Part shown: piece by piece, positions 1-64,000 of the stretch | Layout: every line of letters begins with the position of its first letter | Numbering within the stretch: position 1 is the stretch's first letter | The notes under the pieces: model-generated | Database searches by the model: none | Told to the model about the DNA's origin: nothing | The model's input: only the letters and a program-made list of their open reading frames with translations | NCBI GenBank assembly: GCA_003116975.1 | Contig: BGKB01000222.1 | Span: 21,876-85,875 of the forward strand | Source: Aurantiochytrium sp. KH105 | Lineage: Eukaryota > Sar > Bigyra > Thraustochytrida > Thraustochytriidae | Length of the DNA: 64,000 nucleotides | Direction: 5' to 3' | Position numbers and translations under genes: made by a program

Positions 1-2353
1 GTCGCACCAGGTTCATGTCTTCGGCCAAGACCGCGAAGCTGTTGACCACGTCAATCTCTGCGAGAGCTTCTGCAATCTCACGAATCCTCACTGCATTCAT
101 GCGCACCTGCGAAACCAGTTTCTTTGTGATGGCGGATTCGAGCGCAGCGACCTTGTCTGCTGCACGGAGCATATCGACCTCCAGATTGTTCAGTTCCTGA
201 TGGCGGAACCGTGAGCGACCGCGTAGCTCTTGCAGTTTGCGAAGCTCGGGCAGCTTATCCATGTGCTTGGCTTCCTTTGCAGGTACTTCAATGTAGAGCA
301 TGCCGTTGCGACGCATGCCTATTTTCAGCTGCTCAACCTTGAAGCGCTCCTTGAACTCTTGCTCCTTTTTCTGAACAATGCCGCGCTTGTCCCACTTAAG
401 CTCGCGTGCTTTGTCAAGTTCTTCGGAATAACCTCGTTGTATATCACCAGGCACGAGATGAAGCAAGCCGTCCTCATTCTCGTCCTCCTCAGCCTTTTCA
501 GTGGCGAACTCGTCGAGTGCGTCGCTCTTGGTGAAGGCCAACTCGATGGGCTCAATTACGAGGCCGCGGTCAAAGGCGTCAAAGAGATCGGCGTGCGAGG
601 AGCGCAGCGTCCGAATTCGCTCGACACTTGTGAGCAGTGAGGACGTAGGCAGTTCGGCGGCCGAAGACGACAACGCCAGAGTAGAGTCAGCGAAGGGTTC
701 GGCAGGATCTAGCTCGCTCAGCAACGGCCACAATTCGTCGGCAAGAGCGCTCGCTTGATGCAAAGCGATCGCAAGGACGGCAAGGTCCCGTTTGAGCCAC
801 GTTGAGTCGACGATTCGCTGCAAGCTCCGGTGTGAATCTGCGAGGAGACCGAGGTGGTCTGAAATAATGTGACGAGCTTCGATCGAGGCCTGCAAGAACT
901 CTACGGCGTCGTGGCGCGCCTGGATGTGATCCCCATCGATGTAAGGGGCTCGCAGATTTGTGGCAAGGAGACGCGAGCCGCCAGGTGTAATCGTGCGGTC
1001 CACAGTATGTAGCAAGGATCCGCGCTTTCTGCCTGTCACTGTTTGCAGCACTTCGAGGCTCTTGAGCGCAGCTGGATCGATCTCCATGGCTGAAGCGCGC
1101 GCACTAAGAAAGTCGTTGCGCTGACACGCGGAGATGTGCGGCGTTGTGTCGCGCAGGACAAATTTGCCATACTCGAGAGCTCCAGCAAGCGCGCGACGTT
1201 CCGCCGTAGTCATGAGATCGAGTGGTACGAGATCGTGCGCAGCCGTTTGCTCTAAAAGTGAGTCGAGCTTGTCGTCGTGAAAGCTTTCCTCGGGCCGAAA
1301 AGACACGCAGCAGTTACCCAGAGATGGGCAACGAATTGCATCGAGCTCGTATGGTTGCACATGAAAGATGTAGTCGGCATCGCAGCTATCGTCACTGGAA
1401 GTTGGCGATCGATTACGAATGCCTTCATCGACAGCAAGCACGGGGATGCCCGCGAGCTCGCGCGAGAGGATGACTTCTTTGGCGGAGAAGCGGGAGAGAT
1501 TGAACTCGAGCTCCTTTGCAGAACCAAGAGGTGCAAGCGCAATTTCGCCCGTGGAGAGATCCATTTGAACAAGGCCAAAGGATGGCTTGGAGCCTTTGCC
1601 GTCGGAGGCGATGGAAACCAGATAGCTTGGTTCGCTTGAACTGAGAAACTCCTCATCTGTCACGGTGCCTGGTGTGAGGATGCGTCGTATTTCCCGAATC
1701 ATTACCGTTGACTTTTCGCTGTCCTTTTTCATGTCCTTGTGCTGTTCGCAGACGGCAACTCGTACCTTTTTGTCGAGTACCTGCTGCAAGTAGCGATTCA
1801 AAACAGTGTGCGGGATGCCGCACATGTACTCATTGTACCGCCTGCCCAAGGTGATTTGCAAGAGTTCAGAAACAGTTTTGGCGTCATCGAAAAAGCATTC
1901 GTAGAAATCGCCCATGCGAAAAAGGATGAGGTGGTCTGGGAGCTCTTCCTTGAGCTCGAGAAATTGCGCTAAAATTGGCTTGGCCAGGGCCTTCTCGCGG
2001 CGCGCCTCTGCTCGTATCCTCTCCTTCTCCTCTTCTTGCAGCTTCAAAACAGCCTCAACAGGGGAAAGTTTTTGAGATTTTCTTCCTCTGCGAGTCGCTG
2101 CCGTCTTTGTCGTTTTGCTGGCAGACTTTGTCACTTTCCTCGTTGTCGTCGACTCGGTGCGCGTCGAGGGCACGGTCGACGTCGATGCCGAGGTCGATGC
2201 CAATGCCGAGGTCGAGGTCGATGCTTCTGCCACTGCTGCTGCTGCCGACCTTGCTCTGCTTGGTGCTATAGCCGTCCACGCAGGTGTCCACGGAGCGCGC
2301 GACCATCTCCGCAGCGCAGCGCGCGCAGCCCCGCGGCCTGGCGCGCGCATCAT
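1..2353 (-). CDS. MutS-family DNA mismatch repair protein, mitochondrial-type, C-terminus outside window
   Basis: About 784 residues are visible. The frame is open from the ATG at 2353 to the left edge, so the ATPase domain is missing from the window. The first 35 residues are rich in Arg and Ala and lack acidic residues (MMRAPGRGAARAALRRW), which looks like a mitochondrial presequence; an S/T/A-rich linker follows. Domain I then appears with LILFRMGDFYECFFDDA, containing the Phe-x-Glu mismatch-reading motif (FYE), followed by the MCGIPH and VRVAVCEQ blocks typical of MutS. The core/lever region shows GSLLHTVDRTITPGGSRLL and, near the edge, EALAEIDVVNSFAVLAEDM. Expected role: recognition of mismatches, probably in organellar DNA, comparable to MSH1-type proteins. 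Targeting is inferred from composition only. The gene is divergent from CWC24, with only 122 bp between start codons, so they likely share a promoter. Confidence 0.85.
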   Translation of the reverse strand, partial: MMRAPGRGAARAALRRWSRAPWTPAWTAIAPSRARSAAAAVAEASTSTSALASTSASTSTVPSTRTESTTTRKVTKSASKTTKTAATRRGRKSQKLSPVEAVLKLQEEEKERIRAEARREKALAKPILAQFLELKEELPDHLILFRMGDFYECFFDDAKTVSELLQITLGRRYNEYMCGIPHTVLNRYLQQVLDKKVRVAVCEQHKDMKKDSEKSTVMIREIRRILTPGTVTDEEFLSSSEPSYLVSIASDGKGSKPSFGLVQMDLSTGEIALAPLGSAKELEFNLSRFSAKEVILSRELAGIPVLAVDEGIRNRSPTSSDDSCDADYIFHVQPYELDAIRCPSLGNCCVSFRPEESFHDDKLDSLLEQTAAHDLVPLDLMTTAERRALAGALEYGKFVLRDTTPHISACQRNDFLSARASAMEIDPAALKSLEVLQTVTGRKRGSLLHTVDRTITPGGSRLLATNLRAPYIDGDHIQARHDAVEFLQASIEARHIISDHLGLLADSHRSLQRIVDSTWLKRDLAVLAIALHQASALADELWPLLSELDPAEPFADSTLALSSSAAELPTSSLLTSVERIRTLRSSHADLFDAFDRGLVIEPIELAFTKSDALDEFATEKAEEDENEDGLLHLVPGDIQRGYSEELDKARELKWDKRGIVQKKEQEFKERFKVEQLKIGMRRNGMLYIEVPAKEAKHMDKLPELRKLQELRGRSRFRHQELNNLEVDMLRAADKVAALESAITKKLVSQVRMNAVRIREIAEALAEIDVVNSFAVLAEDMNLVR

Positions 2354-2475
2354 GACGGTCGTCTCAACGAGAAAGAGTTTGTTGGGTGGCTTCATCGGGA
2401 GCGCTGCCGGGACTCGGTCTAACCGTAAACAAATTTTTTTATAAATAAAAAAATCGAAAAAATATCGAAAAAAAA

Positions 2476-3468
2476 ATGCCTTGGCAGACTCGAGTTGAAG
2501 CGTGTATCGGCTGCGCGATGTTCAAGAAGCGCAGGAAGCGCGCGCGCGAGGGCGCGACGGACGCCAGTGGCAGCGAGAGTCGCGCATTCTCGCTAGCAAA
2601 CGAAGCGCGCGAAGACGCGAACCAGGATCGCCGCTCCGGCCGCGCGGACGAAGATGACGGACCTGGGAACAAACTCGCCACCACAACAGGCTCGAGGTCA
2701 CCGTCGCCGCTGCAAGCGGGCGAGCCGAGACGGCCAGCTACGAAGACAGTCTCCAACGAGGATGACGATGACGATGACGGCGCGGTGCTGGTCCCTGTGA
2801 GTAAACTGGGCGGTAACAAAAGGGCTAGCGCGGGCGCCGGAAGCGTGTCGGCGAGCTCTGGAAAACCAGCCGTCACAGGTCAAGCTTTACGCGAAGCGCA
2901 GCAGCAGACCGTGTCTGTAAAATCTGAGTCAGAAAAGCTGCAAGAGCAAGAGAAACAAGAAGAGGAGCAACGTATGACGAAAACTAAAAAGCCAACGAGT
3001 CGCTATGGGCCACGAAGCGCCACAGCCAATATCAAGACCACTGTCATGATGGACTACCAACCTGATGTCTGCAAAGATTACAAGGAGACGGGATACTGTG
3101 GCTTTGGCGACAGTTGCAAGTTCATTCATGACCGAGGCGACTACAAGTCTGGCTGGGAGCTAGAGAAAGAGTGGCAAATTTCGGAGCGCAAGCGAAAGGA
3201 CGATTTGCGGGCAGGCATACTTGGAGACGACGAAGACGAAGCGGCTGACGCGGATGCGAGCGGTGGAAAGAAACGGAAACGGGATATTCCCTTTGCCTGC
3301 CATCTGTGTCGCCAACCTTTCACCAAGCCAGTCGTTACGCTCTGTGGACATTACTTTTGTCGCAAGTGCGCATTTGCGCACAACGCCAAGAGTGGTCGCT
3401 GTGCTGTTTGCGGGAAACCGACCAAGGGGATTTTCAATGCCGCTGACGAGATCCTCGCAAACACATAA
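2476..3468 (+). CDS. CWC24: CWC24/RNF113-type spliceosome factor (CCCH zinc finger + RING)
   Basis: 330 residues. A CCCH finger of form C-x8-C-x5-C-x3-H lies at about residues 199-219 (CKDYKETGYCGFGDSCKFIH) and a C3HC4 RING at about 274-315 (CHLCRQPF...CGHYFCRKC...CAVCGK). This order, with the linker DRGDYKSGWELEKEW between them, is diagnostic of RNF113/Cwc24, which acts in the spliceosome around the first catalytic step and in animals is also a ubiquitin ligase. The first 180 residues are charged and low-complexity. The ATG at 2476 is preferred to the one at 2518 because the Cys-x(4)-FKKR block characteristic of the family N terminus spans the later Met. An A-rich leader precedes the start. 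Confidence 0.92.
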   Translation: MPWQTRVEACIGCAMFKKRRKRAREGATDASGSESRAFSLANEAREDANQDRRSGRADEDDGPGNKLATTTGSRSPSPLQAGEPRRPATKTVSNEDDDDDDGAVLVPVSKLGGNKRASAGAGSVSASSGKPAVTGQALREAQQQTVSVKSESEKLQEQEKQEEEQRMTKTKKPTSRYGPRSATANIKTTVMMDYQPDVCKDYKETGYCGFGDSCKFIHDRGDYKSGWELEKEWQISERKRKDDLRAGILGDDEDEAADADASGGKKRKRDIPFACHLCRQPFTKPVVTLCGHYFCRKCAFAHNAKSGRCAVCGKPTKGIFNAADEILANT

Positions 3469-3612
3469 GTGGTTGCTGGACAAGAACGTGACACATTGCA
3501 AGGATTCTTTGCTTGTAAATCATAATTTTTAAGGGCAGATGCATCAAGAAACAAAAGAAGCGATAGGTTTCCTTTTGTTTTGGTTTGTTTTTTCCGACGA
3601 GAGGGCGGCAAG

Positions 3613-6048
3613 TTAGGCTTTGGTTTTCTCCTCTTGCTTTGGACCAGGGTCAGCACTGGGGATGGTCTCTTTTGTCACCGCTGCACTCGGCGCTTTTTGC
3701 TTTGGAGCCTGCTTCTTGCTGGGCTGCTGCGAGCGCAGGGTGTTCGGCTGCTCGGTGGCCTTATTAGGGCCTACATTCTCAGCAGGGGCATCTTTGACAG
3801 AGGAGGTTACGGGTTTCTGCTTGTTCGACCCCTTGGCCTTATGGTTGTTTCGCTTGGGCTTGGTGCTGGGCCCCGTGGGCTGGCCCCGCTCCTGCTGCTT
3901 TTCAAGAACCGGAGCAGTGGGTGCCGGCACCTCCTCCGAGGGAGAGGACGACTTGGACGCCTCGCCAGTCGCATCTGTCGCAGCTTTGCTCTTATTTTTA
4001 CCGCCGCGTTTTCCCTTGGACGATACGGACGCCTTTTGTTGCTGCGGAGCAGGACCAGGAGCAGGAACGGCAGCAGGAGCAGCGGCACTCTTTTCAGACT
4101 GCGAAGATTGCGCTTCTGGTTGTTTGCTGGGCTTTGCCGTTTCCCCTTGTTGCGATTTTTGCTGTTTCTTTGACTTCGTTTCACCATTGACGGCCTTGGA
4201 TTTCGAACCATGTGCAGATTTCGCAGTAGCTTTTGCAGTTTTTGGCTCAGAAGCAGAGACAGACGAGGACGAGGAAGACGAAGAGGAAGGGGCTTTCTTT
4301 GCGGAGGCCTTGGGTGCCTTGGCGTCGTCACTTGCCGGAGTAGCGCTGGATGTTGACTCGGAAGAGGTCGTTGCCGCGGGCGCAGCGGCAGCCGCTTGCT
4401 TACGCTGTTGCTTTCTCTTCGCCTTCGACTTTGATGCTTTCGAGGGGACTTGCTCCTGAGTCTTTTCCTTTTCCAATTCCGAAGACGCATTGGCGGTCTC
4501 TTTTGTCGAGGTCTGCTTCTTTTCTTTGGGTTCAGAAGCAGGTTTTGGCACGGCTGCCTTGCTGCTTGCAGGAACGGGTGGTTTTGCTTCCGTGGTGGTT
4601 TTGCCCTCGTTTGCCTCCTGCGCAGCAGCAGCCTTGTTGGCCTTGGACTTATTCTTGGATGCTTTTGTCGACTTTGTCGGACCAGAGGTCGTCGCTGACT
4701 CCGCCTTTCTCATTTGTGATTTTGCCCCCTTCTCCTGCTGCGATGAGTCCTTGTCCGAAGAAGGTTTGCTTGCTTTGGCTTTTCCTCCGTTTTCGTTCGT
4801 GGCTGTAGCAGCCCCCTTCGACTCGCTTGCTGGGTCCGCAGCGGCAGCGGCAGTGGTAGCGACAGCGGGAGCCTTTTTCTTTTTCTTGTTGTTATTAGAA
4901 CTCGATGGGTTGGCGCGAGCTGGCTGAACCACCTTATCCTTCGCTGATGTTGTTGCATCGTCGCGAACAGCTTGCTGAGACTGCGCTTGCTTGGGGCCCT
5001 GTGGCTGGCCTGCCCCACGTGCAGCGGCAGACGTTCCGGCCTTCGGGGCCTTGTTGTTTGCGACATTGTTGTTCTTGGACCCGTGCTGATGCTCCATTTT
5101 GGTCTTGTTTTTATTAGTGTTGTTCTTGGTGGTGGTCGCGAGTTCGGTCACCTTGACCGAGGACGCGCCGGAGCCACGACTGCGGTTACTGGCGTCGTCG
5201 CCCGAGCTCTGAAAGCCATCTCTGCGCTGCTGCCGAGGACGGGGACCATTGTGCCCAGCAAAGTCGCGGTAGTTGGCATCAATCGCGGACAGCTGGCGTT
5301 GAATATTGGCCTCGTTCACGCGGAGAGAAGACATTTTCTGTTCGTAGTCAAGTTGAGTCTCGACGAGATCTTGCGCGAGCTGCACCGCCTTTTTTGTACC
5401 AACAATGCGCAAAAACCTGTCCTTTTCCACCATAATATTCACGCAGCCAGACTTGCGCATGATCTCCGCGATGTTTCGGCCGCGCTCGCCAATAATCGTT
5501 CGGGGCTGACCGGGTTGCAGCGGAAGCGCAATCTCTTCGTACTCGAGCATGTCGCGCGCACGGCGCACAGCTTCTGGGTCGCGCCCGCGAATTCGGACGA
5601 CGCGCGTGCGAGCGTCCACGATGATGCGCTCCACGCCAGTATCTTCCTTGACCTTGGTCACGCGCGCACCGCCTTTTCCAATAACGAGACCAATGAGGTT
5701 TTCTGGGACAGAGAATTCTACGCGCTGGCCGGTCTCGAACTCAGCATTGGTCGCGCGCAGGTCCTCTTCCATTTTCTCCGTCTGCTGCTTTCGCTGCTGG
5801 TACTCAATTTGGAACGAGAGGTGCGTCTCCAGCAAAGACCGCGCGGCTCTCAAGCAGTCTGCGGACGCGGCCGAGATCTGGAAACTCGCCTTGCCCGGGC
5901 GGGCGCTGACGAGGTCAATCGCCGTGGCATCTGTCTTGCCACGGATCTTCTCTGCGACGGCCTTAGCGTCATCGGATTGAGACCATTGCAAGAGCTCGTA
6001 CGGAACGCTCACGCCGTCGCGGAGATCGCCGCCGCCGGCGCCTGCCAT
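3613..6048 (-). CDS. FMRP/FXR-like tandem KH RNA-binding protein with long low-complexity tail
   Basis: 811 residues in a single exon. Residues 20-80 resemble a KH0-like fold without a GxxG loop. KH1 spans about 110-172 with VIGKGG, and KH2 about 173-235 with IIGERG; a helical region follows to about 262. KH1 and KH2 adjoin directly, and the inter-domain spacing and the motif after KH1 (ARDMLEYEE) match the FMR1/FXR family better than other KH proteins. The Tudor repeats of animal FMRP are not seen. The remaining 540 residues are an A/K/S/P/Q/T-rich disordered tail with runs of Lys, Ser and Ala. Likely role: RNA binding and mRNP assembly in the cytoplasm. The family assignment is by eye; it could be a more general KH protein. 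It converges on CWC24 with a 144-bp spacer. Confidence 0.7.
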   Translation of the reverse strand: MAGAGGGDLRDGVSVPYELLQWSQSDDAKAVAEKIRGKTDATAIDLVSARPGKASFQISAASADCLRAARSLLETHLSFQIEYQQRKQQTEKMEEDLRATNAEFETGQRVEFSVPENLIGLVIGKGGARVTKVKEDTGVERIIVDARTRVVRIRGRDPEAVRRARDMLEYEEIALPLQPGQPRTIIGERGRNIAEIMRKSGCVNIMVEKDRFLRIVGTKKAVQLAQDLVETQLDYEQKMSSLRVNEANIQRQLSAIDANYRDFAGHNGPRPRQQRRDGFQSSGDDASNRSRGSGASSVKVTELATTTKNNTNKNKTKMEHQHGSKNNNVANNKAPKAGTSAAARGAGQPQGPKQAQSQQAVRDDATTSAKDKVVQPARANPSSSNNNKKKKKAPAVATTAAAAADPASESKGAATATNENGGKAKASKPSSDKDSSQQEKGAKSQMRKAESATTSGPTKSTKASKNKSKANKAAAAQEANEGKTTTEAKPPVPASSKAAVPKPASEPKEKKQTSTKETANASSELEKEKTQEQVPSKASKSKAKRKQQRKQAAAAAPAATTSSESTSSATPASDDAKAPKASAKKAPSSSSSSSSSVSASEPKTAKATAKSAHGSKSKAVNGETKSKKQQKSQQGETAKPSKQPEAQSSQSEKSAAAPAAVPAPGPAPQQQKASVSSKGKRGGKNKSKAATDATGEASKSSSPSEEVPAPTAPVLEKQQERGQPTGPSTKPKRNNHKAKGSNKQKPVTSSVKDAPAENVGPNKATEQPNTLRSQQPSKKQAPKQKAPSAAVTKETIPSADPGPKQEEKTKA

Positions 6049-6649
6049 CTCGCTCCCCCTCCGCTCTCACGCCCGCTCTCGCTCTTTCCGCACGAGGGCC
6101 GTCGCCGTTCTGGTCTCTGTCGTCGACCTTCTTTTCGCCGCCGGACTTTCTTTCTCCGTTCAGCCTTGGCTTTGCGCGGGAACGAAAGCAAGACCGCGCG
6201 CGAAGACCCTGGCTGTCTTTCCGCGCGGCGTCGCCTGCGCTGCCGCGGCCCCTTCGCGTCCCTGCGCTGCGCTGCGCTGCGCCGTGCCGTACCGCGCCGT
6301 GCCGTGCGCCGTGTTGCCCTTTTGGGATCTGGCGCCGGTTGCCGCCTCGGCCGCGCGCCTTCCGGGTCTGCTTTCATTCGCGCCCGCTCTCCGCTTCTGC
6401 CGACCTTCCCCGCCCAACGGACGCTGCCCACTCCCTACTGCCGCAACCGGCTCGCTCTGGGTCCGGTACGAGATCGCTGCTCCGGGGAAACATGTATCTC
6501 CGAAAGAAACCACACTTAAAGTTATAGTCTGACTGTGAGAAAGGAAGTCCGTGATTTCCCCGATACGCCGAGAAAGGGTTGTGCGGATAGTGACTGACTG
6601 ACTGACAGATTGAGCTTGACAAGACAGATCGGGGACGTTGGACTCGAGG
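6049..6649. other. Divergent intergenic/promoter region, 601 bp
   Basis: This region separates the KH-protein gene (minus) from the hypothetical gene on the plus strand. It is GC-rich with degenerate GCGCT/GCCGT pentamer runs around 6265-6312 and a TGACTGAC-type direct repeat at 6592-6606. Short open frames are out of register with both neighbours. It presumably holds both promoters. Confidence 0.5.
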
Positions 6650-6656
6650 ATGGAGA

Positions 6657-7499
6657 ATGGCACGACGCTTGGCAGTGGCGGCGGCGCCAGCCAGCGCGCT
6701 GCGGGCGACGGTTCTGGCGCTGCTCATGTGGATGATTTGCGGAGGTATTGATAGTGATCGCGGTCGCTTTGTGGCAGAGGCTGCGGAATATGCTGGTGCG
6801 CGTGAGGTCTGGAACCTTGCGGCAAAGCTAGAAGCCAAAGGCCTGCCGCACAGCGCTGCGGCGTTGCGGCGAGCAGAAGAGGTATGTCGGGCGTGAGATT
6901 CTGTGGTTCTTGGTTCGGGATAATGCCATCCTTTTCTCCTTGTAGAATAGAAGATCGCTGACATTGGGCTCGTGAAATCTTGACAGGATTGCAACGTGGT
7001 CAAGCGAAATCGATATCTCGGATTCCGCTTTGAAATCTCCAAGTGGATCACCATCGATAATTTGAACGATGCGGTACCGTCTAATCTTGATGAAAACGAT
7101 CAAGGCATGCAGTCGTGGAGGCTGCGAAGGGCACAAGCCGCGATCAAACGTAAAGCTGACGAACTTTTCTGCTTTGGCTGGACGCAATTTATCGGCGAGC
7201 CACATCCACGTGTTGTCGGAGAAGCGCGCTGCGGAGTTAGAGCTGGCGACGATTTATTGTACTGGCTCGAAGGGCATGCCGGGAGTGACCTTTACGCGCA
7301 CGTGTATGATGACACGAAGATCAGCCTGCACTTTCCAGATTTCGAGATCCTCGAGCCTTCGCGTGAAACCTGTTTTTCCGAGCCTCCACACGCGTGTGAA
7401 GATCCGTCTTTGTTCACGCAACGTCTCGTTTCTCCGGATATCATTTGGCTCACGACGAGAAATTCGGGCCAGTGTTATGTCGATGAAGACGCAGAGTAA
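6657..7499 (+). CDS. Hypothetical protein, two exons, possible signal peptide
   Basis: Exons 6657-6881 and 6987-7499 flank a 105-bp GT-AG intron (gtatgt...tgacag), phase 0, giving 245 residues. I do not recognise the product. Exon 1 from the ATG at 6657 begins with two Arg and a hydrophobic stretch (LRATVLALLMWMICGG) that could be a signal peptide, then a helix-rich segment (AEAAEYAGAREVWNLAAKLE). Exon 2 encodes WITIDNLNDAV..., a basic helix and an acidic C terminus with several Cys. An alternative ATG at 6650 gives a soluble 33-residue frame that stops at 6751. A one-base shift near 6749 would join it to the exon-1 frame, so the start is uncertain and a sequencing frameshift is possible. Confidence 0.6.
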
Positions 7500-7758
7500 A
7501 AAGAAAAAGCCTACGTCGTCTTTATTACTAATTATTATTATTTGGTTTTGGTTTTGCTCTGCTCGACTTTGCTTGTGTGATTGATGTATTCTAAACGAAG
7601 CAAGTCTTATACGCACGGTCAACATTTTGTAGAAAACTCTGCTTGCTGCTGGCCGATCGCGTTCGCGAATGCGAGGCAAGCTCTGCAACTTCTTGTTGTT
7701 GTTTCTTTCTAGTATACTCACTCATTGTCAAATCAAGCACCAAAACTCAAATCTATGC

Positions 7759-8362
7759 ATGATGAGCGCCTCTTCTGTCGAGTCGATCCAGAAGCGCCGG
7801 CAGCAAGTACAGGCGGCCTTGGAGGCCGTCCACAAGCAGCTGGGCGACCTCGAGAACCGGTACGTGCATCCGCTCCCGCGCTCTGCTGCCATCGGCCCCG
7901 CTCGCGGCAGCGCGCGAGACCAGCCATGAGCTCAACGAGACCATCTGCTGACGGTGGCTTCGCTGGTTTATCTTTCGCGCGTGACGATGCTCGTTTGCGC
8001 GCGCGCACACGCACGCACGCACGGACGCACGCGCGCATGGCGACGTCCTCATTGCTTTTCCTTTTCCCCGACGGCGCAGTTATTTGGAGGAGACCGGGAC
8101 GACGGGCAACGTTGTGCGCGGCTGGGAAGGCTATATTGATAGCAAGCCTCGGGCTACGCTGACAAACAAGAAGGAAAAGCGTCTTAAGCCGAGCGAGCGG
8201 ATATTTTCCTACTCGTCTGCGACAGCGCCGGACGAGATCACATCCGAGACGGGTCAGACGCAGACTCCGAGCCCTGTACCAAAACGTGGTGCAACGGGTA
8301 CGGCCACAAGTCGTAAACGTGGACCCTCAAAACGAAAACGTCTTGCCGAAGAGGAGGATTGA
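7759..8362 (+). CDS. MEAF6: NuA4/MOZ histone acetyltransferase subunit EAF6/MEAF6
   Basis: Exons 7759-7859 and 8080-8362 flank a 220-bp intron (gtacgt...gcgcag), giving 127 residues. The N-terminal coiled coil (VQAALEAVHKQLGDLENRY) runs across the splice junction into YLEETGTTGNVVRGWEGY, which is the EAF6 signature (Y-L-E-E-T, G-N-V-x-R-G-W). RIFSYSSATAPDE and a basic tail follow (SKRKRLAEEED at the end). EAF6 is a small scaffold subunit of NuA4 and of MOZ/MORF and HBO1 acetyltransferases; the coiled coil binds the other subunits in the nucleus. The length fits fungal and animal homologues (about 110-200 residues). The intron contains a GCAC/GCGC microsatellite near 8003-8035. Confidence 0.9.
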
Positions 8363-9481
8363 TGTCATGCCATAATGTGCAGTTCAACACCTCTGTATAC
8401 CACCCACCTCAACAGGCGAAATGAGTTCATGGTGACGCGATCATGCTCTCAGCGCCATGCGCGTGATCGCGCTTTGCATTAATTTTATGGCACGTGCTGC
8501 CTTCATGACGCGTTCCTGCGCACAAGACGTAGGCTATACGGGAATTTTCTCTTCTACTTTTCCTCTCTTCTCGACATTACCTCTACACTACCAAGTCATC
8601 GTTCCAGCATACACGTCGCCATCGATTTGGGCCAAATCGTCGCAGCAAGATGTGGAAAGACGAACCAGAAATCTCGCTGTCCCACCAGATCCACAAATTT
8701 CGACATGTGGATTGATCGCCACATTCCCAAAAATCAACGATGGCTCAGTGTCTGCCTCGTTAACGTCTTCACCATCCCCGTTTCCCGTGCGTGCGTACCC
8801 ACCCCATGCGAGTGACTGCCTGCCAGAGACTGGCAATGGGATAAACCGTCAACGGACAAACTTCTAGCGTCCTCATTCTCGCTTCCCGCCGCCTGCCTCT
8901 CTCTCCACTGTCATCTAATTTCCCCAACAAATATCTCCACTTTCTCTTTTTGCTCCACCTCGCACCGCCTACGCCACTACACTTTCCCCCCACTGCCTCC
9001 ACTAACGTCGCGGTAGGTCGGAGCTTTTCCGCCTTTCCCCCGCGCGGACTGCAGTGGCCGCGGTCGCGCGGGCGGCGCAGTGGCGGCGCGGGGGCGGGTC
9101 GCACTGGGCCCTGTTCTCGGCGCGTTTCGCCCCACGTGAAAACACGGATGAAAACAAAACAAAACGAGGCAAATCAGGCGGCAGGCAAAAGCGAGAGCTC
9201 GGGAGCAGGAGACGCACGCAGGCGCGCGCAGACGGCAGCCAGGCAAGCAGCCGCGCGGCAGAGTCCTAGCGAGGTCTGCGGAGCGCCCTCCCTCCTGCCG
9301 CCCGCATCCCGACCGGCCAGGCGGCAGGTGCCTCCTCTGGTTTTCTCAGGGCGGTCGCCAGCGTGCAAACCAACGTGGCTTCGCGTGGAGCCTGCGTGTG
9401 TACGTGCGTGAGGTTGGGAGCAAGCGCTGACGAGGGTCCGGTTGCGGTCGCCGGCAACAACAACAAAAAGAAGAAGGCACC
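8363..9481. other. Intergenic spacer, 1.1 kb
   Basis: No convincing gene is seen on either strand. A C/T-rich stretch lies at 8870-9010 and a very GC-rich block at 9010-9130. The part next to SSNA1 is presumably its promoter and 5' leader. Confidence 0.5.
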
Positions 9482-9956
9482 ATGGCACAGCAGGGCGCTT
9501 CGCTGCAAAACTACAATAATGAGCTCGTGAAATGTAAGTGCGCTCGCTGGACAGGGCTCGCTCGGGTCGGGCGACCCGTTAGGCTCTGGACGAGGAATAC
9601 CGAGACAAATGACAAAGATATACTAACGCCGTCCTTTTGCTTGTACTTGGTCTTACCTTCCTTCATAAACAGGTATCGAGGATTTGCGTAGCAAGAGGGA
9701 AGAGGTAAACCGCCAGATTCTCAAGGACGAAGAGCAAAAGGCAACGATCCAAAAGGACCTGAGTATTCTTACCGATCGTCTGTCCAAAGTAAACGAGTCT
9801 CTGGCCAAACACGTCCAGGCTCGCAAGGAGTACGACACGACCATCCAAGAGACCGAAGCGGCATACATGAAGATTCTCGAGTCCTCGCAGACCCTGCTCA
9901 ACGTTCTCAAGCGCGAGTCGATCAACTTGCAAAAGAAGAAGCAGAGCTCGAACTAA
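9482..9956 (+). CDS. SSNA1: SSNA1/DIP13 centriole and microtubule-associated protein
   Basis: Exons 9482-9533 and 9673-9956 flank a 139-bp intron (gtaagt...aaacag) that splits a Cys codon, giving 111 residues. The N terminus [20 protein letters not shown] and the late block [19 protein letters not shown] are near-diagnostic of SSNA1 (DIP13 in Chlamydomonas). The whole protein is one parallel coiled coil that self-assembles into fibrils and binds microtubules at basal bodies and flagella. The length matches the family (about 110-120). The protein is very conserved among flagellates, so its presence with BBS7 in this window argues for a motile flagellated stage. Confidence 0.95.
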
Positions 9957-10643
9957 TTTTGCACGCTCCACTATGTGTTGCGTGGCAATCGCGAGTGCCT
10001 TAGAAGAAGCAAGAGGGTGCGAGCGAGGCAAACACGCGCCCCGCGCCCCGAATGCTCACTCGCGTGAACGTTGAAAAGGATTGTGGGTCAATCAACGTGG
10101 GATGGCCTGCAATGCAAACGCATGTGCATGCTCAAACATATGGAGGGTGAAAGTCGGTGGGCAAGGGCTTTGCTAGCGCGACTGGCTTGATCATGCGCAT
10201 GTCTTTCTGTTTGCTTTGAGTTGCTCAGGAGAAAACAAAGGAGGGGGACGTGAAAAAAAAAGTAAGAACCTTGCATTGAAGAGCTAGCTAGCGTCGCCTG
10301 CGCACACGCTTGTCTGGCAGACCGACCATCTATCTAATCTATAGGAAATTCAGTCAGTTAGGAGAAAAAACAGCCGGCGAGCTGTTCGACGTCCTGAAGC
10401 GGAAAAACAAAAACAAGAAGCATTTCGGAATTTGTGTGACTCTTTTTTCTTTTCTTTTTTTCTTCTTTTTCGCTTCCTTCCACATTTTCGTGCGACCGAC
10501 GAAACTGTGCCACTCACTTGGCCAGAATTTCTACAATCAAAAGGTATCTGCCTTGCATTGACCCTGACAACGCCAGCATGAACGCGCTCTGTGACCTCGA
10601 ACAAAGTCCAAACAGAAGACATTTCAAATCATTTGTATAACAT
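9957..10643. other. Convergent intergenic spacer, 687 bp
   Basis: This region holds the 3' flanks of SSNA1 and the fusion gene. An A8 run lies at about 10253-10260 and T-rich tracts at 10441-10475. No gene is seen. Confidence 0.5.
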
Positions 10644-13600
10644 TCACAAGAGCTGAAAGCTACGTGCATACCACGCCAACACACCGCGGGTCTTGGACTT
10701 CAATCGAGGGGCCAAAATTGTAGGGTCAACAGGTCGAAAGGTGACGGTGTAGCGGCTTCCGCGCGTCATTTTAAGAGGAATCGAATGGCACAAGCTTGTC
10801 CACTCGGTGATAAGGCTCCGCGGCTTGACCACTTGCAATGGTTCGGACACTACGACCGCACCAGCTTGCGAGCGCAATTCAATTTCCAGTTGCGGGTTCA
10901 CAGCGTCTTCCTGGCCGCCCCACATGAGTCCCACAATCTTGAGGTACGTTGCGTTCGAGGTGACGTGTCGCCACTGCTCCACACGAGTAGCCGCTGCGGA
11001 GAGGCCTTGCTTGGCGTGCCAGCCATAGGCCATGGTGGATGGTGCCTTTTGCATATGCACGCGCGTTCTGAACTCGTTCATTTGCCCTGTTGGCTTGACG
11101 CGACGCGCATCAACAAATTTGACGAGTCGCACCCATTTGATACATGTGCACCCATACCAGTTGGGCACCACAAGACGAATGGGAAATCCATGGTCAGGCG
11201 GAAGCGGCTCACCATTGAGCTCCGTGGCAAAGAACATCCCCGTGCTCATAACCTGATCCCACGTAAAAACCCAGCTTGCCCCCTTCGCGCCACCTGCGGT
11301 CTTGATGTGCTCGTCGTAGCCCTCGACAAGAATGGCGCGGCCGTCGGAAGCAGTGCCGGCCGCAGGAAGGTAATCGTTCAAGAGGTCACGTACCCTGACG
11401 CCACGAGTCCACTGTGCTTGTGATAAAAGGCCAAAGTGCCACACGCGCGTGTTTCCCGAGCACTCCATGACGCCAGTGCCTACGTGCGATCCAACGTCGT
11501 GAATCTCCTGAGCCGAGAAAGTGTGGAGAATTTGACCACTAACAGACTGCACTTGCACCTTCCACGTCTCCCTCGAAAGCGCCATGGCATCCAGTGTACC
11601 AGGGAGTCCGGTCCGGATGTAAAAGGCCGACGCAGGGGTGGTCTGCAAGAGCGGGGGCGTGAGAAGGGCGAGGTCGACAGAGAGTCGCATGGCTAGCTCT
11701 GAGCTATGGGGGATTCCAAAGGTTTTGCTCCGGCCACGAGCATATTTTTCCGAAAAAGGAGCCACAGCGTCAAGTTCCCACTCGCCCTCCCGTGCAAGCT
11801 GTGTGGGAGGGCCAAAACACGGTTCGCCTTGCACAGGTTGACGAAATACGCGTCGCTTGAGCCCGAGGGAGTCTGTCTCGTCCACATCTTCAACACCGTC
11901 ATCAAGAGGCGCAGACGGCACGATCTCTCCTGCACGAATGGTGCCGATTCGGTACATGCGCGTCGTTTCGATCGCTACATCTGAATGGCCCTGTTCATCG
12001 AATGTTTCCGTAGCATTGTATCCAAGATACGGTAACATGATCTCTTTCCCGCCAGGATGAAAATCAAGCCAACGCGTCACGTCGAGCACATCGCGACCGA
12101 GAACAATCCATGCGTCATGTGCGCTTTGGTGCTTTGCGACCTCTGCAGCCGAAAAAAGTGCACCTGCAGGAGGCTCGCGTTGACCTGAAGCGTGGGAGAG
12201 CGCCCCATTGGAGCTGCTCGTCGCTTCGTGCACATTAGCGAGGTTACTTTTGGATCCGTGCTGAGACGGCGTTGCAGCTTCTGCAGCGGCGTGCCGCGCA
12301 GCGAGTTCGTCCAGAGAAGGACCAAAGTGACCGTACCCAGTCTCTTGCACTTGACCCATGTAGACTGTAGTAGCAGTTCCGAGCACAAGAACGAACGCGA
12401 GAACACGTAAATGGCGACGGCCCCACGTCTTTATGGACGCAGCTGCACGAAAAAGAATGCGTGGCATCAAACTCCACAGTCCGCCAACGAGGAAAAACCA
12501 GGTGCCCACAAATTTTTGCGGGACGAGGAGCAAAAGTGCATTGGCAAAGGGATCTGTGTACCCTGAAAGGAATGCAAAGTTGCTTGCAAACGTGGTGTGG
12601 TGGACATTGTGATGTGCGTGGGAGACAAAGAGCAGATTCAAGAGCGAGGCGGACGCCCACGTCTCGCTCACGTGCGAGTACCAGTGGCCCACGTATGCAA
12701 GCTCAAAGAAGGCAGAGATGGCGAGCGTGCACCAGCGCAGACGAGCATTGGTGCTCGAGGCTGCGAGAAGCACCAATGGAAGGAGAAAGCAGAGCGGCGG
12801 AGCAGACAGCTTGGTTGGGTCAATGTGATGCTCCTGGAAGGAGTCCGCACTTTGACGAAGAATGGGCCATCGATGGAGCACCTCTGGATTATCCAACACG
12901 ACATGAGAGATGGCGCTGCCCAAATCGCCCCATAGATATGCAAAGATAATTGGAAGTGCCATTGTCCACCACCACGACGCGTGTTCTACGGGGACCTTTT
13001 CCTTGTTTGCGCGCTGCAAACGCTGCATGTGGAGATCTTGCCAGTCTCGAACGACGAGAACAGCAAGGTAGAGCAGGATTCCGGCCGTGGTGAAGTCCAG
13101 AAACCCGCCTACAAGATCCGAGAACGAGAAACCCCAATGTGGACGGGCCTCGCTACCTTGAGCGGCATCTTGATTCGAACCATCACAAGATATACTGTCT
13201 GCATCCACGGAAAGTGACGTCAGCGAGTCCGCGCGGGAAGGGTCCGAGAGTTGATCGCTGCGCTGGGGCGGGAAGTCATCGTCGGGTTGCCATACGCAAC
13301 ATGGGTCTCCAAGCTCTATTCCATTCGTCTCGCCATCGCCATCGGAGTCACGTCCACAAAGGCACTCCGACCTGTGAGTTCGTCAACAACAACAACAAAA
13401 AACAACAACAGCGGCAACAATAACAACAGCAACAGCAAAAAGGAGGAAGGAATGTGCCGTAGCCCGGTTTGTGGTTGGTTAGATGAATCATTTGTTTGTC
13501 TGGCTGGTTGGTCTGTCTGTCTGTCCAACGATCATTGTTTATCATCGTTCTCGTCGTCACCCTGACAACATCATAGGTCGACGTACCATTGCCCATCGCA

Positions 13601-13855
13601 AGCAAGGAAGTCAATGCCAAAGGGAGACAAGGGTCCGCCCCCCACGCCCTCGCTATGGCCTGCTGCTGGGAAAGCTCTTCCGTTTGGGATACGTAGCGCG
13701 TTCACCGGAAACCCGAGCGCGGTCGGGCCCTCGGTGGCGACCTTGGCCATGACAAAGACAAGGGCCGTGGCGCGGGCGGCCGGCGAGGTTGCACGGCGTC
13801 TCCGCTGGCGCAACAGCTGCGCGCGCTGCGCACATCCCCTCTCATCTTTGCCCAT
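10644..13855 (-). CDS. Four-module fusion: temptin-like domain, Kua/PEDS1 lipid desaturase, cytochrome b5, sulfite oxidase
   Basis: Exons 13587-13855 and 10644-13371 flank a 215-bp intron (gtacgt...ctcacag), giving 998 residues. Residues 53-125 resemble temptin: RIPNG, a GGGP...FGIDF block across the junction, then DSDGDGETNGIELGDPCCVW. Residues 180-420 form a multi-TM Kua/TMEM189 (plasmanylethanolamine desaturase) domain with all expected histidine clusters: SH at 246, QEHHIDPT near 270-275, HWYSH near 319, HAHHNVHH near 341-348. Residues 492-570 are a cytochrome b5 with both haem ligands (HPGG at 528, His552). Residues 610-850 are a sulfite-oxidase molybdopterin domain with the Mo-ligand Cys727 (MECSGNTR) and NGEPLPPDHGFPIR; the dimerisation domain follows. 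The reading frame is continuous through exon 2, so the fusion does not depend on the intron; only the temptin part does. Electrons from the molybdenum centre could pass through b5 to the di-iron desaturase; that is inference. Confidence 0.85.
13372..13586 (-). other. Intron of the fusion gene, 215 bp
   Basis: The donor is GTACGT after the temptin-domain half encoded by exon 1; the acceptor is CTCACAG. The 3' part carries a TTG-repeat/poly-pyrimidine tract (CAA repeats on the plus strand, 13383-13440). Splicing restores a Trp codon and joins the two halves of the temptin-like motif, which supports the intron. Confidence 0.75.
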
Positions 13856-14362
13856 GGTGTCTTGTCTTTCTTGCACAGGACGTGAAGGTTTTGCTGGCGC
13901 TTGCTTGCCCGGCGCGCCGCGTGACGGCAAAATATGTCCGATTGAGCGTCCCGCAAGTAGGAAGGAGGTTCGCTCTCACCTTTGTGCTGTGACGATCTTT
14001 GTTGCAAATGATGACGAGGGTGGCATTGGCGCGAAGAGACAAAGAGAGAGAGAGAGACGGACGGACGGACGGACGAACGGACGACGAAGCCCAATTATTG
14101 TTTTTCTTAACTAAAAACACAATCAAAGTCTGCGTATCGAGAGTTGGTGGCCAATTCTTGAGCGAACTTGTCATGGTTCCGCGTTTTGTTGTGGCTCGGG
14201 TTTCGGCGTGGCCAAGAAGACGAATTGGAGGACCGCAAATCATGGTGACAAAAAGTAAACATGAGCTTGATAAGAGAGAAATGAAAAAAAATATAAAGGA
14301 CAGGGTCATGAGGGCAGTCAGGGTTCAGAATTTCGTAGCCATGTTTTTTGATTTTTGGTTCG
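13856..14362. other. Intergenic spacer, 507 bp
   Basis: This region lies between the start of the fusion gene and the 3' end of the next minus-strand gene. It contains a GA run and a (GGAC)n array at 14042-14084 and an AT-rich stretch around 14090-14300. No gene is seen. Confidence 0.45.
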
Positions 14363-16316
14363 CTAGCGATTCGCACGTCGCATTGCTGCGCGGGTCTCGC
14401 CGAGAATACTGTTTTCTCGCTCGACAACCTCCTCGAGCGAGGGCATGGCCATGAGGTTTGGGTACAGGTGACTGACATTTTGGAAACATGTATGCACGGT
14501 GTCACCGACGATCTTGTACTTGGAGCGAGCAATCATGGGTTTGCCTTTATAGGTATTCCCAAAGGATTGCCAGACGAGCTCACCACGCTCCATCAGCATG
14601 GGGATAACGTGGACAACGACCATCCAAAACTGTAGTGGGTGCAAAAACTTTAGCGTTGGACTCCCTGTCACGGCACCCTCAAGAATTGTTCGTGCAGTGT
14701 GGTCAGAGGAGATGTACATGAAGGTATTGAGGCAGAATATATTTCTGCCGACCGGGTGCGACGGAACGAGGTCAGCGTCTGGAAGGAGGAAAGAGCGTGC
14801 AAAGCGCGGGTCTCTCAGATTGACAGGAAGTCGCGTGACTCTGTCGTCAAAAATGCCTTCAGTCCGTGTTTGATTCGCGATGCCCATGAGACCAAGGAAA
14901 TGGTGCGGGCGAAAGTACTTTGTCATGACGCGAAGGCCTGCAGCGCGTAATGTCAAAGGGATGTGGTCGAGGCGCAAGATGTCTGGGACGCGTTCGATGG
15001 AGGGAATGGCTTCGTCCTGAATGGACTCGTCGAATTCGCAGAGAGAGATGCCCATCGTCTCACACGCCATGACGACGAGGTTTGGATTTTGCGACCATTC
15101 GGTTCTGTTTGCAGGCACGGCGTTTGGGTCAATCCGCATGCTGGTGTTTACGCCAGCCTCGCTGCAGCTCATTCCGTCTTCGCTACTGCTCACGCTGCCC
15201 GCAAAGGGGCTCGGGGCAGCAGCACTTCGTGCTCCGGACTGAGCTCGTTTCCGCTTCGAGTCTCTGGGGTCGGCGATTTCCGCATCCGCGATCGAATATT
15301 CGGCCTTGAGCGGAGATGGCGAGGTGGGGTGAGACAGTGGCGTTGTTGCCGTCTCGTTGAGGTTATAGCCAGAAAGTATGGGCAGAGGCGGAGGCGGGCC
15401 CGGGATGGGCGGGGGCGCGACGCCACCAGGTGCATGATAAGCGTGAGGAAATTGAGGGTGTGGAGGATGAGGAGGATGTTGTTGATGAAGAGCAGGAGGA
15501 GGGGCAGCGCGAGGGGCATTCGGTCGAATATGCGGACCGTTGCCGTCGGAAGTACCCGCGGCGTGGTTTTGCTGCCGAGGGCGCGCAGCGCTGGTGTTGC
15601 GACGGGACTTGCGCATGTTTTCCGGAAGTCGAAGGTTTTCGTGGTAGCCCTGGCCTCGGAAACCGTGCTGGCCAATGTTTATCGGGTCCCCCTTGGCCGT
15701 GGTTCGATCTGCAAAACAGGGCCATACATTTTGTCTGCGCAGCTCGACCAAGACGGCGGCCTCGACCTCGCGAAGAAAGGGTTTTCGCCCGTCGGTGCCA
15801 GTACAGTGTGCTGTGATGGTTTTCCGAAAGGCCTCCTCGGGGCGTTTGAGCTGACCTTGGCGCGTCTCAAGCCACTTGGTAAAGCACGGTTTGGTGAGGA
15901 TTCCGCTTGCGTTGACGTAGACTTCGCCGGTGTGAAGATTGCGAAAAAAAGCGCAAAACTCCATGAAGACGTCGAGCGAGCTGTTTTCGCCGCTCGGGCG
16001 ATAGGGGCTTGGCGCGCGTTCCCAGAGAGGGCTATGCCAAGGGTTGTGGTTGTGCGGAGATTCGCCAGGTCTGCCTGCGTAAGCGTTCGTCGAGCCATGC
16101 GCAAACATGGGCTGCGCGAAGCCGCGGTAGGGAGGGTTTGGGGGCACGGATGTCAGCGGTGCGTCCAGCATGGGCGGCATACCCATGGTGCCTGCGAGGG
16201 AGTCTGCGTCGACGGAGGTGTCCCAGGGGAACTCGAAGTTTTCGGCGACTTCGTATCTGTCGCCGAGATGCGCATACGATTCTGGCGTGCTCTTTTCGCT
16301 TTGGGCGTTGTTGTTG

Positions 16317-16357
<41 letters not shown>

Positions 16358-16831
16358 CATTGGGTTTGCAAAATGGAGATTTTGTTGACGGAAGGCGGGC
16401 TCCTCCTGCCGAAGCAAGATGGGCGAGGCTGGCGGGTGTCGCGGCGACGGTGGCAAATACTGCTGGTGCTGCTGGTGCGAATGCTGCTGCTGCTGCTGCA
16501 TCGTCACTGGTCTTGGCGCCGACAGAGGCGGCGGCGGCGGCAGCGGTCGCGGCGGCAGTGGCAGCGGTGGTGGCGGCAGCGTCGACGCCGTTTGCGGAAA
16601 CTGCGACGTCACAGCGCTCCTCTGTCGGCCGCCGCCATCATCGCGCGTGGCGCTCTCTTCCCGCGCGCTTCCTCCTCCAGCTGCTGCTGCTGCCGCTGAC
16701 GACGCACCTGCTGCTGCTGCCGCTGCGGCGCCTCTTCCTCCGGGCGCCCTGCCTTCCAGGGCCCGCTGCGGCGCCTCCGCCTCCTCTCTCGCGCCTGCGT
16801 ACGGGCCCTGCTTGCCCCGCGCCCACGCCAT
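14363..16831 (-). CDS. Unrecognised protein with low-complexity N-terminal half
   Basis: About 822 residues from the first in-frame ATG (16831). The frame is open further upstream but only in an Arg-run without ATG. I do not recognise a family. The N-terminal third is Ala/Gly-, Pro- and Gln-rich and includes a Ser run followed by an Asn run encoded by CTG/GTT-type repeats near 16312-16356. Two parts look globular. One is near residues 285-400 (VFMEFCAFFRNLHTGEVYVN... KPFLREVEAAVLVELRRQN). The other is the C-terminal 240 residues (NPNLVVMACETMGISLCEFD through FRPHHFLGLMGIANQTRTEG to the end). Between them is a Pro/His-rich linker with a basic RDSKRKRAQ motif that could be a nuclear signal. A regulatory or transcription-associated protein is possible but unsupported. 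Confidence 0.6.
16312..16356. repeat. Trinucleotide repeat encoding Ser/Asn runs
   Basis: GTT repeats followed by GCT repeats on the plus strand lie within the coding region of the minus-strand gene and encode a Ser run followed by an Asn run. The repeat is in frame. Confidence 0.85.
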
Positions 16832-17353
16832 CCGCGCGCGGCCGCGAGCCCTTTCTTGGTTTGTTGTTTCCTCTCTGCTCGCCTCCTTCCTTCCCTCCCT
16901 TCTGCTCCTCGCGCGCCGTCTCCTCAGGCTCCTCCTCCTCGCTCTCGTTCTCGTTGTTGGTCTTCTTCTTCTCCTTCTCCTCCTCCTTCTTCTTCTTCGC
17001 GCCGCTCTTCCACCCTTCGCCCCGCCCGCCAATCAGGAGCTCCTGCGCCCGCTCCCGCTCCCGCGCCTTACCCGCGCCCTCCTCGTCCTCCTCCCCGCCG
17101 CTCTCGCGCGAAAGGGTTCCTCTACGACCCGGAAGAGCAGAGCAGAGCAGAGCAAGCAGACCCGGAAGAGCAGAGCGGAGCAGAGCCGAGACGGACGAGA
17201 CGGCCGAGCCGAGCCGAGACGAGGCAGACGAAGTCGGCCGGGCTCGGGCGCGGGGCCTGGCCGCGAGGCCGCTCCCCTTCCGCGCCCGAGCCGCCCCGCC
17301 TGGACGGGCGAGATTGATGCGGGCGATGTCGAGCCCCGATGTCGAGCCCCAGG

Positions 17354-17384
<31 letters not shown>

Positions 17385-17699
17385 CGAGGGCGCCTGGAGC
17401 TCGCAGACGGACGCTCGCGTGCTCGCTCGAGCGAGCGCCTTGCGCGCGTGCGTGCGTGCGTGCGTGCGTGCGCGCGTGCGCGGCAGGGATGCACGCTGCG
17501 CTGAGATTGGATGTACGTACGGGGGCAGGCGCGGGTCCCCGCGTCGCAGTGGCCGGGGGAGCTGAGCTAAGCTTTGCACAAGGGTCTTGGGAACGCGGCG
17601 AGGCTCCGCTGCCGCTGCCTGCGAACCTGCCCCGACTCGGCTAACCTTGCCTTGCGTTGCCTTGCGTTGCCTTGCGTTGCCTTGCGTGCGTGCAGCTGT

Positions 17700-17730
<31 letters not shown>

Positions 17731-19701
17731 CGCGCGCGCGCCGGCTGCGCGGTCAGACCTCGATCGAAGGCGGCGAGCCGCGGGCAGGCATGCGTGCGCC
17801 CTGCTGAAAGATGGTGCTGGCTGCTGCTTTTCCTCACGTGTCTTCTTCTTGTGCCGAGCGAAAGGCGCCCGCCGCGCAGCCCTTGCCTTGCGCGTTTGCT
17901 CGATGCTTTGTACAAGCAAGCCTGCGCGAGTCCCAAGCTTGCTTTGCTCTCGCTCTTCTTGCCTCGCCCTCCACGACGCAGACGCGTGCCGTCTGCGGTA
18001 CCAGGTCGCGTGGTTGATCCCGTGGACTCCCTCCGCTTCTTCTGGCCAGCCAGATAAAACTCCAGCTCCTGCTCGCGAGCTCTACCTGCCCAGGCAGGTC
18101 CTTCTCGCGTGGCGCTCCTCTCGGCGCCCGACTTTCTGCTCGCTCGATCTCGTTCTGGCTGCCTGCAGCAGCAGCAGCAGCAGCACCAGCAGCTGCTGCT
18201 GCCCTTCCGCCCAGCTCTCTCGCGGCTTCGTCTCGCGCGGCTTCGTCTCGCGGCTTCGTCTCGTTCGTGCGGGACCCGACTCTGATCCGCCCCTGGCAAA
18301 CCCTCCGCTTCGGACGCGGAGATCGCCCGCTCGCCCGCTCGCCTTGCGCGCCAAACACGCGCGTTCCAGCTCGCACAGGGCGCCCGCCTGCAGCTCCACG
18401 CTCCAGGCCGCTCCTCGCGCTCCGCCACGCGTCCCACGCGCTCTCCGGGCCCGCCTTTCTCGCAGCCCGCGCAGCCCAGCCCAGCCCAGCCCAGCACAGC
18501 ACAGCAGAGCTCAGCCCGGCAGAGCAGGCGGGCAGAGCAGACTCTGGCGCGTTGTCGGTCTGCTCGCCTCGCCTCGCCTCGCCTTTTCTTGCCTCGGCTG
18601 TCCATGCCTCGGCTTTTCTCGCCTTGCTTGGCTGCCTCGCCTTGCTTGGCCGAGCGTGCCTTGGCTTTCCGCGCCTCGCCTCGCCTCGCCTCGCCGGTCC
18701 GCGCAGGCGCCGCCGTCGTCAACGCGGCTCGCCGCCCTGCATTGCGCAGAGGCGGAGAGGAGATACTGCCGCCTGAGTGGTAGTGGACCCAGCCCACGGC
18801 GCTGCGGTTCGGACCGCCGCCGCTGCTCGCTCGCTGCTGGCGCCGCCGGGGCCGGCCACGCGCGGCGCCGAGGCTCGCTCGCGGCGCTGGCCGCCGCTCG
18901 GGCCTGTCTCGGCGTCTCCAAGAGGACAGACGAACGGCACCTCACCTCATCTCATCTCAGCTTGTCTGATCTCATCTCGTCTCAACTGATCTCGTCTCAT
19001 CGCATCTCATCTCACGCTATCTCGCCTCGCCGAGGCTCGCGCTGCGCCTCCGGGAAGCCTGGGCCGCGCCCTCCCTTCCCCTCCCGCTCCCCGCGAGCCG
19101 AGACTCGCGACCTGCGCGCTCGCGGAGGCGGCGCCGCGCCTCCCGGGACTTGCGCGTGGACTTCCTGCGCACATCGTCGCGGCCCCGGGCGCACACGTCG
19201 CGCCTCCCGCGCCTCCCGCGCCTCCTGCGCCTTCTGCTGCGCGGCGCCCGGGACCGCAACGCGTGGCTCTCGCGGCGCGGAGCCTGCGGAGCCTGGGCGC
19301 CGAGGCGCGGCGGCTCGGGCGGCTCGAGCGGCAGCGGCTGGCTGGCTGGCTGGCTGGCGGGCGGGCGGGCGGGCGGGCGGGCGTCACAGCGTTCGTTCGC
19401 ATAGCGTACAGGGAGGGAGGGAGGGGCCTACGTACGTGCACACGCACACAGCGACTCTTTTTAGGCCTCGCTGCGTGGAAACCACCGACCAGCCCTGTCG
19501 CCAGCCGGCCCGAGGAGTGGAACGTCCATGACCAGCCGGTCGTCGCCGGCATCCCGGAGAAAGCAAGCCAGCCTCGCCTTGATCGATCGATGCGTTCGTT
19601 ACCGATGACGACGACGACGACCAAGACGACGACGACCAAGAAGTCAATGGCGAAGAAGAGGCCCAGCTGCAGCTGCGAGTAGGTTTGCAGGCAGAGCGCA
19701 C
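16832..19701. other. Gene-free, GC-rich low-complexity block, 2.9 kb
   Basis: Long frames exist on both strands but are compositionally biased (Arg/Ala/Ser/Pro), overlap each other and show no domain. The block is a patchwork of simple repeats: CTTCTT/CTCCT tracts (16920-17010), AGAGC repeats (17138-17180), (GTGC)n at 17446-17476, CCTTGCGTTG decamers at 17650-17690, (TGCC)n at 17700-17731, (CCCAG)n at 18473-18500, degenerate CCTCG pentamers at 18560-18690, degenerate TCTCA/TCTCG pentamers at 18940-19025, and (GGCT)n to (GGGC)n at 19338-19382. It must hold the promoter of the 14363-16831 gene and the 3' flank of the LRR-NEL gene. Confidence 0.7.
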
Positions 19702-22700
19702 TTAGCTCTGGCCGCTGGCGACGTGCTGACGACGCTCGCGGTCCGCGCGCGGAAGAAGGTGGTCAACGCGCTCGACTTTGGCAGCAGGACCAGTAGGACC
19801 GACGGCCACAGCGACGCCATCCAGGCCCGGCGCGGAAGCAGGGCCGTGCGGACGCGGTACAGAGCGGGCTCTGGTGATCCGGCGGATGTCCGCAGAGGAT
19901 AGAGGCTTGTTGTGCAGATCCAGACCGGTGGCCACCCAGTGCCGAAGCAGGTCGCGCATGCTCCACACGGCGCCCTTGCCGTCGACGCGGACCGGGTCCG
20001 CGATGTTGGTGTTGCCGAGAAGATCCGTCCACGAGGCGCGGAAGCGGCGCGAATTGCGCGGGAGGTTCTCCCAGCGCAAGCGGTGCGAGGTTTCCAGCCG
20101 ACGCTGCCGCTGCCACTCGGGCCAGGCGCGCAGCCACAACTCGAACGCCTTGGTGCCGTCCACGACCTTGAGCGCCTCCTCGCGCGCAGCCGCAAGCTCG
20201 GCCGCGCTCACCCTCGCGTGCGACGAGTAGAGCATGTCGCAACTCGACACGGGCAGCTCCAGAACGTCTTTGAGAGCCGTCTCGAACCGCAGATACACGC
20301 ACGTCTCGTCGGCAGCCTTAAAGCTGGCCACCTTGCGAGCGCAGTGTTCGTGCACAACCTCGAGCCGCATGGCGCCGCGCCCCACGCGTCGCAGGGCCGC
20401 GCGGTCGCCACGCGCGCGCGCGATCGCCGCAATCAGGTTTATCTGGTTCAACGCCCACACGGGCTTGTCCCCGCACGCGTCGACGGCGTCGCCCATGCGC
20501 TCCAGCACCTCCTCGCGCGCGTACTCGTCATTCGCGACAATATCAAAGGCCTCCACCACGCGCTGCGCGAGCGCGGGTTGCAAGTGCTCCGACTTGAACT
20601 CCTTCGAGGCCCGAAGCTTGGACAGAAACGCCAGCACGCCGCGCTCGTGCGCGGCGGCCACGCACCCTTCCACATCAGGGGCTTCGCCCCCCGCCAAATG
20701 AGCCCAATATCGAAGTGCCTTGGATAAGGAGGCAAAGTGATCCGCCTCATTTTCCTCCCCAAACCTCGCCATGTCTTGCGGAACCCCCCGCTCCCGACGC
20801 CGCTCCCTTCGCAATCGAAACCTATTCAAGGCAACCGCTGTCGTGCCCAGCGGCATCGCCGGCGCCTCCCGAGGCCTTGGCGTCACATCGGAACTGGCCT
20901 CCACCTGGTGCCGGAGCGCGTCTTTTCGTCTCGCCGCGCGCGCGTACTTGGAATCAGCCAGCTCTGCCACGACGGCCTCGCTGACGTCTGCCTCACCGTG
21001 AACAATTGCGCCCTCTTGTCCGCTGTACATACTTGATGCCGTGTGAAAGCGTAAATACCGCACCTTGTCGGGCCCGAGCCTGTCTAGCACATCCAGCGGG
21101 ATGCCCGAGCCCGCAAGGAAAATGTCGTGCTTGTCACCTCGCTTGGGTGCGCCCCACGTAAAAATGCATGGTGGCAAGGACGTGAGGCCTGTGCAACCTT
21201 CGAGCACGAGACTGCCACCCACTTGAAGTTGCAGTGGCAGCGCGCGCAGCGAGATGCACCCACGCAGATTGAGCGAACCTCCCACGCGGACCCCACCCAA
21301 ATCTGTGAGCAACGCGCAATTGGCAAGATTCAGCATGCCGCCCACACGCACGTTGCGTCCAAGCGAGCGAAGTTTGGGACTCCTTGCCAAAACCAGCATG
21401 CCAGGGACGTCGAGGTCCACGTTCAAAGACTCGAGTTCGCCCGAGTCTGACGCAAAAATGCTATCGCGTGCCTTGAGCCCTTTGGGAAACTTGCGCATCA
21501 CGTTGTGAGTGATCCACACGTCCCCCTGGACCTCGAGCTCGTCAGGGAGATGAAAGAGTCCTTCATCCTCATGCACAAAGAGGTCACCCCGCACAGACCA
21601 GCCCATGGGTAATTCCAATCGAGGGCAATTCCACAAATAAACACGTTGGCGGACGCGCTTACGCAAATCGTCGGGAATTCGACGCAGACGTGTGCATCCT
21701 GCAATGTCAAGATTTCCATTCACATTGAGATCCGACGGCAGTTCTTCTAATTGTGCACAGTTTCGTAGGCGCAAGGTTCCCGTGCTCAGCGTCTTTGGCA
21801 ATTTGCGCAGCTCCGTGCAGCCACTGAGATTACATTCACCGTTGACTGTGAGATGCGTTTTGGGGAGCCGCGCAAGAGCTGCACATCCGCTGGCATCAAG
21901 TTGCCCGACGGTTCGCAACGTACGTGGCAACGCTTCGAGACAGGGATCGCAGGCTACATTGAGCATTTCCTCCACGACCTCGAGATTTGGCGGCAGACTC
22001 TCGAGTTGTGGCATTTGCGCTGCAAACAGACTGCCTTTAATGTGTGAGACATCCAAAGGAATAGATTTGATCCCGGTGCACCGACTGATACCCAGGCCAT
22101 TAACGACGGGCAAGTTCGCAGGCACCTTTTGCAGGGCCGTACAACCTTGCACCTCGATGTATGAACCCACCTTGAGCGCGGATCCAAGCTTGCGCAGCCG
22201 CTTGCAGTTTCGCGCACTCAGCGAGCGCCCTATATACAGACCACTTCCAATCTCCTCCAAGTGTTCGCACCTGTCGCAATCCAAGTCGCCAAGAATCTTT
22301 ACTTTGCAACGTCCCTTGCCATTCAATCTCTTTACAGGACTTCCTGTCAGGACGAGGTCCCCACGGACAACGACCCCACTAAGAGCGCGCGATATGCGCA
22401 AGTGTTGGCACCGGGAAAGCCAAAGATGTCCATCGACTTCGAGGCGCTGCGGAATCTCGCAGATGCCACTCTCCACGAGTGCCAGACTGCCTCGAAAATG
22501 CGAATCGCTGGGAAGTCGTTTGAGATTTCGCATCCCGCTCGCGTTGAGGTTTCCTCGAAAGACGCCAAAGTCAGGCAAGCTTCGCAGCTCGATAAGGTCG
22601 CTAAGGTCCAGTACAGGCGTCCGGGAACAGTCTCGCAGCACTCTCGCAAGATCCTCATCGGAGATTACGTCGCCAGGAATTCGTGCATTGACGCGCTCAA

Positions 22701-23028
22701 GGGCTTCGATCGTGAACGAGCGCAAGGCATCGATATCGGCATAACCAGCCTGCGCAAGAGCGTCGACGAAAGAACGCACCCTTTCCACCACGCGCGGCAG
22801 TGACGTCCCGTGTAGACGCTGCAGGAGCGTCCACCTGACCTTGGCCTGGTCGCGGCGCGCTCTCGCGGCCTTGTCGCTCACGCGATCTGCAAAGAACTCG
22901 AAGACGCGGAAACTTGCTTCTTCACGCTGCTGCACTTCCGCCTCGCCGACGCCCGCCTCGTCGACCCACGCCTCGCACAGCTGCAAGACACGACTGCGTT
23001 CGTCGCGCAGGGACGTCTTGGTGGACAT
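19702..23028 (-). CDS. LRR protein with C-terminal NEL-type (IpaH/SspH/SlrP-like) E3 ubiquitin ligase domain
   Basis: 1108 residues, intronless, from the first ATG (23028); the frame is open upstream without another ATG. Residues 1-138 are helical and charged. Residues 139-630 are some two dozen leucine-rich repeats of about 20-22 residues with a Cys at the turn (for example LDIAGCTRLRRIPDDL, LNLRGCISLRALPLQL), a bacterial-looking class unlike plant or animal LRRs. Residues about 760-1055 match the NEL ligase fold: the catalytic Cys-x-Asp is Cys852/Asp854 in ACGDKPVWALNQI, followed by GAMRLEVVHEHCARKVASF, VYLRFETALKDVLELP, a helix beginning VSAAELAAAREEALKV, and LWLRAWPEW. In bacterial effectors NEL transfers ubiquitin through a Cys thioester and the LRR selects substrates. 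Horizontal transfer from a bacterium is likely but not tested. No secretion signal is seen. Confidence 0.85.
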   Translation of the reverse strand: MSTKTSLRDERSRVLQLCEAWVDEAGVGEAEVQQREEASFRVFEFFADRVSDKAARARRDQAKVRWTLLQRLHGTSLPRVVERVRSFVDALAQAGYADIDALRSFTIEALERVNARIPGDVISDEDLARVLRDCSRTPVLDLSDLIELRSLPDFGVFRGNLNASGMRNLKRLPSDSHFRGSLALVESGICEIPQRLEVDGHLWLSRCQHLRISRALSGVVVRGDLVLTGSPVKRLNGKGRCKVKILGDLDCDRCEHLEEIGSGLYIGRSLSARNCKRLRKLGSALKVGSYIEVQGCTALQKVPANLPVVNGLGISRCTGIKSIPLDVSHIKGSLFAAQMPQLESLPPNLEVVEEMLNVACDPCLEALPRTLRTVGQLDASGCAALARLPKTHLTVNGECNLSGCTELRKLPKTLSTGTLRLRNCAQLEELPSDLNVNGNLDIAGCTRLRRIPDDLRKRVRQRVYLWNCPRLELPMGWSVRGDLFVHEDEGLFHLPDELEVQGDVWITHNVMRKFPKGLKARDSIFASDSGELESLNVDLDVPGMLVLARSPKLRSLGRNVRVGGMLNLANCALLTDLGGVRVGGSLNLRGCISLRALPLQLQVGGSLVLEGCTGLTSLPPCIFTWGAPKRGDKHDIFLAGSGIPLDVLDRLGPDKVRYLRFHTASSMYSGQEGAIVHGEADVSEAVVAELADSKYARAARRKDALRHQVEASSDVTPRPREAPAMPLGTTAVALNRFRLRRERRRERGVPQDMARFGEENEADHFASLSKALRYWAHLAGGEAPDVEGCVAAAHERGVLAFLSKLRASKEFKSEHLQPALAQRVVEAFDIVANDEYAREEVLERMGDAVDACGDKPVWALNQINLIAAIARARGDRAALRRVGRGAMRLEVVHEHCARKVASFKAADETCVYLRFETALKDVLELPVSSCDMLYSSHARVSAAELAAAREEALKVVDGTKAFELWLRAWPEWQRQRRLETSHRLRWENLPRNSRRFRASWTDLLGNTNIADPVRVDGKGAVWSMRDLLRHWVATGLDLHNKPLSSADIRRITRARSVPRPHGPASAPGLDGVAVAVGPTGPAAKVERVDHLLPRADRERRQHVASGQS

Positions 23029-23708
23029 GACGCCCTTGCAAATGATTGCAAGTGCAACCTGCTCGTGCTCGTGCTCGTGCTTTGTGCTTGTGCACGCGCT
23101 CGCCCGTTTCACTCGGCCGCGAGCGCACGTGCGCCGCGCGGACGGAGCCCTGCCGAGGCTAGGCCTTGCGGCCGCGGCGACGCGTGCGCCGCGGGGTGGG
23201 TCTGCAGTGGAGGACGTGCGGTTATGGTGTAGTCGGTAGGCGTCGGAGATGAGCGTCCCGAAGCCAAGCACTTGCCTTGCACACACCAGGACGGACACTC
23301 GCACCCAAGATCAATCATCGTCTGCACACACCCGCATCTTGAGGAACCAAAGTTGCGAGCCTTGACGAAAGGGGTCATCGATGGCGGAATGTGGTGTCGC
23401 TTGCTTTGGCGGAGAACAGCTAAAACGGTGACGTAGTGCGCATTACGTCTGTGCTGCTGGCAAGACGCGGTAGGCGTAGAAGAAGGTAAGTACTAGAGTA
23501 TGTGGGTAGCACTACCAAGTAGAGATAGCCTTGGCCAAGATGAATCACCTCGACGTCAAGCCGCAACGTTGGCAACTATTATACAAAGATAGGATGCATG
23601 GAATGCATGGCAAAAAAGGCGTACAGAGTGCAAGGGACTGAGAGTGACAAGACAGCGAAAGTTTCGTGTTAGTTCCAGGGTTTGTTCACAAAAAAAGAAA
23701 AAGTAAAG
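23029..23708. other. Intergenic spacer, 680 bp
   Basis: This region lies upstream of the LRR-NEL gene and downstream of the DUF707 gene. A (GTGCTC)n array lies at 23062-23085. The rest is unique AT-moderate sequence without a recognisable gene or RNA. Confidence 0.45.
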
Positions 23709-24962
23709 TTAGAGCAGCGGTGCTGCATTGCGTTGCAATGTTTTCATCTTTTCTTCGTAGGCCGCGACGACTTCGTCGACCTGCAAGATGTCGACGTCAA
23801 AGCCGAGGTCTCGTTTGTTAAAGGGTTGGCAGCCAAACATGCGCAGCGTCATGTCGAACTCCTTGTAAGGACTGATTTTGAAAGTTTCGTAAATGCCTCC
23901 CTTGCGCATAGTGTTCTGACTACCCACGTGGCGCGCCGGTGTTGCATCGATCGCGGCCATGGGTGGCCAGCGAAGTAGATGCACCCAGAGCCAGTCGAGG
24001 CCCCAACCAACATTGGTGTGTTTACTCATGATGGTGGGCAGAATGTAAGCAAAGGCATCGACGCGGAGAAAGGGCGCCATGATCTCGACAAAGTTTACAT
24101 AATGAAGCGCCTTGCCAGGTTTGGCGCGCAAGTGCGCATAGTGAATGTTCTCTGGATGCAGGGCAGGCTGACCGAGACGAATGTCATGCGCGGCTGCAAT
24201 CCGGAACATGCGCACAACGCTCTCTGAAGACATTCTCACGTCGTCATCTGGCATCCAAATGTATTCGTACTGAGACCAGTCAATTGACGGCAAGAATTTC
24301 CGGTACACTTGCCACTTGATGCCGGTCGATTGTAAAAAGTACGTTGCAGACTCTTTGTAGCGAGCCGCGATGGACTTGTCGGAGCCAAAGTAAATTACAG
24401 CGAGGTCGACACCGTCGGCCTGGGCCCATGGGTCTTCGGGGACCGCGTGCGAGGAATTATCGCCTGCTGCAATGATAATTAGGTAGCGACCGTGAACCGC
24501 GGCGAGTTCCTGCTGCGTCCACCACGTGGGCGGGTCGCTAGCGTCAAAAGGCGCAGGTGGAATGGTCCCCTCGTCGACCCAGAGAGGGTTCCAGTTGTAA
24601 ATGACGTCCCGAGGCTCGCACCATTCTTCGCGTTGGTTTGTTTTCCACTTGACGCCATGCGACCGCGTGGGTCGATGTGTCGTGGAAATGTATTGCAAAG
24701 CAAGAGATGGCGTGACATCGGCGTCGCGGTAGAGCGGACGCACGTCTTGATCGTGCAGCATGGCGAGTGCTCTTTGCGCAGAGATTTCCGAGCGCGGAAT
24801 GGTTGTCCAGAACCTGTATTCAATCAACAGCAGGTATATGCACAGGACCATGATGGACAAAACAAAGGTTGACCTGAGTTTGCCGGCCAGCACGAGGCGT
24901 TTTCGCATGGCTTTGGTCTTGGGGCTGCGCATGAGCGGCAGCATACTGCCATTTCTGCGCAT
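23709..24962 (-). CDS. DUF707-family type II membrane protein (putative glycosyltransferase-like)
   Basis: 418 residues from the ATG at 24962. A basic N-terminal tail precedes one TM segment (about residues 31-48, STFVLSIMVLCIYLLLIEY), giving type II Golgi/ER topology. The lumenal part shows DLAVIYFGSDKS, YIWMPDDDVRM (a DxD-like acidic triad near residue 236), LGQPALHPENIHY, VNFVEIMAPFLRVDAF, and NVGWGLDWLWVHLL. These are the conserved blocks of DUF707, a family common in plants and present in protists, with a GT-A-like appearance. Its biochemical activity is not established to my knowledge, so I give no substrate. The length is normal for the family. Confidence 0.75.
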   Translation of the reverse strand: MRRNGSMLPLMRSPKTKAMRKRLVLAGKLRSTFVLSIMVLCIYLLLIEYRFWTTIPRSEISAQRALAMLHDQDVRPLYRDADVTPSLALQYISTTHRPTRSHGVKWKTNQREEWCEPRDVIYNWNPLWVDEGTIPPAPFDASDPPTWWTQQELAAVHGRYLIIIAAGDNSSHAVPEDPWAQADGVDLAVIYFGSDKSIAARYKESATYFLQSTGIKWQVYRKFLPSIDWSQYEYIWMPDDDVRMSSESVVRMFRIAAAHDIRLGQPALHPENIHYAHLRAKPGKALHYVNFVEIMAPFLRVDAFAYILPTIMSKHTNVGWGLDWLWVHLLRWPPMAAIDATPARHVGSQNTMRKGGIYETFKISPYKEFDMTLRMFGCQPFNKRDLGFDVDILQVDEVVAAYEEKMKTLQRNAAPLL

Positions 24963-25684
24963 GCTGACAAGCAAGCAAGTCCACCTCAAGACAAACACGG
25001 GCGGCTGGCCGACTGAGCGAGCCGGTGAGCGAGCGCTGTTCGTGCGCGGACGTTCGTACTCGCCCGAGCGCTCTCTCTCTCGTCGCCAGCTCTAATCTCG
25101 TACGCCGACGCTGTCTCTGGGTCGGCGGCGTTCACCGGACGTCGGAGAGAGAACCACGATGAAAGAGGAAGAGGGTCTCGGCGCGCTCGCCGTAGGACCC
25201 CCGGTCTCGCTGCTCGCCGCGCGCGCGAGGCGAGCTGGCTTGGTCTCCGATGTGCAGGAGACCAAACACGAGTTTGTCTCACTCTACTACTACACACGCA
25301 GCCGCGTGGTTCTCGATGTTGACATTGAAGTTTACGTTTTCGCGCCGAGCTTGATCAATCAATCAATCAATCAATCGATCGATCGATCGATCGATCGATT
25401 GAGCCAGCAGGCCTTCAATCGCTTTTTACAAATTGAAAAAGAAACGCTGGCACGGCAAGAAGGCTCGTCCGACGGCTCGTCCGATGTCTGTCTGCAGCTG
25501 GCAGCGACTGGCAGAGTGTTTTTTCTTCTTCAAGTCGCTTCAAGCTTTGTTTTGATCCCATACTACCGCGTCTTCAAGACAAGCCAAGTAGGATCGATTG
25601 AACCTGGGGTCAACCAAATCCCAGACACACGACAGGATCTCGTGCGCAAGCTCCAAAGGAGAGAAGACTTGCGAGGAAACGGAG
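24963..25684. other. Divergent intergenic/promoter region, 722 bp
   Basis: This region lies between the DUF707 gene (minus) and the CoA-transferase (plus). It contains (ATCA)n running into (ATCG)n at 25349-25400. A 231-codon frame covers part of it, but it is in another register from the CoA-transferase, has the repeat in its middle and shows no domain. Confidence 0.5.
25349..25400. repeat. Compound tetranucleotide repeat (ATCA)n(ATCG)n
   Basis: Five or so ATCA units are followed by about six ATCG units, read directly. Confidence 0.9.
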
Positions 25685-27019
25685 ATGGCGACGGCAACGG
25701 CGACGCGCAGACTCTTGGGCGGCCTTGTGGTCGTGTCGCTCGAGCAAGCGGTGGCGGCGCCGTTCTGCACGAGCAAGCTGGCGGACCAGGGCGCGAGGGT
25801 CATCAAGGTCGAACGAAGGCCCGCGGGAGACTTTGCGCGGCAGTACGACCGTAACGCGTCGGGGGCGAGCAGCTACTTTGCGTGGCTGAACCGCGGCAAG
25901 GAGTCCTTCACGGCGGATATCAAAGCCGACGGCGACCGCGAAGCGCTGCAAAAGCTCATCACCAACAAGGCCGACGTCTTTGTGCAAAACTTGGCGCCCG
26001 GCGCTGCAGAGCGCGCAGGCTTCGGCAGCGAGTACCTGCGTGAACTCAACCCTCGGCTCATTACACTCGATATCTCCGGATACGGCGACGAGGGTCCGCG
26101 CAGCTCCTACAAGGCGTATGATCTTCTTGTCGCCGCCGAGGCTGGTCTCTGCGATGGTACGTGAAGAAAGAAAGCTCACGACGGAGGCTGCAGCGACCGA
26201 CGGACTGAAGCGATAACGAAGAGGAGAAGAGGAAAGGGGAAAGAGAGGTCCAAAATATGGTGGGAGATGGACACATGAGTTTGCAAAGCAAAAGTACTGA
26301 CGGTTCACATTGCGATTGGAAATTCTTTTGTTCGGAACACAGTGACGGGTTCGCCCGAGGAACCCGGGCGCGTGGGGGTTAGTATTTGCGATATTACGAC
26401 GGGGATGAACGGTTATGCAGCTATTCTTCAGGGCCTGTACGAGCGGGAACGCACGGGCAAAGGATCGGGCTATAAAGTTTCAATGTTCGACACTATGGCA
26501 GAGATCATGAATGTCCCCTTTATTCAAACAAAGTACAGTGACAATGTGGTGAAACGCGTGGGCCTCAAGCATCCCAGCATTGCGCCTTATGGCGCGTTCA
26601 CGGCGATGGATGAGCGCAAGATCCTCATTTCGATTCAGAACGAGCGCGAATGGGTTAACCTGTGCGCCAAGGTGCTCGGTGACGCTGCGTTGGCGACGGA
26701 CTCGAGGTTTTCGACGGCAACGGACCGTGTGGTCAACCGGCCAGCGCTCGACGCCATCGTACAGGAAGCCTTTGGCAAACAAAAGGCTGACGACCTGACT
26801 GCGCTTTTGCTCTCGGCGGGCATTGCGTTTGGGGAACTCAATTCTGTCAAGGGTCTTGTAGAGCATCCGCAGTTGCGGACGGTCGAGTACAAGACGGAGC
26901 AGGGGAAGAGCATTGAGATTCCGGCCCCGGCAGTGCAGCCGTCGCCACCATCGCTTCGCGATGTTCCTCGGCTTGGCGAGCATGACGAGATCATTCGCGA
27001 GGAGATTGGCCAATTGTAG
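25685..27019 (+). CDS. Class III (CaiB/BaiF) CoA-transferase
   Basis: Exons 25685-26156 and 26343-27019 flank a 186-bp intron (gtacgt...acacag), giving 382 residues. LEQAVAAPFCTSKLADQGA, VIKVERRPAGDFARQYD, YFAWLNRGKESFTADIK and LITLDISGYGDEGP are family III CoA-transferase blocks. The catalytic Asp is Asp174 in SICDITTGM, placed as in formyl-CoA transferase. The reaction moves CoA between acyl-CoA and a free acid. The VVVSLEQAVAAPF start resembles bacterial dicarboxylate (itaconate/mesaconate-type) transferases and the animal SUGCT group more than AMACR, but the substrate cannot be read from sequence. No clear mitochondrial leader is seen. Family calling is firm; substrate is open. Confidence 0.88.
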
Positions 27020-27101
27020 AAGTTCGTTTGCATGACTCATTCGCGACTGTAGATGAGAGCGGGGGGATAAACTAGAAAAGAAGAAGAGAGCTCCTGAATG
27101 T

Positions 27102-27917
27102 TCACTCGTTGTCTCGGGCGGCCTTCACTTTTGCGCGAAAAGCGTCTTGGGCCTCGCGCCATGCCTTTGCGAATGCCTGTCCGCCGCCGCTGCCCGTGCT
27201 TTGTGCGATTTCGTTGAGGTCGACATCCTTCTCGTCGCCGCCCTCAAAGGCGCGAGACCACCAGATGGTCCGCAAAAGGTCGGACCCCGTGAACTTTGTC
27301 AGACTGATGCTCACGCATCGTGCGAATTCATCGTTTTCCGGACGCATTGGCGGCGGGAGGTCTTGAAGCTCCCAGTCCATGCCGAGGTCTTCAAGTTGGT
27401 CCTCATCTTGAGCGTTCTTTTTGCTGCTAGCGAGAGGCGCGGGTTGACGCGGGGCAGCGCCCCAGACATCACCTGCGAGCTTGCGACAGCAGATACTTTT
27501 GCTGCAATAGCGAACACGTAGCTCGCCGTTCGGCGAGAGCGAGACGACGACGTCTTTGGCGCGCGCCCCGGCGGGCAGAAAGAGGTGAATATGAACGTGG
27601 CGCTCGTCCTGGGCCCAGGCAAAGGTGACTTCGCGAGCGCCGTTCTTGGTAAGAGCTTGCGTTGCTCGCGTCGTTGAAGCAGCAGCACGGCCAGGCGCAG
27701 CTTGATTGGCAGCCATGGTTTTGGAGGTGGTGGCGCCATGGATGCTCAGAACGGGTTCGTGGCCTGCGTTTTCAATGGTGACTGACGACGGGCCTTGAAG
27801 CCTTGTGACGCGCGGGGCGGCGCCATTTGCGGAATACGATGATGCGTTGCCGCCGCCGCCGTCGTCGCTGTCATCGCTGTCGAGCTCGAGCTTGTCCCAC
27901 TTTGAGTAGTCAACCAT
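27102..27917 (-). CDS. CS-domain (p23/NudC-like) protein with Cdc37-like N terminus
   Basis: 271 residues from the ATG at 27917. The start MVDYSKWDKLELDSDDSD closely resembles the N-terminal tip of Cdc37, the Hsp90 kinase co-chaperone, which is why this ATG is preferred to one at 27941. A Gly/Ala/Ser linker follows, then a CS-like beta-sandwich: REVTFAWAQDERHVHIHLFL, VVVSLSPNGELRVRY, an insert, then ARCVSISLTKFTGSDLL and IWWSRAFEGGDE. CS domains occur in p23, SGT1 and NudC, which act with Hsp90 or dynein. Inferred role: Hsp90 co-chaperone. It converges on the CoA-transferase gene with an 82-bp spacer. Confidence 0.7.
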   Translation of the reverse strand: MVDYSKWDKLELDSDDSDDGGGGNASSYSANGAAPRVTRLQGPSSVTIENAGHEPVLSIHGATTSKTMAANQAAPGRAAASTTRATQALTKNGAREVTFAWAQDERHVHIHLFLPAGARAKDVVVSLSPNGELRVRYCSKSICCRKLAGDVWGAAPRQPAPLASSKKNAQDEDQLEDLGMDWELQDLPPPMRPENDEFARCVSISLTKFTGSDLLRTIWWSRAFEGGDEKDVDLNEIAQSTGSGGGQAFAKAWREAQDAFRAKVKAARDNE

Positions 27918-28591
27918 TATCTCTTTTGGATTCGTCCACATTCTGCTTGCTGCTGCTGCTGCTGCTGCTGCCTTTATAAGCTGTGTTTGAGGTGCAAGAA
28001 GACGAGCATGGTATCGTTGAACATCTCTGGCAACGCGCGCCAGAGCACACAAATGTTGAGCGATCATAATTACAGAGCTTGTGAAAGGCCGGCAAGCATG
28101 GAAGAGGGTGAGTCATAGCCATTTACAATTTTTAGAAAGCTCAAAGTGAAGAAAGAGACGCTTTCCAAGAACAGGATGGTCCACCCAAAGCTGTCGTTTA
28201 CTACGTGTATTTGTTTTTTTGTTTTATCCTAAGTGCATTGTACAATACGCGAGGAATAGATAAGAGGGTTGCGAGACGTGTTGTCAGCGTTGAGAACACG
28301 AACCTGCAATAGAGACGAGCAAGCTTTTAGAAGAAGGCCGGACGAGATTGGTGGTGTGTATGTGTGAGATATTGAAACAAAGTCTTTTCTATCAGTGTGT
28401 CGCGTTTTTGTGTTTGGCTGGGTTGGTTGGTTGGTTGGTTCGTGGAATAGATGAATGTATGTGTACATACTAGATGGACCACGTCTGGAAGAAATTAGCT
28501 GGTAGACAGGCAGACAGACAGGCTTCGACGGGCCCAACGACCAACTCACCCACTTAGCAATTCACCCGTCTTTCGATCCGTAGGCGTTGTA
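27918..28591. other. Intergenic spacer, 674 bp
   Basis: A (GCT)n run at 27950-27972 lies just upstream of the CS-domain start. Further right are (GGTT)n at 28418-28440 and AT-rich sequence at the 3' end of the next minus-strand gene. No gene is seen. Confidence 0.45.
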
Positions 28592-29338
28592 TTAGACACT
28601 GCCAAGGATGCTGTTATCGGCAATAACGTGCTCCTCAGCGCCTGCGACGGGAATGTTGAGCTTGCGGCAAGCCTCGAGGAAGGCGTTCGTGTCGCGAAGC
28701 ACGAATCGGGTGTGCGAATCGCAGAGGCTGCTGCAGCTCCAGCCCTTTTGCCGGAGCTCGACGCAATAGAGGGCCGCATTGCCGCCTTCGACATCGGACG
28801 CCATGGAAAAGTTGCCAATGAAAAAGGACTGCAGTCTGCTGAGACGCATGATCCGCACCGCGGTTGTCTCCGACCCAAAGTTGCTGACGTGAAAGATGGA
28901 GAGGACACCGCCCATTCGGATGCGCAAAGACGGCTGCTCCGCAGAGGTGAGGTCGAGCTCGAGAACTGGCGGGAATTTGAGGACCAGGATACCCATGAGG
29001 CAGTCGAAGGCGAAGATGAAGGCGCACAGGAGCGGCATGGACGAGAAGACGCGCCGCATCATGGTGGTTCCGTCCTCTGGCCGAAGAGCGCCCGTGGCGA
29101 CAAAGATGACATCCTCGAGAGAGACGAGGACAAGACCAACGATGACGCCGACAATGCTCGAGACCAGGAGACCAGCCACTGTCTGCCGCAAGTTGCCCAG
29201 CAAGAAGGGGAACTTGGTCACGCCGGCATTGTTGACCCTGGGCTCCTCCGCCGCCGCGGAGGCGCTGCCGGCCGCGGCGGCACCCGTTGTCTCGAGCAGG
29301 CCTTTCCTCGCCTCGTCGTCCGCTCTACCGAGATCCAT
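28592..29338 (-). CDS. Small two-TM membrane protein of unknown function
   Basis: 248 residues from the ATG at 29338 (MDLGRADDEARKGLLET). An acidic/Ala-rich N terminus is followed by two hydrophobic segments: about residues 51-76 (TVAGLLVSSIVGVIVGLVLV) and 95-118 (VFSSMPLLCAFIFAFDCLMG). A soluble C-terminal domain of about 125 residues follows, with predicted beta strands (LRIRMGGVLSIFHVSNFG, ALYCVELRQKGWSC) ending in a helix and NSILGSV; it could be PH-like. I do not recognise the family. A (GTGC)n array lies directly upstream of the start. Confidence 0.6.
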   Translation of the reverse strand: MDLGRADDEARKGLLETTGAAAAGSASAAAEEPRVNNAGVTKFPFLLGNLRQTVAGLLVSSIVGVIVGLVLVSLEDVIFVATGALRPEDGTTMMRRVFSSMPLLCAFIFAFDCLMGILVLKFPPVLELDLTSAEQPSLRIRMGGVLSIFHVSNFGSETTAVRIMRLSRLQSFFIGNFSMASDVEGGNAALYCVELRQKGWSCSSLCDSHTRFVLRDTNAFLEACRKLNIPVAGAEEHVIADNSILGSV

Positions 29339-30359
29339 CGTCCCTTTCTCCTTTGCGAGCTTGCGTGCGTGCGTGCGTGCGTGCGTGCGCGCGCGCGTGA
29401 ACGGCCGACCGATCGAGCGACGCGAGGCACGAGTTGCAGACTGTCCCGGGTGCACGGGAAGGTGGCCCTGCCTTGTGCACGAGGTTGCGAGTTTGACTGT
29501 GCGCGAGCTCCCAGTCCTGCGCCGCGGCGGCCGTTCTTTCTTTTTCTTTTCTTTTCCTTTTTTTCCTTTCCTTCTTTCATTGCCTCCTTTTGTGTGTAAG
29601 TCTACGTTGGGCTCCTCCGGGCAGCGGAAGCAAACGCACGCCGGGATTGGAAGCGGAGGCAAGCTGGAGCTGCGGCCAGCCAGCTAGCTGCAGCATCGTC
29701 CACTTTCGCCACTCGCAGCGGCTCAGTCGCGCAACGTCCCCATTCTTCTTGAAGTTCCCGTACCGGGCTGCCTCCCTCTTTCGAGGCCTTGGATGGACAG
29801 AGAAAAAAGAAAGAAAGAAAGAAATCAAGAAATCAAGAAAGAAAGGAAGAAAGAGGGTAAGAGGGAATCGCGATGCCCCCCCCCCCCAGTTCGCGCAAGT
29901 CACGGGCCCGCCCAGGGGTATGTGTGGGGCGAGCGGCGGGAGTGGTGTGGGTTCGCAAGCCTAGCTGCGGCATAGTCGGCCCTACGCCGCGCCGTGGTGG
30001 TCTGTGGGAGCGGGTTGATTTGGGTCAAATTTTGGAGGAGCTCCGCACGGGCCACCGCCGCCGCCGCCGCCATCTGGCTGATCTGGCTGCGCCATTCATA
30101 TCCCTGTCGCCGGTCTGCTCCGCAGGCTGCGCTGGCCCAGCCGTCGTGCCTGCCGGCGGCGTGACGGCGGGTTCTTTCCATAGGCGCAGGCGGCCTGCAC
30201 TGGTGAGCGAGGATATCGACCAGACGGACTCACAAATAGATAGACGCACAGACACAGAGACAGAGAGAGGCGCTGGTAGTTAGGTCGAGGGACAGGTAGT
30301 TAGCCCCGCGCCGAGTCAACTTGCGCATAGTCCAAGGCGAATTGCAGCCCAAATATAGC

Positions 30360-30430
30360 GAGCAAAGCAAAGCAAAGCAAAACAAAGCAAAGCAAAATAA
30401 AGCAAAGCAAAGCAAAGCAAAGCAAAGCAA
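30360..30430. repeat. Pentanucleotide repeat (AGCAA)n
   Basis: About 14 units of a CAAAG/AGCAA pentamer with two interrupted units. Confidence 0.9.
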
Positions 30431-31430
30431 GACTTGGCGCAGCGCAGGCAGCGCAGGCAGGGACTCGGAGGCAGCGAGGGACCCAATCCAGTCCGGGCGA
30501 TCGATCGATCGATCAATCGATCGATCGATCGACCCACCGGCAGTTGACTCTTGAATGATCCATCGACCGCTCCAATCACGCGGCCGCCGTTCGCGTCCCG
30601 CGGGCGGGTCAACTTTATGGCAGGCACTGCTGGCTAGTGCTTCCTGCGCTATCATGTGGTACGGTGGCGCGGCCAGGCGTGTATGGGACGAGCAAGGCCG
30701 AGGAGGGCGAGTGTGGGCAGGCAGAAAGAAAGTCGGCGTGCGCGTGCTGAAGGCAGCGGGGCAAGGGAGAAAGCAGCAACGCATTGCATTGCATCGCATC
30801 GCGTTGCTTTGCTTTGCATTGCATTGCATCGCGCGGGGCGAGAGATAGCGAGGAGTCATCTTGGCGGCTGAGCTCGCCTTGGACCGTCGCACGGTGGATG
30901 GACGGATGGATGGATGGCCATGGTAGGTGGAGGGATGGATGGACGGATGAAGGCGGAGCGTGGATGTGAACTCGTGGCTGTGTAGAGTATGATGCTGCGG
31001 CGGCCACCTGGTCAGCGGCACGGCGGGCTGACTCGCTGCAGACACGAACGCAGCGGCGGCGCAGAGGTGGGCCGCGCGCGATAAGAACAGCCAGGTGAGG
31101 TTGAACGCAGGCGCCGAGTCGCGGCGAGTCGGAGCGGATCGACTTCGAGTCGGGCCGGGCCGGCCACATGGCCGCGCCCTTGCATTGGCAGTTCGATGGG
31201 ATGTGAGACTCATCGTCATGCGGATTACTCGTGTCGCCACGCAGTTGCTGGCAGAATATAGTTACGTGGCGCCATGCATGGGCTGGAAGCGCGCGATCAA
31301 AAAGATCGAGTCGGCCGCGAGGCGCGAGCACGAGTTCCCCTCTCTCCTCATGCGACGCGTTCGCGGCGGTGGCGGGAGCGGTCGCGACAACGGCCTCGGG
31401 CACGGGCACGTGCATGCGGTGCGATGCGGT

Positions 31431-31535
31431 GCGATGCGATGCGATGCGATGCGATGCGATGCGATGCGATGCGATGCGATGCGATGCGATGCGATGCGAT
31501 GCGATGCGATGCGATGCGATGCGATGCGATGCGAT
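31431..31535. repeat. Perfect pentanucleotide array (GCGAT)21
   Basis: 21 perfect tandem GCGAT units, preceded by two GCGGT variants and ended by GCGAG. The forward frames read repeating Met-Arg-Cys-Asp-Ala-type peptides, so long open frames here are artefacts of the repeat. Confidence 0.95.
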
Positions 31536-32538
31536 GCGAGCCTAGCCGGCTCACCGGTCGGTCGCGTGCCAGGGCGGGCTGTTGCCGCAAAGCAGCGGCG
31601 CGGGTTTAGCGTAGCCGCGGCTTAGAGAGGCCTATGGCGCTGGTCCGGTCCAGCACGGAGAGAGAGAAAGAAAGATAGAACCAAGCGCGCCAAGTCCAAG
31701 GGCAGCGAGGCCCAGCTCCTCCCAGCTCCACTCGCGCGCGCTCTCGCGGCGGCCGGACCGGCAGCGCCAGGGCAGGCGAGGATCGCGCCGCGATGGCCGC
31801 AAGGCTCGGGGGGCGCGGCCGCTTGCAGCCTGCAGCCTGCTCGCAGAAGCACAGCAGTGCACGAGAAGGTCTTTCGTCACGTTTTTTTTCTTTTTTCTTC
31901 CTTCTCCTCGCCTCGCCTCGCCTTGGCTTTATCGCGCGAGGTCTTGTATGTGTACGTCATGTAAGAGATAGTCGCTATACGGAACAAGACCCAGTGGCAG
32001 CACCTGGGAAACAAATAAAGCAAGGCTTATTACGGCGTGAAATGGCGCCATCCGTCGTAACTAGTGCCGGGCAAGTGGCGGCGCGGGGCTGCGCGAAAGA
32101 ACTCGGGGAGGAGAGGAGAGGCCGCCAGGGAGCGCTTCTGGTCCTCTGCGCGGCCGTCACCACGACGCGGAGGACCAAAAAGCTGCAGCGGAGCGAGGCT
32201 TTCCTACGCTTCGTCGCGGACCCAGCAAGGCTCTCTTTGGAACCCGCATCGAGACCCGAACCCGTACCTGACCATGGTGTGACTAGTGCGCACTAGACAT
32301 GAAACTGTACGGCGTGACAATATGCTCCGCAACGCAAAATAGAAGGCGTGGAAAAAAAAAAAAAGGCCCGGGGCGATGGTAAGTCAACGGCCACCTTGCT
32401 TGCTTGGTCGCGTCAATCGTGAAGGCAGAGCCCAGTTCTGCCTACCTTTGAGCGTGCGTGCGTGCCCGTCGTGACGTACCTGCGTGCGTGCGTGCCCAGT
32501 CTGTGCACGCGTCGCGCGCGAAATTAGTCGAGAGCATC

Positions 32539-34316
32539 ATGGAGCTCAGCAGGAGCGACCTCGCCACCGTGGGACCCGTCTCGGGCGTGGACACGCTTAA
32601 GGTGCTGCCGTTTGGGAGCAAAAGCCGGAGGCAAAAGGTCGTCGTCGGCGATAACGCGGGCTTCGTGACCTGCCTGCAGTCCAAACGCGGAGAAACAACG
32701 GCCGTCTACAAAACGAGAGTGGCGGACGGCGGCAATGCCATCGCGGCACTCGCGCTCGCCCCCAAAGGTGACACCGTCTTCGCCGCCGAAGGTCGAAACG
32801 TCCATGGGCTCAACCGCAAGGGCAAGGTCGCTAAAAGGTTTGAGACCAAACTCTCTGAGGCAATGCAGTGCCTCGTCGCCGGCGATGATGACACCTTTTG
32901 GGCCAGCGGCGACCACACCTATACCGCCTTTCAGCGCGAACGCGAGCTCGACTACATGAGCTTTGGAGATGCCGTCACGAGCCTCGCCGTCGCTGCACCC
33001 AACAACAACGGCGAGCATACTGCTCTTGTCGGCGGACAAGGCCACCAAATTCGAGCCGTCCGTAGCGGCAACATCGGCGCCACGCTCGCCACGACTGGGG
33101 CGCCCACCAGTCTCAAAGAATTACACGCTCGCGATGGATCCGACAACATCTTTGCTTACGGCACCTTCACCGGAAGTCTCGGCCTCTTGCAGGCCGACAC
33201 CAAGGCTCAAAATCCCGAACTCCGACGTATTTGGGAATCCCAGGGCGACGGCGGCATCAACTGCATTGCCACCCACGACCTCAGCAAGGACGATGTGCCC
33301 GACATCATCGTTGGCCGAGATGACGGCCGCCTTCAGGTCTATAGGCTCCAAGAGGAAGGCAGTGGCTTGATGTCTCTAAATAGCGAGTCAAAGCACGCCC
33401 GCGGCGCGCCTGGTCTTGCGTCGCTGCAATTTGAGCGCTTCGTCGACGAAAGCGTCCGCTCTGTGCAAGCCGGTGTTGTCAGCACGCCGGGCTTTGATGA
33501 GGTTGTTCTCTGCACATACTCGGGTAACATCATTAGCTTCAGCTCCGAGGCCCTCGACGCCGCCGAAGTTGGCGACAAGCAAGGAAGAACGAAGGCTGAC
33601 ATTGATGTTGAAGGTAGAACTGCGCAGCTCCGTAGCGACCTCAAGGCGGTTCAAAAGCAAATTGACGCCACGCGCGCCAAATTGCTCAAGGTCAGCGGGA
33701 AGAATGACCTGCGCACCGAGCAACGCGGCGGCATCAACTTTGAGCAGCTCCAGGTGAGCCAGCGCTTCGACTTGCTGCCCCGCAAAGGGTATCACGTTCT
33801 TGCTCTGCAGATGGCCGTGCCCATGTCGCTCGTCGTCTTGCACTCGGACCTTCCCATTCGTCTTCTCGACGCCGAGGAAGCTACCGCCAGCGATGCTGGA
33901 CGTGGCGCGCAGAGCATGGTCATTACGAAGACAGAGTCTGCTCAAGGCCTGCACGCTGTATTTCGTCCTCAGGAACCTTGCAAGCGTGTGGAAATTCGCA
34001 TCGGGACCCTCGAGGGTCAGCATGGCCAACTCCGGGTTACCGTTGTTGCAGCCACCTCCCCGCCTCTAGGGCGCCAGCTCACAGTCGACGTCAAACCTCT
34101 CTCTCTGCACCAACGCTGCGATGCCATCGCAAATGTGGACCGCGTGCCTCTCAGCAACGTTAGCTTCTCGGGGTCTTTTTCCTTGCATCAAGCACACGAC
34201 TGGATCCAATCTTGTCTACCGGATGTACCCGCCACCGTACCAATGCTGAGTGAGACGTTAGACGCCGCGACCATGTCTTCGAGCCGTCCAGACAGTAACG
34301 GCAGCAACAGCAGCCA

Positions 34317-34347
<31 letters not shown>

Positions 34348-34974
34348 GAGGAGAAGGAGCCGAGCCCAGATGGAGGTAGCGCGTCCGACCGCGGCATGCC
34401 TCAAGACGAGCCTCCCACTGCATCTCTGTACTATCGTAGCACACTCGTGGACAGCGTGCTCATCGTACGATACCGTAGCGGCCTCGTGAAAATTGAGTCC
34501 GACTCTGTGTCTGCAATCGCAATTGCGCGAGAAGTCATCACCGCAGAGGCCAACCGACGCAAAGCCAACGTCGCCATGCGCTTCAACATTAGACCAGACA
34601 CGGTTCCATACTTTTTGCAACATCGACTCGACGCCAAGCTCGTCCAATTCTCTGCTCTCGCCAGCCGCGACCTTCTCGTGGATGCGCTGCGCGAGATTTG
34701 CAGCGATGCTGACGGGTCCACAAATGGCGCTTTTCTGGCCCCCGAGCATCGAAGTCTCTTGGCCGCGCCTGGCGCTTCGGACGCTGCGCAACTCACACAA
34801 GCCAAGCTCACGCTCCAAGCGCTGCATGGCGTGGTCTCAGACCTGTACGTGGACGTGCAAAAGTTTGCCGGTCGCGATGTGCGCAGCCCGCACGAGCATG
34901 CCGCCTTGTCACGTGTTCTCGAGAATTACTCGCTCCAGGACCTCGCCGATTTTTTTGCTGGAGGCGCTGCGTAG
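32539..34974 (+). CDS. BBS7: BBS7, BBSome subunit
   Basis: 811 residues, single exon. The ATG at 32539 (MELSRSDLATVG) fits the known short N terminus; the frame is open upstream without homology. The N-terminal seven-bladed beta-propeller includes RQKVVVGDNAGFVTC, LVAGDDDTFWASGDHTY, NCIATHDLSKDDVPDIIVG, RDDGRLQVYRLQEEG and DEVVLCTYSGNIISF. Next come a coiled coil (RSDLKAVQKQIDATRAKLLK), a GAE-like domain, a platform domain (PLSLHQRCDAI) and a C-terminal helical domain ending LENYSLQDLADFF. An Asn run encoded by AAC repeats (34315-34347) lies in a loop before the platform end. BBS7 is a core BBSome subunit that carries membrane proteins in and out of cilia together with IFT. Its length is slightly above that of animal BBS7 (about 715) because of inserts. 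Confidence 0.95.
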
Positions 34975-35478
34975 TTGCTATTGTTTTCATTACACGCAAA
35001 AGACGAAGAAGAAGAGTCGTGTATTCTAGATGTGCGTAAGAAAAATGATCGTCGTAACCAAGTACCAACGAAATGAGGGTTTTATTTTCCGGTTAGGAAC
35101 ACAAGTGATGTGCTTTGACTCACTCGCTCAAGGTCATTCCAAGTAGCCACAGCCAATGTATGACAAAAACGTCGTCCGAGGCGTAAGAATGACTGGAAAA
35201 GCAAAAACAAGGATGATCTTTTATTCTTTTTGTCTTGCGTTTTTGTTTTCTCTGGGTTTTGTTCTCTCTGCAGCGACCCGTCGCAAATACTATTGATGTT
35301 GTCGGATCCTATACTAAATTCATCTCGCCTCGTTCGTGCTTGTGATGTGACCTCTTTTGCGTTTGCGGTCTGGACTGCTGGTCTTTTGACAAAATAAAGC
35401 CAACGACAGACACGTCTACCATTCCTCGAATGCGTTGCGAGTCTTGGCCATTTCGGCTCACTTTGCGGCGTCTACACA
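34975..35478. other. Convergent intergenic spacer, 504 bp
   Basis: 3' flanks of BBS7 and RPB4. AT-rich with T-runs at 35215-35260. No gene is seen. Confidence 0.5.
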
Positions 35479-35922
35479 TTAGGAGGCAAAAGTACGCCCT
35501 GCAGAGCGACTGATCTTTTCCAGTACATCGTTCACTTCTTCTTCCGTGAGCTTGCTCTGCAAACTTGGTATGAGCGAACACGCCTCATCATATTCTTCAG
35601 GCTTGAGGTTGATGAGCGAAATCACCTCAAAGTGGTGGAGCTTGATCGTCTGCGGGTTGCCATTTTCGTCTGTCCTCTCCCACGTTTTGTTTCGCAACTC
35701 GTTTTCGAGTTCATCTACAACGCCCTTGTTGGCGATGGGGTCCTTGATCTGGCTGAAGCGGTTCACGTACGCGAGCGTCTGCTCAAATACCTCGGGAACG
35801 GCTTTGTCTTCCTTTTCAAAGTTTGCCTTGGCTTCTTGCAGCACAATGGCGACAAAGGCATTCGACATGCACTCCTCCTCCTGGAACTCCTCGCCCAGTC
35901 GCACCTCGGAAGCGTCCTCCAT
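35479..35922 (-). CDS. RPB4: RNA polymerase II subunit RPB4 (POLR2D)
   Basis: 147 residues, single exon, start at 35922. The N-terminal helix (EEECMSNAFVAIVLQEAKANF) is followed by FEQTLAYVNRFSQIKDP, then LHHFEVISLINLKPEEYDEACSLIPSLQSKLTEEEVNDVLEKI, which match the RPB4 HRDC-like domain. The block F-E-x-x-x-L-x-N-L-x-P-E-x-x-x-E-A and L-I-P-S-L is diagnostic. RPB4 pairs with RPB7 to form the stalk of RNA polymerase II and links transcription to mRNA export and decay. An insert of about ten residues (TWERTDENGNP) sits before the C-terminal helices. The length is normal. Confidence 0.93.
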   Translation of the reverse strand: MEDASEVRLGEEFQEEECMSNAFVAIVLQEAKANFEKEDKAVPEVFEQTLAYVNRFSQIKDPIANKGVVDELENELRNKTWERTDENGNPQTIKLHHFEVISLINLKPEEYDEACSLIPSLQSKLTEEEVNDVLEKISRSAGRTFAS

Positions 35923-36805
35923 GGTGGCCTCTCCCGCGTGGATAGTTGAGCTTGCCTTTTTTTTTGCTTTTTTGCCTCCGCCAAATCAGCGCTGCGCGAA
36001 GCAGGCGCGCGCTGGCGTTAAGAGTAGTGCGCGCTGCGGATCTGCGCTGCCACAGGCACTACCTAGGTTCGCCCCCGCCGCGACAGTCCGCGTCAGGCGC
36101 CTCCAGACACGTACAAGCCGCGATTCGTTGGCAATCTACTACCCGTGGCCGCGCGAGGTCCCTCATTCTTTGTATCAGGGTACCGAAAATCGGAACATTG
36201 ACCACGGTCCCATCGGTAGTTGATCGATCTGGCGGCGGCAAGGGCATTTTGTCTTGACGTTTCGTACGTCGTTGTTGCAAACAATGTCTTGCTTCAAAAC
36301 CGAAAAGACGCTCTTACTCTTTAAGTTGATGCTTTGACACCAGACTATTTATAGAATCAGATCAGGAGAGCAAGTCATCGTACTTTGTGCTCCCAAAAAT
36401 TTAGCTCGGAAAGCATCGCCACGTTGCCTTTTAGAACAATACAGCCATGAACAGCAGTGCAACCATTTGCTCGGACAGCACAACATATCAAAGGAGAAAA
36501 CGTCTTCTTTCGAAGGAGGAAGTCAATTTGGAAAGATCGTTACGCGAAGATCCTTTTACGGGTGGGTGACCAAAGAAATAATATTGATGACGCGAGAGAG
36601 CACTGCTCCTTTCATCTTTTTTAGCTTTTTAGGGAAAGAGAGAAAAAGAAGAGAAGGGGGGGGGGGGGGGTACGGTCGATAAGTTGATGGGATAAATCTA
36701 TTTGCGATGCACGCACGATGGCAAGGAAACAAAGATCCGAGCAGTGCCAGAGGGCATAAGAAAAGGTGGTGGATGCAGGGATGGAAGACGCTCAGGGACT
36801 AGAAT
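35923..36805. other. Intergenic spacer, 883 bp
   Basis: Upstream region of RPB4 and 3' flank of the H-protein gene. Contains a G13 run at about 36658-36670 after a GA-rich tract. No gene or RNA is recognised. Confidence 0.45.
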
Positions 36806-37685
36806 TTACTCGTCAGTGAACTTCTTGTAGGCCTCCTCGTCGAGGAGGCTGTCGAGCTCCGAGGAATCAGACATGTCCATCTTGATGAACCAAGCGTCGG
36901 TCATGGCGTCCGTGTTCACGAGCTCAGGCTTGTCGCTGAGGAGCTCGTTAACCTCGAGCACCTTGCCAGAGACGGGGGCGTACACGTCCGAAGCGGCCTT
37001 GACGGACTCGACAGAGCCAAAGGAGTCACCCTTGTCAAAGGTGTCGCCGACCTGCGCACGCACGAGACATCAACCACGCACATAGATTGGGAGTTGAAAT
37101 GGGCAGTATTGAAGATTCATCCACGAATCAAGCCGCCACGATTTATTTGCACAGGTACGTCAGTCAAGTCAGTCAGTCAATCAGTCAATTTTCCCCTTGC
37201 AAACGCGCTCTCCCGCAGGTTCGCTGCGAGCTTTCACATTTTCAACACTCTTCCTCCTGAGAGCTTGCTTTCTTGTGACATCGTTTTCAGAAAGAGATTC
37301 GCTCTCGAAGCTCTGGGGCATTGTCCTCAAGGAGCTAGCCTCTTCGCTCAACAAAGATCTGTGTCACATTTCACGAAGAAATGGAGAAATTGAGAGACCG
37401 AAGGCACCGACGTCACGTCCGTTCATGGCGCTCAGGCTCGAGCGGCTCGAGGTCAACTTCACGTACCGAGGGAAGGTCGACGTAGACGACGTCGCCGAGC
37501 TGAGTCTGGGCAAAGTCTGAGATGCCGATGACGGCCTGGCCGTCCTCCACGCGCACGTACTCGTGCGACTCCAAGTACTTGTACGTGGACATGGCGCGCG
37601 GGGCGGCGGCGAGCGAGCGCGAGGCGGGGCCGCGCATCGCGAAGGGCCGCGCGACGCGGGCGCTCTGGCGGGCGAGCTGCATCAT
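36806..37685 (-). CDS. GCSH: Glycine cleavage system H protein, mitochondrial
   Basis: Exons 37467-37685 and 36806-37051 flank a 415-bp phase-0 intron (gtacgt...gcgcag), giving 154 residues. The first 32 residues ([19 protein letters not shown]...) are a typical mitochondrial presequence. Mature domain: [51 protein letters not shown], with the lipoyl-lysine at Lys91 in [10 protein letters not shown], then [12 protein letters not shown] and a C-terminal helix. The H protein carries the aminomethyl group between the P, T and L proteins of the glycine decarboxylase complex. The intron is the longest confirmed in this window. Confidence 0.95.
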
Positions 37686-38362
37686 CGTGAAGAGAGAAGG
37701 ACGAGGGCGGGGTGAAGCGGCGGCGGCTGCTCGGGACGGCGCGCGTACGTGCGTGCGTGCGGGCGGGCGAGGGCGGCGGCTGGCAGCGAAGGTTTTCGAG
37801 ATTGTCTTTCTTTGCTTCGTCCCGTTTCAGAGGTTCGCGCGCAGCCACAAGTGAGTCTCTGGCCATTCCCCACTTGCGAGGACGCCCCTGCAAGTGGAAC
37901 ATATCTTCCCGCACAGCTTTTCTTTCGCTGGCCGCGGCAGCGGGTTTCACCGATTTCCCCGGCCACCCAGGATTCGCCGACAGCCTTCTCGGGGCTTCTC
38001 AGGACGGCAACGAGGCCGCCATGACGATTGACTTTACAATGACCTTGCACGTGCGTCCGCCAGGTGGAGTTCTACTACGGCCATTGTTCTGCGCCAAGCA
38101 GGCTCGGCATGAATGACGATAACGTCTAAGTTACGGAGTTGGAGATCAAGGCAAGAGGGAGGGAAGGGGCAGTGAATCGTGAACAAAGTGGTGGTAGGTA
38201 GTAGGGCCTAGGCTCAAGTAACAAAGACGCCTTGGGACAGAGTTGTGCTTCACACCCACCGTTCATGGCGGCACGCGCAAGAAGAAAGGTTTCATAAGAT
38301 AAGAGATGGAGAGAGGTCGCAGATTGATCATCACCGAAACTGGCAAAGGCGCCCAAGTATCG
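37686..38362. other. Intergenic spacer, 677 bp
   Basis: Upstream of GCSH, with GTGC-type repeats at 37745-37770, and 3' flank of the next minus-strand gene. No gene is seen. Confidence 0.45.
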
Positions 38363-40064
38363 TCATGATGGAGGCGAGGCAGAAGGCGAGGGCGGCGCGG
38401 GCGGCAGCGAAGCTTTGGCGAGGTCAAATATCGACGTTTCTGCAGAGGCGTTCTCCAAGTGGGTGAGTTCGGCAAAGCTGCGCTGCAACTGCTCGAGTCG
38501 AAGACAGTGCTCGCTTAAAAGATGAACCTGGGCATTGTCGCCTGCAGTGCGAGCTGCGAGCATCACAGCACGCCCCGCCTCGACGGCGCGTTGGAGAGAG
38601 CGTCTGAAATCCGTCTGACTGCGCCTCGTTTCTGCGCGACGCAACATGGCTCGCCGCGTGGCGGCCAAGGTCCCGGGACCCGAAAGGGCCTGCAACGAAA
38701 CAGCGTGAGCACGTATCTGGGACGCCAAGGTCTGCAGCTGCGACTTGTCGAGACTGCCAATGATCCACTTTGTTTCGCTCGCAGGTACTTCGAGTGTGAG
38801 CTCGTGCTCGAGATTCCGGCCATTGCGCGTTTCGACCTCGTGCGCTTCCACAACCACTTGCGCAAGATCCTCCAAAAGGGCGCAATGTACAAGTGAATGC
38901 TCAAGGTCACTCTCGTACGCGAGGAGTAGGTGACCCGTACAAACGAGCCAGACGGGTGTCACGCCGGGAGAAGAAATCGTCGAGGAGGGCGACGATGACG
39001 AAGAAGATGGTGTCGCAGCCGAAGTCGCCCCGCGTCGAGCGGCAGCATATGGCGTCGAGTGTTGGCGTGGAGAGTCCATACATTCACTCGCGTCGATACG
39101 CGAGGACCGACCTGCGAGCACGACGCTGCCGAGGGGGATCACCGCAAGCTCGCACCATGCGCGAAAGGATGCTTGTGTCTGCAAATCGAGTGAATCCAAG
39201 GCCGGAGAGCTTCGGTCCCCAGAAGCCTCACCGCGCGCGTTGCGTTTGGCGAGCGCGCTTTCCAGCTTGGCATTTTTTACAGCGAGGCGCTCGTACTCGG
39301 AAAGCACGCAGTCCATTTGATCCTCGAAAAAACTGTGCTCGTCGTAGCGAAGCACTTGCAGCTCTTGCAAGGCGGCAGAAAGCTGCTCCGCATTCAACGT
39401 ATCGTGATCAACGCCCGAGGCGAAGGAAGCAGAAGATAACGAAGAAAGTTTGGGAACAGGCGGCAGGGGGAGGTCGCCGCCCGCGTCAGGCCCAGAACTC
39501 GCGAAGGAAGGAGGAATCGCAACGAAGGAGCGATCAAGCACAGACCCCGTCATGAACGAGCGCGGGGACAAGCTGGTATTATCCGTTCGCCCCGAGGTGA
39601 TGCTGTTGTGCGAGAGCGAGAGTTCGCGCGCCTTTTTGCGTTCTTTCTTAAGTTTTCGCTTGCGTTCCTTCTTTTCCTTCTTTTCGCGCTTGCGTTCTTT
39701 CCTTATCCTTGCATCCTCGGCTTTGACGGCTGCGTCTTGCCCCGTTTCGTCTTGGCTCTGTGTTTCCGACATTGCTGCACTCGGCGAGAGGTCTGCAGGG
39801 GTGTGATTTTCTGGGTCGCTTGCGGTGCGTGACCGATGAATGGGGCCGCGGGCATGTCCTGAGGTCGAAGAGCGCAGACCCGACGCACCCGACGGACCCG
39901 ACGGATGCGGCGGTGGCAGCGGCAACGACGACGTCGAGACGTCCCTCGCAATACCTCGTTCACGGTTCTGGCCCACGAAATGTTGTCGTTGCCTCGTTTG
40001 TGAGGCGGGTTGCTGCGCCCGCTCTCCCTGGGCGCTGGATGTGCCATTTTTGACGTTTCTGCTA

Positions 40065-40105
<41 letters not shown>

Positions 40106-40465
40106 GCCTGTTTTGGCGTTGTCAAATGATCCTGGCACAGGCAGCTCAAGCTCGACAAGGGAGGGGAATTTTCTATGCGCAGCATTGGAGGGCGAGGGTG
40201 TGCTCGTCGCGTTTGAGGACTTCATGCTAGGTTCTGCGTCGTCTGCGCTGCCGTCGCTGCTACTTCCGACGCTGCTCGTACTAAGGCCGCGCGCGAGCGT
40301 GCTCGCGTTAGTATTCAAGTTCGCGCCGAGCCTGGCGCCGGCGTCGCCGCCATTCCTTGTTTGGTCTACTGCCGCCGTCTGCGCCGCATATGCTGGAGAA
40401 GCTTGGTGCTCGGGCGCGGGCTGAGACGAGGGCGGAGGCGTTGCCGACTCGCGCGCTCGCTCCAT
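38363..40465 (-). CDS. Low-complexity protein with PH-like segment and coiled coil, unknown function
   Basis: 700 residues, single exon, start at 40465. Not recognised. The N-terminal 280 residues are Ser/Thr/Pro-rich with a Ser run encoded by GCT/AGC repeats (40065-40100). A highly basic Lys/Arg/Glu helix follows (about 265-300, KEKKERKRKLKKERKK), which could be a nuclear signal or RNA/membrane-binding element. A coiled-coil segment (LQELQVLRYDEHSFFEDQMD... LAVKNAKLESALAKR) precedes a possible PH-like domain: SFRAWCELAVIPLGSVVLAG, a Ser-rich insert, TPVWLVCTGHLLLAYESDLE, LTLEVPASETKWIIGSLD, ending in a helix. C-terminal helices follow. A signalling or scaffold role is conceivable but unsupported. 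Confidence 0.55.
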
Positions 40466-42255
40466 CCCGGTGCCGCCGCCGGGCGGTGGGTTCTTTCTCA
40501 GCGCTGCGCTCTACGCTCTCCCGTTTTGCTCTTTATTGGGCCCTTGAGCGAGCGTTCTCGCGTCGGTCGCGGGCGGCGGCAGCAGCGGGCAGCACCATTT
40601 CCATCTAGTACATCCACCAATTCATGCGACTCTGCTGGCCGCTGAAAAGACCGAAATGCCTTGCCAGGGCCGCAGAGAATCTGAAGATTGCGAACTTGCT
40701 TGGGAGCCAAGCGCCGTGGACGTGTAATCGGCGTATTTCTCAGAGTACCCTCAAGACCGCCAAAGCTCACTTGCTTGCTTGCTTGCTTGCTTGTTTGCTT
40801 GTTTGCTTGTTTGCTTGTTTGCTTGTTTGCTTGTTTGCTTGTTTGCTTGCACTGCGCCTCAGAATCCGTTCCTCCGATCGTCGGCAGTTGTAGCTCACAG
40901 CTCTGCAAGATTACTCGTCTCTTCGTGTCTCCACACGCCCGCGAGATCAGCCCGCCACTACCACTGCCACTCCCAGCTCGGCCACAATATGGCGTGAGAC
41001 CAGCCGGCCATGTCCATGTGTTCCTTGCCGGCTCCAGCGACCAAACCGCTGCTGCTGCCGGCCAGGCGCAGCGCGTGTCTCCGCTTCCGCTTCCACGCGG
41101 CTTCTGTGCTGCTCCCGGCGGCAGTGCAGGCAGCTGCAGCTAGTCTGCTCCTGCTCGTCCTGCTCGCTCCGTTCGTTCGCCTTCCGGGGCCGGCCCTGTC
41201 AGTGGCGGCACGGAGCGTGGCGGCTGGCTTCTCCACGTCCCAGCTCCGCTCCCGTCACTTTTTCTGGCCGACGGGACCATCGCGGCACGGCCGCCTCTCG
41301 CCGGCGGCCGCGACGCGACAGATCTGCCGGCAGCGGCCGCCCTGCCGGCCGACCTGGATCTCTCTCCAGCGCTCCGCGAGACGAGCGCTTGCGAGCGTCT
41401 GCGTGCGGCGCAGGCCGGCGGCCTGGGTCGAGAGCGCGCTTGCGTCAAAATACCTTGGCTCTGTCGCAGAACGAGGTCTGCGCTCGCTCGATCTTCTGAA
41501 AGAAAGCTAGGTCAAGATCGCGCCGCCGCTCTCTCTCTCAAAGGCGAGAGAAGTACGTACGATCGACCGACTCGACGGTCGTCTGCTGCTCCCCCAGCAA
41601 GCTCGCTCGCTGCGTGCGGCCGGAGCCGAGGCTCGCACGCAACGCGACGCGACGCGACGCGACGCGACGCATCGCATTCCAACGCAACGCAACGCAGCGC
41701 TGCTCCGTCGCGGTCGGCAGCGCAAGAGCGCCTCGCGCGTCCTGATCGATCTGGGCTGGCCTGCGCGCCTCTTCTTTCGTCCCTTCCATGGACCGAGCGT
41801 GGCCCGCGCGCGTCGGTTTGGAGGATCGCAACTGCGCCACCCTACGGATCCTTGCGTTCCGGCCCGTTCTCCCACCCTCTGCATGCAAGCTGCAGCGCAG
41901 ACGCTCCCGCAGTCTGCCGCGCCACCCTACGCCCGCGTCCGCTGTGGGGCGCCACCCTACGCGCCAGACGCCCCCACCCTCGCTTCGCTCGCTCGCCCCG
42001 ACTCCTCACCTCGACTCCTCGCCCGCGTCTCGCGCTGCAGCTCGCTCGCTCGCTGGCTCGCTGCCGCCTCCCCCCGGACCTCCGCGCGGCCCCCGCTCCT
42101 GCCAACGCCCGCCCGCCCTCCCGCCCGCCCGCCCGCCCGCCCGTCCTCCCGCGCCGTCACGCGGACGCGGGCCGCGCGATCGAGCCGCTTCCTGCGGACC
42201 GTTTGTTCGAAGCTGTGCTGCTGTGCTACTATCGAGTCGTCTGGCTGTCCCGGCG
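40466..42255. other. Divergent intergenic region, 1.8 kb
   Basis: Contains (TTGC)n running into (TTTGCTTG)n at 40771-40851 and GCGAC/GCAAC pentamers at 41638-41696. The CG-rich CCGCC stretch at 42060-42150 belongs to the leader of the RING-H2 gene. Open frames (for example 41010-41510 and the upstream extension of the RING gene from 41788) are compositionally biased and show no domain. Confidence 0.55.
40771..40851. repeat. Compound repeat (TTGC)n / (TTTGCTTG)n
   Basis: About five TTGC units followed by about seven TTTGCTTG octamers, read directly. Confidence 0.92.
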
Positions 42256-43878
42256 ATGCCCTTCTCCTCTTCTTCTTCTCCTCCCTTCTTCTCCTCCCAA
42301 GCTCATTCCGGGCGCGGGAATCGGAACGCGGCGGCGGCTCGCGCAGCGGCGGTAGCAGCAAACCCGCAACGCGACGCGCTCGGGCGGCGGCAGCAAGGTC
42401 GGCGGGAGCATGCGCACGGGCCGCCGGCAGGGACTGCGAGCGAGCACGGAGACAGCGGGAGCGAGGCGCGCGCGACGGCGGCGGGCAGCAGAGCCAGGAT
42501 GCCCGCGGGCAGGAGCAACAGCGGCGGGAGCGGCGCGAGCGGCGCGCCAGCGAGCGTGGTGCTGCGGCCGGAGGACCTCGTGTTTGGGTCCGAGGTAGGG
42601 ACCATGTCGTGGTCGTGGAACCCGCAGGCCCGCTTGCAGTCGAGCAACGTGCTGGCGAACGGCGAGCAGAACGGAGGCGAGGAAAACGCCGCCGCGGCGG
42701 ATACCGGCGCGGTGGATCCCGCGCTCGAGGTGCACTTTTACGAGCGCGCGGACGAGGGCCAGAGGCGCAAGCGCAACATGTTCACCCTCTGTTTCGCGCC
42801 CGAGGGTCAGCTCGTGGCGCAGCTCGTCGTCTTCGTTGCCGCCATCGTCTCGACCGCGACCGTGCTGAGCATCTTTGGGACCGGCGGCGTCGCCGGCCTT
42901 GTGCTCTGCATCGTCATGGTCTTTGCCATGTCGCTCGACCTCCTGCGCTCCCTCACGCTGGTAGCCGTGCGCCGCCTCGCGTACGCGCCCTCGGAACGCC
43001 TGCTCAGTGCCATTCTCATTAACAGCTACCTGTCCGGATGCATCGGCGCGAGCTGTGTCTTGGCCTTCGTTCTGGCCGCCGTCAGTCACGCGCCGCTCGA
43101 AGTCACCCTCCTCTTCCTTGTAGAGTGTCTCGTCTTTCTCCTCTGCTTTGGGTGGTATTACGCGGTCGTTTCCATTCTACAGCCTCTCAGCGCTGGGCTC
43201 TTTTTCCCCATTTGGCTCGTCCTCGTGCCTCTCAAGTACATTCTCAATTTTCGTACAGAGAGACCGGAACCCGAGCCCACGGTCATTGTCACACAGGCGG
43301 ACGTCGACGAGTCGATGCCCTCCTCTGAGTTTGACAGTGCTGCGCCCGCGTCCGAGTGTGCTATCTGTATCGTCGACTTTGAGGTCGGCGACCCCGTGCG
43401 CACACTGCCATGCAAGCATACCTTTCACCGGGAGTGCATCGACCCCTGGTTTCTCTCCAACCACACCACCTGTCCCTCATGCCGCGCGCCTTTTCGGGAA
43501 GAGGCCGAGGCACAGGACGAAAAGCCCGTTGCCGTGGACACTGACACTGACACGGACGCCGAGAGTGATGGTCTTCGCAGACACGAAAGCGAGGAATCGG
43601 GCAGCGAGCAAGAAGGCACCACCGATGAAGACGAGGACATCGAGGCCCAGACAACTCGCCCCGCACCTTCCGGGGATGCTGACGAGGTCGTCGTCGTCGT
43701 GCGTGTCGATGGCGACAGTAACGATGACGCCACCGCTGATTCCGCCGTCGCTGCTGATTCCGCCGTCGCTGCTGATTCCGCCATCGCCGCTGGCTCCGCC
43801 GTCGCCGCTGACTCCACCGTCGCCGCTTCCGGGACCACAGATGTTGCCTCCTCGTGTCCTGCGCAGGCTTCGTCTTGA
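42256..43878 (+). CDS. Multi-TM RING-H2 E3 ubiquitin ligase
   Basis: 540 residues from the ATG at 42256; the frame is open to 41788 but the extra part is only Pro/Arg/Ala-rich. About four TM segments lie between residues 185 and 325: VAQLVVFVAAIVSTATVLSI, GGVAGLVLCIVMVFAMSLDL, ILINSYLSGCIGASCVLAFV, VECLVFLLCFGWYYAVVSIL, with a further hydrophobic stretch AGLFFPIWLVLVPLKYIL. A canonical RING-H2 follows at about 368-410: CAIC, CKHTFHREC, CPSC (C-x2-C-x14-C-x-H-x2-H-x2-C-x10-C-x2-C). The tail is acidic and ends in five near-copies of an AADSAV hexapeptide encoded by an 18-bp tandem repeat (43735-43830). Probably an endomembrane ubiquitin ligase; the partner is unknown. Confidence 0.82.
   Translation: MPFSSSSSPPFFSSQAHSGRGNRNAAAARAAAVAANPQRDALGRRQQGRREHAHGPPAGTASEHGDSGSEARATAAGSRARMPAGRSNSGGSGASGAPASVVLRPEDLVFGSEVGTMSWSWNPQARLQSSNVLANGEQNGGEENAAAADTGAVDPALEVHFYERADEGQRRKRNMFTLCFAPEGQLVAQLVVFVAAIVSTATVLSIFGTGGVAGLVLCIVMVFAMSLDLLRSLTLVAVRRLAYAPSERLLSAILINSYLSGCIGASCVLAFVLAAVSHAPLEVTLLFLVECLVFLLCFGWYYAVVSILQPLSAGLFFPIWLVLVPLKYILNFRTERPEPEPTVIVTQADVDESMPSSEFDSAAPASECAICIVDFEVGDPVRTLPCKHTFHRECIDPWFLSNHTTCPSCRAPFREEAEAQDEKPVAVDTDTDTDAESDGLRRHESEESGSEQEGTTDEDEDIEAQTTRPAPSGDADEVVVVVRVDGDSNDDATADSAVAADSAVAADSAIAAGSAVAADSTVAASGTTDVASSCPAQASS
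43735..43830. repeat. 18-bp coding tandem repeat (about 5 copies)
   Basis: Units of the form TCCGCCGTCGCTGCTGAT with a few substitutions, in frame with the RING-H2 gene, encode repeated Ala-Ala-Asp-Ser-Ala-Val. Confidence 0.85.
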
Positions 43879-44753
43879 GACAGATGAAAGAAAAGGGCAT
43901 GCATACATCCAGCATTCGCGCTGCCGCTCGAATGTGTCGCATTTCTTTCCTTCTTCGTCTTGAATTTTTTTACACCGTTACATTCTCTTGTGACCTATTC
44001 TTCCCATCCGCAATATCTCACAAGCTACATCAACCAGCAAGGTTGGAGGGAAGAAAGGTTATTTATTAGCACGCCGTTCTGAAGATGTCTGACATTCTCG
44101 GAACAGCGTAATCGACTGACGAGAGGCAGTCTTGTCTTTATATTGTCTCCTCTCAACAAAGGCGCAGCCGAAATTCGCACGGGTGCGCCTTTTCCCTGTA
44201 TTCGAAACTATTCATCCCCCCGTGCTTCGACCAAACTTCTTTTTCCATTGGAAGAAGCACACTTACGGGGAATCTCTCATTCTCTCCCTTCGAGTAAAAA
44301 ATGTAGAAAGTTATCAGTAGTAAAATTAGTCTTTACTCTTTGTTCTTCCCAAAGGCGTTTTTCTGGTTTTTTCCGATGTCGAGCCGTCAAGGCTGGCTTC
44401 AAAAAGTTGAGTACACGAAAGGACATAAAGCAAGGAAGATGGAATCGGCGTCAAACGCCTTTCAAGTGCGTTTCTTGAGCACACATTTTTCTTCTTGAAA
44501 GGAAGGGGAAATGAATTGACGCCACGATCTCATCAAAAAATTGCGTTTCTTAACCTTAATCTCGGTCGCAGACAAGTGCGAATTTAATCACCGTGTTTCG
44601 CCGATTTCGTTGCGGGAGTAAATCAAATCTTGGCCATGAACTTGCTCGTTACAACAAAGTGTCCACGCTTTGCTCTCGATCTCATGCTTGCACTGCTCCG
44701 CATCGCACCGCATCGCACCGCACCACACCGCACTGCTCTGTAAAAGCGCCGCC
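43879..44753. other. Convergent intergenic spacer, 875 bp
   Basis: AT-richer than the surroundings. CGCAC/CGCAT pentamers lie at 44697-44733 next to the 3' end of the UGM gene. No gene or structural RNA is recognised. Confidence 0.5.
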
Positions 44754-47255
44754 TCACACAAAGCTGAAAAAAAGGCAGTACCAGTACGAGCGCATAATCT
44801 GCGCGGAAAGTCCAGTAGGACGTTCGCGGAGACTCGGGATAAAGTGATCGTAGATTTTCGTACGATGCACCGTCAACATGCGACGGAGAATGGCGTCTGT
44901 CGCCGTAAAGGCAGACGTCGGCATGCGGGGACAGCGCTCGGGAGCACCCATTTCCCCAAACAACATGCGCATCACCTTGCTTGACTCCGCGGCCTGGCCA
45001 TGGATGCTCTGCGGAGCAAAGTTAAGCCCGGAGCTGCCAAGAGGAAGAACGTGCAAGAGTCCCGCGCGCGAACCCTGTGCGTCAATCTTGGAAAACTCAT
45101 CCGAGACAACCCACGAGCTATCGCCCGAGGGACGCGGCACAGCGCGAATATTTTGCGAAAAAACACGAGGCTGCGAGGCGCGCGAGCGTTGCTTTTGAAA
45201 GAGATGCTTGGCCTGCAGGTCAAGCGCCGATGACAGCGAAGGGATCATTTCCGACGCCACGAGCGCATCGAGAAAGACGTTGACGTCACCAAAGGCAAAA
45301 CTATGCGCCGAGAGATGCTCCAGCCAAACGAGCTCAATGCTCGCAGTCGGCGCAATATTGCGCACAATGATGCCCTTACCCAGCCGGGTGTCGTGACCAC
45401 AGCCAGCTTTGGAAAGAGCGCTGCGAAGCGTGGCGAGCAAGCTGTTGTCCAAGTTACGGTCCATGTTGTAGAAAAAGAGCGTGTTGCGCACTCGCGATGC
45501 GCCTCCAGCATGCTTCCACGTCGGACTCGCGCACAGATCCCCAATCCAGGAAAAGTCGCTCATACCCTTGCGAAGGGCCACCACGTAGTGGACGTCCATG
45601 TCGTCCTCACTGGGAATCTTGGCCTCGGCCAGCGCAGCGTCCAGACGCGAGCGCCCTTCCAGCTTGACGTAGAGGTCAAGGGCGTTCTGGATAGCATCAT
45701 CCATGTTAAAGTACTTGTAGTTCGCGAGACGACCCACAAAGTGCACATTGTTGACCTCTTCTTCGTCCTTGGCGAGCTCGCGGTACTTTTCAAAGTGCTG
45801 CTGGTTCTCCTCGGTGGGAAAAGGATAGTATGGCTCCGCGCCATCCTTGATGTCGGTCGAGTACTCTCGGATAAGCACAGACTGCGCCGAATCTTGGTGA
45901 TACATGTGCTTGTACTCGGCTGTGCGCGTGTGATTGCCGTCGCGGAATTGCGGGAAATTGACCACAAAGGCAGGTTGGTGGACACTCGGCTCGGGTACGA
46001 CAACAGTCTCAAATTTGATGGAACGGTACTGGAGCGGCTTGAGATCGACTCCGCGGTTTCGGAAGAACTGGTCAATCTGGCCAGTGAAAAAGGTCTTTTC
46101 GAACTTGAGCTTGGCGAATTGCTCATGCTTGAGCATCGCAAAGTAGTCCGTCGACGTAAACACGCGAATATTCGGATGGTCGAGTGCCTCCTCGAACCAC
46201 CGCGTGTACCCATCAGCAGGCAGAGCCTGGTGCTTGTCGTTGGGAAAGTAGCGGTCGTCCCAGTCTTGACGCACGGGGATGCGCGAGAGCACAACAGGAC
46301 CCAGATCCTCGGGATACACGTTCCACTGCTTCTTGGTGTATTCCTTGAAGAGCTTGTTGTACAAGCGCTCGCCGACGCGGCCCATGCCAACCTCGCGCGA
46401 GTTCTTGGCCGTCGCAACGTCAACCTCGCCCACGGGACTGCTGCGCCTCTCGCGAGAGAGCCAATCGGCCATGGCGCTCACCGAGTCCACGTTCTCACCC
46501 AAAATTGCATTCACCGTGTCAATGTTGACAGGAATCGGCACAAGCTTGCCGTCGACACGACCCACCACACGATGCTCGTACGGTGTCCACTCGGAGAACC
46601 GATGCACATACTTCCAGACGTCCTCTTTACCCGTGTGGAAAAGATGGGCGCCGTACAGGTTGACGAGAATGCCAGTGCGCTGCTCGTGGAAATCGTAGCA
46701 GTTGCCGCCAATGTGCGGGCGACGCTCAATAATGAGCACCTTTTTCCCGTGCTTACGGGCGTACAAGTCGGCAAGGACGGTGCCCGAGAGACCGGCACCA
46801 ACAATGAGAATGTCATAGCCCTGCATTTCTTGCATGGTCAAGACATCGGGAAACTGTTCGGCAGCGAGTTCAATCACTGTCGACGCCTTTGTTTGCGTGC
46901 GCGGCGTGTACGCAACGGGGGTTTCCTCTGCTTCAACTCCAGAGACAGAGTTCGCCGCGGCCGAGACCGAGGACTGAAATCTACGTGAAAGTGATCCAGG
47001 GTTCTTGCCGGTCAGCTCGCATGGCATACTGCTCAAGGTGAGGCCTCGAAGGTGCCAGGTAAACACGACGGACCCGAGCAAGAGCGCGAGCACCTTCCAC
47101 GGTCCGAATTTCCACGAGCGAAAACCCGTCGAGGTTTGCGACGACGAAATGTGCAAGCGTGCTGGCGTTGGGTGCATTCTGCTCGAGGGCGAGCGACGCG
47201 TCGGCAGGTTTCCACCATGACCGGAGTCGCTTCGCGCGCGGCGTTCAATCCCCAT
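44754..47255 (-). CDS. Membrane-anchored UDP-galactopyranose mutase with additional C-terminal DUF3431-like domain
   Basis: 833 residues, single exon, ATG at 47255. One TM segment at about 52-70 (GPWKVLALLLGSVVFTWHL) predicts a type II Golgi/ER protein. The UGM domain spans about 145-540: FAD-binding ILIVGAGLSGTVLADLYA and IERRPHIGGNCYD, then LYGAHLFHTGKEDVW, YEHRVVGRVDGKLVPIPVN, KLFKEYTKKQW and VHFVGRLANYKYFNMDDAI. The enzyme converts UDP-galactopyranose to UDP-galactofuranose. The blocks resemble bacterial Glf more than the divergent fungal/trypanosomal enzymes. The last 270 residues (from DMDVHYVVALRKGMSDFSWI) form an extra domain whose VRNTLFFYNM...NIAPTASIELVWLEHL...VNVFLDAL pattern resembles DUF3431; that call is tentative. 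UGM is normally about 370-510 residues, so this is a real extension. Confidence 0.85.
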   Translation of the reverse strand: MGIERRARSDSGHGGNLPTRRSPSSRMHPTPARLHISSSQTSTGFRSWKFGPWKVLALLLGSVVFTWHLRGLTLSSMPCELTGKNPGSLSRRFQSSVSAAANSVSGVEAEETPVAYTPRTQTKASTVIELAAEQFPDVLTMQEMQGYDILIVGAGLSGTVLADLYARKHGKKVLIIERRPHIGGNCYDFHEQRTGILVNLYGAHLFHTGKEDVWKYVHRFSEWTPYEHRVVGRVDGKLVPIPVNIDTVNAILGENVDSVSAMADWLSRERRSSPVGEVDVATAKNSREVGMGRVGERLYNKLFKEYTKKQWNVYPEDLGPVVLSRIPVRQDWDDRYFPNDKHQALPADGYTRWFEEALDHPNIRVFTSTDYFAMLKHEQFAKLKFEKTFFTGQIDQFFRNRGVDLKPLQYRSIKFETVVVPEPSVHQPAFVVNFPQFRDGNHTRTAEYKHMYHQDSAQSVLIREYSTDIKDGAEPYYPFPTEENQQHFEKYRELAKDEEEVNNVHFVGRLANYKYFNMDDAIQNALDLYVKLEGRSRLDAALAEAKIPSEDDMDVHYVVALRKGMSDFSWIGDLCASPTWKHAGGASRVRNTLFFYNMDRNLDNSLLATLRSALSKAGCGHDTRLGKGIIVRNIAPTASIELVWLEHLSAHSFAFGDVNVFLDALVASEMIPSLSSALDLQAKHLFQKQRSRASQPRVFSQNIRAVPRPSGDSSWVVSDEFSKIDAQGSRAGLLHVLPLGSSGLNFAPQSIHGQAAESSKVMRMLFGEMGAPERCPRMPTSAFTATDAILRRMLTVHRTKIYDHFIPSLRERPTGLSAQIMRSYWYCLFFSFV

Positions 47256-47664
47256 CCTGTTGATCTAATCGGCTGGCGCTTCGGGCGGGGCCGACTCCAG
47301 CCAGCAAGCTCTGCGAGAGCGAAGAAAAGCGCTTCCGCGTCTGCGTGCGCTGGTGCCAGCCTGGGTGTGTTCACCTCGAGCTGGCCCTGCAGGCCGGTGA
47401 TGAACGAGATGCGGAGCTCGCGGACACGTGCACGCTCACTCGACAAGCACGCGTATCTCACGCTCGGGCCCTGCGCCTTGAGGCGCGGAGCTGTACCCGC
47501 CGCGGCCTGCCTCGCTCCAGCTGGCTGTTCCCGCCTTCGCGCGCTGCGCGAGGCCGAGCAATCGTGTTTGCTTGCTGGGCTTGCACTTGTCCTGCATCAA
47601 GAAAAACAGTAAAAAAAAAAACACACTGTTAACAGGCCTAGGCTAGGAAGAAGCAGGCCAAGGG

Positions 47665-47677
47665 AAAAAAAAAAAAA
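47665..47677 (-). terminator. RNA polymerase III terminator of tRNA-Phe
   Basis: A run of 13 T on the minus strand (A13 on plus) begins 4 bases past the tRNA 3' end, as expected for Pol III termination. Confidence 0.85.
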
Positions 47678-47681
47678 GAAA

Positions 47682-47705
47682 TGCGGTTTCCGCGGATCGA
47701 ACGCA

Positions 47706-47738
<33 letters not shown>

Positions 47739-47754
47739 CCTGAGCTAAAACCGC
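47682..47754 (-). tRNA. trnF-GAA: tRNA-Phe (GAA)
   Basis: Read on the minus strand it folds as a full cloverleaf of 73 nt. The acceptor stem GCGGTTT pairs with AAACCGC plus discriminator A. The D arm is AGCTCAGGTGGGAGAGC. The anticodon arm TCAGA-CTGAAGA-TCTGA has anticodon GAA after T33. The T arm contains GTTCGATC. No intron and no encoded CCA. The internal A-box and B-box are intact. Confidence 0.95.
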
Positions 47755-48102
47755 CCTTGCGCAACTTGCGCTGCTGGATGGTAATCGACCGCCTGCGGCT
47801 GTTTTTCTTGCTGGCAGCCACGATGCGCGAGCTCAACCAGAACTTTGGCTTCCGTGGTTGGTTGATCGATGCGCGGCTTGGGCCGCAGGCGTGATCATGA
47901 GAGGGACGGCGTGCACGGGATGACACGGCTCCGGCGTGCGGACTGTCTACTGCTGCGTGCAGGTTCTGATTTGCGAGGTCGGAGATGCCGTGCCATCCAT
48001 AGCTTAGTTTCCTTCTTTTTTTTTTTTTTCCACGGAGGAAGCGTCGCGAAGCGTTTTTTTTTACAATAGGTTCGAGAGGTTCGGGCGAACTCGGAGGCGG
48101 AG

Positions 48103-49944
48103 ATGACGCGAGGCCAAACCAAGAACTTCTTCTGCAAGGCCTGCGCGGTGCACGGGGAGCGCCCGGGCGCGGTGCCCGGGTCCCGGAGTCCTCGGCGCGT
48201 CTCGGGCGGCTGTCCGTCGCACTGGCTCGAGTGGGTCCGCGGGTGCTGGGGACGGGTCATGGCCACCAGCAGCAAGAATGGTGGGCCTCGCCGCACTCGC
48301 GAGACCACTGGCGGTGGTCCTGGTCCCACCGAGGCACTTGCGCTGGCGCAGAAGACGCACAAGAAGGCCCGGGGGGAGAGAGGGACGAGTGGACAACACG
48401 GCGCCTCCGAGGGGCGCGGGCCAGCTCGTAGCGGCAAGTCTCGCCACCGGCCGAAAGCGAAGAAGACTGTCGAAGAAGAAGAAGAAGAAGAAGAAGAACG
48501 AGCAGAAAAGGGCTTGGAGCGAGGAGTCAAACTCGCCATGAATGAAAACGCCGCAGCGGGAGAACATTTTTCTCAAGAAGACCACATCCGGAAAATGGAG
48601 CGCAAGAGAAAGAAAGGCAAGAAACGGCGAAAGCTTCGCTTGAGCACAAGCCACGAGTTAGATGCAACGTCAACTCCATCAATGTCAAAACGAAAGCGCC
48701 CGAACGAAGGCGCGATCGACGAGACTTCCGAGACCAAGCAGATCAAAATGGAGCGATCCGACGAGGACGAGGACTCCTTTGAAGCGCAATATTCTCGCTG
48801 GCTAGCCGCAGTCCCTTACCTAGAAGATCGAACTTCAGCGCCCTCGGAGTACCCTCTGGGCAGCAAGGATCCCTCTCGGCAGCTTTGCGGCGTGCCGAAA
48901 TGCAATGGGACGGCTCGATTCAAAGGCCTCTGCCGAATACATGGAGGCCGCGAGCCGTGCAGCGTCCCTGGCTGCAAGCGGTCTGCCAAGGCCTATGGAA
49001 AGTGTAAAGAGCACAAGTTCAGGTGGTGTGCGGTCAAAAAATGCGATCAAGGTGCCGAGGAGAATGGCGTGTGCAAGGAACATCAAGGCATCAAGGTGAC
49101 TAAAGCCATGATTGCCCTCGCCAATTTTCCAGGTCGAAGGTACGCCGACGTCCAGATTGCCGAATTGCGAAAAAGGCAAAAAATTATGGACACACGTACT
49201 TACCGTCTGTGGCCCGTAAGAACATGCTGTGTTCACAAATGTGAACGGCCAAATCGACCGGGGTTTTTGAAATGCCAACGGCATCTTATACTTTTCAAAT
49301 GTAGCTTTGACACCTGTATGAGGACTGCGATTTATCGAAAGCTGTATTGCGCTGATCACGAGCATCTAAACTCGAGGCGGTCCGAATGCGTCGACAAGGC
49401 CTCTCGAGATTTCCTCGCTTCTATCGGGAAGAAGATTGAGAAATTTGATGCAGACCTCGCTGCCACGGATCGACCTTGTGCTTTTCCGCACTGTACGGCG
49501 TATGCGCGTTCAGGGTTCAGCAAGTGTCGGGAACACCTCGTTCTGTTCACGTGCCTTGCGCCTTCCTGTCCAAGGCTCGGAGTGCATGCAGGAGATCACT
49601 GCATACAACATCTGGACAATAGCGGGAGCCTTCAAGCTAACGAGCAATTTCAGTGCTCGAAGAACGGATGCACGAATCCTGTCCGTCGAGCGCGTGCAAA
49701 GTATTGTGTATGTCACAGAGAAACTTGTGTCGTCACCGACTGTGATAGGAATGCAAATTTCAACGGGTTATGCAGTACGCACGGGGTCGAGTGCATCGAA
49801 GCGACTTGCAAGAAAAGAGCTGTCATCGAAGGGCGGTGTAGCATTTGTCACTCCGTCAAAGTGTTTCTAAACGCAGAAAGCAGGACCGGCACCTATCACG
49901 AGAACATGCGGAAAATCGCTCCCACATTTCTATACCGGTTATAA
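48103..49944 (+). CDS. Protein with about ten WRKY19-like Cys/His zinc units
   Basis: 613 residues, single exon. The first 200 residues are basic and low-complexity with a Glu run (GAAGAA repeats, 48470-48500) and several Lys/Arg clusters that could be nuclear signals. From about residue 260 there are ten tandem units of roughly C-x4-C-x(10-11)-C-x2-H: for example LCGVPKCNGTARFKGLCRIH, PCSVPGCKRSAKAYGKCKEH, PCAFPHCTAYARSGFSKCREH, and finally ECIEATCKKRAVIEGRCSIC. This repeat type is known from the zinc finger attached to plant WRKY19-type proteins and is expanded in oomycetes and related protists. The WRKY domain itself is absent. Probable nucleic-acid-binding or transcription regulator; the role is inferred. 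Confidence 0.75.
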   Translation: MTRGQTKNFFCKACAVHGERPGAVPGSRSPRRVSGGCPSHWLEWVRGCWGRVMATSSKNGGPRRTRETTGGGPGPTEALALAQKTHKKARGERGTSGQHGASEGRGPARSGKSRHRPKAKKTVEEEEEEEEERAEKGLERGVKLAMNENAAAGEHFSQEDHIRKMERKRKKGKKRRKLRLSTSHELDATSTPSMSKRKRPNEGAIDETSETKQIKMERSDEDEDSFEAQYSRWLAAVPYLEDRTSAPSEYPLGSKDPSRQLCGVPKCNGTARFKGLCRIHGGREPCSVPGCKRSAKAYGKCKEHKFRWCAVKKCDQGAEENGVCKEHQGIKVTKAMIALANFPGRRYADVQIAELRKRQKIMDTRTYRLWPVRTCCVHKCERPNRPGFLKCQRHLILFKCSFDTCMRTAIYRKLYCADHEHLNSRRSECVDKASRDFLASIGKKIEKFDADLAATDRPCAFPHCTAYARSGFSKCREHLVLFTCLAPSCPRLGVHAGDHCIQHLDNSGSLQANEQFQCSKNGCTNPVRRARAKYCVCHRETCVVTDCDRNANFNGLCSTHGVECIEATCKKRAVIEGRCSICHSVKVFLNAESRTGTYHENMRKIAPTFLYRL

Positions 49945-50440
49945 CGGCACACTTCCCTTGAGGCCTAGGCCCCTAGTCCGTTTCCCTTTGGTGAACGTTC
50001 GGCATTCATGTGTGTGATTCACTTGTCAAAGTGATTGTGCTGCAATGATCATTCTTCAGGTGTGCAACAACTCGGCCTAGCCTAGCTGGTCATGACGCTG
50101 AAATCGAGCTGCACATCTGAACGATGTTTTTCTAAAAGCTGAACACTAATTGCGCATCTGAAAAGCTTGACCAGCAGCTGGCTGCACATCTGAACGATGA
50201 TCAAGGTGCGGATGCTCTTTCGCACGATGTTATCCCTCAATCAGAGGATAGCAAAGAAAAATTGCCCTCGGTTGCGCCCCAAGTTCATCCGAATGCTCGC
50301 AAGTTAGTAGTCATCAAAACACAACAATTTATTCTATGAGTTAGAAATAGTAATCATGCAGAGCAAGAGCGAGAGCGAGAGCGAAAGCAAGAACGATTCT
50401 CCGAATCACAAGTAGAGATGTCCGTTCAAGTCGTCTTCAC
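49945..50440. other. Convergent intergenic spacer, 496 bp
   Basis: Contains an exact 19-bp direct repeat (50108-50126 and 50181-50199) with a weaker third copy between, and a (GAGAGC)n stretch at 50365-50392. No gene is seen. Confidence 0.5.
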
Positions 50441-51718
50441 TTACCGGGCGAAAAACGAGAGAAAGAGCGGATTGGTACGAGCTTGATCTTCCTTGAGAGC
50501 AGTGATGGGCATGCCCTTTTCGAGTTCGTGCTCCCGAATGTACTGATCTGCGATAGGAAAACACTTTGACCTTTCCGCCTGACTCGCGCCATTGCCGACC
50601 CACAGCCATACGCCAAGATCGCAGTGAACGAGAAAGGCATCGTTCGAGTCAAGAATGCTGTAGCGAATGCTGCTGCCCTCTGCCATTTTGGTGAACTGCA
50701 CGCCCTTGCCGGCGGCATCCGAAATACGGTACACCTTGATGCTCTGGCGCCCAAAGTAGCGCGATCCAGCGCCGCTCTTGTCTTCGGCGGCGAGACCCTT
50801 GGGAATGAAGGGCTGATCTGCAGGGAGGACATCGGAGATGGAGCCGCGGAGAATTGTCCAAAATTCCTCGTCTACCTCGGCCTTGCGGGACCGTCCATTG
50901 CGCGAGTTCACAATGTTGCACTGGAGCATACCGGACTTGACTTTTTCGAAAGGACTCGCCGTCTCGCCGACCCAGCGGTACACCTTGACACCTGAATCGA
51001 GAACAAAGGCATCGCCGTGGTTCATCCTGCTGGCGAGGCATTGGATCTGAACGGCGCGCGTCGTGCGTTGCGAAGACCGTACCATGAAGAGGCGCGGCTC
51101 GTACTTTTGAGGTTCGACGCGGCGAAAACCGCTCTCGTTGCCCCCCGAAATGTACTTGATCTCCTTGAACAGACTCTGGAACAACTTGCTCTCGTGGTTC
51201 TGGGTTTCGCGGTGCTGAATGGGCGCATCGTCGAGAAGGTCATCGATTTCGACCGTTTTCTTGGCTGCGACGCCTTGCTCGTCGATGCTCGAGGACTCAC
51301 CGATCCAAAAGAAGAGGTCGAAGGCCAGCTTGTTGAGGACCTTCTTCGTCTGCGGGTCTTTTGGGCGGTACGTGTTGAGCACAATGTACGAGTCGCCAGA
51401 GTAAAAGTTGCCAAACTCCTCGGTGGGGACGCGTTTGACGCCAAAGTCTGGGGCGCCTCGGGCTGTGCGCTTGTTCTCGACGCGCCACACCTCGAGGCCT
51501 ACCTTCCTGCCTGCCTTGGCGATTTCTTTGTCGGTTGCGGCCGCCGACTTGGCGAGGCTGCGGTTCTCCTTGCTTCCGATGCCGGCAATGTTCGAGTCCT
51601 CCAGCTTGGCCTGCTTGGCCTCCACGAGCTTGCGCCGCCACGAGAAGCGCGGCTTATCGCGCGAGTTCACGGGCATGCCGCTGCGCACCGAGATGTTCCC
51701 GTTCGTGAGCCAGCTCAT
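50441..51718 (-). CDS. Severin/fragmin-type gelsolin family actin-severing protein
   Basis: 425 residues from the ATG at 51718 (MSWLTNGNISVRSGMPVNS). Three gelsolin repeats are visible. The first includes VWRVENKRTARGAPDFGV...FYSGDSYIVLNTY and FDLFFWIGESSSIDEQGVAAKKTVEIDDLL. The second includes PRLFMVRSSQRTTRAVQIQC and NHGDAFVLDSGVKVYRWVG. The third includes KVYRISDAAGKGVQFTKMAE and SNDAFLVHCDLGVWLWVGNGA. Three repeats (S1-S3) are the severin/fragmin arrangement, which cuts and caps actin filaments under calcium. The S1 Asp/Glu ligands after FWIG are present. Oddly, the stop codon overlaps a good splice donor (CGGTAAGT), so a spliced form with a further exon cannot be excluded. The length fits severin-type proteins. 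Confidence 0.9.
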   Translation of the reverse strand: MSWLTNGNISVRSGMPVNSRDKPRFSWRRKLVEAKQAKLEDSNIAGIGSKENRSLAKSAAATDKEIAKAGRKVGLEVWRVENKRTARGAPDFGVKRVPTEEFGNFYSGDSYIVLNTYRPKDPQTKKVLNKLAFDLFFWIGESSSIDEQGVAAKKTVEIDDLLDDAPIQHRETQNHESKLFQSLFKEIKYISGGNESGFRRVEPQKYEPRLFMVRSSQRTTRAVQIQCLASRMNHGDAFVLDSGVKVYRWVGETASPFEKVKSGMLQCNIVNSRNGRSRKAEVDEEFWTILRGSISDVLPADQPFIPKGLAAEDKSGAGSRYFGRQSIKVYRISDAAGKGVQFTKMAEGSSIRYSILDSNDAFLVHCDLGVWLWVGNGASQAERSKCFPIADQYIREHELEKGMPITALKEDQARTNPLFLSFFAR

Positions 51719-53220
51719 CGTGCCGCGGGCCGCTCCTCCTCGCGTCAATCACGCGTCTGCTGCAAGCAAGCACGCCCTGCGCTCGCTGCACGCCTGCGCT
51801 GCTCCCCCGATTCTGCTCTGCTCTCCAGCTGCTGTCTGCTGCCACTTTCTGCCGCTGCCGCGCGTGCACGTGCTGCACGCGACGATCTGTGCTGCTCTCC
51901 GCAGCTGGCTGACGAGAGGCGTGCACGTGCCGCGCCGGCCTCGACCGCTGCCGCTGCGACAACGCGGAGCGCGAGGGCGGGAGCGAGGGCTCGGGCTCGG
52001 GCTCGGGCGGGCGGGCGGGCGGGCGGGGGCGTGCTCACGAGCCAGCGCGTTGCAGATCTGGCGTGCGGACGCGAATCTGTCAATGCCTCGCGCAGAGGCG
52101 GCACGGGCCCCACCGGTGGCACTTGCCATCCATCCCAAGGCGAGGCAAACAAGCGGCGCTCCTTGGCTTCCACCGATTTCCGCTTCCTTCCCGTCCTTGC
52201 TTCCTGGCCCCCCTTCCTCATTTCGCGCGGCCGATCGATCCCGAGCGACCATGGCCCTGCGCGCCTCGCGAGCAGCCCAGCCGAGCGAAACAGCATCGCC
52301 AACCTGCACGTCGGAGCAGCAGCTCCAGCAGCACGAGCAGCATGAGCAGCTCGAGCAGCAGCGCCCGCGGTCCTGCTTGCGTGCATGCTTGCACCTGGAG
52401 GGCCATCGAGAGAGCGACCACTGCGAGCGAACGATCGACGCGCGCCACGCACACTGCGGGAAGGGGCGGAGCGAGTTGCACTGCAGCGACTCGGACACAA
52501 TTTACTGTTAGGACGAATTGGTTGCTGGGGAAGGTCGCTCGCCCGCCCGCTCGCTCGCTCGTCCCGTCTCGGCTCGGCTCGGCTCGGCTCGTCTCGAGAG
52601 ACTGGGCGGAAAAGCGCTTTCCCTCTCTCGCCGCGCGTCGCATCGCGTGTGCAAGGCACGGTCGCTACCTTGCCTCGACGTGCCTTGCCTTGCTTTGGTC
52701 TGTGTCTTGGCGCGGCGCGTGGCGAGGAACGAGGAGGAGAGGGTGTGTATAGTGATCTTAATTTTAACGTCGTGATCGTGGAGCGATGGCGCAGCCGTGA
52801 CTGACGAGGGAGGGCCTGCGCGAGGTAGCTCGCCATCCGGCTCTTCTTCGGGGGGGGGGGTACTTCTACTTCTAATGATTCGTGGCCGTGGTGCCGGCCG
52901 CCGCGCATGGTGTGCTCGTGGTGTGGAGATTGGCTCTCGGGAGGGCTGGTCGAGCCTCAGCCACCACTGCCCATGGCTGGCTGGCTGGTGATGGGCTGGC
53001 TGGTGCTGGCTGGTGACCAACCGTGGCGAGCACCGAGCACCATGAAGGGGGGTCTTTTCCCATCCTACAACCCGGGAGATTGGGAGAAGAAAGAGACACA
53101 AAAGACGAGAAACATCAACATGGAACAAGAAGAAGCTAGCTAGCCTGTGTAGTATAATAATAGTCATCATCATGCGGAAACGGCGGTATAGGTCGGCTTA
53201 GCAGGACAGCGAGCAGCTGG
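51719..53220. other. Intergenic spacer, 1.5 kb
   Basis: GC-rich with (GGGC)n at 52005-52030, (GCTCG)n/(GGCTC)n at 52540-52595, a G9 run at about 52851-52859 and (TGGC)n at 52970-53010. Long frames on both strands overlap each other and are repeat-biased. It includes the promoter of the gelsolin-family gene and the 3' flank of the WD40 gene. Confidence 0.55.
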
Positions 53221-55101
53221 TCATGACTCCTCGCCCAAAGACCAGATACGCGCCGAGGCAGAGTTGGCCCCCAACGAAGCAATCTGGTTGTCCTCCGGCC
53301 CTACGGAAATGCTCTGAATGACAGAGTCCTGCGCGCCGTTGATGACCTCCGCGAGACGCGGCACCTTGCCGTCCTCGCGAAGTTGGAAATAATGCAGATT
53401 TCCTTCCCGAGCCGTGATCACCATCTGCCGACGGTCCGCGAGCGCGATCGCAGAAAATGGCTGCGCCGCGGGATTCATATTGTCGTACGAGTCAAGAGGC
53501 GCAAGGCGGCCATCACGGACCTTGAGGACCTTCCACGATGCGCCCTGGAGGATCGCCAACTTTGAAGATCGCTGTGCAAAACTCACGTCGCTGACACCTT
53601 CACTATCCTCCTCGGGGACTTTGGCTTCGTCAATGCGATGCACCGTCCACATCTTGCGCACGCGGCCGACATGCGCAAAGCGCACCATGAAAAAAAGGGC
53701 GCTACTTGCAATGTCCTCTGAAGCGTCCTCGCGACCGACCACGGCCAGCAACTTGCCCGTCGACGAGAAACGCACCTTTTCGACCAGGGCAAAGCGAGCT
53801 CCAAGCTCAAACTTGTGCAGCAATTTGGGCTTCGACGTCCCGAAACTCCAAAACTTGAGCGCCGTGTCACCTTCCGAGGCCGCACTCGCAATGTAGTGCG
53901 TGTCTGTCCCGGGCACCGTGGACATGTACAAGTGCCGAATGGGTCCCACGTGATCGCTGGCAAACGAAGCCTCGAGCGTCGGTTTGGTGGAAAACCGACG
54001 ATACACGTGATACACTAGAATCTGCCCCAGAACACCCGTGCCCACCACGAGAAAAAAGCTGTCCTTGGAAAAAACCAGCGCGCCTACCCAGTCATCCACG
54101 GGGAGACGGATAATATGTGAACGTGCCAGAGCCTCGTCTTCAACCAGGGTCGCCCGAAGACTCAGCCGGATCTCGCTCTCATGCTCGCCGCCAGCCGTGG
54201 CGACGTATTGTCCGCTCGGTGAGAACGCCACCGCCGTAGTCAGGTCCTCGTGCGCCTTCATAGTCGTCACCAGGCACGGATGATGCTGGATCGCCCCTTC
54301 GGCAAATCGCTCGCCAACTTGAGGAACAAAGTGCCGAGACTCGTCTCGAGCAAGATCTTCCTCGCGCGACGAAAAGCTTCTCTGAAGCGATCTCTGCCGC
54401 GGCATCCGCCTCGCGCGAAGATTGAGTGCGCCGTCAGCAGCCATGGCACCGGTTGCGGCCACGGGGGCCAAAAGAAGCGCCCCAGCCCCACGCAGCGCGC
54501 CCGAGACGCCATGCACAAATGCCATCTCATCACGGGCTCCACTTTGCTCTCTACTGGCCCCACGACGGGCCCCAAAGGCGGTTCGAAATCGAGCACTAAA
54601 GTCTTCGATGAGCTGCTTCGCATTGAGAGCCTCACGACCTGTCTGTGAGTCCACAGAGTTCGCGCCCGAATCCAAATCCGAATCCGAATCCGAATCTGAA
54701 TCCGTGACCGAGTTCGACTTTGCTTCCCTTTCTTTTGCAAAGCCAAATCTGTCCACCTCTGCTTCCTTTTCTGCTTGTCTTGCGCTTCTGCGTCGCAAAC
54801 GACTCATCTCCGGCACGTCTTCGTCTCCAAAAATTTCTGTGCGGACAACACTGTCGCGTTTCGAGGAATCTCGCTTCGACGAAGTCCGTCTCGCAAAGTC
54901 CCTTTGCTGCGATCTTGGCAGACGTCGTTGGTGGTGTCGCCTTTGCTCGCGTGTCCTGTTGGCCCACTTGCGCCTTCCCGTGCGCCCGGACGTCTCGTCG
55001 CTGCCCAGGAGCGAGGGCTCGAAGACGCTCAGCACGCCGTACAAAAACGACCCAACCACAATCAGCACAGTGACCGTCACCAGCAGCACGGGGACGATCA
55101 T
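53221..55101 (-). CDS. TM-anchored WD40-repeat protein (TBL2-like)
   Basis: 626 residues from the ATG at 55101, which begins directly with a TM segment (MIVPVLLVTVTVLIVVGSFL); the frame is open upstream without homology. The next 200 residues are charged, with Arg-rich and Ser-Asp repeat stretches (DSDSDSDSDLDS). From about residue 255 come WD40-like blades: HEDLTTAVAFSPSGQYVATAG, WVGALVFSKDSFFLVVGTG, HYIASAASEGDTALKFWSFG, VRFSSTGKLLAVVGRED, and a final ISVGPEDNQIASLGANSASA-RIWSLG. An N-terminal TM anchor followed by a divergent propeller is the layout of TBL2, an ER protein linked to stress signalling; orthology is not certain. Confidence 0.7.
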   Translation of the reverse strand: MIVPVLLVTVTVLIVVGSFLYGVLSVFEPSLLGSDETSGRTGRRKWANRTREQRRHHQRRLPRSQQRDFARRTSSKRDSSKRDSVVRTEIFGDEDVPEMSRLRRRSARQAEKEAEVDRFGFAKEREAKSNSVTDSDSDSDSDLDSGANSVDSQTGREALNAKQLIEDFSARFRTAFGARRGASREQSGARDEMAFVHGVSGALRGAGALLLAPVAATGAMAADGALNLRARRMPRQRSLQRSFSSREEDLARDESRHFVPQVGERFAEGAIQHHPCLVTTMKAHEDLTTAVAFSPSGQYVATAGGEHESEIRLSLRATLVEDEALARSHIIRLPVDDWVGALVFSKDSFFLVVGTGVLGQILVYHVYRRFSTKPTLEASFASDHVGPIRHLYMSTVPGTDTHYIASAASEGDTALKFWSFGTSKPKLLHKFELGARFALVEKVRFSSTGKLLAVVGREDASEDIASSALFFMVRFAHVGRVRKMWTVHRIDEAKVPEEDSEGVSDVSFAQRSSKLAILQGASWKVLKVRDGRLAPLDSYDNMNPAAQPFSAIALADRRQMVITAREGNLHYFQLREDGKVPRLAEVINGAQDSVIQSISVGPEDNQIASLGANSASARIWSLGEES

Positions 55102-56479
55102 CTTCTTCGTCTCCACACGCCCGCTTCGTCGTCGCGAGTTCGCTGCCTTGCCGAGCCGAGGAGGGCCGAGCTGAGCCGCTGCAGCTGCGTGCGCTCGTGG
55201 ACGGACGCTTTGCTTTTGCTTTTTGCTTTTGCTGCACGTGCCCGTGCACGTGCTGCTTGCTCCTCGGTCGCTGCACTCGAATTCGAGCCGCCGCCCTGGC
55301 CGTCGATACAGTACGCGCGCGCGCACGAGTCGCGGCCCAAGCGCCGCGACCGGAGGGAGAGAAGGCCTCGCGCAGGCAGGCAGGCAGCTCGCCTCGTCCC
55401 TCGTCTCCCGTCTCCCGCCTCGCCGACTAGGTCTGCAGCGGCGTCTGGCGTGATGCTGCGCCCGAGGAGGTATGTATGTATGGTACTATGAGTGCACGCG
55501 ACTCCGTGCAAGACGAACGAGCGAGCGAGTGAGGGAGAAAGTGGGTGTGCACCGACACGGTGCGGACGGCAATAGCCTGCTTCCGCGCGTGGCAATCAAT
55601 CTGTCAGGAACATGACTGGCGCGAGGTAGGCGTGTGTCTGTCTCTCTGTTTGTCTGTTTGTTTGTCTGTCCGTCTGGCTGGCTGGCTGGCTGGCTGGCTG
55701 CTCGTCCAAAGTTGGCATTTGGCCAAGATTTCATGATCGATTATCGAAGATGAGATGCGGTCTCAGCGAGGCGAAGGAGCATGTGTCATTCGCAGGCCTT
55801 ACATGATGACGATGAGCTTGACAATGCGGCTATATGGAAACAATGCCGGTTTTGCGGCGTTGTCTCGAAAGAAAGTGGTGCAATTTGAGCGACGTAAATG
55901 GTCGCTGTCGGTAGTTTCGCATTAGTATTCGTAAAGGACTAACGTTCTCGTTGTTTGCAAAAGGCATCGCCGATCGAAATCGGGCCAACTTCACTTGTTT
56001 CAATTTCAAGTTCTCGTGGTAGGCCTATTCATTCCCGGCGAGGTTATAAAAAATCTCAACGCATCAGGAGCCTAGAAAAGATTGTGAAGGTGCCTTTCCA
56101 CCGGATCTTGAAGAATAACATCCTCGAGCCTGACACCTCATCTTGAAAAGAAACACTGACTTTTGAATGTATCTGTCGAATTTCCATTCCTCTGCGGATT
56201 GAAGTCGTGCAAATCGCTTCGTCACTCGTAGAAAAGGGTTACTGTACCATACCATAATTTTTTGGGGGCAGGAATCGTCGCTCTCTTGCACGATGATAAA
56301 GTGAAGTGCCAAAAACAAGCAAAAGCTAGAGGGCCTGCCGGTCGGCAGCGCGTTGGCAGGCTGCGCGGCCTACAGCGAGCGCAGTCGTTCCCCCGTCCGG
56401 TCTCCGCGCGTGGAGACAGACGCGCGGACTCGTTTGCCTTGACTTCGAACGAGAAGAGGAAAGAAGAGAAATCGCCAGC
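55102..56479. other. Divergent intergenic region, 1.4 kb
   Basis: Between the WD40 gene (minus) and the channel gene (plus). Contains TTTGTCTG repeats and (GGCT)n at 55640-55700, then unique AT-richer sequence from 55740 to 56330. No gene or RNA is recognised. Confidence 0.5.
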
Positions 56480-59400
56480 ATGAGGCGGAGCAGAACAGCG
56501 TCGCAGAGGCTGGAGGGAACGAGCGGCCTCGCCCACGACGAAGACGGCGACCTGCTCCTCTCTGACGATGCGTCAAACCTCAATCTCGGGGACGCCATCT
56601 CGGATCCTGGCGTCAACCCCGCGAGCAGACTCAGCAGCAGCAATAATAGCGGCCAAGGCAGCAGCGCCGCGCTCACCATTGGCGATGATGACGACGATGA
56701 CATGGTGTCACCCTTGGGCTCTCGCATTCAACACCGAACGAGCAGCCGCGAACAAGAATTCGATGTCCGGAAACTCGATTCAGGCGTCTCCACCTCACTC
56801 TATGGCCGAAGACGTACAACGAAAAAGGCGCCCTTTCAGAATCGGAATCGGTGCAAATGTAGTTTCTCGTCTTGGCGATCTGACGTTGTCCGTCTCTATC
56901 GCCGACTGCGCACGAAGATTCTCTTTGAAGTCCAGCGGCTTGGTCGACCAGGCCTCTTTTTCATTTTCCTGCTCCCTTGTTTCGTTGACACTGTCTGGGT
57001 CTTTCTCTATTTTGCAGAGCGCCAGCACGACGTGCAACGCGACAATGGTCCATGCAACAACCCGGCGAATCTGCCCTCGCCGTACATGGAAACACCTCGC
57101 ACAATTGATCTCTTGATCCCCCAATGTATCTTTTCCATTCTGACGCTCTTCATCTGGCTTCCCTTCCGCATATTCTACGCTGGCTCATACAAGTTTCGTC
57201 ACATTCTGTACATGACCATCGTGGCGGATCTCGTTACGGCCTTACCTTTTTTCGTAGCCATGTGTGTACCTGGCGCTCGCGCCATCTACGTGCCTGGATT
57301 TTTACGTATTTGGATGCTACGCTTTGAGCTTGGCTTTATTTACAACCAGACGTCTCTCAAGGGCGAGTCCGTGCTCTTTATCACCTCGGGCATTGCAATC
57401 TGCGTCACGATGGTTGCTTGTTTCGAGTGGACGCAAAACAACTTTCCCGTGAGGGAGGCCGTCTTTGCCCAGAGTGATGGCGACGGCGAGTATCCTTGCA
57501 CCAGCTTTGCTGTGTCAATTTACTTTATTATCGTCACGCTTTCGACTGTCGGCTTCGGCGACGTCAGTACGTTTCCTCCTTTTCTGCGCAATTCAGTCTT
57601 GACGACTTTCAAAGCAAAACACTAACAACGCTTCACGAACACAAACCTATTACTCTTGGGGGGAAATGAACAGCACCCTCAAATCAGTATTCGCGAGCCG
57701 TCGCAGCCATTTCGATCGCGGTCTTCATTGTCCTCCTCCCCTACTCGGTGGGTCGCATTCGCGAGCTTCTGCGCAAGTCTCGCGATCGCAAACACCTACG
57801 TTATGTAGCGAGGACGCACAATGCGCATGTTGTGGTGCACGGCCACCTCGACGATGCGCTCCTCGGCCATGTGTTGTACTACTTTAACCCCGTGCGTCGT
57901 GCTCGTCGCGTCGTGCGCGGCCAAGCCATTTTGCACGACGAAGGTGACGAACTACATAGTATGCTTCTTTCTGAAAAGACTACTGTTCTCGGAGGCGCCA
58001 ACTATGTTGTTGCCATGAGCGAAAACACAGTTTCAGAGTCCATGCTTGCTCGTGTCTCACTTGGATACCAGCGTGCCTACATTTCTCTTTTCGAGGGCTC
58101 GCTTCTCGATGCACGCGATCTCAACCGATGCGAGATCTTGCAGGCTCGAGCCGTCTTTGTGCTTCCCACCTTGCACGTGTATTCTGACGCCTTTTACCGC
58201 AACGCGTATCAGGGTGCGCAGGGGTCGAGTTCCCAGGCCACCGCAATGGGCATGCGGCCCATGCATGGTGCCGACCTGGAACGCAAGGAGAGCATCAGCT
58301 CCGAAGATATTGGGTCAGCATGCGGAAGCGACTGGCGCACTCGAGAAATTTTCGAAGACATGCAGCGGGGCATGCACAGGGTTCAGCATGCCTCCTCAGC
58401 TCGCAATCGTCTGTATTCACGCGATTACCGCACTCTCCTTCGCGCCTGGTCCACGCACCAGAATATTCACACGGACCAGCTTTTGGTCATTGTGCTCTTT
58501 CATGAGTTCAACAAACAATTCCTCTTTGATCATGCGACACACATTGATGGAACGGCGCGCCGAGACCATTCTCCGCTCATGGAGCGCAATCTCATGACCA
58601 TCTCGCTCGATGCCTTCCAGCAAGAGGTTCTTGCGGCCTCTTGTCTTGTGCCTGGCCTCAGCACTGTAATTACAAACTTTTTCGTTGGCGAAGACCGCGG
58701 CGTATCAGTCGCCAACGATGGCTCTGATGACAGAAACCGAAACAAACCAGGCCCTGACGTGAGCTACGATCTCGAGCTCGGGAACCACATCGGCCACGTG
58801 CACTCTGAGCACCATGCCGACAGCGACGAGAGTGACGCCGACGACAATAACGACAACACCAATGCTGCCGAGGACGGCGACGAGGCCGCGCGCCGAAACG
58901 CTCCACAAAAGTCCCACAATGGCTTTCTCTTTCAGAGTCAACGGCATCTCTCTCGAGCGAAACTTGGCAGCGAGTCGCGCAGCGCCAAGGCCAAGAAAAA
59001 AAAATGTGCCTGCGGCCGCATCGACGCCGCCCCCATCGTGACGCTCCGTAACTACAGCCGAGGGCTGCAAAACGAGCTCGAGGTGATGGTCATTCAATCA
59101 AAGAATCCCTTTGTGGGCTGGTCCCGTCTCGAGCTTGCCATTACGATGCATCGCGACTTCTCTGTCATTGTCCTGGCCGTGATCCGCGAGGAGGACGCCT
59201 ACTTTACTAAAGGCGAGGACCGTGAGATTGAATTTTTTCGAAATGCTCATCAGGAAATCACCACGGGTGATCACGTCGTCTTTCTTGGTCGCGGCAACAA
59301 CCTGGATGAGCTCTTCCACACGCGAAAGGAAGACTACGNGAGCTTGCCATTACGATGCATCGCGACTTCTCTGTCATTGTCCTGGCCGTGATCCGCGAGG

Positions 59401-61004
59401 AGGACGCCTACTTTACTAAAGGCGAGGACCGTGAGATTGAATTTTTTCGAAATGCTCATCAGGAAATCACCACGGGTGATCACGTCGTCTTTCTTGGTCG
59501 CGGCAACAACCTGGATGAGCTCTTCCACACGCGAAAGGAAGACTACGACATTCGCTCGGGAGAAGTCCCTTCAAGAATCCGGAAACGCCGCGCTTCGCGT
59601 CTACGCACTTCGCTCTTATCCCGCTCAGGCAGCTCAAACCCTGGCACGACAGCTTCGCCTACGCTGGTTTCCTTTGAAGGCATCAGCAGGGCAGGGGGGA
59701 CGAATGATGGAAATGGGGACTACAGCCATGCGATGATGCACCATCAGACAAGCTCAAGCGCGGCCGCGGACTTTTTTGACGAAGAAAACCGCCTCGAGCC
59801 GCATCGAGGTCTTCCGGCCGACATTGACGAGGTCTCCGACACGGACGATGCTCCGCGACGCTCGCTGACGAGCGCCTTTGTCAAATCCTGGAATGAGCTC
59901 TCCGAGTCGGAAAATGGACCTGATAGTCGTCATCGCCACGTGATCCTGTGTTGCCCGCCTCAGTCTCCGATTGAAATGTTTGTGCGCTCGCTGCACTCGC
60001 GGCGAGAAACCGATGGCAAGCCCCCCGTGTGGATTCTCTGGCTCGTTTCCGCACCTCCGAGCGAAATGATTTGGGAGCGCATCTGCATGTTGCCCAATTT
60101 GGTGTGGATGCTCGGTGAATCTTGTGTGGCTCACGACCTTTTGCGGGCGGGTATTCGCGAGGCCTCGGATATTGTCATTTTCTCTGATATTTTCGAGAGC
60201 TATATCCCAGACGTTTTTGCATCGAGCAAGGCAGTCGAAGCTGCTGACGTCGACCGTTACATTATCTCCTCGCACCGTGTGGTGACCAGTCTCATTGATA
60301 CTTTTCACCTCAAATTTTTGCGTGTGCATACCCACATTAACAGTGCCAATAATGGTCAATACCTACATGAATCTTCGTGGCGGCGACTTATTCTGGACCA
60401 GGCCTTTGCCGAGACTGTGCGTCCGCAAAAGATGGCTTCGGGGGAGAAAGAGCGTTCCAATTCCATATGGACCCGCGTTGCTTCTTCACTCCATCTAACG
60501 AGCGAGGACACTACGCAGAAAGATTCTGTCAAGATGCTTAATCAGCTCACATCAAGTGTGTGGCCCATTCTTCTCAACGAAACTTATGCGGCAGGAGAGA
60601 GCTGGAGCGCCTCGAGTATCTTCTTTATCCTCTTTTCATCATACATGGGTGGTGGCTGTGGGCTTATTTTTTTGCTTGTGCAAAAGCTCATCAAGCTTGC
60701 TGGTAAGCAGGGCGCCGCGCAGGGTGACTACAATGGATTTCGCCTCGTGCAGGTCCCAAAAGCCTTTCACGGCAGACCTTTTGCCGAACTCTTCGTGGCC
60801 ACCCTCGAGCGTAACCAAGCACTCTGTCTCGGCCTATTTCGTGGATATGGTCACGGCATGAACCATCCCAAATACGGCAAGCCCACAATTCTTGTCAACC
60901 CCATCGACATGACCATTGCCCCTTGCGACTTTGTCTATGTAATTGGCGGCGTAAAGGGCCCTCGCAAGACGCCAGGTCATATGCAGCACGCCTCGTCCAA
61001 TTAG
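56480..61004 (+). CDS. Slo/BK-type potassium channel with two RCK domains (interrupted by an assembly duplication)
   Basis: Exon 1 is 56480-57566; a 107-bp intron (gtacgt...gaacag) interrupts the pore; exon 2 begins at 57674. As sequenced, the frame breaks at an N (59339) flanked by two identical 208-bp copies. Counting one copy only, the gene encodes about 1402 residues. Exon 1 carries a disordered N terminus with a DDDDDD run, then TM segments including an S4-like one (PGFLRIWMLRFELGFIYN), and the selectivity filter IIVTLSTVGFGDV; the next TM is VAAISIAVFIVLLPYSVGRI. RCK1 follows (NAHVVVHGHLDDALLGHVL, YISLFEGSLLDARDLNRCEI). RCK2 starts RHVILCCPPQSPIEMFVRSL, and the C-terminal part (GDYNGFRLVQVPKAF, LGLFRGYG) resembles BK alpha subunits. 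Probably a ligand- (Ca2+?) gated K+ channel; the ion sensor is not identified. Confidence 0.85.
59131..59547. repeat. 208-bp direct duplication around a single N: probable unmerged contig overlap
   Basis: 59131-59338 and 59340-59547 are identical as far as I can compare them by eye, and the only ambiguous base of the window (59339) lies exactly between them. Removing one copy restores the channel reading frame. Confidence 0.92.
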
Positions 61005-61576
61005 AAGAGAAATCTTACGTTGCAAAAAGATAATCGAGTTGTGCCTCCCTTTCCCCCCGCCCCTTTCCCCGCGCGCGCCTTTCTTTCCTCCTCCAAAGTC
61101 ATCCATCCTCATTTACTCTCATCCTGGTGACCCACCCTTTGCAAACTAACCTGCGTCGCCGGCAGCCTAGCCTGTTTATCGTAGATGCCATGGATCCTGC
61201 CTTTGCGTCATCTTGCCCAGGCCTAGGCCTAGCTATTCTTCTCCTGTATCATCGCCGTTGTGATCCCCATCATCATCGCCATCGACGTCGCTCTCGCTGT
61301 TATTGTAGAAAGCAATGGATGGAAGGAAGCGCATGCAACGCAACGCAAGCGCACACCTCGTGCAGCAAAAATCGTCCCACGGGGTGCTCGGCACGGCGGT
61401 TATGACCTTTCCGTGCCCCAGCACGGCGTGCGCCTTGTCGCGGCGGCGAGGTGACGCCGAGGCCTGAACGCGCACGAGAAGGCAGCAGCAAACGCGAACA
61501 GCAGCCGCGTCGAGGCGCTCCGGAGAGCCTTGCGGCCTGGGCGGCGCGCATCGCGGCGGCGCCGCAGCGGCAAGCC
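61005..61576. other. Intergenic spacer, 572 bp
   Basis: Holds the 3' flank of the channel gene and the promoter of the PTEN-like gene. A C-rich stretch lies at 61045-61085, an ATC-rich stretch at 61248-61292 and CAACG pentamers at 61336-61350. No gene is seen. Confidence 0.5.
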
Positions 61577-64000
61577 ATGGAGGGACTCTTCCTCGATGGG
61601 CTCTCGAGCCTCCCGGTGTTCAACCTGCTCTTCGGAGGCGACGGGGACAACCAAAGCATCGGCGCTGGCAGCGAGGCCGCAAGCAGAGCCCGTGCGACGA
61701 GCCAGAAAAAGGCGTCCACGGCCAGAAACCTCGATGTCGTGCGCATGCATCCGCGCATTCTGGCCGTCGGGAAACCATGGGACAGGCGCACCGAAAAGGA
61801 GGCTCATCGCAACAATGCTGCCGAGCTCGGCCGCGCTCTCGAGCGCAAATACGGACGTCGTTACCTCATGGTAAACCTCAGTGGCGCGTGTGCAGGCTCC
61901 GCGTGTGGCAACGGAACCGGTCTGTCTCCAAGCAAAACCGCGGCCTCCCTCAGCGGCAAGGTGGACTATCACCGACTGCGCTACCAGGTCCTAGAGTGTG
62001 ATCTAGAGTCAAAACCCTCGTTGGAAACCCTCTTTAGACTCTGCCACGCTGTCAAGCTCTTCCTGAGCCTTGACTCGCGAAATGTTATTGCCATTTTCTG
62101 TAAAAATGGTGTTCACACGTGTCGCCTATTCTTATCTGCATATTTTGCCTTTATTGGCAAGTTCCCCGACACTAACGCGGCCCTCGAAGATTTTTATTAT
62201 AGACGTGTGCGCGTCAACTACGACGCTCAACATATTCTCATGCATGCACAGCCTTCCCTACGTCATTTCTTGCAGCAGTTCCAGTCTACGATACGAAATG
62301 ACGGTGTGCCACATAGAAAACCACTGGTTGCCTTCATGCTCCTCATCGAGCACCTACCTCGCATCGCCGACAAAGGCCTCATGAAGACCAACATTTTCAA
62401 CATCTTTGGTCCATCTGCCGACGAGGTCGATCGCACTGTACAACCCATTGTACGCATCTACCAGACTCGAGGCAACTGCAGACGCGTCTTGGTCTACTCG
62501 AGCCTTTCTGACCCTGACTCGTGCGTTCACTGGGATCCAGCCGTGGGCAAGCTTCGTCTAAAATGTAACGTGGAACTTCTCGGAGATGCGGAAATTGACT
62601 GCGTCTTCCCGGGAGATACAAACAAGCACCTCTTTCGCTATTTTATGCACACTTCGTTCATGCCAGAAAGTGGCGTCGTGACTGTCACGAGAACAGACGT
62701 TCAGACGGCCAGCAAGCACGTCTTTCCAGAAAACTTCAAAATGGAGATCATCGTGCAACCTGGTCAGATCCCACCCAAGGGCACCGATGAGTGTGCCGCT
62801 ATTGAGGACACCTTCCGATTCTTGCGCTCAAAAGTTCCTCGTGAGGATGCACTGACGATCCTTAGCGACCTTCATTTCATCAATCCGGATCCTCAGTTGT
62901 GTCGAGAGCTCACCGCAGCCGGCCACCCGGAGCAGCAAGTTCGTTTCGCTCTGCAAAGGACCAACAACATACTCCAGGTAGCGCGAGAGCTTTTAAAGCC
63001 TAAGAACGCTCCCAATAAAGACGACAACAAGTCACCAGCATCACTTCAAAGCCCAAAGGATGAGACAATGGATCCCGTATCTCCTGTGTCGGACTCTCCT
63101 TTCGGTGAGGCCCAGGGTGACTCGGATAGAACCCCTGACAAGCTCGTAGCGGACACCAGCATCATCATTTCACCACCTCGAACCTCGTCTCTGCCATATA
63201 TCCGTGACGAAGAAATGACGAGCGAGTTGGAGACAATGCTGGATCGTCTGCAGAGTCCAGCACTGCATTGCGCGCGAAAAAAGCTCCAGGCCGCAAAAGT
63301 GTCCCAATCGATAGAGGCGATACCAACGCAAGCCCCAGGTGTATCGCAAGTAGCCTGCGATTCCGTAAAGACCTCCAATGCGTCTGAGGTACCATCTGCA
63401 AAGCCATTGACTCGTCTCGATGATGAGAAAAGCGGCGACGCAAAGCTGTCAAAAGTCGCACTGGCCGATTCGGTCAAGAAGGAGATAGCTGGACGAAGAA
63501 GCTCTGGTGCGCCTTGTACTGCACTCGCACAAAAAGAAGAGGATAGAAGCATCGCTGATCAAGACGACAGCAAAATGGAAGAAACGCTTCTTCGTGACCA
63601 GACTGTCTCACGCAGGAAAGAGCTTGAACTGGAAGGTCAGCACACAGGCTTGAAAAGAGTGGATGCCTCAGATACCAACATCTCGCGCCTTGATAAATTA
63701 GAGCAGCCCATTCTTCAGAAGAAGGCTTCGTCATCATTACGAACTTCATGCCAGTCAACAAACGTCGACCCTCGCCAGGCCCTGCTGAAGATGCTTGAAA
63801 AGCGTGGAGTCAATGAACCCAAGGCAGACGAGCAGCTGATGGTAAAGACAAGTCAGACATGCACATCTGATCCTGATCCTCGTCACGCTTTGATGGCCAT
63901 GATTCAGAAACGCGCTTCGCCATCGCAAGACGATGTGGTTGCTCCTCAGAAGAACACAGCTGGCGATGCATCGCGCACAGAGACAACTAATCCCAATGGT
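61577..64000 (+). CDS. PTEN-like pseudophosphatase + C2 protein, probable N-terminal part of a formin; C-terminus outside window
   Basis: 808 codons are visible, open to the right edge, from the only ATG after an in-frame upstream stop. Residues about 20-290 resemble a tensin/PTEN-type phosphatase: GRRYLMVNLSG, VDYHRLRYQVLECD, and the P-loop region AIFCKNGVHTC. In that loop Cys175 is kept, but the preceding His is Phe174 and the CX5R arginine is Thr181, so it should be inactive. Residues 298-395 match the PTEN C2 domain (RVLVYSSLSD, VFPENFKMEIIV). A UBA-like helical segment (AAGHPEQQVRFALQRTNNIL) sits at about 445-475. The rest is disordered with two DPR-x-A-L-x-x-M-x-x-K-R motifs (about 732 and 769), as often seen before FH1/FH2 regions. 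PTEN-C2-FH2 is the plant class II formin layout; the FH2 part is not in this window. Confidence 0.75.
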   Translation, partial: MEGLFLDGLSSLPVFNLLFGGDGDNQSIGAGSEAASRARATSQKKASTARNLDVVRMHPRILAVGKPWDRRTEKEAHRNNAAELGRALERKYGRRYLMVNLSGACAGSACGNGTGLSPSKTAASLSGKVDYHRLRYQVLECDLESKPSLETLFRLCHAVKLFLSLDSRNVIAIFCKNGVHTCRLFLSAYFAFIGKFPDTNAALEDFYYRRVRVNYDAQHILMHAQPSLRHFLQQFQSTIRNDGVPHRKPLVAFMLLIEHLPRIADKGLMKTNIFNIFGPSADEVDRTVQPIVRIYQTRGNCRRVLVYSSLSDPDSCVHWDPAVGKLRLKCNVELLGDAEIDCVFPGDTNKHLFRYFMHTSFMPESGVVTVTRTDVQTASKHVFPENFKMEIIVQPGQIPPKGTDECAAIEDTFRFLRSKVPREDALTILSDLHFINPDPQLCRELTAAGHPEQQVRFALQRTNNILQVARELLKPKNAPNKDDNKSPASLQSPKDETMDPVSPVSDSPFGEAQGDSDRTPDKLVADTSIIISPPRTSSLPYIRDEEMTSELETMLDRLQSPALHCARKKLQAAKVSQSIEAIPTQAPGVSQVACDSVKTSNASEVPSAKPLTRLDDEKSGDAKLSKVALADSVKKEIAGRRSSGAPCTALAQKEEDRSIADQDDSKMEETLLRDQTVSRRKELELEGQHTGLKRVDASDTNISRLDKLEQPILQKKASSSLRTSCQSTNVDPRQALLKMLEKRGVNEPKADEQLMVKTSQTCTSDPDPRHALMAMIQKRASPSQDDVVAPQKNTAGDASRTETTNPNG

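Follow-up and report, generated by a model that had tools for sequence, protein, structure and literature searches.

A gene of Aurantiochytrium sp. KH105 joining temptin, Kua-type desaturase, cytochrome b5 and sulfite-oxidase-type domains: a possible sulfite-driven lipid desaturase

In the thraustochytrid Aurantiochytrium sp. KH105, one gene encodes a temptin domain, a Kua-type lipid desaturase domain, a cytochrome b5 and a molybdenum (Mo) domain of the sulfite oxidase type, which confirms the observation made in the initial annotation. The best explanation of this arrangement would be a self-contained lipid desaturase that is driven by sulfite, a reading to which a probability of roughly 0.4 is assigned; the gene fusion suggests, but does not prove, that lipid desaturation is powered by electrons from sulfite. 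The gene itself, its domains, the metal and haem ligands and the selection acting between two haplotypes are direct observations, and these are laid out first.

The window, which is the whole stretch of 64,000 nucleotides that was analysed, lies within contig C222 of a 76-Mb assembly of 367 contigs. The genome is intron-bearing, and the assembly looks diploid, because loci occur as near-identical pairs on different contigs. The gene occupies positions 10644-13855 of the minus strand and has two exons, the spliced product comprising 998 residues. Exon 1 (13587..13855, minus strand) begins with an ATG at 13855 and encodes an Arg-rich N-terminal segment (amino acids 1-53) and the start of the temptin domain; the start context, CACCATGG, is the same in both haplotypes, as are the frame and the GT donor. 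It is followed by an intron of 215 bases (GTACGT...CAG; 13372..13586, minus strand), which contains indels between the haplotypes. Exon 2 (10644..13371, minus strand) encodes the remainder of the temptin domain, the Kua domain, the b5, the Mo domain and the stop codon in a single open frame, with the Pfam order Temptin_C, Lipid_desat, Cyt-b5, Oxidored_molyb. Domain scores were obtained with hmmscan both on the exon-2 protein and on the spliced 998-amino acid protein. Joining the exons raises the Temptin_C score from 43.9 bits (exon 2 alone) to 76.7 bits, which is independent support for the intron. The frame at 13382-10644 on the minus strand comprises 912 open codons, the chance of which at its base composition is about 4e-15 (66 open codons would be expected with a chance of about 9%). 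The uninterrupted exon-2 frame with Kua, b5 and Mo module that had been read from the letters is confirmed, and the second haplotype has the same one.

This second haplotype (contig C367, L002) shares 97% amino acid identity across the 912 codons, and its frame, splice sites and stop are all as in the first. The two copies are set apart by 54 synonymous and 35 non-synonymous changes (dN/dS 0.20); there are no coding indels and several intron indels. Broken down by part, dN/dS is 0.20 for temptin, 0.18 for Kua, 0.12 for the Mo domain and 0.15 for the C-terminal part, the b5 showing one synonymous and no amino acid difference. The first 53 residues are looser (0.54), and the linkers looser still, albeit with small numbers. 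Purifying selection is thus acting on a single frame in two haplotypes. It is improbable that the gene model is in error, in the sense that the long exon hides an intron, or that an internal promoter or polyadenylation site leads to two products. Such an arrangement would accord with the variability of the linkers, namely the Kua-b5 linker (amino acids 431-494; 12159..12350, minus strand; open in both haplotypes), with three non-synonymous differences to one synonymous, and the b5-Mo linker, with three to none. It would have to accommodate, on the other hand, a frame that is intact with zero indels and a Kua part that has no terminator of its own: neither haplotype has a stop codon in the stretch from Kua to b5, so that a separate Kua protein would require an extra, unseen splice. 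An assembly error or a chance frame is very unlikely. Because both haplotypes agree, the split-gene, chance-frame and assembly-error readings were set aside.

The Temptin_C match covers amino acids 54-135 of the spliced protein (2.1e-21, 76.7 bits against a cut-off of 27; profile positions 9-97 of 98). Its second part, which is Cys-rich and carries a DSDGDGETNG loop, is encoded at 13236..13371 (minus strand; Pfam on the spliced protein), and the exon 1 portion gave a sub-threshold match of 23.6 bits (C222:35413-35574). The temptin-like domain that had been attributed to exon 1 is therefore present, but it spans both exons. Its occurrence on a membrane enzyme, which had been regarded as unusual, has a second case in the same genome, where another frame (L019) combines temptin with copper monooxygenase domains and a b561 domain. 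Both proteins share an N-terminal temptin on a membrane redox protein, while their catalytic domains differ. Ahead of the temptin domain, the first 50 residues contain 10 Lys/Arg and 3 Asp/Glu; an N-terminus so rich in Arg would be compatible with a presequence or with a poor signal peptide.

The Lipid_desat (PF10520) core is found at amino acids 235-365 (12546..12938, minus strand; Pfam and residue alignment) with 1.1e-5 and 25.9 bits in the spliced protein, just below the Pfam cut-off of 26.4. In whole-protein hmmscan, exon 2 alone reaches 26.0 bits and the second haplotype 24.1 bits; the six-frame genome search returned 28.1 bits and 26.3 bits (30.1 with frame neighbours), marked as over the cut-off. 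That search found this as the only Lipid_desat locus of the assembly, with one place per haplotype, although genes cut by introns could be missed. A Kua protein of Leptospiraceae scores 163 bits, compared with 25.9 for the fusion. The ligand set of the fusion comprises H246, H271, H272, H319, H323, H344, H347 and H348, in addition to D250 and F268. The eight histidines are invariant across a Kua alignment of 12 rows, in which the PEDS1 and FAD4 rows are reference sequences taken as given; L042, from which no usable frame was obtained, was left out of the tree. Together with the histidines, the Asp and the Phe are listed as needed for PEDS1 activity (PMC9131029). In the same alignment a ninth histidine is present in 9 of the 12 rows; the FAD4 row and both haplotypes of the fusion lack it, and in the latter the segment around it is short or missing. 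This ninth histidine is taken here to be typical of plasmalogen-forming members. In the tree of 12 rows the fusion is located on a long, weakly placed branch, and a search of the PDB with the Kua part gave no sequence relative at E up to 10. The description of the domain as a histidine-complete Kua/PEDS1 holds for the eight universal histidines, the Asp and the Phe, which are common to Kua/CarF/PEDS1 (TMEM189) and FAD4; it does not extend to the ninth histidine and its segment, which the fusion lacks like FAD4, nor to the PEDS1 identity, which is not established for so divergent a domain. Further differences from these relatives are extra C-terminal hydrophobic stretches, reversed loop charges and the attached b5 and Mo domains. 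In desaturases of the yeast Ole1 type, a b5 is fused to a di-iron membrane desaturase of the classic fatty-acid desaturase family; the fusion differs from these in being of the Kua type and in carrying a Mo domain behind the b5.

In the membrane region of the Kua part (amino acids 180-428; 12357..13103, minus strand), six hydrophobic stretches were assigned, five by Kyte-Doolittle and the fourth by a further scale. The fourth stretch (amino acids 301-319) is weak; it is seen only on the further scale, where amino acids 325-343 are almost equal, and it is required in the six-stretch assignment for the two histidine clusters to meet on one side. Two stretches, each a clear Kyte-Doolittle peak, separate the second histidine cluster from the b5, so that cluster and b5 should lie on the same membrane side, whichever the orientation. 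The six-helix model would place temptin, both histidine clusters, b5 and Mo domain on one side, again in either orientation, and such a placement is what a transfer of electrons would require. As for that orientation, the internal loops carry 3 Lys/Arg on the histidine side and 10 on the other (3 and 9 in haplotype 2). The Leptospiraceae Kua (L024), used as a control, has the opposite pattern, with 14 versus 1 including the termini and 4 versus 1 in the internal loops. In CarF the histidines are described as cytoplasmic (PMC9131029), and four membrane helices are expected of PEDS1/CarF. Judged by its reversed loop charges, the fusion would seem to be oriented towards the non-cytosolic side, the reverse of CarF, a weak indication that is drawn from charges and one control protein. 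A non-cytosolic face would suit the Cys-rich temptin and would agree with animal sulfite oxidase, which resides in the intermembrane space. It would, in turn, count against a sulfite-driven enzyme, as the secretory pathway is described as practically devoid of Mo-cofactor enzymes (PMC5817353).

The 25.9-bit score, the absence of the ninth histidine and loop charges opposite to those of CarF weaken the identification with PEDS1. Given the score below cut-off, the missing ninth histidine and the weak placement in the tree, the domain is named here a Kua-superfamily desaturase and not PEDS1. The same divergence might be read to mean that Kua is a former desaturase which now serves as an anchor, so that sulfite oxidation alone would matter. 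A Pfam-borderline domain that is devoid of a conserved segment and the ninth histidine, with loop charges reversed relative to the Leptospiraceae Kua, would be compatible with such a membrane-anchored sulfite oxidase. This is nevertheless unlikely, for the eight universal histidines are all kept, along with the Asp and the Phe on which PEDS1 activity depends, and the Kua part has a dN/dS of 0.18 between haplotypes; a bare anchor would require none of this.

The b5 domain (amino acids 498-568, 5.9e-17 by Pfam on the spliced protein; 11937..12149, minus strand) has both haem ligands, H528 and H552, as assigned by Pfam and alignment and in agreement with what had been claimed for it. Among solved proteins it comes closest to b5 type B with 62.6 bits, compared with 22.4 bits for the b5 of chicken sulfite oxidase. 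Within its own genome it matches two other b5 places with 52-54 bits, the nitrate reductase b5 with 30-31 bits and the sulfite oxidase (SUOX) b5 with 23 bits. It is located shortly after the desaturase and shortly before the Mo domain, and with its ligands kept, the proposal of one shared b5 is plausible.

The Oxidored_molyb (PF00174) match extends over amino acids 689-846 (8.1e-29 by Pfam on the spliced protein; 11103..11576, minus strand). The predicted molybdenum Cys of the sulfite oxidase module is indeed present, C727 being invariant in all six rows of the Mo alignment (A3). The residues of the sulfite pocket were set by the animal numbering, which is assumed to apply here. R676, which is located just upstream of the Pfam match, and W744 are found in 6/6 rows and R732 in 5/6; R985 aligns with an Arg in three of the five other rows, namely the organism's own SUOX and two of the four bacterial rows. 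The animal pocket Tyr is not kept: the alignment has Ala788 in its place, while matching the GAS motif by eye would put Lys786 there. Of the four bacterial rows, whose residues at this position are Y, V, M and F, three likewise lack the Tyr. A diverged C-terminal sulfite oxidase fold including R985 follows at amino acids 862-998 (10647..11057, minus strand; by alignment to the end). In the C-terminal 143 amino acids the Mo-co dimerisation domain (PF03404) gave no Pfam match at E up to 1, though the alignment reaches the end; in the organism's own SUOX and its nitrate reductase this domain is recognised with E-values of 1e-38 or better. Four sulfite oxidases from bacteria share 24-26% identity with the Mo domain, and the own SUOX shares 21%. 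In the Mo tree of nine rows (including L027, which is not part of A3), the fusion is on a long, weakly placed branch, and no origin is claimed. With eukaryotic b5-type SUOX the fusion shares the order of b5 and Mo domain, the Cys ligand and most of the sulfite-pocket residues; it differs by the added temptin and Kua domains, a b5 nearer to b5 type B, the loss of the pocket Tyr and a dimer domain that is not recognised.

Among NCBIfam models, the best matches of the Mo domain are SorT (66.3 bits against a cut-off of 570; 2.2e-18), SoxC (56.4/420) and SorA (52.4/600), all far under their cut-offs; a fourth, weak match to MsrP (9.4e-6) is also below cut-off. Electrons might flow in reverse, the b5 being reduced elsewhere and feeding the Mo domain, which would reduce an oxidised substrate in the style of nitrate reductase or MsrP. 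In nitrate reductase, b5 does supply the Mo site, and the MsrP match and the lost pocket Tyr would fit the same direction. Reverse flow is nonetheless improbable in view of the three best NCBIfam families, which are all sulfite dehydrogenases, and of the retained R676, W744 and R732. A Pfam search of the spliced fusion protein found no FAD or NAD reductase domain. The organism's own nitrate reductase consists of Mo, dimer, b5 and FAD domains, in contrast to the b5-Mo order, the desaturase and the lack of an FAD reductase in the fusion; that both fuse a Mo domain of the sulfite oxidase type with b5 is in line with PMC6400420.

For the sulfite-driven desaturase, the following sequence of events is proposed. 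The Mo domain would oxidize sulfite to sulfate, thereby taking up two electrons. The b5, tethered on flexible linkers, would ferry these singly to the Kua di-iron site, where O2 would be used to create one double bond in a membrane lipid and be reduced to water. As two electrons are gained per sulfite and two are spent per double bond, the oxidation of one sulfite would cover the cost of one double bond, and no NAD(P)H would be needed. Temptin would be a module held together by disulfide bonds on the same side of the membrane, where it might bind a partner or a surface. In favour of this mechanism, the ligands are retained at all three redox centres (Kua histidines, haem histidines, Mo-Cys), and Kua-type PEDS1 is described as dependent on O2 and cytochrome b5 (PMC9131029). 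Metal loading, electron path, substrate, compartment and stoichiometry are inferred from the anatomy of the protein. An ether lipid (plasmanyl) is possible as substrate, since the genome encodes the alkyl-DHAP synthase AGPS (match to PDB 4bby, 4.3e-137); an FAD4-like or other acyl lipid is equally so. A bolder version, which is less likely than not, is that an inorganic sulfur donor is used directly for O2-dependent, NAD(P)H-free desaturation via one tethered b5, possibly on a lumenal or intermembrane face, with all four modules on one side, inverted relative to CarF, and that desaturation reports or disposes of sulfite.

The b5 of the fusion could equally be reduced by an NADH-b5 reductase. 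The strongest rival, though still rather unlikely, builds on this: such a reductase would feed the b5 and the desaturase, the Mo domain would oxidise sulfite and deliver its electrons by way of the b5 to either cytochrome c or O2, and the fusion would merely give both activities a common location. Animal sulfite oxidase, located in the mitochondrial intermembrane space, is described as reducing cytochrome c there (PMC10574614), and the loop charges of the fusion fit a non-cytosolic or intermembrane face. The composition of the first 50 residues is presequence-like, but the largest N-terminal amphipathic moment is 0.38, below the 0.56 of the own SUOX. Moreover, a b5 tethered with a redox domain on either side would need to bypass the acceptor closer to it, and a canonical b5-SUOX, the N-terminus of which reads like a presequence, is already encoded in the genome. 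This SUOX and a nitrate reductase, encoded at separate loci, are both confirmed by Pfam, and a short Mo protein is also found in the assembly. Ordinary sulfite removal need not use the fusion gene, given that a separate canonical SUOX is present.

With the exon-2 protein as query, two stretches on viral contigs fit the pattern and none was confirmed. On plasmids, 249 records match protein P0001, none covering 80%, and the 30 listed all match the Mo part; the Kua part alone gave no plasmid match at E up to 1, and a PEDS1 stretch matched one record, a Legionella lytica plasmid. A scan of prokaryote contigs for the Kua pattern (b5-Mo not being a query) led to 54 stretches, one of which was confirmed, the Leptospiraceae Kua. 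Of 198 genomes from the phylum of this bacterium, 16 contain Kua, at 19 places in all; the open frames there span 200-362 amino acids, too short for the fusion. Around two divergent bacterial Kua genes (L043, 13.5 kb; L044, a 4.5-kb contig), no hit to a b5 or Mo domain went below E 0.3; no bacterial operon from the one phylum sampled thus backs the coupling.

That no protein with this set of domains had been described agrees with the open-access literature as represented by titles and the starts of abstracts, in which no fusion of a desaturase with a sulfite oxidase is described; by title, nothing to the point appears there on plasmalogens in thraustochytrids. New molybdoenzyme fusions are listed in PMC6147048, in the main text of which the word "desaturase" is absent. 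According to PMC6400420, fusion of sulfite oxidase, b5 and reductase gave rise to nitrate reductase, which is a precedent for this route to new enzymes. As far as searched within the open-access literature, the single domains are known and their combination is undescribed.

The usual electron source of membrane desaturases is NAD(P)H, by way of b5 reductase, or else ferredoxin. With a sulfite oxidase built in, electrons would come from a new source and sulfur metabolism would be linked to membrane lipids; the question is testable on a single gene and a single protein. Since no Kua locus besides that of the fusion was found in the assembly, any Kua-type lipid of the organism should depend on this gene.

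Upstream of the gene for the sulfite oxidase-desaturase fusion lies an 889-amino acid open frame (14363-17032, minus strand), for which no Pfam match is found at E values up to 0.01. The second haplotype aligns well with the end of the coding frame of this neighbour.

The divergent Kua encoded on the minus strand of the bacterial stretch L043 (6575-7309; 47.6 bits) shares 38% identity over 58 amino acids with the Kua portion of the fusion, and its AFLNGITNP stretch is similar to AFLSGYTDP of the latter; in the Kua tree of 12 rows, the two are not joined. Oxidored_molyb is the sole Pfam match in the 443-amino acid frame of locus L017 (around G000:C44:851859-852332), the branch of which is very long in the Mo tree of nine rows.

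At locus L019 (around G000:C64:14305-14592), a single 624-amino acid open stretch contains, by Pfam, a temptin domain and a cytochrome b561 domain, together with both of the copper type II monooxygenase domains. L019 is a further temptin-redox fusion, encoded in the same genome as the sulfite oxidase-desaturase fusion. The 733-amino acid frame of locus L034 (around G000:C57:242313-243152) matches alkyl-DHAP synthase (AGPS) at 4.3e-137 and, because of this sequence match, an ether-lipid route is likely to be present in Aurantiochytrium sp. KH105.
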